The translations under genes were made by a program, and so were the position numbers. 24,222 bases of DNA, from positions 1 through 24,222 of the IMG/VR virus record IMGVR_UViG_3300009184_000213; one strand, written 5' to 3'. The DNA comes from a virus. Numbering within the stretch: position 1 is the stretch's first letter; each line of letters starts with the position of its first letter. Positions 1 through 24,222 of this stretch are shown here, piece after piece. The notes under the pieces were generated by a model. It saw only the letters and a list, made by a program, of their open reading frames with translations. It was not told the DNA's origin and did not search any database.

Positions 1-1025
1 CTTGTTCCCCTGTTTGTTGAACCAAGTTCCTGTATGCGTAGGTGATGGAAATGACCAGAAACCAAAACTGTGGAAGCTGTGATTGGTTGTTTACCGAATG
101 ATTGTTTACGCCACCAGTCTGGTATGCCTTCAGGTCTGTTTGCTTGATGTCCATGCACCATGCCCAAAATGTGATAGCCGTCTTGAAATACATCTAGGGC
201 TAAAGACTCATCATGGGTTGCTGGCTCGTGAAAAGTTATGTCAAGCCCAACTTCCTTAGACAACCTTGCCAAAGTCCTACCAATATGAATACCCCAGTCA
301 TCCGTTGCCGAACCAACCTTTTGCTTGTTTACTCGGAACTGACAATGATTGCTACCAACCGAAAGATAAGTTACAGGAGCATACTTGACCAGTTGCTTCA
401 AAGTTTCCCAAGCCATAGCCGTAGCGACATCAATCTGCTGCATCAGCGACATAGAATTTGTGGCGAGCTGATGTAGATCCGCAACGTTACCAAAGTTCTC
501 AATAGTGTCACCAACATCACAGAAAATGATGCGTTCGGGTTTAGTTTCTTTTACCTTGTTTATCAACCGAATTTGTGTTTCAGCAATACGCATAAACATT
601 GCTTCTGTGCCGCCCCTGTGATCTACCTTGCCTACCTGAAGGTCTGACCAAAGAACAACCAAAGCTTTACCAGATGCGACAGCTTTAGATTTGACTGGCT
701 TAGTTTTTTTTGCCAAAGAGTAAAGTAAGGGAAGATTTAGTTTTGCGTTTTTTCTACGCCAACGAATACGAACAGCAGTCATCCACATAGGGTCTAACGG
801 AAAAGGTCTAGCAACCTGCCAACGACTAATCCTAGGTTCACCCACAATGTCAATCTCGTCAGGGTTGATTCCTGCATCACGCAAGAAACCTTCAATGTCA
901 ACAGGGTTATCGCCTTCAACAGCAGGAAGAGTAGCTTCGCCACCTTCACCATCAAACACGACAGACGGATTCCAGCCTTCAGGAACAGGCACTTTCGGTG
1001 CAGGGGTAACTAAGTTCTCCAACAT
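1..1025 (-). CDS. Metallophosphoesterase-like protein (C-terminal end cut by window edge)
   Basis: Open reading frame of at least 341 codons that runs off the left edge without a stop. It starts at ATG 1025, about 9 nt after an AGGAAAG ribosome site. The calcineurin-like metallophosphoesterase motifs appear in order: SDLQVGK (D128, Q130), GDTIEN (D173), GSNH (N226, H227), HGH (H291, H293) and GHFHH (H325, H327). These side chains normally bind two metal ions for phosphoester hydrolysis. Related proteins are common in actinophages, often beside replication genes, and are thought to be nucleases or phosphatases; the substrate cannot be told from sequence. The first ~120 residues have no motif I recognise. 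The start overlaps the preceding HTH-like gene by 16 bases, which suggests coupled translation. Confidence 0.85.
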   Translation of the reverse strand, partial: MLENLVTPAPKVPVPEGWNPSVVFDGEGGEATLPAVEGDNPVDIEGFLRDAGINPDEIDIVGEPRISRWQVARPFPLDPMWMTAVRIRWRRKNAKLNLPLLYSLAKKTKPVKSKAVASGKALVVLWSDLQVGKVDHRGGTEAMFMRIAETQIRLINKVKETKPERIIFCDVGDTIENFGNVADLHQLATNSMSLMQQIDVATAMAWETLKQLVKYAPVTYLSVGSNHCQFRVNKQKVGSATDDWGIHIGRTLARLSKEVGLDITFHEPATHDESLALDVFQDGYHILGMVHGHQANRPEGIPDWWRKQSFGKQPITASTVLVSGHFHHLRIQELGSTNRGT

Positions 1026-1234
1026 GAGCAACGCTTTCCTGTATGTGCATCAACCGAATAACGGCTTAGTTTCAAGCCACGCTCATTTAGAGCAGTAGTT
1101 AGAGCAGAATTGTTCCACAAAGGCGATTCTAACGCATCAGTCAAAGTCTTTCTATCTGCTTCACTAAGCGAATCTAAGATTGTTTTCATTTTGCAAGAGT
1201 ATTGCCTGGTTGTAGGTGTAAAGTTTTCAAGCAT
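1010..1234 (-). CDS. Small HTH-like actinophage protein
   Basis: A 74-residue protein starting at ATG 1234 and overlapping both neighbours (8 bases upstream, 16 downstream). The pattern ILDSLSEADRK, then WNNSALTTALNERGLKLSRYSVDAH and a Cys-containing tail (KRCSC), resembles a small actinophage family usually described as helix-turn-helix DNA-binding: the segment at about residues 38-63 reads like two helices of an HTH. An internal ATG (residue 16) is possible, but family members usually include the upstream Y-(S/T)-C-K segment, so the longer start is kept. It lies directly before the metallophosphoesterase gene. The DNA-binding role is inferred, not shown. Confidence 0.6.
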   Translation of the reverse strand: MLENFTPTTRQYSCKMKTILDSLSEADRKTLTDALESPLWNNSALTTALNERGLKLSRYSVDAHTGKRCSCWRT

Positions 1235-1430
1235 CAGATTTCTCCTGTAGAACAGGGCTGGTCAAGCCGTAACAAAGATTTCTTATAGAAGCCAAAATAA
1301 CTGGGTGAGTTATCGTGTTAGCTTCTTCAATGACATCTGCTATCTTGTGTCGAACCAAATCAAAATCTGCTGACCAAATCAAATTATCATCTCTCAAAAG
1401 CTTTACTGCTTCTTGCGCTTTACTACTCAT
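1227..1430 (-). CDS. Hypothetical protein (67 aa)
   Basis: A 67-residue protein that I do not recognise. I chose ATG 1430 (MSSKAQEAV) because GGAGAT lies 4-6 bases before it and the ATG sits inside the stop of the small membrane gene upstream (ATGAGTAG, 8-base overlap). A run of ATGs at 1448 would add six residues (MMMEIQ) but has a poorer ribosome site. The product is mostly predicted helix with no signal peptide or cysteine motif. Its position among other overlapping small genes is typical of accessory early phage genes. Confidence 0.6.
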   Translation of the reverse strand: MSSKAQEAVKLLRDDNLIWSADFDLVRHKIADVIEEANTITHPVILASIRNLCYGLTSPVLQEKSDA

Positions 1431-1554
1431 CTGTATCTCCATCATCATAAGGGTCTCTTGAATCTATTACTTGTGCTAAATAAAAAATGCCGACATAACC
1501 AATAACCAAAATTAGTATTCCCCCAACACCGATAGATGCAATAAGTTCAATCAT
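1423..1554 (-). CDS. Small single-pass membrane protein (43 aa)
   Basis: A 43-residue frame found by reading the gap between two larger genes. It begins at ATG 1554, and the GGAG at the end of the upstream gene supplies its ribosome site. Residues 4-28 form one hydrophobic segment (IASIGVGGILILVIGYVGIF), followed by an acidic tail (DPYDDGDTDE). This looks like a small inner-membrane protein with its charged tail in the cytoplasm. The stop overlaps the next start by 8 bases, and spacing and ribosome sites on both sides fit a real gene. Function is unknown. Confidence 0.6.
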   Translation of the reverse strand: MIELIASIGVGGILILVIGYVGIFYLAQVIDSRDPYDDGDTDE

Positions 1555-1556
1555 TT

Positions 1557-1742
1557 TTACTCTCCTTCAACATCTATTCTTTGTTCTTTAGACTCATAAA
1601 GTCTGACAACTGCAATACAAGGATCGCCTTCTTCAAACTCTATGGCTTCTTCATCACTCAGAAAAGCATCATGCGTACTGCAATGAACTGCACCAATCCA
1701 GTTTTGCTTTTGACCAATTTTTAGCCATTTATCAAATCTCAT
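1557..1742 (-). CDS. Conserved actinophage-type small acidic protein
   Basis: A 61-residue protein whose ATG overlaps the upstream methyltransferase stop as ATGA (4 bases). The core W-x4-H-C-x-T-H-D, then SDEEAIEFEEGDPCIAVVRLYE, matches a small protein family that recurs in actinophages. There a short Cys/His segment is followed by an acidic stretch and a D-P-C-I-x-V-x-R-L-Y motif. I know of no assigned function for it. The Cys and His residues could bind a metal, but the number is low. Its stop is followed by the start of the 43-aa membrane gene two bases later. Confidence 0.7.
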   Translation of the reverse strand: MRFDKWLKIGQKQNWIGAVHCSTHDAFLSDEEAIEFEEGDPCIAVVRLYESKEQRIDVEGE

Positions 1743-2596
1743 CCTTGAATCCTTTCAATAATTTCATCATCAAGTAGCAGATTTAATGCTAATTCTGCTT
1801 GCTGTGGAACAACACCATTACCACAAGCTTTTAGTTGGTCATTACGTTTTAAACCAATTTCAGGGCTACAAACCCATCCTTCAGGTAAACCCATCATCCA
1901 CTCAGTAAAATCTGCTGACAAACGGTGATTACCGTTCTTACCATCAGGTTTAGTAGGTGCAGGAGCAGGGCGTGTTACAGATTCCCACCGTTCAATCGCA
2001 GGAGCAAACTTTCCCCAACTAATGTCAGTTACTTCACCACTATTAAAAATAGCTCTAGCAACTGTATCTACTGAAACAACACCGTCACGAGTTTGAGCTG
2101 CCTGACCATCTTTATAATCTCTAACAATAGGAGTGGGAAGAAGCTCATTTACAACTGACTCCCTAAGATTTCTATAGCCACCAGGGCTACGTTTTTTCAA
2201 TTCCGCAATCTGTTCTGGGGTTTTTATTTCCCTGTGTTCCATAGTATTAGGGGTGGGTAGCAAATTGTCCGCAACCCTAGAAACCTTTAGCCCTTGACCA
2301 GAAACTAAATCCATAACCTGATCTCTAACCCCCACAGTATTGCCACGCTTCAACGCTTCAGCTTCACCCAACGCCCCACCTTCACCTTCACTTGCTTTGG
2401 GGGAACGCAATAATGAAGATTCGATATCTATTGTGTGGGGCGTTTGCATCGGCAGCTCGTAAACCACACCATTTCGCATCATACCCCATGTCGGCCAGCG
2501 ACCCAAGAACGGCTTGAATTGCTGTGAAAACAGGTCTGTCTCCCCAATCATCCAAATCTTCTTGACTGTATTCCATTCCGTTATCTGCTTTAGCAC
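1739..2596 (-). CDS. DNA cytosine-5 methyltransferase, C-terminal part (target recognition and motifs IX-X)
   Basis: A 285-residue protein carrying the second half of a phage-type C5 methyltransferase. Residues 29-50 (RWPTWGMMRNGVVYELP) match a W-P-x-x-G-M-x-R-x-G-x-x-Y block common in phage enzymes. LLPTP-type repeats lie at about residues 111-115 and 152-155. The C-terminal segment LSADFTEWMMGLPEGWV, then NDQLKACGNGVVPQQA, is the motif IX-X region. The catalytic half lies in the upstream, overlapping frame. The start is uncertain: GTG 2596 gives the longest frame, while ATG 2551 (residue 16, after AAGAAG) is an alternative. Its stop overlaps the next gene as ATGA. It probably pairs with the N-terminal half as a two-subunit enzyme. 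Confidence 0.8.
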   Translation of the reverse strand: MLKQITEWNTVKKIWMIGETDLFSQQFKPFLGRWPTWGMMRNGVVYELPMQTPHTIDIESSLLRSPKASEGEGGALGEAEALKRGNTVGVRDQVMDLVSGQGLKVSRVADNLLPTPNTMEHREIKTPEQIAELKKRSPGGYRNLRESVVNELLPTPIVRDYKDGQAAQTRDGVVSVDTVARAIFNSGEVTDISWGKFAPAIERWESVTRPAPAPTKPDGKNGNHRLSADFTEWMMGLPEGWVCSPEIGLKRNDQLKACGNGVVPQQAELALNLLLDDEIIERIQG

Positions 2597-2948
2597 TTAG
2601 TAAACCCCTAACATTTTCTATAACAACCAACTTAGGTTGTAGTTCTTCTATAGCTCTAGCAAACTCATGCCAAAGCCCCGATCTAGTTCCTTCTTTTAGC
2701 CCTGCCCTTTTACCTGCCAAAGATAAATCTTGACAAGGAAAGCCACCAGTCAGAATATCTATTTTTTCTACTCGTGTGAAATCAACTTTTGTCACATCAC
2801 GATAATTAGGTATGCCTGGAAAGTTACGTTCAAGAATCTTTGATGGAGCATCTTCCCACTCACAATGCCAAGCAAGTTCAGCATCAAGCACATTCATTAC
2901 AGCAAGATCTAAACCACCATAACCAGAAAACAGGCTGCCAATTTTCAC
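2388..2948 (-). CDS. DNA cytosine-5 methyltransferase, N-terminal catalytic part (motifs I-VIII)
   Basis: A 186-residue protein with the catalytic half of a cytosine-5 DNA methyltransferase: motif I FSGYGGLD (residues 7-14) for S-adenosylmethionine, motif IV GGFPCQDLS with the nucleophile Cys72, motif VI ENVRGL (Glu111) and motif VIII RYRIFI (174-179). It stops right after motif VIII, without a target recognition domain or motifs IX-X; these lie in the +1 frame at 1739-2596, which overlaps by 209 bases. The GTG start at 2948 shares one base with the upstream stop (TAGTG). Phages use such enzymes to protect their DNA from host restriction. No cognate restriction endonuclease is visible nearby. 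Confidence 0.9.
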   Translation of the reverse strand: MKIGSLFSGYGGLDLAVMNVLDAELAWHCEWEDAPSKILERNFPGIPNYRDVTKVDFTRVEKIDILTGGFPCQDLSLAGKRAGLKEGTRSGLWHEFARAIEELQPKLVVIENVRGLLSAKADNGMEYSQEDLDDWGDRPVFTAIQAVLGSLADMGYDAKWCGLRAADANAPHNRYRIFIIAFPQSK

Positions 2949-3304
2949 TAATTTTCTACTTTGTTTGTATCTTTACCATTACAGTAATCACACTTTTTAC
3001 CGTAACAATCACAATCATTAGAACCACAAGGATCACAAAAACATTCATCTTCAGGAAAAGTCTCGAAACCAGTCAAATAAACAACATTTTCGCCATTAGT
3101 ATCAAAAGCAACAAGCTTATTTGTTGCCCCACAACGCCTAATAACTTTTAGTTCTGTAAGCAATTTAATGATACGTTTTTGCTCTATTTCTGCCTGTTCT
3201 TCTCTATGAGCTTCAAGCATTAAAGCAAGTGTTTCTTTAAAATGTTTTTCAGATTCTTTAGCCATGTCTAGTAGCCATGTTGGGTCAAAGTTAGGGTTAG
3301 TCAT
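2948..3304 (-). CDS. Hypothetical protein with Cys-rich C-terminus
   Basis: A 118-residue protein starting at ATG 3304 after a good AAAAGGAG ribosome site. Residues 1-55 are charged and helical, possibly coiled coil. The last third is cysteine-rich (CFCDPCGSNDCDCYGKKCDYC, with eight cysteines in a short span), which suggests one or two bound zinc ions or an Fe-S centre. I recognise no family. It overlaps the upstream gene by 8 bases and the methyltransferase start by one base, so it lies in the same operon. Confidence 0.6.
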   Translation of the reverse strand: MTNPNFDPTWLLDMAKESEKHFKETLALMLEAHREEQAEIEQKRIIKLLTELKVIRRCGATNKLVAFDTNGENVVYLTGFETFPEDECFCDPCGSNDCDCYGKKCDYCNGKDTNKVEN

Positions 3305-3488
3305 TTGTTTCTCCTTTTATCAGCGCAATGACATCATTACGACTTGTTTGAATCATTTGTGTTGTTCCACCCCAAATAAATGGCAGTCGCTCAATCAGTT
3401 GAATGATGCGCTCTTGCTCTTCACGTTTACCATTTTGATAAGCTCGTTCAATCCACTCATCAAGTTTTTTATTTTCTGCCCAAGACAT
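3297..3488 (-). CDS. Hypothetical small helical protein
   Basis: A 63-residue protein starting at ATG 3488 with AAAGGGA upstream. The sequence is charged, with a likely helix (LDEWIERAYQNGKREEQERIIQLIERL). The helix resembles the N-terminal helix of the next gene, which also carries an EEQ-E-x4-R-I-I-x-L-(I/L) pattern; the two may be diverged duplicates. Function is unknown. It overlaps both neighbours, by 20 bases upstream and 8 downstream. Confidence 0.6.
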   Translation of the reverse strand: MSWAENKKLDEWIERAYQNGKREEQERIIQLIERLPFIWGGTTQMIQTSRNDVIALIKGETND

Positions 3489-3603
3489 TTCTAATCCCTT
3501 TCTTGATGTCAGGTCTTACAAAGAACAGCCAACGATTCTTTAGTCGAAGATACTCTTGAAATACGTTGCAACCAAATTTATGATGGCCCCTGTGTTTAGC
3601 CAT
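3469..3603 (-). CDS. Small basic protein (44 aa)
   Basis: A 44-residue frame found by reading the gap left of rusA. ATG 3603 is preceded by AAAGGGA at good spacing. An in-frame ATG at 3624 would add seven residues and lies one base after a predicted transcription start. The product is very basic (MAKHRGHHKF at the start, FFVRPDIKKGIRNVLGRK at the end) and could bind nucleic acid, but no family is recognised. It is the first gene after the predicted promoter at 3632-3661 and overlaps the next start by 20 bases. Confidence 0.55.
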   Translation of the reverse strand: MAKHRGHHKFGCNVFQEYLRLKNRWLFFVRPDIKKGIRNVLGRK

Positions 3604-3631
3604 GTTTCCCTTTCTTGTTGTCATACCCCTA

Positions 3632-3661
3632 AATCTATGCCAGCAAGAACCCCAAAGTCAA
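3632..3661 (-). promoter_or_regulatory. Predicted sigma70-type promoter
   Basis: On the minus strand, -35 TTGACT (3661-3656), an 18-base spacer and -10 TAGATT (3637-3632). The predicted start near 3625 is one base before an in-frame ATG at 3624. It lies in the 78-base gap after rusA and would drive the leftward small-gene/methyltransferase block. It is a pattern match only. Confidence 0.4.
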
Positions 3662-3681
3662 TAGCAACACGCCAAAAAGAT

Positions 3682-4071
3682 TTAATCTTCTAAATGCTGC
3701 ACAATCACTTCAACACCAGTCCAACCATCAACCGAATAACGCTTATACGCATGCAAATCAACGACCCTGCTGTCATCCACAATAGCCCCACCCTTGACCA
3801 TGCCATCCAAACAACCACGCACCAATTTATCCACGTCAGGCATCACAGTTGGATAATCCCTAGAAATGGAAGAAGGCCTTGGCAGATAGAACCAAAGTTC
3901 CACTTCCAAAGCCCCATCCATAGGTTCTTCAAATAACGATTGACATTCCGTTTTAATAGCTTTACGCCAAGCAGGGAGATACTTGCTGGCTTCAACCATC
4001 CGACCATTACCCACATGCTTTTTAGATCCTTGTGGTGCTGGCAGACCTTCAACAGAAAATTTATTTATCAT
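3682..4071 (-). CDS. rusA: RusA-family Holliday junction resolvase
   Basis: A 129-residue protein with the RusA fold signature: the N-terminal motif EGLPAPQGSKK, the metal-binding acidic motif MPDVDKL (Asp79, Asp81), then GAIVDDSRV (Asp99/Asp100) and a late Lys110. RusA dimers cut four-way DNA junctions during recombination and replication. ATG 4071 is preferred over GTG 4092 because RusA proteins usually begin just before the PxPQGSK motif and because this ATG overlaps the stop of the small membrane gene upstream. Length is usual for the family. Neighbouring exonuclease and annealing-protein genes fit a recombination role. Confidence 0.88.
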   Translation of the reverse strand: MINKFSVEGLPAPQGSKKHVGNGRMVEASKYLPAWRKAIKTECQSLFEEPMDGALEVELWFYLPRPSSISRDYPTVMPDVDKLVRGCLDGMVKGGAIVDDSRVVDLHAYKRYSVDGWTGVEVIVQHLED

Positions 4072-4219
4072 GCTTTCTATAGTAAGCCCCACAAAGAATC
4101 AGAAACCACCAGGCTGCTAAACCAAACATAAATAACTTTTGTTCTAAAGCATCAGCATCAAAACCAAGAAACAAGAAAACGCATACAGTAGCAAAAATGC
4201 TAAAATACGCTAGTTTCAA
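4061..4219 (-). CDS. Small two-helix membrane protein (52 aa)
   Basis: A 52-residue frame that fills the otherwise empty stretch between rusA and the next gene. The TTG start at 4219 overlaps the preceding TGA stop as TTGA, with GGGAC about 8 bases before it. Two hydrophobic segments are separated by a short acidic loop (FDADALEQK): residues 3-20 (LAYFSIFATVCVFLFLGF) and 29-46 (LFMFGLAAWWFLILCGAY). The tail is basic (YRKHDK). The stop overlaps the rusA ATG by 11 bases. Function is unknown. Confidence 0.55.
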   Translation of the reverse strand: MKLAYFSIFATVCVFLFLGFDADALEQKLFMFGLAAWWFLILCGAYYRKHDK

Positions 4220-4533
4220 AATGTGTCCCAGCTAGTTGACACCGCCTGTGGTGCTTGACCCAAAGAAACAACTTCGATCTCTTTAGCGTTGATAGATAGC
4301 TGACCGACAGTTACCTGCTCGTTAGTGTTCTTGTCGGTAAACTGAAGTACGCTGCCTGAAGCAGACCCAATAACATTGATCACTGAGTTGATTGAAACTT
4401 TTTGTGTAGTCCAAATCTTGTAGGACTGTTTGCCTTCAGTTCCATCAGCCTTTTTGAACGTGTCAGTAGCAATAAAAAACTTGTCAAAAGTTTTTGTAAC
4501 AGTTAGGTTTGTTGCTTTAATTGTGTTAGGCAC
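4216..4533 (-). CDS. Putative OB-fold-like protein
   Basis: A 105-residue protein starting at GTG 4533 after AAAGGG. The sequence is rich in beta-strand segments; an inner stretch (QKVSINSVINVIGSASGSV) followed by VTVGQLSINAKEIEVV is reminiscent of an OB-fold, and the tail ends in SWDTF. The position, directly before rusA in a recombination and replication block, is where phages often keep a single-stranded DNA-binding protein. No diagnostic motif is present, so the assignment is tentative. It overlaps the upstream gene by 8 bases. Confidence 0.4.
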   Translation of the reverse strand: MPNTIKATNLTVTKTFDKFFIATDTFKKADGTEGKQSYKIWTTQKVSINSVINVIGSASGSVLQFTDKNTNEQVTVGQLSINAKEIEVVSLGQAPQAVSTSWDTF

Positions 4534-4804
4534 AATCTACCCTTTCTATGTGTTTAGGATTTACACAATCAGCATGATTGCATATTCTTTTACCTGGAAG
4601 AACCGCAGTTCCATCAGACATTGGTGTTATCTCATCTTCAGCAAAGCTGCCTTGATGGGGAATACATTTGAGATTACCGTACTGCACAACTGTAGCAGGT
4701 TTAGCTCGGCAAGAAGCACAAAATAGATCTTTGCGTTCTCTTTTTTCAGGTGCAACGACCCACGCATAACCGCAACGGTTACAGAGAATCTTGTTGTCAT
4801 CCAC
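4526..4804 (-). CDS. Zinc-binding actinophage protein, HNH-like tail
   Basis: A 92-residue protein starting at GTG 4804. It has two CxxC pairs, CNRCG (residues 8-12) and CASC (29-32), a typical zinc ribbon. The C-terminal CNHADCVNPKHIERVDC resembles the last metal-binding half of phage HNH nucleases (C-x3-D/R-C-V-N-P-x-H). The central YGNLKCIPHQGSF and PGKRIC segments match a recurring actinophage family of unknown function. The full HNH catalytic His is not evident, so nuclease activity is doubtful. Confidence 0.6.
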   Translation of the reverse strand: MDDNKILCNRCGYAWVVAPEKRERKDLFCASCRAKPATVVQYGNLKCIPHQGSFAEDEITPMSDGTAVLPGKRICNHADCVNPKHIERVDCA

Positions 4805-4821
4805 AAACCCAGTCTAGTCAT

Positions 4822-5652
4822 TTATGCGCTCTTTTTGGCTAAACCAAAACCGCATTGACGGCAATTCCAAACAATGTTCCCATGTGAACAATCCTTGGGT
4901 GGGGTCAAAACAGCCTTCTGTTCCTGCTCTAAGACTTCCAACTTACGAATACGCTCTGACTCCCATAAACGCTCTAAACGGGCTTTCTCAGCCATTCTCG
5001 CATCATTCTGCTGTTCTTCTTTAGATTTAGTTCTCTCAGGCAACGGCCCATCTTCCCAACGATCACCATTCAACCAAGTAGTCGGATAAGGAATGAACTC
5101 ACCCTGCGGAAGATTCGGGTCATTAGCAAACCTGATAGCACCAGCCAAAATAGCATCATGGCTAGAACGAGCAACAGCAGACTCATAAGCTTTGACAGCA
5201 GCTCGCTTTGAAGTCCGTCTCGGATAAACACTCCAAAACTTATCGAAATGCGTATATGTTTCTATTGATGTTTCTAATGATGTTTTATACGCCAGATCTG
5301 TCACCCCTGACTTACCTAGTTTGTCACCCCTGATTACCTGGTTTGTCACCCCTGAACCTAGTCTGTCACCCCTGTCAGAAACACCAGAAATGCTAATCCA
5401 ATACTTATTCGACTTGTATTGACCCTTAGTTTCGCCACCATGAACTTCAACAACAAGCTCACCCAAATCCTGCAAATGTTTGATGTCACGTTGAATAGAT
5501 CGTTCACTAGCGTTAGCGTAACGAGCCAAAGTAGCGATAGACGGCCAAGCACCATTATCGCCATGATGATTAGCAATACCAATCAAAACCAACTTCGCAC
5601 GACCATCAGCCCGACTATTATTTAGCACAAGCGAAATCATCTCGACACTCAT
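4822..5652 (-). CDS. Replication initiator (lambda O-like organizer)
   Basis: A 276-residue protein starting at ATG 5652, directly after the upstream stop. Residues 15-88 form a winged helix-turn-helix (GIANHHGDNGAWPSIATLAR, then SERSIQRDIKHLQDLGEL), as in phage replication proteins that bind origin iterons. Residues 135-203 carry the C-terminal module FDKFWSVYPRRTSKRAAVKAY and FIPYPTTWLNGDRWED, typical of replisome organizers. A charged helix (206-248) and a likely zinc site (C255, H257, C264, C267) end the protein. The linker (about residues 90-120) is encoded by four DNA iterons, as in the lambda O gene. It probably melts the origin and loads a host helicase; no phage helicase is visible here. 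Confidence 0.8.
   Translation of the reverse strand: MSVEMISLVLNNSRADGRAKLVLIGIANHHGDNGAWPSIATLARYANASERSIQRDIKHLQDLGELVVEVHGGETKGQYKSNKYWISISGVSDRGDRLGSGVTNQVIRGDKLGKSGVTDLAYKTSLETSIETYTHFDKFWSVYPRRTSKRAAVKAYESAVARSSHDAILAGAIRFANDPNLPQGEFIPYPTTWLNGDRWEDGPLPERTKSKEEQQNDARMAEKARLERLWESERIRKLEVLEQEQKAVLTPPKDCSHGNIVWNCRQCGFGLAKKSA
5296..5376. repeat. Four-copy iteron array, putative origin of replication
   Basis: GTCACCCCTG occurs at 5300, 5323, 5345 and 5365 (plus strand), with spacings of 23, 22 and 20 bases. Flanking bases are partly conserved (ACCTAGT or ACCTGGT plus two bases before each of the last three copies). The repeats lie in the linker part of the initiator gene. Spacings are not multiples of three, so the repeat is read in different frames (RGD, SGVT). 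That implies selection on DNA rather than protein. An A+T-rich stretch (about 5225-5295) lies next to it. This matches the lambda plan, where O binds iterons inside its own gene. Confidence 0.75.
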
Positions 5653-5949
5653 CTAAACTTCACTCTCCATCAACGCATCCATAATGCTGTTAGCTGCAAC
5701 AGCAACCGAATCTCTCGCACCGCCAGCCCAACGCCCAGCATCAAAAAACAACTTATCTCGTTGCTCACGCATAGCCCGTAACTGCTCAATCTCAGCCGAA
5801 ACCAAAGCCTTGATAGCTTGAACCTGCGGTTTAGATAACTTAGCTTTAGCATCAGCGATAGTGTCACTCAAAACTCTGTGAGTTGTATCATTACGTTCAT
5901 ACTCCAAAGCAAGTAGATACGCAAAATGTTGATCTTTATCTTTAAACAT
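5653..5949 (-). CDS. Hypothetical helical protein (98 aa)
   Basis: A 98-residue protein that I do not recognise. ATG 5949 (MFKDKDQHF) is chosen because AAAGGGA lies just before it; an upstream in-frame start at 6006 would overlap the HNH gene by 47 bases and has no clear ribosome site. The sequence is mostly helical and charged, with a possible coiled coil around residues 50-75 (VSAEIEQLRAMREQRDK). It directly precedes the replication initiator and could be a partner in replication; that is only context. Confidence 0.55.
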   Translation of the reverse strand: MFKDKDQHFAYLLALEYERNDTTHRVLSDTIADAKAKLSKPQVQAIKALVSAEIEQLRAMREQRDKLFFDAGRWAGGARDSVAVAANSIMDALMESEV

Positions 5950-5959
5950 TATTTCCCTT

Positions 5960-6301
5960 TCAAGCCATAAAAAGTCGGTACGGTGTCTTATTCCAGTCAT
6001 TATCAATCAGAAACCAGTCACCTTTATAAAAATCGTAAATCGGTGTCTGCTCAGGAAACTTGTATCGCTCCAACTTCCAGCCACACTGTAAAGCCTTCTC
6101 ACGAAACTCTGCATCAGATTCCATTAACAAATTAGATTCACTACACATAGCAACCAGGTTAGATGGGGTGTCCAAAAGTTTAGACCCACCCATCCCCCGA
6201 TTGATTCTGTGTTGCGGAACGAGAGTATCATCTATGCGCCCACAATGCCAACAGCACACATCACGCTGAAGAACTTTAGCCCAAACAGTTTTACTAACCA
6301 T
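5960..6301 (-). CDS. HNH endonuclease-like protein
   Basis: A 113-residue protein starting at ATG 6301, which overlaps the upstream stop by 8 bases; a longer TTG start at 6331 is less likely. It has a CWHC zinc knuckle (C17, C20), then LVPQHRINRGMGGSK (His31, Asn34), PSNLV (Asn48) and AMCSESN (Cys53). This is the layout of a small actinophage HNH family. The last histidine of a classic HNH is not obvious, so activity is uncertain. Here it lies in the replication and recombination block; other phage HNH proteins assist packaging or act as free-standing nucleases. Confidence 0.72.
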   Translation of the reverse strand: MVSKTVWAKVLQRDVCCWHCGRIDDTLVPQHRINRGMGGSKLLDTPSNLVAMCSESNLLMESDAEFREKALQCGWKLERYKFPEQTPIYDFYKGDWFLIDNDWNKTPYRLFMA

Positions 6302-6632
6302 GACGGAAAGTAAGTTCAACCTGTTTAGCAATAACAGCCGTCAAAGTTCCTGCATCCGAAATCTGCTTTATCTTAGCTTTCACACGACCCAATTCGACCT
6401 TAGCCATGTCATGCTCAAACTTTAATTCCGCAGTCTTTAGACGAGCGACAGCAGTACGATCCGCCACAGTTCCCTGAGCTTCAAGAAACGCTGCCTGATA
6501 AGCCTTCTCATAAACAAGATCGCTGTCAGCAACTTTCATCTCAGCATCATAAAGAGCATTAACACCCTTCTCACCAGACTGGATAAGTTCATTCAGCTTC
6601 GCAATAATGTGGTCTGGGCTAACTATTTCCAA
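6294..6632 (-). CDS. Conserved helical actinophage protein
   Basis: A 112-residue, almost entirely helical protein with a TTG start at 6632 inside the end of the preceding gene. The pattern LVYEKAYQAAFLEAQGTVADRTAVARLKT, followed by a charged helix and ending near FRHG, matches a family seen in many siphophages beside recombination genes. No enzyme motif is present. A structural or adaptor role, perhaps with the annealing protein encoded just upstream, is an inference from position only. It overlaps its upstream neighbour by 14 bases and its downstream neighbour by 8. Confidence 0.6.
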   Translation of the reverse strand: MEIVSPDHIIAKLNELIQSGEKGVNALYDAEMKVADSDLVYEKAYQAAFLEAQGTVADRTAVARLKTAELKFEHDMAKVELGRVKAKIKQISDAGTLTAVIAKQVELTFRHG

Positions 6633-7116
6633 GCTGCTTACCCCACATCACAATCAAATCCAACTTATCTTTTGGTAACTTAGCTTGTTGCGCTTCAACA
6701 TACAAAGACTTTAGTTTTGCTAAATCCTTGTTGTAAAACGCTTCACTTGCCTGGGTGTAAATGTCATCATTAGCACGATTTACTTTTTCCATTTCTTGTG
6801 CTGAAGGTCGTTTACCTTTAGGGCTAAACTCACCGCCAAGCGCAGAAATCGCTCTACCATAAGCAGACGTAGCACAGTTCTCAACAAAAGAAACCTTGTT
6901 GATGTGGCTAGTGCCTAAACGCTCTTCAGCGTAATCAACAGCAGCAGGTTTCTCATCAGCTTTATCTAAAAAGACTTCAGCCTTCATCACAACTTGTGTC
7001 TCATTGATTAGAACAATCTCTAAGTTTAAGCGACCATTAGGGTACTTATTCCAGAAAAGGTCAATTCTTTCCTGAACCGTTTGATACTGAGAAAGATCAA
7101 AGCCCAATGTTCTCAC
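6619..7116 (-). CDS. Putative ERF/Sak-like single-strand annealing protein
   Basis: A 165-residue protein with the actinophage motif YAEER (residues 62-66) and FVENCATSAYGRAISALG (77-94), followed by a KGKRPS segment (100-105). The E-N-C-x-T-S-A-x-G-R-A pattern is shared with ERF/Sak-type phage recombinases that bind single-stranded DNA and anneal complementary strands. The YqaJ-family exonuclease gene lies two genes upstream, and such nucleases usually work with an annealing protein. The remote family match is made from memory, so the call is moderate. It overlaps the small gene upstream by 20 bases. Confidence 0.55.
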   Translation of the reverse strand: MRTLGFDLSQYQTVQERIDLFWNKYPNGRLNLEIVLINETQVVMKAEVFLDKADEKPAAVDYAEERLGTSHINKVSFVENCATSAYGRAISALGGEFSPKGKRPSAQEMEKVNRANDDIYTQASEAFYNKDLAKLKSLYVEAQQAKLPKDKLDLIVMWGKQLGNS

Positions 7117-7312
7117 CCCAAGTGACAGTCATGTTTGACTCTAGCCAAATCCATTGAGCAAGCCCTTCAATAGTCACGCCAACAGAACCAGAATCTAGTA
7201 CCTGAATACCAGATAAAACGCCTGTAACTGCCGTAGTTTTTTTTGTCGCAGTCCTAATAGTCACAGCAATTCTATTGCCGACAGTCAGACCCTTTAGATC
7301 AGTTATTTTCAT
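7097..7312 (-). CDS. Hypothetical beta-rich protein (71 aa)
   Basis: A 71-residue protein starting at ATG 7312, sharing one base with the exonuclease stop. It is made of short beta-strand-like segments (NRIAVTIRTATKKTTAVTGVL, then SGSVGVTIEGLAQWIWL) and could be a small barrel or Sm-like fold; no family is recognised. It sits between the exonuclease and the putative annealing protein, which suggests, but does not prove, a role in phage recombination. Confidence 0.55.
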   Translation of the reverse strand: MKITDLKGLTVGNRIAVTIRTATKKTTAVTGVLSGIQVLDSGSVGVTIEGLAQWIWLESNMTVTWGENIGL

Positions 7313-8178
7313 TAGTTACCCTTCTTTATTGTTAGATACGGCACTCCACCAGCTCTGGAAGAACGAGTAGCAATAACCTTGCCGTTAAGCAAACCATACT
7401 TTGCTTTGCCCATTTTGTCTAATATCTTGCTTTTCAACTCTGTAACAGTTGCAGTAGTCAAATCAAGTTCTGCCTGTGCATAAACAAAATCAGAACCTAA
7501 AACACCTAACTCGACTTCTTCATCAACAATGTCAGGGTTCATAACACGCACAGTCTGAAACGTTGAATCAGAGCCATCCCAATCAGGAGCTACATCCTTA
7601 GCCAACTTGTCCCAAAACTCTGCAACACGAGAGTTCATGTAGAAAGCAAACTCAGAATCATAATCCAAATGAAAAGTCTGCAACTCATTACCCTGGAACA
7701 GCACAACAACCTTGCACCACTTCAAACCAAGTAACTCCATGTACCACATACATTGCGCCGCATAATGGTCAGGAATAGTGTCCCAACGATAGCCAGCAGT
7801 CTTAATCTCCAACAAACCGTAGTCATCACCGATCTTCAGGATGCCGTCAGGGTTAGCGTGTTTCCAACCGTCAGCCCAAGTACCAGTTTCAAACATTTCA
7901 TACTCAGGGTTCAACAAACCCCACTCCTTAAAGATTACTGGCTCAACAAGTGTTCCCCAACGCATCTTCTCATTTTGCTGAAAACTATCGTCAATCTTGT
8001 TAGACAGTTTCGCCCACAACGTGTAAGCAGACTCCCAAGGGTTCAACCCTAAAATAGTGCCTACCTGTGAACCACCAATGCCACCAGCACGAAGCTCATG
8101 CCACTTAGGACTCTGATTTTCAAAGTCTCCAACCAATACAGCTTTACCAAACAGTTTGTGATCTAATTTATTAGTCAT
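7312..8178 (-). CDS. YqaJ-family viral exonuclease/recombinase
   Basis: A 288-residue nuclease of the PD-(D/E)xK superfamily. Motifs in order: WHELRAGGIGGSQVGTILGL (residues 26-45), W-G-T-L-V-E-P (74-80, Glu79), NPDGIL (Asp111), LEIKTA (Glu124 and Lys126, the ExK pair) and YAAQCMWY (Gln142). YqaJ/lambda-exonuclease proteins degrade one DNA strand from ends and feed the single strand to an annealing protein. ATG 8178 follows AAAAGGG. It is the first gene of the leftward early block, divergent from whiB, so transcription probably starts in the 49-base gap to its right; I see only a weak -10 (TAAAAT, 8196-8191) and no clear -35 there. Confidence 0.9.
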   Translation of the reverse strand: MTNKLDHKLFGKAVLVGDFENQSPKWHELRAGGIGGSQVGTILGLNPWESAYTLWAKLSNKIDDSFQQNEKMRWGTLVEPVIFKEWGLLNPEYEMFETGTWADGWKHANPDGILKIGDDYGLLEIKTAGYRWDTIPDHYAAQCMWYMELLGLKWCKVVVLFQGNELQTFHLDYDSEFAFYMNSRVAEFWDKLAKDVAPDWDGSDSTFQTVRVMNPDIVDEEVELGVLGSDFVYAQAELDLTTATVTELKSKILDKMGKAKYGLLNGKVIATRSSRAGGVPYLTIKKGN

Positions 8179-8192
8179 AACCCTTTTCCGAT

Positions 8193-8221
8193 TTTACTTC
8201 TGACGGGATTGTCAGTATGTT
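8193..8221 (+). promoter_or_regulatory. Predicted leaderless whiB promoter
   Basis: -35 TTTACT (8193-8198), a 17-base spacer and -10 TATGTT (8216-8221). Seven bases after the -10 is 8228, the A of the whiB ATG, and no ribosome site precedes that ATG. This fits leaderless transcription, which is common in Actinobacteria. It is a pattern match only. Confidence 0.5.
8200..8215. promoter_or_regulatory. Putative operator dyad in the divergent promoter region
   Basis: CTGACGGGATTGTCAG is a perfect 5-base inverted repeat (CTGAC/GTCAG) with a 6-base centre. It lies between the predicted -35 and -10 of whiB and within 25 bases of the leftward early gene start. A protein bound here could control both directions. 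Confidence 0.4.
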
Positions 8222-8227
8222 AAGTGT

Positions 8228-8539
8228 ATGACAAACCACCGACAAATACCAGTAACACAGAAACTATTTTCTTTACTACAAGAAATAGAAGAAGTCGGTG
8301 AGACACCATGCCAAAACTTTCCAGATGCATTCTTTCCAGAACCAGGCAACGGTGGCTATCAAGACACAATCTGGGCTAAACAAATGTGTTCCGAATGTCC
8401 AGTCCTGCAAAGTTGTAGAACCTACGCTATAGAAGCAATAGAACCATTTGGTATTTGGGGTGGACTAACCCCCATAGAACGTAGAACTCATAGACGGACA
8501 GAACGAAACGCTACAGAAGCCCTTACAAGTAACCGTTAG
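8228..8539 (+). CDS. WhiB-family transcriptional regulator
   Basis: A 103-residue protein, the only plus-strand gene. It has the four cysteines of the WhiB Fe-S cluster: Cys28 (PCQNFPDAFF), Cys54 and Cys57 (MCSECP) and Cys63. These are followed by GIWGGLTPIERR (residues 75-86), the turn and basic region that contacts sigma factor and DNA. WhiB proteins occur in Actinobacteria and their phages; the best known phage member, from mycobacteriophage TM4, represses a host whiB gene and alters superinfection. Length is normal. The ATG at 8228 has no ribosome site and seems leaderless. It converges on the holin-like gene, with 27 bases between stops. Confidence 0.93.
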   Translation: MTNHRQIPVTQKLFSLLQEIEEVGETPCQNFPDAFFPEPGNGGYQDTIWAKQMCSECPVLQSCRTYAIEAIEPFGIWGGLTPIERRTHRRTERNATEALTSNR

Positions 8540-8570
8540 GTGACAAAACAGAATGTAACCGCTAAGTTAC
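8529..8570. repeat. Short repeats and weak hairpin between convergent genes
   Basis: GTAACCG(T/C)TA occurs at 8529 and 8555, and GTAAC/GTTAC (8555-8559 and 8566-8570) can form a 5-bp stem. They span the end of whiB and the end of the holin-like gene. The stem is weak and has no T-run, so it is at best a poor terminator. Confidence 0.25.
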
Positions 8571-8845
8571 TTCTTCTCGTTCTCTTTTACCTTCTGAATG
8601 GCATCATTAGAAGCCTTAGCGACATCTTCCTTAGTGACAGTGCCAGTAGTAGCAATGGCATAGCCTACAGCCCCGATAACACCAATCATCAAAGTTCCCC
8701 AAGCAATAACTACACCATCAAGCCAGTTCCCTGTCAAAGCTGCGCCCACACCAGCCGAGCCACCAAGAATAAACAAGAAAATGCCGAAGCCACGCCAAGC
8801 CAAAAAACCTAGAACGTCAACGATTTGCTTTACCCAAGAAAACAT
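8567..8845 (-). CDS. Holin-like membrane protein
   Basis: A 92-residue protein with two hydrophobic segments (about residues 19-39 and 43-65) joined by a short turn (GNWLDG), and a charged, lysine-rich C-terminal tail (TKEDVAKASNDAIQKVKENEKK). This is the layout of class II-type holins. The ATG shares one base with the endolysin stop, and the gene is last in the late block next to the peptidase, as expected for lysis. Other small membrane proteins encoded nearby (9312-9479, 10598-10846) could instead be the holin, so this one is a candidate. Confidence 0.6.
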   Translation of the reverse strand: MFSWVKQIVDVLGFLAWRGFGIFLFILGGSAGVGAALTGNWLDGVVIAWGTLMIGVIGAVGYAIATTGTVTKEDVAKASNDAIQKVKENEKK

Positions 8846-9309
8846 TACTTAGCCTTATTAGCAAGAATGTGCTTCAAAGGGTCAACTAGATCTTCGTAAG
8901 CAGACAAATGAATCTCAGGGTTACTGTAAGCCTTGTTAGCTTTACCGATACTCATGTGTAGGTGTGCGCCAGTCGAAGCCGAACCTGACTTGTATTTGCC
9001 ACCGCCAACCTTACCCAAAATAGTCTCGCCACCAACAACCTTGTCACCCTTTTTCAGATCAGACTGCTTCGCCAAGTGAGCATACAAAACCCACATGCCA
9101 TCCTTAGTTGAATGAACTAAGAACCAACCCAACACGTCAGACCACTCACTCAAAAAAACTGTTCCATCAGTAATCGCCTTAATCGGGCTAAGTTCCTTTG
9201 GACTCCAGTCCTGACCCCTATGCGGTCTGCCATTACGGTAAGGCGCAAGATTGCCAAACTCATCATTACGAGTACTAGCAGGAAACGGCTCAAAATATAC
9301 AGCAGACAT
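8845..9309 (-). CDS. M23-family endopeptidase endolysin
   Basis: A 154-residue zinc metallopeptidase of the LytM/M23 type, predicted to cut peptide bridges of peptidoglycan at lysis. Metal and catalytic positions: HRGQDW (His30, Asp34), LYAHL (His78) and TGAHLH (His116, His118), with KKGDKVVGGETILGKVG in between as usual. ATG 9309 follows an excellent GAAGGAG site; an upstream in-frame start at 9444 would add 45 Cys-rich residues that merely read the small membrane gene in another frame. No cell-wall-binding domain and no signal peptide are present, so export should need a holin. Confidence 0.88.
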   Translation of the reverse strand: MSAVYFEPFPASTRNDEFGNLAPYRNGRPHRGQDWSPKELSPIKAITDGTVFLSEWSDVLGWFLVHSTKDGMWVLYAHLAKQSDLKKGDKVVGGETILGKVGGGKYKSGSASTGAHLHMSIGKANKAYSNPEIHLSAYEDLVDPLKHILANKAK

Positions 9310-9311
9310 AA

Positions 9312-9479
9312 TTACTCCTTCGGGTTGCGTAAGCGAAACGTGACAATCCACACCGCTAATACAACAAGAATACACCAGCCAACAACACTCTTCGCAGAGC
9401 CTTCCAACACAATCCAAGCAACAAACATTCCCAACACAGTCCAAATCTGTGCAACAATGTCATTCAAAAAATTTCTCAT
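9312..9479 (-). CDS. Small two-helix membrane protein, possible holin (55 aa)
   Basis: A 55-residue frame found in the gap before the endolysin. ATG 9479 overlaps the upstream stop as ATGA and is preceded by AAGGAG. Two hydrophobic segments (residues 8-25, IVAQIWTVLGMFVAWIVL, and 32-47, VVGWCILVVLAVWIVT) are joined by a short turn, with a basic end (FRLRNPKE). The stop lies two bases before the endolysin ATG, so it is directly coupled to lysis. It could be the holin or a partner/antiholin of the 92-residue membrane protein. Confidence 0.65.
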   Translation of the reverse strand: MRNFLNDIVAQIWTVLGMFVAWIVLEGSAKSVVGWCILVVLAVWIVTFRLRNPKE

Positions 9480-10588
9480 ACTATTCTCCTTATAGGTGAT
9501 GGTGCTGAAACAGTCAGCCCAACTGCCGTAGTCGCTATCTGTGTCACAATCACTGCCGACACAACAGATTTCTCTGCCACAGCTCTAACCTTCGGGGACA
9601 TGTCCGCACCAAAGTTACCGAGAGCGTTCAAAGCATTAGTCAAACCCACAACCGTTGCACCCAACACAGGCACAGCAGCTAACTCTTCCGAAATCACAAT
9701 GTCATCTGCCTGAGCAACAATCATAAGTTGTTCCAAAGCCTGAAGATACTCTTCCGAGCCTTCAACAGCCGTCTCAAAGGTCTGCAAAGCATGTTCCAAC
9801 AGCAATGCTACGTCAGCATCAGAAAGGCTCTGTGGGTCAATGTCAGCCAAATCTAAGTCAGTCACAGACGGCTCAACAACAGGAACTTCCACCACAGGCT
9901 CTTCCACCACAGGTAGCTTCACAGGCTCAACAGGTGGCTTGACAGGTTCAGGCTCAACAACAGGTGGCTCAGGGTCAACAGGGTCAACGGGTGGGTCAAC
10001 GGGTGGGTCAACAGGTGGATCTACAGGGTCAACAGGTGGCTCAACTCTCACACCATCATAAGAAAACACAGACCCAGGCACAGGAGACATCACCCCATCA
10101 ACATCCCAAGACAACCTATTACAAGCACCGCCACCAAACTCATAAAACCAAGCATCAACCCTATACTTCTGCCCAGTCACCAAAGGCACGACAGCCGAAC
10201 CCCCATCACAACCCTTCACAAACCAGTCATCAATAATCCACATGCCATCCAAAGCAAAATAGAAACCATCATCAGCCCAAGACCTGAAAACAACATTCCC
10301 AGACTTAGGGGCAGTCAAAAAGCCCGAATAATGAACAACAACATGGTCAGACTGGCAACCAGCTACAACGCCATCACCCCAATTAGCATCAATGTTAGAT
10401 ACAGAAGTCCACACGTCAGCAGACACACAAGGATAATGGGCTTGTCGCTCAGGCAACACCCTAGGGTCGTATGTATAAACACTTACACCTAAACCCTGTA
10501 AGGGTTCTGCCTGTGCCGTAGGTGTAAAGGTCAGAATCGGTGCAAATGCCAAAAACAAAACAACTAAAAGTTTTGTCAACTTTGGCAT
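9476..10588 (-). CDS. Secreted PA14-domain protein with Pro/Val/Asp linker
   Basis: A 370-residue protein with a clear signal peptide (residues 1-27, cut after AQA). A PA14 domain follows (about 33-180), with VHYSGFLTAPKSGNVVFRS and the calcium-type motif WADDGFYFALDG. Next come a proline-rich repeat linker (183-240; PPVDP and PVVEP units) and a C-terminal region (245-370) that is helical with a hydrophobic stretch (345-360). PA14 domains usually bind glycans. ATG 10588 follows AGGAAGG. A host-exported signal peptide is unusual in a virion gene block; roles could be receptor masking, superinfection exclusion or adsorption to sugars. It is coupled to the next membrane gene by ATGA. Confidence 0.7.
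   Translation of the reverse strand: MPKLTKLLVVLFLAFAPILTFTPTAQAEPLQGLGVSVYTYDPRVLPERQAHYPCVSADVWTSVSNIDANWGDGVVAGCQSDHVVVHYSGFLTAPKSGNVVFRSWADDGFYFALDGMWIIDDWFVKGCDGGSAVVPLVTGQKYRVDAWFYEFGGGACNRLSWDVDGVMSPVPGSVFSYDGVRVEPPVDPVDPPVDPPVDPPVDPVDPEPPVVEPEPVKPPVEPVKLPVVEEPVVEVPVVEPSVTDLDLADIDPQSLSDADVALLLEHALQTFETAVEGSEEYLQALEQLMIVAQADDIVISEELAAVPVLGATVVGLTNALNALGNFGADMSPKVRAVAEKSVVSAVIVTQIATTAVGLTVSAPSPIRRIV
9893..10055 (-). repeat. In-frame repeats coding the Pro-rich linker
   Basis: Short in-frame units of about 12 and 18 bases (plus-strand themes GGGTCAACGGGT and CAACAGGTGG) encode the PPVDP/PVDP and PVVEP series of the PA14 protein. Near-identical copies suggest recent expansion or slippage, and copy number may vary between related phages. 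Confidence 0.7.
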
Positions 10589-10597
10589 AACGCCTTC

Positions 10598-10846
10598 CTA
10601 TTGAATTAGTTTAACTAACACTCCAACGATTGATGAAGTAATAACAGCAGATAAAACACCTGTAACCCAAGCAGACTGCCAGCGAGCCTTCTCCAACTCA
10701 CGAATACGAGCTTCATGGTCAATAACAAGATCGGAGTGAATAGTGACATCCTTTTTGATTACAGCAATGTCTGTTTTAATTATGGACATGTCATCAACAA
10801 TTCTTTGTAAAAGTTCACTATTGTTAGGGCGTTTTACTTCAGTCAT
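10598..10846 (-). CDS. XhlA-like coiled coil plus membrane anchor protein
   Basis: An 82-residue protein starting at ATG 10846, which shares one base with the upstream stop (TAATG). Residues 12-55 form a coiled coil (LLQRIVDDMSIIKTDIAVIKK, then HEARIRELEKARW), and residues 58-80 form one membrane helix (SAWVTGVLSAVITSSIVGVLVKL). This matches the layout of XhlA/hemolysin-type proteins, which work with holins in some phage lysis cassettes. Sequence similarity is layout-level only. Its position between minor tail and lysis genes fits. Confidence 0.5.
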   Translation of the reverse strand: MTEVKRPNNSELLQRIVDDMSIIKTDIAVIKKDVTIHSDLVIDHEARIRELEKARWQSAWVTGVLSAVITSSIVGVLVKLIQ

Positions 10847-11196
10847 TAGCCAGCAGCCGTTCCAGAAGTCATCTGCACAGCAGTCCAATAAATAGTTTCT
10901 GAAGCACCCGTACCAGCAGACACATTTCTTACAGTAATGTTTGCTGTACCAGATGTAATGTCATTAGCGAAAGCTATATACCTGTTGTTACTAGCCCAAG
11001 CCTGGACAATAGGCGCAACATTGAAACGGCTTGCAGGAAAAGTTACGGCAACTGAAATAGCACCATCAGGAGCTAAAGTACCTGTCGTTGAGTTAGCAGT
11101 TCCAGCAGCATAAGCGTAAGGCAACTTAGAAAAGTTACCGTTCAAAGCAGAAGCACTCAGCACCTGCCCAGCAGTAAAAACAGTTGTAGCACTCAT
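10846..11196 (-). CDS. Small minor tail/fibre-tip protein
   Basis: A 116-residue protein with FTAGQVLSASALNGNFSKLPYAYAAGT at its start and a beta-rich body (SVAVTFPASRFNVAPIVQAWAS, then WTAVQMTSGTAAG). This is a common actinophage module at the ends of minor tail proteins, possibly a receptor-contacting fold like H-type lectins. ATG at 11196 follows AAGGAG. It sits right after the large minor tail protein gene, so it is probably a tail-tip subunit. Confidence 0.65.
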   Translation of the reverse strand: MSATTVFTAGQVLSASALNGNFSKLPYAYAAGTANSTTGTLAPDGAISVAVTFPASRFNVAPIVQAWASNNRYIAFANDITSGTANITVRNVSAGTGASETIYWTAVQMTSGTAAG

Positions 11197-11206
11197 CTAT
11201 TTCTCC

Positions 11207-12406
11207 TTAAAAACTCAAAGCGTATGTGTCCAGTTTACCGAACTCAACATCATCCAAAACAAGAAATGGATTACGCAAACTCTCAAAATAATACTTTACC
11301 TGATGATTGTCAAGCTCAATTACATGATCAATACCAATAACTTTGACATACTTTTCAACAGCAGCACCACCACCGCTAGGCGTAAACTTTACTTTCATAA
11401 AACCATTTATACGAGCAAAAGCAAGAAGACCATCTTGTTGCGCATCAGTAAGAGCAATAAACGGCACAACCACAGAATTTATACGATACTCAGGTGTTGA
11501 ATACTTAGTGATTAAAAGACCGCCCAAATTTGCCAACCTTGAATTATTACTATAGAAAATGTTTTCTACATCTAATTGAGCCTTACTGTAAAGAGCCTGA
11601 GATGCAGCATCAGTAGCAATAGCAGTTCCACTTGCAGCACCCAAAACTTGTATTTCGTTATACAAAAGTTCTGAAGAATAACCTATTTCAATGTTGCTGT
11701 ACTGGTAGGCATTAGCCGTACCATCATCAGTAAACAACCTATTAGCATCATTTACGGTGTTAGTTGCACTTGTAGCGTTATCTTCAAAAAACAAAGCACC
11801 TGTAGTGTCATAGAAAAAAGCACCTTGTTCACTTACAGCGACATTATTTAGATACTCTAAAACATTTTGACCAGCACAATTAGTATCTGCATCAAGCATT
11901 TGCGTACCAGCATCAATAGAAGCACCAGCAGAAGGAACAATATCGTCATAAAGAACATTTAAGTCAGTTAAAATACGATTGATTCTAGCCCCACTTAATT
12001 CAGCAGGAAAACTCGAACTCTTTATAAATTGTCTAACAAACAAAGCCGTAGCTTCAGAAGCACCAAAAGAAGCCGTAGCCTGACCATCAACCGTATAATC
12101 AAAAGCCCAATCATCAATGTAACCAACAAAAATAAACCTGCTAGTAGGAACACCTGCACGCTCAAAAGTAATGTAAACCTTAGACGCTTTCGGTATAACA
12201 GCCCCATAAAAAGCAGAGCTAGTATTTAGTGGGTCAAACTCACGATTAAAATTAGTCAAATTAATCTGTGCAGTACCAGGTTGAAATCTATCTAGCAACC
12301 TATTTTTACCGACACTTGTAGAAACAGAAGTAACGTTGCTTGTCACATCCCAACTGTTACTGTCATCATTTAAAACAATAACAATTTTGGCTTTATTTAG
12401 ACCCAT
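11207..12406 (-). CDS. Minor tail protein (baseplate/tail-tip)
   Basis: A 399-residue protein of the actinophage minor tail family. The N-terminus reads WDVTSNVTSVSTSVGKNRLLDRF, QPGTAQINLTN, DPLNTSSAFYGAVIPK and FVGYIDDWAFDYTVDGQ, the usual order for the distal-tail/hub-like minor protein. A later YLNNVAVSEQGAFFYD segment matches the same family. It is encoded directly after the tape measure gene (one-base overlap), where the distal tail and hub proteins sit in siphophages. No enzyme motif is visible. Confidence 0.85.
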   Translation of the reverse strand: MGLNKAKIVIVLNDDSNSWDVTSNVTSVSTSVGKNRLLDRFQPGTAQINLTNFNREFDPLNTSSAFYGAVIPKASKVYITFERAGVPTSRFIFVGYIDDWAFDYTVDGQATASFGASEATALFVRQFIKSSSFPAELSGARINRILTDLNVLYDDIVPSAGASIDAGTQMLDADTNCAGQNVLEYLNNVAVSEQGAFFYDTTGALFFEDNATSATNTVNDANRLFTDDGTANAYQYSNIEIGYSSELLYNEIQVLGAASGTAIATDAASQALYSKAQLDVENIFYSNNSRLANLGGLLITKYSTPEYRINSVVVPFIALTDAQQDGLLAFARINGFMKVKFTPSGGGAAVEKYVKVIGIDHVIELDNHQVKYYFESLRNPFLVLDDVEFGKLDTYALSF

Positions 12407-14655
12407 TACTTAAGTTTCCCCTTTTTACGTTCATACTCCTGAATAGCTGCAATCAAAGCATCATTAATAGCACCAACACTAGCCCCAGGAGCAACATTAA
12501 TAGCAATCTTGTATTCAGTAGCTTTAGTGAGATATGTTTGAAACTCTTGCTGTTTTTTCTGATTAGATTCAGCCCAATCTTTAAACTCACCAAAAGTACC
12601 ATTACCCTTGCCTTCATAGGGATTCTTCAAACCAGTAAAAGGATTCGCTACATCTTTACCAAGCATAAGCTTTAAGTCTTTTGGGTATAAAGAAGTAGAT
12701 AATGCCTTTTTTGTTCCCACAAAAGTTCCTGCACCAGACGAATACCCCTTTGGGATAATTTCTGTTACTTTAGGTGTTTCCTTACTATTTAGGCCATTAT
12801 CAAAAGCACCAGCAAAATCTTTACCCATCTGCTCTGCAACATCATTAAGTCTTTGAGCCTGAGCTGCCAACCCATCAATAAGACCATTACCAATCTCAGA
12901 ACCAGTATCCTGCATAACCTTGGCAGTCTTAAAACCAATGTTGCCAGCAATCTTTTTAATGCCAGTAAAAGTATTATTTAGGCTCTTAATACCTTCAGTA
13001 CCAGATTCCAAAATTGCTTTAGCAGTAGCCCCACCAGCTTCAACCCCAGCACTAGAGATTTGCGCAATCAATTCAGGATCTAGCTTGGCTGTAATTAATT
13101 TATTTAGATCTTGGTAAAAACCTTTTATACCACTTAGTTTGTCTTTGAAAGCAGAAACAATGTCACCAGAAGATTTAGTTGCAGAAGAAACAACAGTTTT
13201 AAACTTGCCGTCAATGTAAGTGATACTTTGCACAATTTCTTTATTGTTTGCATCAAGCAAACCTGTAATGTTCATGCTGTCAATAAAAGACCTTTGAATA
13301 CCAAGAGCGTTATCTAAGAAATCTTTTATCTTCTCAGAAGCCTTAGTAGCTTTGTCACCAGCTTTCTCAATAGCCTTACCAGCACCATCAACAGGATTAG
13401 AGTCAATCTTCTTAGAAAACTGGTCAGTCATTAATTGAGCAGAATCAGAAGTAAACATAATCTTGTCATTTACAGCACTCATCTGACTGTTCAAAGATTC
13501 TAAACCAGAGTTCATGCTCTTAAAAGCATCACCAACATAAGGAATCTTAGAAAGTAAATCAAAGAACGCCATAATACCTTGAATCAATAATGTCATAGCA
13601 ATATTTATGCCTGTGACAATAGGTAGCAGTATTGCGCCTAAAACATTTGCAAGCAAAGTAATCACAGGAATCAAAGGCTTGATAACTGCAATAAGCAATC
13701 TCATAATTCCAACTAAAGGATTTAGCAAAGGAGTAATCAACTCCATCAACACCTTTTGAATAGGAGCAATAGCTTCAAACAAAATCAAAAATACTTCACC
13801 CAAAGTAACAAGCAACGGAGCTAAACGCTCAATAGACTTACCTATGCCAGCAAAAATAGGTGCAAGAACCTTACCCAAAATCTCTACAATAGGCACAAAA
13901 GAAGCCAACAAAGTAGCCAACGGCCCAGTCATAGAAGCACCCAAAGAAGCCTTCAAGTTATCGAAAGAAGCCTTCAGCTGTGTTTGAGCAACAAACAAAC
14001 TGCCGGACTGCTCGGCATAAGCGCCCTGGGCATCTTTAGAACGAGAATACAAAATGTCCAAACGAGCCTGAGCCTGAGCATTACGCAAAGTAGCACCAGT
14101 CAACTTATTCTGACCACGAGCAGCCAACACAGCATTAACTTCGGACTGCTTCATAGCAACACCGAACTTCTCTATCGGGTCATACTCACCACGAAACAAA
14201 GCCGTCATACCAGTCAACGCTTCAGACACGTCATAGCCATAAGTAGCCGCAAGGTCAGAAGCCAAACCAACAAGGTTTTTAGTTTCTCCGGCAACAGTAC
14301 TCATCTCGAAGCCAGACTGTTTCAAAACAGAACCTAAGAAAGTAGAAGCCCTAGAAGCTTCAACCTGGCTCAAACCAATAGCAGAAGCATCCGCAGCAAA
14401 CTTCTCCATCTCAGGAGACAAACCACCAAAGACGTTACTCAAACCAACCATGTTACGCTCAAGATCACGAGCTTCAGTAACAGATTGCTGTACAAATTCA
14501 CCTATCTTTACAGCTGCAAAAGAAGCAGCCGCAGCAACAGCCGCACCCCTAAGATTCTTTACAACCCCACCAAGAGCAGCCATACCACTCTTAGCTTCAC
14601 GAATACCCTTAGCATCAAAAATAGAAACTAAAGGAATAAAAATAGAGCCAGCCAT
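12406..14655 (-). CDS. Tape measure protein
   Basis: A 749-residue protein, the longest in the window. The N-terminal part has the typical tape measure pattern (LERNMVGLSNVFGGLSPEMEKF, ASTFLGSVLKQSGFEMSTV, then VSEALTGMTALFRGEYDPIEKFGV). A long hydrophobic stretch (about residues 280-370) may insert into the host membrane during DNA entry. The C-terminal half is helical. If each residue spans about 1.5 angstroms, the tail would be near 110 nm. ATG 14655 follows AGGATGG. It lies between the chaperone/gp10-like genes and the minor tail gene, as expected. Confidence 0.93.
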   Translation of the reverse strand: MAGSIFIPLVSIFDAKGIREAKSGMAALGGVVKNLRGAAVAAAASFAAVKIGEFVQQSVTEARDLERNMVGLSNVFGGLSPEMEKFAADASAIGLSQVEASRASTFLGSVLKQSGFEMSTVAGETKNLVGLASDLAATYGYDVSEALTGMTALFRGEYDPIEKFGVAMKQSEVNAVLAARGQNKLTGATLRNAQAQARLDILYSRSKDAQGAYAEQSGSLFVAQTQLKASFDNLKASLGASMTGPLATLLASFVPIVEILGKVLAPIFAGIGKSIERLAPLLVTLGEVFLILFEAIAPIQKVLMELITPLLNPLVGIMRLLIAVIKPLIPVITLLANVLGAILLPIVTGINIAMTLLIQGIMAFFDLLSKIPYVGDAFKSMNSGLESLNSQMSAVNDKIMFTSDSAQLMTDQFSKKIDSNPVDGAGKAIEKAGDKATKASEKIKDFLDNALGIQRSFIDSMNITGLLDANNKEIVQSITYIDGKFKTVVSSATKSSGDIVSAFKDKLSGIKGFYQDLNKLITAKLDPELIAQISSAGVEAGGATAKAILESGTEGIKSLNNTFTGIKKIAGNIGFKTAKVMQDTGSEIGNGLIDGLAAQAQRLNDVAEQMGKDFAGAFDNGLNSKETPKVTEIIPKGYSSGAGTFVGTKKALSTSLYPKDLKLMLGKDVANPFTGLKNPYEGKGNGTFGEFKDWAESNQKKQQEFQTYLTKATEYKIAINVAPGASVGAINDALIAAIQEYERKKGKLK

Positions 14656-15332
14656 TAAGACACCATCCTTCTGTTAATGACAGTAAAAGCCTTAGCCAAA
14701 ACAGTTTTAGTTTCGGCCTTAGCCTTCGGCAAAGCCTTATTAGCTCCTGGCCATGCAAAACGAGAAGGCTTACCACCCAAAGCACGAATCATCGCACGAC
14801 CCTGACCATTAATTCTGTGCCTTCTCTTACCTGTCTTGCTCCGGCTATAGTCATATTCCCTAGTCCTAGGGTACTTATCAATGTACTTACCAGACGAACC
14901 AGCCATGTCAGCTAAAACAACAGCAGCATTATTTACTCTCAAACGAGCAACAGAAAAAGCGCCAGTCCCAAACCGTTTCATAGTACGAGAAGCCTTAGAA
15001 ACAGCTGGGGTTTCAATAAAAACAGATCTAACAGGTCTGCTCTTATTCTGGTAGTTAGCACCCCAAGTCACACGACCAGGCATTACGACAGGATAAAAAC
15101 CCGACCTATTTCTTTGTGGATTCTTATGGTGAATACCGCTAGTAGGTGGCGCAACAGGAATACCAGTTTTTACAGCAGTTTGTACAGGCTTAGCAATTCT
15201 CTTGTAATCCTTTTGCAAACCTTTGACAAGGGTAGGTTGGATACGATTTAACTCACGAATCAGATCGTTATAATCGGTTAGATACAGCCCAGTCCGCTGA
15301 CCTTTAGTTACATAACTAACTTCACGAGCCAC
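14655..15332 (-). CDS. Basic structural protein, HK97 gp10-like in part
   Basis: A 225-residue, very basic protein (many Lys/Arg, for example SRSKTGKRRHRINGQGR) starting at GTG 15332. The N-terminal YNDLIRELNRIQPTLVKGLQKDYKRIAKPVQTAVKTGIPV resembles the start of HK97 gp10-like neck/tail-completion proteins, and FAWPGANKALPKAKAETKTVL near the end is typical of that group. The place, between the tail chaperone and tape measure, is unusual because gp10-like genes normally precede the major tail gene. It may be a tail-completion or internal tail protein. Confidence 0.5.
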   Translation of the reverse strand: MAREVSYVTKGQRTGLYLTDYNDLIRELNRIQPTLVKGLQKDYKRIAKPVQTAVKTGIPVAPPTSGIHHKNPQRNRSGFYPVVMPGRVTWGANYQNKSRPVRSVFIETPAVSKASRTMKRFGTGAFSVARLRVNNAAVVLADMAGSSGKYIDKYPRTREYDYSRSKTGKRRHRINGQGRAMIRALGGKPSRFAWPGANKALPKAKAETKTVLAKAFTVINRRMVS

Positions 15333-15359
15333 AAAACACCACCAATCACATCTATTCTA

Positions 15360-15763
15360 TCAACGAGATTGTTGCTGGCTACGCCAAATCATGTACCTAC
15401 CTATAGTCCACAACATGCGATCATCACATTCCATCAAAGCAGTTGGGCTAATACCAGTTTCCACTGCTAAAGAAGCAATGTACCAATGGGCTGAACTATC
15501 GCCCAACCCAACTATTTTGGGTCGTTTTCACTAGCCTTAATAGAAGCCACATCATCAACCCACACATCAAATTCTTTTGTAGTGGACTTAGTGCGAGACT
15601 CTGCAAGATAAGCGAGATAAAGTAGGTGAGTTAGCTTGACGTTAGATTCAAGCACAGCAACTGACAGGTCAAATTTAGATTCAAACTTAACCATGTCAGA
15701 AGCCGAGCAAGTAATCTCTTTTTCGTCACCAGAAACAAATTCAATGCGTAGGTTGATTTTCAA
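15360..15763 (-). CDS. Tail assembly chaperone, -1 frameshift fusion product
   Basis: A predicted 134-residue fusion. The ribosome reads the first chaperone to CCA-AAA, slips back one base on CCCAAAA (15521-15515) and continues through IVGLGDSSAHWYIASLAVET to IGRYMIWRSQQQSR, ending at TGA 15362-15360. The extension carries SSAHW and the TALMECDDRMLWTI pattern of the second tail chaperone (gpGT-type) of siphophages. This downstream frame has no start of its own. The ratio of short and long forms usually matters for tail assembly around the tape measure protein. Confidence 0.8.
15512..15763 (-). CDS. Tail assembly chaperone, short (unshifted) product
   Basis: An 83-residue protein starting at TTG 15763 after AAGGA. 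It lies between the major tail protein and tape measure genes, the classic site of gpG-like tail chaperones. The sequence is a small beta-plus-helix protein (LRIEFVSGDEKEITC, then LTHLLYLAYLAESRTKSTTKEFDVWVDDV). It ends ENDPK exactly at the CCCAAAA slippery site. It should coat the tape measure protein during tail assembly and be absent from the finished virion. Confidence 0.85.
   Translation of the reverse strand: MKINLRIEFVSGDEKEITCSASDMVKFESKFDLSVAVLESNVKLTHLLYLAYLAESRTKSTTKEFDVWVDDVASIKASENDPK
15515..15521 (-). other. -1 ribosomal frameshift slippery site
   Basis: Minus-strand CCCAAAA in the zero frame C-CCA-AAA, followed at once by the TAG stop of the short chaperone. It fits X-XXY-YYZ with CCA/AAA slipping to CCC/AAA. 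The new frame stays open for 51 more codons with tail-chaperone sequence. Confidence 0.8.
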
Positions 15764-15778
15764 TTTTTTCCTTAGTTA

Positions 15779-16192
15779 TTAGGCTGTTGCACGAGTTACA
15801 GTACCCGATGTCGGGAATGTAACAGATAGTGTGGCTATATCCCCGACTGATGCCGAGAATGGCTGATACTGTGAAACAAGGCATAATGCAGTGTATGAAG
15901 GGTTGGTTGCTGAAACTGCACTGCTTGTCGGTGTAATTACTACAGTAGCGTATGAACCTGCTTGGAAGAGTGGCTGCAGAAGAGCATCTACAGAACCAGC
16001 TGCAAAGTCCTGGAAGAAGTTTAGAGTCACAGACCCAGACTTCAAACCTGCAATACGGGTTCTGAAACCGCTACCAAAAGCTGTGGTTTCAATTTCATCT
16101 GCTGAAAGATCAAGGCTTACGCTCTGAAGAACATTAGACAATGCGCTTCCGTTAACCGTAATCTTGTGGTCTGTTGCTACATAAACTGCCAT
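15779..16192 (-). CDS. Major tail protein
   Basis: A 137-residue beta-rich protein starting at ATG 16192 after GGAG. The pattern ATDHKITVNGSALSNVLQSVSLDLSADEIETTAFGSGFRTRIAGLKSGSVTLNF is typical of actinophage tail tube subunits, and GDIATLSVTFPTSGTVTRATA closes it. Many copies should stack as hexamer rings to form the tail tube. It lies between the tail terminator and chaperone genes as usual. Its 15-base gap to the chaperone holds the AAGGA site for that TTG start. Confidence 0.9.
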   Translation of the reverse strand: MAVYVATDHKITVNGSALSNVLQSVSLDLSADEIETTAFGSGFRTRIAGLKSGSVTLNFFQDFAAGSVDALLQPLFQAGSYATVVITPTSSAVSATNPSYTALCLVSQYQPFSASVGDIATLSVTFPTSGTVTRATA

Positions 16193-16202
16193 TTAATGTC
16201 TC

Positions 16203-16610
16203 CTAGTTTGCTTGAACAGCACAGTCAAACTCTGCTGTCAGATATGTGTTTTCGCCAATAGTTACTGAGCCGTAGTTTCTCATATCAGATACTATCAAAT
16301 CAAAACAACGACCTGATAGTGTCCTATCTGATTCTATCGCACTTTTTATACTAAACGCCCCAGTAGGCGCACAGTAGGCATCAAGGTTTTGTTGAGCAGA
16401 GCGCTCAGAAACTCTGCCAACAAAAACTGAAATAGTAAAAGTGTAAGTATTAAAGCCATTTTTAAAAGCTTTGTGGTATTCAATTCCTTGTGGACTAATA
16501 ATAGCCATAGGGGGGTTCGGATTATCTGGTGTAAAGGCAGTAACTCTTAGCCCAACAATAGTTGAAAGATTTTCTACTAAACCATCACGAAGATCTGTAA
16601 GACCAGCCAC
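16203..16610 (-). CDS. Tail terminator-like protein
   Basis: A 135-residue protein starting at GTG 16610, sharing a TAGTG overlap with the connector stop. The order LRDGLVENLSTIVGLRVTAFTPDNPNPPMAI, then YTFTISVFVGRVSERSAQQNLDAYC and SAIESDRTLSG, matches actinophage proteins placed between connector and tail tube genes. Such proteins cap the tail tube and fix its end to the head. No enzyme motif is seen. Confidence 0.75.
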   Translation of the reverse strand: MAGLTDLRDGLVENLSTIVGLRVTAFTPDNPNPPMAIISPQGIEYHKAFKNGFNTYTFTISVFVGRVSERSAQQNLDAYCAPTGAFSIKSAIESDRTLSGRCFDLIVSDMRNYGSVTIGENTYLTAEFDCAVQAN

Positions 16611-17251
16611 TAGCCTTGATTCCTAATCTTCCGATACGAGTTCAACAACATAGCAACATCAGGATCTATGCGGCTAGAAACCCTAAAATAGCCTGTGTCT
16701 GGGCTAGAAATAACACCAAGCGGAGAATCAAGACGTTTAAAAATACGCATAGCTTGGATGATAGTTGCTTGCTTTACAGCAGTCGGCACAGCTGCCCAAC
16801 CCCACACACCAGTAACCTGGACTGTCGCAACTTCTTCCTGACCATAACGACCTTCAAAACGGTAGCGAGTATTACCGTCAGGGAACTCATAAGTTCCCAC
16901 AGCACGAATACGAGTTATAGGCCAACCAGCCAAACCATCAGCCATGCTATTTAGTGGCTCTAACTGGTAGTCAACTTCAGACCAAACCTGATCAAAAGTC
17001 TTGTTCAACAAAGTAGAAACAGCGACAGATGAAATAGAAACAGCATCATCAATAGCAACCATGTCATTGTGGTTAGGCACAAACACCCTAGTAGCCGTAC
17101 CAGCGTTATAGAAATAGCGCATAGTGTATTCATCCACCATACGAGAAGCAGACTCCAAAGCCAGCTCCAGCAGTGAATCATCTACGCCATCTTGAATCCT
17201 TAGCGCAGTTTTCAAGTCGTTTAGGCTCGCATAGCCGTTGACAACAGGCAT
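16610..17251 (-). CDS. Head-tail connector (HK97 gp6-like)
   Basis: A 213-residue protein starting at ATG 17251 after AAGGAG. The N-terminal YASLNDLKTALRIQDGVDDSLLELALESASRMVDEYT is the helix pair of gp6-like adaptor proteins. The rest is beta-rich, then VPTAVKQATIIQAMRIFKRLDSPLGV, a segment that recurs in actinophage connectors. It would form a ring under the portal. It should follow the capsid gene; here a four-gene sugar cassette lies between them. Confidence 0.85.
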   Translation of the reverse strand: MPVVNGYASLNDLKTALRIQDGVDDSLLELALESASRMVDEYTMRYFYNAGTATRVFVPNHNDMVAIDDAVSISSVAVSTLLNKTFDQVWSEVDYQLEPLNSMADGLAGWPITRIRAVGTYEFPDGNTRYRFEGRYGQEEVATVQVTGVWGWAAVPTAVKQATIIQAMRIFKRLDSPLGVISSPDTGYFRVSSRIDPDVAMLLNSYRKIRNQG

Positions 17252-17272
17252 GTTTACTCCTTGTCTTTACTA

Positions 17273-17842
17273 TTAGTTTATCTTAGTGACCTGAATAAGC
17301 ACATCATCACTTCTGCCCTTGACAGAAGTAAAATCATAGATTTTAGGGTTTATTCCCGTAAAGTTATAGATTCTTTGAGCCAAAGTATTAGCAACATCAA
17401 CGCTAACAACATCTTCAATAAAATACTTGCCACCGACATTTAAATAGTCCCACAAGTTATACAAAGCAGTTATTTGAGCTTCAACAGCGTGAGAACCATC
17501 ATCAATAATGTAGTCAAACTTACCTGTAACTAATTCCTTTATTTGGCTTTGCACAGTCGCATCACAAAGCAAAACTTCAAAAGTATCATCCTGCCACAGC
17601 AACCTAGACAAATCAATGTCCAAACCGACAATCCGAGAATCAGGTAAATAGTCAGCCCACATCTTTAGCGAATGACCAGCCCAAACACCAATCTCCAACA
17701 AAGACTTGTTTTTAGCTGCAGGAATGTTTTGACCATAAATTTCTATGTAACTGTGAGCCGTACCTTTATCGCCACCACAATCAGGCATTTGATAAGGCTC
17801 ATAGGCTTCCTGTAAAGTTTTCAAATGAGTTTCTGAGTCCAC
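17273..17842 (-). CDS. Class I SAM-dependent methyltransferase (sugar O-methyltransferase type)
   Basis: A 189-residue protein starting at GTG 17842, overlapping the epimerase stop by 22 bases. Motif I is LLEIGVWAGHS (48-58), then GLDID (73-77) binding the SAM ribose, and YIIDDGSH (111-118), a metal-type signature of CmcI/MycE-like enzymes that often methylate sugars on secondary metabolites and glycans. EDVV (143-146) follows. Neighbouring epimerase and glycosyltransferases suggest that it methylates a sugar on a phage or host glycan; the acceptor is unknown. Confidence 0.78.
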   Translation of the reverse strand: MDSETHLKTLQEAYEPYQMPDCGGDKGTAHSYIEIYGQNIPAAKNKSLLEIGVWAGHSLKMWADYLPDSRIVGLDIDLSRLLWQDDTFEVLLCDATVQSQIKELVTGKFDYIIDDGSHAVEAQITALYNLWDYLNVGGKYFIEDVVSVDVANTLAQRIYNFTGINPKIYDFTSVKGRSDDVLIQVTKIN

Positions 17843-18825
17843 GTCTTAGGGGTCAAATCAGACTGAATCTCAATCGGAAGATGATACTCAAACTCTTTCA
17901 CTCTAGGTCTAATCCAATCCACCAAATCACGCAAACCATCCTGCAAAGAAACAGTAGTCTCATAATTCAACAACTCACGAGCCTTATCAGAGCTACACAA
18001 TGCCACAGCCACTTCCTGCGGCCTACCAAGCACAAAAGTAGGCTCTAACTCAAAACCAATAATCTCTGCAAGTCTCTCAGCCAGGTTCAAAATAGTTATA
18101 GGTGACTCATCAGGGCCAATGTTGATTACCTGACCCACAGCTTCATCAGACTCACACGCCACCAAAATAGGTGCAATAACATCTTCAATGAAACTAAAGC
18201 ACCGTTGCTGACTACCATCACCATAAATAATTGGCTGCTTACCCTGCAACATCCTGTTAGCCATAATGCTTGCAACATTCCTAAACGGGTCATCAAACTT
18301 CTGTCTAGCACCAACAATGTTATGTGGCACAAGCACAACTAAATCAACACCATGAACCTTAGCCATGTTTTCAAGCAAACGCTCTGCCGACAACTTAGCA
18401 ATACCATACGGATCTTGTGGCTTAGGAGTCAAAGTCTCATCAAACACATTGCCACCGTTATCCCCGTAACGTGCCATAGATGACATGTAAATAAACTTAG
18501 GGACACCAGCCTTAATGCTTGCAGTCATAGCGTTCACACTTATCTGCACAGTATTCCTGACAACAAGGCTAGGGCTAAAAACACTCAAACCTTCATAAGC
18601 AGTACACGCAGCATGAATCACAAGGTCAGCACCAGTAAAAATAGGGGTAATGGCCTGTAAATCATCCAAGTCAACTTTATAGAGATGCACACCTTCAGGC
18701 ACATTCTCTAAACTGCCACCAAGCAGATTATCTATGCCACGAACCTTCCAGCCCTTAGCCAAATAAGCATCAGCAAGATGTGAACCAAGAAACCCTGCGA
18801 CACCCGTAATAACAACTAATCCCAA
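17821..18825 (-). CDS. NAD-dependent nucleotide-sugar epimerase/dehydratase
   Basis: A 334-residue extended short-chain dehydrogenase starting at TTG 18825 after AAGGAG. It has the glycine motif TGVAGFLGSH (7-16), Asp32 after strand 2 (NAD rather than NADP), SSMARYGD (115-122) and the catalytic Tyr140-x3-Lys144 (YGIAK). These are standard for UDP-glucose 4-epimerase-like enzymes and sugar dehydratases; the exact nucleotide sugar cannot be told. It probably supplies the sugar donor for the two transferases encoded just upstream. The start overlaps the GT2 stop by 10 bases. Confidence 0.88.
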   Translation of the reverse strand: MGLVVITGVAGFLGSHLADAYLAKGWKVRGIDNLLGGSLENVPEGVHLYKVDLDDLQAITPIFTGADLVIHAACTAYEGLSVFSPSLVVRNTVQISVNAMTASIKAGVPKFIYMSSMARYGDNGGNVFDETLTPKPQDPYGIAKLSAERLLENMAKVHGVDLVVLVPHNIVGARQKFDDPFRNVASIMANRMLQGKQPIIYGDGSQQRCFSFIEDVIAPILVACESDEAVGQVINIGPDESPITILNLAERLAEIIGFELEPTFVLGRPQEVAVALCSSDKARELLNYETTVSLQDGLRDLVDWIRPRVKEFEYHLPIEIQSDLTPKTWTQKLI

Positions 18826-19457
18826 GAATTTACTCTCCTTCTAATCAAACTCCATCTACCTTCATCAAACCTGCCATCAACCTGTTTCTGATTGAAATAC
18901 GAGCTATTATCGGCAAAAGTAACATTGTTTCTGTCAGTAAACTTAGAGCTACTCTTTATTGTGGAACTATTGTCATGCCCTAAAGCAAGTGGCAATCTAT
19001 CTATACGCAACCCAGCATTAGTTACCCTACGCTCATAGTCGTTATCTTCAAAATAGATAGGATGTAAAGCTTCATCAAATAAACCGATCTGTTCGACAAT
19101 CTTCTGACCGACAGCAAAAGTTTGCCAGTACGGAAAAGACTCTGCCAAAGTAACAGCATCATCTTTAGCGGTCTCCAACAAAGTCAAAGCACCAGGTTGA
19201 AACCAAGTATCTGCCGAAGTAATAAACCAGCGTGACTCAAACGGCAACATCTTGATACCTAAGTTCCATGAAGAAGCCACACCAAGATTAGTAGGCAACT
19301 CTAACCAATGAACATTTACTAAAGGATTCTCACAATAAAAATCATCTTGTATTACACCAGAGTTGTTGATGACATAAACTGTTGCTTCAACGTCAATGCT
19401 CTCTACCATACGCTTTAGCAAATCAAACCTGTTCAAAACAGGAACAATTAGTTTCAC
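18816..19457 (-). CDS. Glycosyltransferase family 2-like protein
   Basis: A 213-residue GT-A-type transferase. GTG 19457 overlaps the previous stop as GTGA, after GAAGAAG; an in-frame ATG at 19499 would add 14 residues that repeat the other gene's end in a new frame. The N-terminus KLIVPVLNRFDLLKRMVESI, then YVINNSG and LPTNLGVASSWNLGIK, is the family 2 nucleotide-sugar fold. SADTW stands where DxD is expected, and YFEDNDYERRVTNAGLRI holds the usual acidic motif. It is a short single-domain enzyme without membrane anchor. Confidence 0.82.
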   Translation of the reverse strand: MKLIVPVLNRFDLLKRMVESIDVEATVYVINNSGVIQDDFYCENPLVNVHWLELPTNLGVASSWNLGIKMLPFESRWFITSADTWFQPGALTLLETAKDDAVTLAESFPYWQTFAVGQKIVEQIGLFDEALHPIYFEDNDYERRVTNAGLRIDRLPLALGHDNSSTIKSSSKFTDRNNVTFADNSSYFNQKQVDGRFDEGRWSLIRRRVNSWD

Positions 19458-20653
19458 GCAAGTAACTTCTTCAGCAACGGAATCCAATGATTCTCCCACA
19501 CAGTCTCAACATCAAACTGCTTCACAAAATCTATGCTCGCCTGTGACCTAGTGCCACGAACCTTATACGATTCTTCCAAAGCGTTCACAATACTAGGAAT
19601 ACTAGGAACTCTCCACCAAGCGTTCTGGGCTGCATCCCAAGAAGGCTGACCATCAACAAGCCAACAATCTTCCGAAACAAGGTCAGGGGTAGCTGCCCAG
19701 TTAGAGCCAATCACTCTTGTCCCACAGGCTTGTGCTTCAATAGTTGGAACTCCAAAACCTTCACCATACGAAGGGGCAAGCATCACATCCATAGTCGTAT
19801 AGAAAGCAGCTAACGTCTCAGTGCTAATACCATACTTGTAGTCAGCCATGTTAGGGAAAATAATCTGCTCAGGTTTGATACCAAGAGACTCACACAACAC
19901 AAACAGATTCCAGCCACCAGCACCACCAAACGGGTCTGTATGCAAATAAAGTTTTGCATCAGGCTTATCCTTAGCGAAAATACTGAAAGCCATAATGTTC
20001 TCGGCAAAGGCTTTACGGTGCAACAACCCGCCAGCCTTATTAGCTGCGTTCATGCCAACAACAAAATCATTTTTATCTAAATTCATCCACTTACGAGTGT
20101 CAACACCAGCAACTTTATAAGTAGGTTTCACCACAGAAGTATCAACAGCATGCGGAACATATTCACACTCCAAACCATTCTCCTGCATCTGACGAACACC
20201 ATGCGGACTCATAGCAATAGGAACAACATTAGGTTTCTTCAACCAATCAAACACATCAGGTGGCATAGTTGCATGATCTAACGGAGTCCAAGAAGCAATC
20301 TTCGGCAAATTATCCCAAGCCTTACCCCGAAAAACCCACACGTCATAAAGCGTAATCAACAAGTCCTTCAACTTATCTTTTCTACCATTGTTTACAATGT
20401 TGGTGTGATGAACGTGATTCATAGGAGTCACATCATTGCTATAGTTTTCAAAACCACGAGCATAATGCGGTATAACACCAGCAGGAGTATTTAGCGTACT
20501 GTTACTGCCTTCTAACCCATAGTTACTCAAAGCAGCAACATCAATGCCGTCACGTTTCAAACGCTCAACAAGAAGCCCAGCCTGAATACCATAACCAGTA
20601 GGAACATACGGACTATTAGAAGCAATCGAAACAATACCCTTTAACTTTGACAT
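19454..20653 (-). CDS. GT-B (family 4-like) glycosyltransferase
   Basis: A 399-residue transferase starting at ATG 20653 after AAAGGAAA; an in-frame ATG at 20692 would add 13 residues that overlap the terminator tail. The two GT-B domains are visible: N-terminal acceptor part (SPYVPTGYGIQAGLLVERLKRDG), then VVPIAMSPHGVRQM and VPHAVDTSVV. In the C-terminal donor part, SYGEGFGVPTIEAQACGTRVI contains the E-x7-E motif. It is the first gene after the terminator that follows the capsid gene, so the cassette may have its own promoter in 20654-20690, or depend on read-through. Confidence 0.88.
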   Translation of the reverse strand: MSKLKGIVSIASNSPYVPTGYGIQAGLLVERLKRDGIDVAALSNYGLEGSNSTLNTPAGVIPHYARGFENYSNDVTPMNHVHHTNIVNNGRKDKLKDLLITLYDVWVFRGKAWDNLPKIASWTPLDHATMPPDVFDWLKKPNVVPIAMSPHGVRQMQENGLECEYVPHAVDTSVVKPTYKVAGVDTRKWMNLDKNDFVVGMNAANKAGGLLHRKAFAENIMAFSIFAKDKPDAKLYLHTDPFGGAGGWNLFVLCESLGIKPEQIIFPNMADYKYGISTETLAAFYTTMDVMLAPSYGEGFGVPTIEAQACGTRVIGSNWAATPDLVSEDCWLVDGQPSWDAAQNAWWRVPSIPSIVNALEESYKVRGTRSQASIDFVKQFDVETVWENHWIPLLKKLLA

Positions 20654-20689
20654 AGGATTTCCTTTTTCTCGTAGGTAACAATAGAATAG

Positions 20690-20730
20690 CATAAGAAAAC
20701 CCCCCTAGTGCCTACGCACACTAAGGGGGC
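20690..20730 (-). terminator. Rho-independent terminator after the capsid gene
   Basis: Minus-strand GCCCCCTTAGTG, an 8-base loop, CACTAGGGGGG, then TTTTCTT. A C5/G5 stem plus TAGTG/CACTA with one bulged base. It lies 20 bases past the major capsid stop and would limit read-through into the sugar cassette. The stem is nearly symmetric. Confidence 0.8.
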
Positions 20731-20749
20731 TTTCAGTTTAAATCAGGGG

Positions 20750-21919
20750 TTAGGCTGTGCCACCCCTGAAGGCCTGAACGTGACCTGCATGTGCCAAACC
20801 ACCATCAACACGCATCTTCACTCTGAAAGTCGTGATGTCAGTGTTGAACGCATAGTCAGTTGACTGTGCAATGTCAAGTCCACCAGCAATACGAACCTTG
20901 TATGAAGGCAAGTGACCGAATAGAACAGACTTAGCATTTACAGCAATAGCAGCTACAGCAGGGTTTTCGTAAACAGGGTAGCCCAAGATAGTATCAGGCG
21001 CACCTTGCTGACCAGGAACAAAGACATAGTTACCAGCACCATCTTTCAACTTACGAACAACACCAAGTGATGAAGTTCTCATGTGGAAACCAACACCAGG
21101 AAGCTGACGAGCAGCACCATCAATACCGTAAACAAGGTCAATCAGGTTATCGAAAGTGAACGCACCTGATGCACCTGTTCCACCAGTAACCGCAGTGGCC
21201 GCAGCAACAGCCAGACCGCTAGGCTGGTTTCCACCAGTACCATTAGTCAACGCATCATTAACTCGGAAACCAATTTCGTTACCAGCCTGTTCTGCAATCA
21301 ATGATGTTAGGTCGAATCCAGCATCAGCGATCAGTTCATTCGCCACAGGCACAAGGAAGCTGTACTTGTATGCTTGTAGAACTAGAGAGCTAAATACTGG
21401 GTCGCTTGCACCAATAGCCGAAGTCGCAGTAGCGATAGCAGCAGTTGAACGAGCAGTTAAAGTAGGTAGAGTTAGTTGCTCACCAGAAGTAGTGTTGAAG
21501 ATCTGGGAAGTCTGCAACATAGGGCCAACAAGTCTAGCAACCTGGAAAACCTGGTTGTAGAAAGACTCTGGAACTGTGTTAGCTGAACCAACTAGAGTAC
21601 GCTTTTCAGCACCGAACTCGTAACCCTTGCGCTCGCCCAAAGCAATTGAACGAAGGATGTCAGAGTCATTTGTTGTAGCGGTCTCTGATGGACGGAAAGA
21701 ATTAGCCGCTTCAGCAGCTCTCTCTTCACGCTCTGCGGATGCTTTGATTGAGTCAATGAGCTTTGCTCTTTCGTCAATGTCAGCCATAATGCGCTCGTAA
21801 GTCTGTGTTTCTTCACCTGAAAGGTCACGCTTCTCAGATGCTGCATTGTCAAGCAAAGCCTTCGCTTGCTCGTATGCTGACTTACGGGCTTCTTGCTGGA
21901 TTTTAATAAAATCAGACAT
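20750..21919 (-). CDS. Major capsid protein (HK97 fold)
   Basis: A 389-residue protein starting at ATG 21919 after AGGAGA. Residues 1-75 are a charged coiled coil (KSAYEQAKALLDNAASEKRDLSGEE, then AEREERAAEAA), a delta-domain-like scaffold that the phage protease should remove. The rest is HK97-like: VPESFYNQVFQVARLVGPMLQT, LTLPTLTARSTAAIATA, LVPVANELIADAGFDLTSLI (the long spine helix region), GNQPSGLAV, and DYAFNTDITTFRVKMRVDGG at the end. It lies just downstream of the protease gene, and terminators on both sides allow high, separate expression. Confidence 0.95.
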   Translation of the reverse strand: MSDFIKIQQEARKSAYEQAKALLDNAASEKRDLSGEETQTYERIMADIDERAKLIDSIKASAEREERAAEAANSFRPSETATTNDSDILRSIALGERKGYEFGAEKRTLVGSANTVPESFYNQVFQVARLVGPMLQTSQIFNTTSGEQLTLPTLTARSTAAIATATSAIGASDPVFSSLVLQAYKYSFLVPVANELIADAGFDLTSLIAEQAGNEIGFRVNDALTNGTGGNQPSGLAVAAATAVTGGTGASGAFTFDNLIDLVYGIDGAARQLPGVGFHMRTSSLGVVRKLKDGAGNYVFVPGQQGAPDTILGYPVYENPAVAAIAVNAKSVLFGHLPSYKVRIAGGLDIAQSTDYAFNTDITTFRVKMRVDGGLAHAGHVQAFRGGTA

Positions 21920-21956
21920 GGAAGTCTCCTAAGATAAATTGATAAGGGATACCTGT

Positions 21957-21997
21957 GGTGCTGACACTCAACAGACGTAGCGGTGCTGACACTCAAC
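21957..21997. repeat. Tandem 16-bp direct repeat upstream of the capsid gene
   Basis: GGTGCTGACACTCAAC occurs at 21957-21972 and 21982-21997, 25 bases apart (start to start), 38-78 bases before the capsid ATG. An imperfect dyad (ACTAACTTAAGTTTAGT, 21999-22015) follows at once. It may be a binding site for a late regulator. Confidence 0.6.
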
Positions 21998-22042
21998 TAC
22001 TAACTTAAGTTTAGTAAAGGAAAATAACGCACAATCAAAAAG

Positions 22043-22121
22043 TGGACTAGCAGAGATTCGAACTCTGGTGCTAACAAATTCCTTTACAGGTTTTACTTGT
22101 TAGACGAAACCGACCTAGCCC
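22043..22121 (-). ncRNA. tRNA-like element with tmRNA 5'/3' features (mini tmRNA-like)
   Basis: A 79-nt element read on the minus strand. The 5' end GGGCTAG pairs with CTAGTCC (7 bp) including G3-U70, the alanine tRNA/tmRNA determinant, with discriminator A (22043) and no encoded CCA. The T arm is perfect (CAGAG-TTCGAAT-CTCTG, 22067-22051). The D-like segment GTCGGTTTCGTCTA, unpaired, aligns without gaps to the actinobacterial tmRNA 5' end (AACGGTTTCGACTT as remembered): 10 of 14 identical. There is no anticodon arm; instead a 9-bp helix (CTAACAAGT/ATTTGTTAG) with a 15-nt loop. No tag frame or pseudoknots fit. It is not a standard tRNA; function is unknown. Confidence 0.6.
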
Positions 22122-22135
22122 TAACAACACAAGAC

Positions 22136-22183
22136 TACCAAAAAGAAAAACCCCACCAAGAAAAGGGATTAACTTGATGGGGT
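22136..22183 (-). terminator. Rho-independent terminator after the protease block
   Basis: Minus-strand ACCCCATCAAG, a 12-base loop, CTTGGTGGGGT, then TTTTCTTTTT. The stem has 10 pairs around one A-C mismatch. It lies 21 bases past the stop of the 53-aa gene (22204) and 15 bases before the tRNA-like element, separating the protease operon from the capsid transcript. Confidence 0.85.
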
Positions 22184-22203
22184 GTCGCTAGAAAAGGGGG
22201 TAA

Positions 22204-22365
22204 CTAGCGAGTTTCTTTCACTTCAACAACCCGAACTTCTTTAGCTGGGGTGTCAATAGCGACAACTGCATCAGCAAACGCTTCCGCCAAATCTCTGATC
22301 TGTCCTGCTGCTGGATTACCAGCAACTTCTAGGATAGCTGTAACAATCTGTTCTTTAGTGGCCAT
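22204..22365 (-). CDS. Conserved small actinophage protein (53 aa)
   Basis: A 53-residue frame found just downstream of the protease gene. ATG 22365 shares one base with the protease stop, with AGGAAAG upstream. The sequence MATKEQIVTAILEVAGNPAAG, then IRDLAEAFADAVVAIDTPAKEVRVVEVKETR, closely resembles a small protein repeatedly found beside capsid genes in actinophages, with the D-x-P-A-K-E-V-R-V-V ending. The role is not known; a capsid-associated or scaffold role is a guess from position. It is the last gene before a strong terminator. Confidence 0.75.
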   Translation of the reverse strand: MATKEQIVTAILEVAGNPAAGQIRDLAEAFADAVVAIDTPAKEVRVVEVKETR

Positions 22366-23498
22366 TAGAGCATCTTTCCTTCGAGAGTGTGTTTCAACTG
22401 TTTCAATAGTAGCATGTTTACTTGTGGTTCAACGACAGTTTCTTCTACCTTGTCCACCACAGGTTCTTCAACCTTATCACCTTTAGTCATCTGCTTTATA
22501 ACGTTTTGCAACAAATCCGCTTGGTCAGGTGTAAGTGAATCTTCAGTCTCTAAAGCCAGCAAAGCATCAGATAGTTTATCTACTTCAACATCACCGATAG
22601 AACGAACCTGAGCCACACTAGCTGTATAGGCTGGAAACGTAACAACGCTGACTTCGATTAAACGCACAGACTCTAAAGTTCTAATGTTGCCATCAGGAGA
22701 CCAAGAATCAGACTGCACATTAAAACCAAAAGACATCTTATTGACATCTCCACGTTGCATCAAAATACTTAGATCTTTACCACGAGTAGTTGGTGCAAGA
22801 TCCGCTTCAACCCTAAGACCCTTAGAATCTTCAAACAAACGCATAGTGCCAGAACGAGTAGAAGCCAACACTTCACCCGAATCGTGATTCCAAAGAAGCT
22901 TCACATCATTACGAGCCTGAAGAGTTCTCTTGAAAGCACCTGGAGCGATACGCTCAGTAAACGGCAACGGCTCACTATCACTATTAAACACAGCAGCATA
23001 ACCAGAGAACGTCATCTTGTCCCCATCAGCACGAATCTCAAAGTCAACGTCAGAAACACGAGTCTCAGGTAAAGGCTTGATGCCATTAATTTTACGCAGA
23101 GAAGCCATAATTTTTTCTGCCCTAGTGTTAGCTCTCAAAACTACATCAGTCATTAAATTCCTTTGTTTATCGGATTCTCTATCAACAATACCACTTGACC
23201 AAGTAAAGCCAGCATCTCCGCCCCAAGCATCCCACATGATCCTACCGTTACTAGGGTTGTCTGTGTTATAGAAATCTTTACCTTTTTTATCTACTTCATG
23301 TCTCGAAAAGAACGAGTACATTCGTTTCACAACACTCAGAGACATAGCCCTGCCCTGCACAATGTCAGTAGCCCTACCCCAACCAATAGGAGTACCAGCA
23401 CCAGTAGCCTTACCTTCTTCTTTCCAACGTAAAGCACGAGCCGCAGCTTTCTTCATGCCTTGTGTTGGTTTGTAAGTTGCTACTGCTCTCGACTCCAT
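22365..23498 (-). CDS. Prohead maturation protease (S78 type) with an N-terminal extra domain
   Basis: A 377-residue protein starting at ATG 23498 after AGGAACAC. Residues 150-300 form the S78-like prohead protease: FSGYAAVFN (164-172), FTERIAPGAFKRTL, LLWNHDSGEVLA with catalytic His205, MSFGFNV with Ser256, and RLIEVSVVTFPAY (279-291). Residues 9-105 form a separate module: PTQGMKKAAARALRWKEEG, AMSLSVVKRMYSFFSRHEVDKK, GRIMWDAWGGDAGFTW. This second module is found in several phage protease or portal proteins and has no agreed function. The last ~75 residues are acidic, perhaps scaffold-like. Confidence 0.88.
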   Translation of the reverse strand: MESRAVATYKPTQGMKKAAARALRWKEEGKATGAGTPIGWGRATDIVQGRAMSLSVVKRMYSFFSRHEVDKKGKDFYNTDNPSNGRIMWDAWGGDAGFTWSSGIVDRESDKQRNLMTDVVLRANTRAEKIMASLRKINGIKPLPETRVSDVDFEIRADGDKMTFSGYAAVFNSDSEPLPFTERIAPGAFKRTLQARNDVKLLWNHDSGEVLASTRSGTMRLFEDSKGLRVEADLAPTTRGKDLSILMQRGDVNKMSFGFNVQSDSWSPDGNIRTLESVRLIEVSVVTFPAYTASVAQVRSIGDVEVDKLSDALLALETEDSLTPDQADLLQNVIKQMTKGDKVEEPVVDKVEETVVEPQVNMLLLKQLKHTLEGKML

Positions 23499-23511
23499 GT
23501 GTTCCTAAAGG

Positions 23512-23724
23512 CTACGCTAAAGAGTCAATCTGAGTTTGTACAGCGACAATAGCGTTTTTGATGATTTCTATGTTTGCAGTCAAGCGTTCAACTTCTTCAA
23601 TGTTACCTAAAGCAGTTGCAACAGTTTTAGCTTCTTCATTATGCCAACCCTCAACGTTCAACGCTTCAAGACGAGAGTTCAAGGTTTGTAGCTTGTATTC
23701 ATTCGATACATCAAATTCAGACAT
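23512..23724 (-). CDS. Hypothetical small coiled-coil protein (70 aa)
   Basis: A 70-residue protein, start ATG 23724 after AGGAGC and sharing a base with the upstream stop (TAATG). Almost all of it is predicted helix with heptad-like leucines (YKLQTLNSRLEALN, then GNIEEVERLTANIEIIKNAIVAVQTQI). No family is recognised. It lies between a fibre-like gene and the protease, so an assembly or scaffold role is possible. Confidence 0.6.
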   Translation of the reverse strand: MSEFDVSNEYKLQTLNSRLEALNVEGWHNEEAKTVATALGNIEEVERLTANIEIIKNAIVAVQTQIDSLA

Positions 23725-24222
23725 TATGCTGCTCCTAAAGTTGTTATTGTTCCTGAACTTCCACGATACTTCAACGCACCTGCTTCAACATAAAGAATAC
23801 CGCCACCAGTAGGGTTTGATGTAGGTGTTCCAGATGCGTTAGTGATACCTATAACACCTGTACCACCACCATAAACTCCAGTAGTTGCTCCAATTTGCAC
23901 GTTACGATTTGCACTAAAAGCCATGCTTGTTGAGCCATCAGATACAGATTGCATACCTAGTGCTTGCATAGAAAGTGTGCTACGAATTACACCAGTGCTT
24001 GTGATATTGCTTAATACTGTTCCTGCCGAGTTTTGCCATTCCTGTAAGTTCGCAGACTGACTAGCGACACCACGAACAGCCATTGTGACTCTATCTACTG
24101 GACTTGCAACAACAAGCTGTGCAACAGTGCTAAGAGCAGTTAAACCAATGGTCATTCTTTGCGGTGAAACAAATTGTCCACCAGCGGTTATTTGAGAAAG
24201 GACAGTTCCACCAGTGTCTTGC
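23724..24222 (-). CDS. Repeat-rich fibre-like structural protein (N-terminal end cut by window edge)
   Basis: At least 165 codons, open to the right edge; an internal ATG at 24155 is probably not the true start because the frame stays open with matching sequence upstream. Repeats are visible: QDTGGTVLSQITAGGQFVSP (first codons) and WQNSAGTVLSNITSTGVIRS resemble each other. NRNVQIGATTGVYGGGTGVIGITNAS follows, and the C-terminus GGGILYVEAGALKYRGSSGTITTLG is the usual end of phage fibre and collar proteins. The pattern is beta-rich and low in charge. Position between portal (probably outside the window) and protease suggests a head fibre or decoration rather than tail fibre. Confidence 0.6.
   Translation of the reverse strand, partial: QDTGGTVLSQITAGGQFVSPQRMTIGLTALSTVAQLVVASPVDRVTMAVRGVASQSANLQEWQNSAGTVLSNITSTGVIRSTLSMQALGMQSVSDGSTSMAFSANRNVQIGATTGVYGGGTGVIGITNASGTPTSNPTGGGILYVEAGALKYRGSSGTITTLGAA

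Follow-up and report, generated by a model that had tools for sequence, protein, structure and literature searches.

In silico analysis of a 24,222-base virus record (IMGVR_UViG_3300009184_000213; GC content of about 42%), the whole of which is referred to here as the window, revealed two overlapping open reading frames, A and B. To judge from their sequences, they quite probably encode a single C5-cytosine DNA methyltransferase built of two subunits, with the start of B dual-coded within A and the middle of B composed of exchangeable cassettes. The preliminary description of this DNA had placed A at 2948-2388 and B at 2596-1739, with an overlap of 209 bases, and had named strings typical of the enzyme family in both frames; all of these were found at those positions. 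Presented below, and going beyond that description, are the array of cassettes, the distribution of the system and its fused and G-tract variants.

Other genes of the window encode a RecE-like exonuclease, RusA, a replication initiator, a tape-measure protein and a head protease, and nucleotide-sugar epimerase-like (17824-18825) and glycosyltransferase-like (19457-20692) genes lie amid the structural genes. Megablast of the entire window against phages gave 0 matches. A different IMG/VR contig (L008) shares 99.893% nucleotide sequence identity with the window over 5,596 nt (6 mismatches, 0 gaps) and, because it aligns without a gap, the split in the window is not an artefact of assembly. Locus L007, which duplicates the window region, was removed from every census. 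The stop codon of the upstream ORF overlaps the GTG of A (TAGTG; 2946-2950), and the stop codon of B overlaps the next ATG (ATGA; 1739-1742); these junctions likely provide translational coupling along an operon.

The catalytic half is encoded by ORF A. The Pfam family DNA_methylase (PF00145) matched it with an E-value of 2.9e-40 over positions 1-164 of 324, and a comparison with PDB sequences gave M.HhaI (3.9e-18) and M.HaeIII. The strings that we take to be motifs I, IV (with its PC), VI (with its ENV) and VIII of C5-cytosine DNA methyltransferases follow one another on A in this order:

2388..2948, minus strand: ORF A, 186 aa, GTG start; C5-cytosine methyltransferase catalytic half with motifs I-VIII
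2907-2930, minus strand: motif I, read in A as FSGYGGLD
2721-2747, minus strand: motif IV, read in A as GGFPCQDLS
2604-2618, minus strand: motif VI, read in A as ENVRG
2412-2432, minus strand: motif VIII, read in A as NRYRIFI

ORF B, the specificity half, is composed of an overprinted N-terminal domain, three cassettes, a conserved WGKF block and, downstream of this variable region, motifs IX and X:

1739..2596, minus strand: ORF B, 285 aa, GTG start; specificity half
2411..2596, minus strand: overprinted N-terminal domain of B, residues 1-62, with the WN.......W and WPTWGMMRNGVVYELP motifs
2264..2410, minus strand: cassette 1 (LRSPKASEGEGGALGEAEALKRGNTVGVRDQVMDL...), B residues 63-111, from the cassette census
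2144..2263, minus strand: cassette 2 (LLPTPNTMEHREIKTPEQIAELK...), B residues 112-151, from the cassette census
2018..2143, minus strand: cassette 3 (LLPTPIVRDYKDG...DTVARAIFNSGEV), B residues 152-193, from the cassette census
1862..1927, minus strand: motif IX region of B (HRLSADFTEWMMGLPEGWV), a block also inside the PF00145 match (1-327) of the single-chain relative L169
1775..1834, minus strand: motif X region of B (LKACGNGVVPQQAELALNLL), a block also inside the PF00145 match of L169

Profile searches with each ORF bore out the division proposed earlier, in which A carries motifs I-VIII and B the target recognition region and motif X: besides the PF00145 match of A, PHROG 1008 ("DNA methyltransferase") matched B at 2.1e-56 over residues 5-277, the part encoded in the overlap included. 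A Pfam search with B alone matched no family, a profile comparison of B with PDB sequences gave chance matches only (E>=1.6), and a fold search of the PDB with the weak predicted model of B (pTM 0.39) found no match at E<=0.001. In that model the N-terminal domain is beta-rich (residues 1-50, pLDDT of approximately 75-87). The single chain of L169 covers positions 1-314 of 324 of PF00145, its C-terminal block being the one found on B, and its predicted model (pLDDT 73, pTM 0.73) matches M.HhaI at 3.7e-14. Cassette regions are of low confidence in both predicted models (B and L169).

The start of B carries signals of its own inside A:

2605..2609, minus strand: Shine-Dalgarno-like AGGGG, 8 nt upstream of the GTG of B
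2594..2596, minus strand: GTG start codon of B, with TAA (2597-2599) directly upstream in frame
2388..2596, minus strand: dual-coding overlap of 209 nt, in which B is the +1 frame of A

The AGGGG is written in the Arg-Gly codons right after the catalytic ENV of motif VI. GTG stands at the position of the window's B start in 55 of 94 split loci (with A and B separate, as in the window) and in 27 of 34 fused, single-chain loci. The Arg after ENV is AGG in 44 of the 55 split loci with the B start codon, compared with 32 of 262 other Arg codons; among split loci without a start codon at the window's position, AGG is used there in 4 of 38. Many loci without the GTG contain an ATG inside the Asn-Val codons of ENV, and the family thus appears to use two alternative start sites for B. 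As a separate observation, locus L003 (Mycobacterium phage DotProduct) contains a LAGLIDADG-like ORF, recognized by eye, at 1045-1500, within the overlap and out of the methylase frame. This insertion seems to have captured the start of B, because its TAG directly adjoins the ATG (TAGATG) of the short form of B described below. A similar junction, TGAATG, is present in L181 and L188.

Within the overlap, which is truly dual-coding, purifying selection acts on both frames. Comparison among homologues of constraint in the two frames, suggested in the preliminary description, showed that, over 89 split loci, fourfold-degenerate third positions of A have an identity of 0.361 outside the overlap and 0.596 within it (p=1.4e-8). 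The excess over each locus's own codon usage was 0.085 outside and 0.299 inside the overlap in 67 low-GC split loci, 0.014 and 0.342 in 9 high-GC split loci, and 0.154 and 0.421 in 34 fused loci (the codon tests omit the 5 of 99 split and 5 of 39 fused loci without a clean A span). For 44 loci found by A alone, third-position identity was 0.371 outside and 0.607 inside, and the step in conservation, between A codons 109-120 and 121-132, coincides with the start of B. Within the overlap, NN/NS of B is 0.49 and NN/SN of A is 0.25 (our own counting in the manner of OLGenie), both values pointing to purifying selection, with ratios that use dSS being rough because dSS is saturated in the split set; for the +1 frame in A windows upstream of the overlap, NN/NS is 0.80-0.84. 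The B residues encoded there show conservation of their own, Trp15 being retained in 123 of 123 rows, in which the A dipeptide on the same DNA takes 12 forms. The earlier view that this is not a simple frameshift error is thereby upheld.

The B frame in the overlap might nevertheless be a shadow of conserved A and biased codons, with the real B starting later or absent. The resemblance is indeed partly forced, as LADLGYDA.W of A, written in common codons, reads WPTSGMTR.G when shifted by +1, and in GC-rich loci chance alone not infrequently leaves the +1 frame open; in single-chain relatives, GC-rich codon bias alone would hold the B frame open in about one third. When A of the window was resampled with synonymous codons, B stayed open over A codons 119-182 in 3.9% of the draws. 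Across relatives, an open B frame is present in 94/94 split loci (7.8 expected) and in 34/34 fused loci (10.9 expected). Since "split" is partly defined via an open B frame, the fairer count is that of loci fetched with A alone, in which B is open over the last A codons in all 78 of 78 (duplicates included). A shadow would not explain why constraint on synonymous third positions coincides exactly with the overlap, even once codon usage is corrected for, nor the pattern past motif VIII in 17 Streptomyces loci, where NN/NS of the B frame is 0.10 and NN/SN of the A linker is 1.15. We therefore consider this explanation very improbable.

Alternatively, a single chain that unites A with the cassettes and motifs IX-X of B could arise through a +1 slip of the ribosome or RNA polymerase after motif VIII, the start of B remaining unused. 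The window does carry CCCCC directly before the stop codon of A, and fused single-chain relatives exist. However, a common slip site is lacking: CCCCC is found near the A stop in 10 of 99 split loci, and the distances of the A stop vary. Moreover, a slip past motif VIII leaves the upstream selection on the B frame, the Shine-Dalgarno sequence and the GTG unexplained, making such a mechanism improbable. Loci with B and no overlapping A were also sought; in L234, L277, L285 and L286, A-like sequence overlaps the start of B, with the full-length A frame broken or not traced, and in L220 and L249 neither an A nor a Bn match was found.

Between its fixed N-terminal domain and the likewise fixed motifs IX-X, the middle of B is an array of exchangeable modules of 30-45 residues that open with L(L)PTP or a variant of it ("LPTP" cassettes). 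In total, 574 cassettes with a median length of 38 aa were carved by regular expression from 138 loci and grouped by single linkage into 74 families, the largest of which (family 0, 209 members) is a merger resulting from this carving and linkage. The window has three cassettes, and split loci have from 0 to 7. The family of window cassette 2 occurs in 44 loci and that of cassette 3 in 38, both ranging over array positions 1 to 6. Other arrays are carried by relatives that share 97% identity with the window in A: L011 is without the NTMEHREIK cassette and L010 has extra ones. Most cassettes lie between motifs VIII and IX, as exchangeable tandem modules of the kind expected of a multispecific phage C5 methyltransferase; some follow motif X in B. 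By analogy, the cassettes are putative target-recognition modules, and our best guess is that each of them adds one recognized DNA sequence.

A different function is conceivable for the same two-subunit enzyme, in which the cassettes would bind proteins, act as decoys against host defences or be sites targeted by mobile elements. So far, no cassette has been linked to a known target-recognition domain, the cassette regions are poorly modelled, and those located past motif X are outside the usual place. On the other hand, the segment between VIII and IX, where most of them reside, is the target-recognition region of C5 methyltransferases, and in size, tandem arrangement and exchange they are similar to the domains of Bacillus phage enzymes, as far as these are described in the available text of PMC8936443. 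We hold this alternative to be unlikely and favour recognition of DNA by the cassettes.

A tblastn search with B detected relatives in 571 phage records, whose names nearly all refer to actinobacterial hosts. Of 205 loci examined, those remaining once duplicates had been taken out (judged on the opening 200 nt of the match to A) comprised 99 with the split form of the window, 39 fused, 14 other and 10 in which no C-terminal block is visible; L171, whose best A match is a second methylase in the locus, was left out of later fused counts. A scan of bacterial genomes gave at least 459 relatives, 80 of which were kept, all titled Actinomycetota (63 fused, 12 split, 2 other and 3 without an A match). 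In fused loci, the A frame continues through a linker, cassettes and motifs IX and X. These loci also hold "B-short", composed of the N-terminal domain and usually one to four cassettes followed by a stop codon (in 3 of 39 fused loci, carving detected no B-frame cassette). The preliminary description had raised the prospect of close relatives with a single intact frame and no conservation of the other; single-chain relatives do exist, and the other frame is still conserved in them. Fused loci were considered as a negative control free of the B frame and rejected, third-position constraint being present there too. Because the 17 Streptomyces loci keep the B frame and not the A linker, B-short appears to be the selected product there. 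The stop of B-short lies exactly 8 nt upstream of the following A-frame cassette in 24 of 38 phage loci and 31 of 59 genome loci; by their sequence organization, such loci contain a single array that is read partly in one frame and partly in the other, the change falling where two cassettes meet.

Split and fused forms have interchanged at least 12 times by parsimony, 6 of these changes being forced by starred branches, in a tree of 195 rows based on A upstream of the overlap and thus on few columns. Frame breaks therefore do occur in the family, which might suggest a broken or decaying gene whose split is a recent mutation or an assembly error. The gapless alignment with the second contig, the 99 non-duplicate split loci and the purifying selection on both frames make such decay extremely improbable. 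In the records of Gordonia phage Geodirt (L004, from 1143) and Arthrobacter phage Jinkies (L006, from 1128), B is annotated and the overlapping upstream A ORF is missing. In Mycobacterium phage ByChance (L005, 1495-2223), a second methylase is annotated from 1840, with the B frame open from 1495.

The window contains no run of 7 G on either strand. Runs of at least 7 G were found in relatives L001-L138, with 35 in 150,448 gene bases compared with 13 in 464,515 flanking bases (odds ratio of 8.3, from rough denominators), and many immediately precede a cassette. Two junctions were sought out for tracts of variable length. At one of them, three contigs carry G9, G8 and G10; two adjacent cassette blocks share a frame at G9 and not at G8 or G10. 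At the second junction, three other contigs carry G10, G9 and G10, two of them being identical over 2.2 kb, and the downstream cassette is in frame with B at G9 and out of frame at G10. The downstream cassette's own frame is intact at both junctions. These length differences, observed between different contigs, look like phase variation; a repeat whose length sets the frame is a feature of relatives, and the window gene has none. Arrays split over two frames, with 7-11 nt G-tracts on or close to the junctions, were noted in L052, L053, L055, L056, L057, L069, L070, L117 and L118, and an additional cassette past motif X behind a G-tract, its frame differing among relatives, in L088, L092, L106, L290, L291 and L292.

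To our knowledge, long same-strand overlaps with selection on both frames have seldom been documented in phage genes. The two genes of M.EcoHK31I overlap, and the multispecific enzymes of Bacillus phages are single chains with few domains. According to the accessible portion of PMC3404938, M.AquI is a natural two-polypeptide C5 methyltransferase whose large subunit carries motifs I-VIII and whose small subunit contributes the remainder of the variable region together with motifs IX-X, and the same division over two polypeptides is found in A and B. M.AquI differs in that each subunit has part of the variable region, and that portion mentions neither a long dual-coding overlap nor a cassette array (PMC3404938). 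M.EcoHK31I is likewise a natural two-polypeptide C5 methyltransferase (available parts of PMC3404938 and PMC3439449), but its small polypeptide contains motif IX only, whereas B of the window contains the whole variable region, IX and X (PMC3404938, same portion). The C5 methyltransferases of Bacillus phages SPR, phi3T and H2 have tandem target-recognition domains and several recognition sequences, as outlined in the text available from PMC8936443, and resemble the window enzyme in being phage-borne and in the tandem order, position (VIII-IX), size and exchange of the modules. The window family differs from them in the split subunit, the 74 cassette families in 138 loci, the use of two frames and the G-tracts of relatives. 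Orphan actinophage methylases with intein, LAGLIDADG and ShiLan insertions are reported in the accessible parts of PMC9957025 and PMC11855218; like the present loci, they show frequent within-gene recombination and an out-of-frame ORF inside the gene. Those parts treat them as single chains and do not describe the split, a conserved B frame or cassettes (PMC9957025, PMC11855218). By comparison, these published methylases very probably represent the fused form of the window family.

As far as our literature searches reach, the long dual-coding overlap with two-frame selection, the frame switching and a cassette repertoire of such size and mobility are new. The listings and papers covered by full-text literature searches do not describe the split, the conserved second frame or the cassettes of this family; subscription papers and REBASE lie outside this scope, and absence is not thereby proven. 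The earlier proposal of a two-subunit phage enzyme with dual-coding DNA gains support, at the level of sequence, from the two-frame selection, the start signals of B itself and the M.AquI-like division of motifs.

We infer that A and B assemble, that the assembly methylates DNA recognized by the cassettes and that it has an anti-restriction role. In the proposed mechanism, A and B would be made from one message through two separate starts. A would hold the AdoMet site and catalytic motifs I-VIII, and B, whose translation would begin inside A at a separate +1-frame GTG preceded by a Shine-Dalgarno sequence in the motif VI codons, would complete the fold by supplying the target-recognition region and motifs IX-X. 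The overlap is selected for motif VIII of A and for the small N-terminal domain of B, perhaps a docking piece. Each cassette would add one recognized DNA sequence, as the tandem domains of Bacillus phages do, and with one target per cassette the phage is proposed, therefore, to mark its own DNA against host restriction. By analogy, the two-subunit C5 methyltransferase is probably multispecific and most likely protects phage DNA.

A further reading, which we put forward tentatively and with some doubt, is that of a combinatorial, frame-switchable specificity, with a two-frame cassette library, exchange at junctions, G-tract switching and B-short acting as a separate specificity subunit. If so, actinophages and actinobacterial chromosomes would hold a library of recognition cassettes in two overlapping frames; exchange at junctions would rewrite targets, G-tract slippage and frame switches would toggle cassette blocks, and a phage population would bear many methylation patterns against host restriction. 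B-short (overprinted docking domain and cassettes, without IX-X) would then supply the single-chain enzyme with additional targets, comparable to HsdS of Type I systems but acting with a C5 enzyme. Since relatives are so widespread in phage records and actinobacterial chromosomes, the dual-coding overlap is testable at once in cultured phages. The A/B overlap would also account for annotators labelling two overlapping ORFs "DNA methylase", or missing one of them. Should the cassettes be target modules, they would offer a natural set of parts for programming cytosine methylation, as well as a phage equivalent of the specificity shuffling of bacterial restriction systems.

Follow-up and report, generated by a model that had tools for sequence, protein, structure and literature searches.

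Four exact iterons and an adjoining A+T-rich region, located inside the gene of a replication initiator, very probably constitute the replication origin of the phage and work like the origin of phage lambda. The window, i.e. the whole stretch of DNA that was analysed, spans 24,222 nucleotides. That the repeats are the phage origin was the core of the original prediction, and comparative data favour it through the assignment of the initiator to PHROG 270, iteron arrays in 223 of 308 relatives and the covariation of protein residues with iteron bases. The case draws on the iterons, their fixed geometry, selection at the DNA level, their location in a linker, the helix covariation and a second array, all of which are documented here at the level of sequence comparison.

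Initiator gene and iterons

The window protein matched PF13730 (HTH_36) with 40.3 bits (cut-off 25, E 2.7e-10) and phrog_270, a replication initiation protein family, with 128 bits over residues 9–230 (E 1.1e-36). The predicted model comprises a winged-helix block (H3–12, H17–28, H39–45, H50–63, E66–69 and E83–86) with pLDDT values mostly about 90 or above, followed by a linker predicted to be disordered and, after residue 124, by a helical C-terminal domain. Its global pTM of 0.47 is expected for two domains connected by a flexible linker. Residues 2–94 of the model gave winged-helix proteins as fold matches, among them 4pql ('N-Terminal domain of DNA binding protein') and 4pt7 ('Structure of initiator'). 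The gene and its elements are given below, with the basis of each assignment in brackets.

4822–5652, minus strand: replication initiator gene, HTH_36 / PHROG 270, 276 aa (profile matches)
5377–5652, minus strand: winged-helix DNA-binding domain, codons 1–92 (predicted model, fold matches)
5464–5505, minus strand: recognition helix, codons 50–63, with residues 54 and 55 at 5488–5493 (predicted model, covariation)
5281–5376, minus strand: linker, predicted disordered, codons 93–124, containing the iterons (pLDDT <50 at residues 93–124)
5365–5374, minus strand: iteron 1, CAGGGGTGAC in the coding direction (exact repeat, frame analysis)
5345–5354, minus strand: iteron 2, CAGGGGTGAC (exact repeat, frame analysis)
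5323–5332, minus strand: iteron 3, CAGGGGTGAC (exact repeat, frame analysis)
5300–5309, minus strand: iteron 4, CAGGGGTGAC, adjoining the A+T-rich region (exact repeat, frame analysis)

On the plus strand, GTCACCCCTG occurs in four exact copies, with starts at 5300, 5323, 5345 and 5365 and gaps of 23, 22 and 20. The repeats noted at first, four copies spaced by 20–23 bases inside the initiator gene, are thus real, and the span originally delimited (5225–5376) takes in both the iterons and the A+T-rich stretch. With at most one mismatch allowed, just two extra matches were found in 24 kb (at 1001 and 20759), and the resulting count of six was reached by no dinucleotide shuffle of the window (shuffle mean 0.95). 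The core is not palindromic. Read in the coding direction as CAGGGGTGAC, the iterons alternate between two frames and yield RGD, GVT, RGD and GVT, and 5000 synonymous-codon shuffles of the window gene gave 0, 1 or 2 copies of the word and never four. Both results bear out the earlier argument that copies in different reading frames point to selection on the DNA. The iterons fall in the part of the gene that encodes the linker, predicted to be disordered, which joins the winged helix to the helical C-terminal domain; such a linker can be expected to be the place where the protein best tolerates a constraint at the DNA level.

Iteron arrays and recognition helix in relatives

A first search yielded 20 loci with 37–100% identity. 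The relatives analysed were 308 non-redundant genes with the N-terminal domain, taken from IMG/VR, GTDB genomes and six Arthrobacter phage regions. An automatic detector found a gene-specific iteron array in the same place in 223 of them, with gaps mostly of 21–23 bp, which corresponds to about two helical turns. More than one frame (two or three) is used in 199 of these arrays and a single one in 24, e.g. in L017. Within the first set, arrays were present in 143/243 genes and in 0/120 synonymous-codon-shuffled controls; they were found in 134/176 genes with an aligned N-terminal domain versus 9/67 genes without it. Whether the repeats persist while the linker protein varies had been named as a check of the original prediction, and they do: in addition to the arrays across the 223 genes, close relatives among L001–L018 keep three or four iteron copies while differing in copy number, in linker residues and in the frame of individual copies. 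The iteron sequence is nearly uniform inside each gene and different between phages, and the gap signature 20/21-22-23 recurs with CAGGGGTGAC, CAGGGGTGTC, GGGGGGAAC and CCCCTTCGG iterons, so that the geometry is constant and the sequence varies. The array test was failed by 85 of the 308 relatives, 49 of which showed at least three copies in a relaxed, uncontrolled scan.

An inverted copy after the last iteron (6/7 or better) was present in 35% of relatives versus 8% of shuffles and 18% of spacers. A palindromic terminal iteron was rejected as a general feature, being enriched yet not general among the relatives. The linker of L068 carries GTCACCCC words that are reversed relative to other relatives, plus an inverted TGTCA/TGACA pair, and retains AACC-type words. 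A variant array with gaps of 17, 17 and 22 was observed in L612, L623, L320 and L344, which comprise Microcystis and Sphingopyxis phages and related loci.

Covariation was assessed by an unbiased scan of 86 protein columns against the iteron bases in 69 representatives, in which the pair R55–base 8 ranked top (z 9.7) and Q54–base 5 third (z 6.1). Fisher P values were 5.5e-8 for residue 55/base 8 and 4.3e-7 for residue 54/base 5 in the 69 representatives, and 5e-5 and 4e-4, respectively, in 37 stricter representatives; all are optimistic because the relatives share ancestry and are not independent. For iterons with a G-run of three, the register was given a new anchor once the first table was known, and unadjusted counts were also computed. 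Two further pairs, 52–base 7 and 39–base 5, looked strong at first and weakened to P 0.24 and 0.06, respectively, on the stricter representatives. Residues 54 and 55 fall on the predicted recognition helix 50–63. Arg55 is accompanied mostly by C at base 8, and Asn, Gln, Thr, Tyr or Leu at this position by A, while Arg54 is accompanied by G at base 5 in 9/9 representatives. The G form of the iteron, CAGGGGGGAC, is the counterpart of CAGGGGTGAC of the window; in L010, which carries R54, the same base has changed from T to G in all four copies and the spacers are similar. Among pairs of N-domains with 60–85% identity, residues 51 and 55 differ in a fraction of 0.00 (to two decimals) of the 2124 pairs with the same iteron, and in 0.23 and 0.33, respectively, of the 585 pairs with different iterons. 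At closer range, the N-domains of L163 and L028 share 88% identity, with P50A, N55R and A62E as the recognition-helix differences, and the iteron forms are GAAC versus GACA.

The rules were then applied to a held-out set of 18 named phages and plasmids outside rule-making, with registers read by eye. Arrays were accepted in nine of the 18 records and nine records failed, some with spacings of 17, 17 and 22 and some without a clear array. Arg55 is paired with C at base 8 in Vibrio 1.016.O, in Curtobacterium Root (where the word lies on the other strand) and in Bifidobacterium PMBT6 (array visible, rejected by the detector), and Tyr55 goes with A at base 8 in Bordetella PHB09 and Pseudomonas 5400. 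The rule linking R54 to G at base 5 fails in the only clear held-out case for it, a Thermobispora plasmid, and the remaining records were ambiguous or without a clear array. The residue 55 rule thus held wherever the held-out sequences were clear, and the one for residue 54 stands on less firm ground.

Initiator and DNA sites seem to vary in concert, and the covariation of residues 54 and 55 with bases 5 and 8 supports the proposal that the winged helix, originally placed at residues 15–88, binds the repeats. Joint change of specificity in initiator and origin is an old question that stems from type-specific lambda-like phages. Because protein and sites share one stretch of DNA, some 220 genes each supply a protein with its matching sites. 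Together they provide a candidate recognition code, which involves residues 54 and 55 (less surely 39, 51 and 52) and bases 5, 8 and 7, and L010 represents a case of one change common to all four sites.

A+T-rich region, second array and probable origin function

The region adjoining iteron 4 contains the following features.

5225–5289, no strand: A+T-rich region, presumed DNA unwinding element (74% A+T)
5279–5285, minus strand: second-array element 1, AAACATC, a variant of AACCATC (AACC-type array of relatives)
5267–5273, minus strand: second-array element 2, AAACATC, 12 bp on (word spacing)
5255–5261, minus strand: second-array element 3, AAACATA, 12 bp on (word spacing)

The A+T-rich stretch that had been noticed beside the repeats stands out within the fragment, as its 74% A+T is attained by a mere 0.12% of same-length windows. 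The second array of the window is a degenerate form, AAACAT, with a 12-bp period within a stretch of 80% A+T, and in most close relatives AACC stands at nearly the offset of at least one of the window's elements. Across the relatives, AACC words are strongly enriched 3' of the last iteron, with a spacing of 11, 12 or 13 bp. In the extended set, at least two AACC copies were found in 188/220 genes, and the distance between the start of the last iteron and the first AACC copy has an interquartile range of 23–27 bp. Arrays with at least three AACC copies use more than one frame in 89/94 cases; 61 genes with at least three copies were observed in the first set versus about 10 in codon-shuffled controls. 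The AACC array is largely independent of iteron sequence, was found with nearly all iteron types and occurs in 7/9 accepted held-out records. The average A+T content of relatives peaks at 0.70 in the bin 30–39 nt past the last iteron's start.

These comparisons suggest that the second array is probably an unwinding element, which would make it a predicted one for many phages with apparently unmapped origins and provide a route to origins in fragments from coding sequence alone. More speculatively, and with rather more doubt than conviction on our part, the AACC-type array may be a sequence-specific strand-capture element with a period of about one turn, conserved across phages of Actinobacteria and Proteobacteria despite iteron divergence and read single-stranded by conserved replication machinery, i.e. 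the C-terminal domain of the initiator or a helicase loader. If so, the AACC array and the rule relating residues 54 and 55 to bases 5 and 8 would constitute a readable two-part origin grammar for a large phage group.

By analogy with known origins, we infer physical binding, strand opening, capture of the second array and loading of the helicase. Each initiator molecule would bind one of the four iterons through its N-terminal winged helix and, since the iterons lie about two helical turns apart, the bound initiators would be aligned along the same side of the double helix. The resulting complex would open the adjoining A+T-rich stretch, in which the AACC-type words (AAACAT in the window phage), about one helical turn apart, would mark one strand for capture by the C-terminal domain of the initiator or by a partner. 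The helicase would be loaded last. Cumulative GC skew is uninformative on the origin because it declines over the entire fragment without turning near 5.3 kb and almost all apparent genes share a strand.

Other functions of the repeats were weighed against that of an origin. They might be operators for transcriptional autoregulation of the initiator, which is unlikely: the winged-helix fold is common to many repressors and the sites lie in the protein's own gene, but they are found about 280 nt into it and not at the promoter, in most relatives the A+T-rich second array follows them at a near-fixed distance, and the PHROG 270 family is annotated as replication initiators. Autoregulation could, however, exist alongside origin function. 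Selection for a repeated linker peptide rather than for DNA sequence has next to nothing in its favour beyond the 24 of 223 arrays with all copies in one frame, such as that of L017, whereas the 199 others read the same DNA word in different frames and hence as different peptides (RGD and GVT in the window), codon-shuffled genes encoding the same proteins are without arrays, and the linker is predicted to be disordered.

We consider it quite improbable that the repeats are bound by another protein, e.g. a host factor, instead of the encoded initiator. A GGGG core is common to most, yet not all, sampled lineages, which such a binder would account for, but bases 5 and 8 covary with residues 54 and 55 of the recognition helix of the encoded protein, also in close pairs with few helix differences such as L163 and L028. 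Slightly more improbable still is that the element is a remnant and that the genome now uses a different origin or replication mechanism; the window is a 24-kb linear fragment and origins outside it are possible, but the four copies are perfect, the gene is intact, and relatives keep both array and gene under changing sequence. A functional origin bound by its own initiator thus remains the preferred reading.

Comparison with known systems and further observations

Lambda and the window share a layout in which four iterons occupy the central part of the initiator gene and an A+T-rich region lies downstream (PMC7466680, PMC4488673), and the iteron gaps in coding order are 20, 24 and 23 in lambda and 20, 22 and 23 in the window. 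Of the proposed likeness to lambda, the layout therefore holds and the designation of the gene as 'O-like' does not extend to the protein family, as lambda O belongs to PF04492 and the window initiator to HTH_36. PF04492 (Phage_rep_O) was matched by lambda O and not by the window protein at E 0.1, although both touched PHROGs 391 and 678, and PDB sequence searches with either protein gave no matches. Comparison of the window profile with the single lambda O sequence by hhalign gave nothing significant, and membership of Phage_rep_O is therefore not claimed. In addition, the lambda iterons are inverted repeats of 18–19 bp, whereas the conserved core in the window is 10 bp long and not palindromic, and the AACC/AAACAT words of the window's A+T-rich region are absent after the lambda iterons. 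The amino-terminal half of lambda O binds the iterons, binding together with supercoiling opens the A+T-rich region, and contacts of O and P with the opened strand stabilise it for loading of DnaB (PMC4488673, PMC5043065, PMC7466680). For the proposed capture of AACC words, a precedent exists in plasmid initiators, which bind to their unwinding elements in single-stranded form (PMC4081077, as related in PMC5043065).

The Arthrobacter phages Kepler and Abidatro possess the same kind of PHROG 270 / HTH_36 initiator as the window, encoded there directly after RusA. Abidatro-like and Kepler-like initiators form a natural N55/R55 pair. Arthrobacter phages of this type carry a set of four or five repeats, with a predominant spacing of 22 bp, plus an 11-bp AACC-type array; their iterons, GGGGTGnCA or GGGGTGnAC, differ from those of the window, and no origin annotation was seen in the Arthrobacter phage regions examined. 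The Rep gene of Lactococcus phage Tuc2009 resembles the window gene in having an internal origin with short repeats in several frames, but Rep belongs to a different family (Rep_Org_C) and its repeats are CAACCA about 11 bp apart. In the Tuc2009 record (L388), the Rep gene at 3097–3879, annotated as an origin gene, shows CAACCA-like words in three frames, at intervals of 11 bp, at about nt 342–378; their likeness to the AACC array is perhaps a coincidence. The Rep protein of TP901-1 was compared by eye and by family. An origin inside the initiator gene has likewise been proposed for RepL/oriL of phage P1, where synonymous substitutions showed that an A/T-rich region matters; iterons, four of which are present in the window, are unmentioned in the main text of that report (PMC9948254).

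Origins inside initiator genes are known from lambda, from Tuc2009 (as annotated) and probably from P1 RepL, so that the kind of system is not new; the added interest lies in the second array, the candidate recognition code and the family-wide set of protein–site pairs. Within titles, abstracts and selected passages of the literature on HTH_36 origins, no description of such arrays, of a recognition code or of the second array was found; subscription papers lay mostly outside this coverage, so that novelty is unproven.

Elsewhere in the window, the translations of two overlapping ORFs on the minus strand (1739–2596 and 2388–2948) resemble the two parts of a single cytosine methyltransferase interrupted by a frame change. 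ORFs resembling a methyltransferase, a nucleotide-sugar epimerase and glycosyltransferases, likewise judged from translations, lie within the structural gene block at 17273–20692 on the minus strand. Of the early genes, apparently just one lies on the plus strand; it is WhiB-like (8228–8539), which suggests a host among the Actinobacteria.
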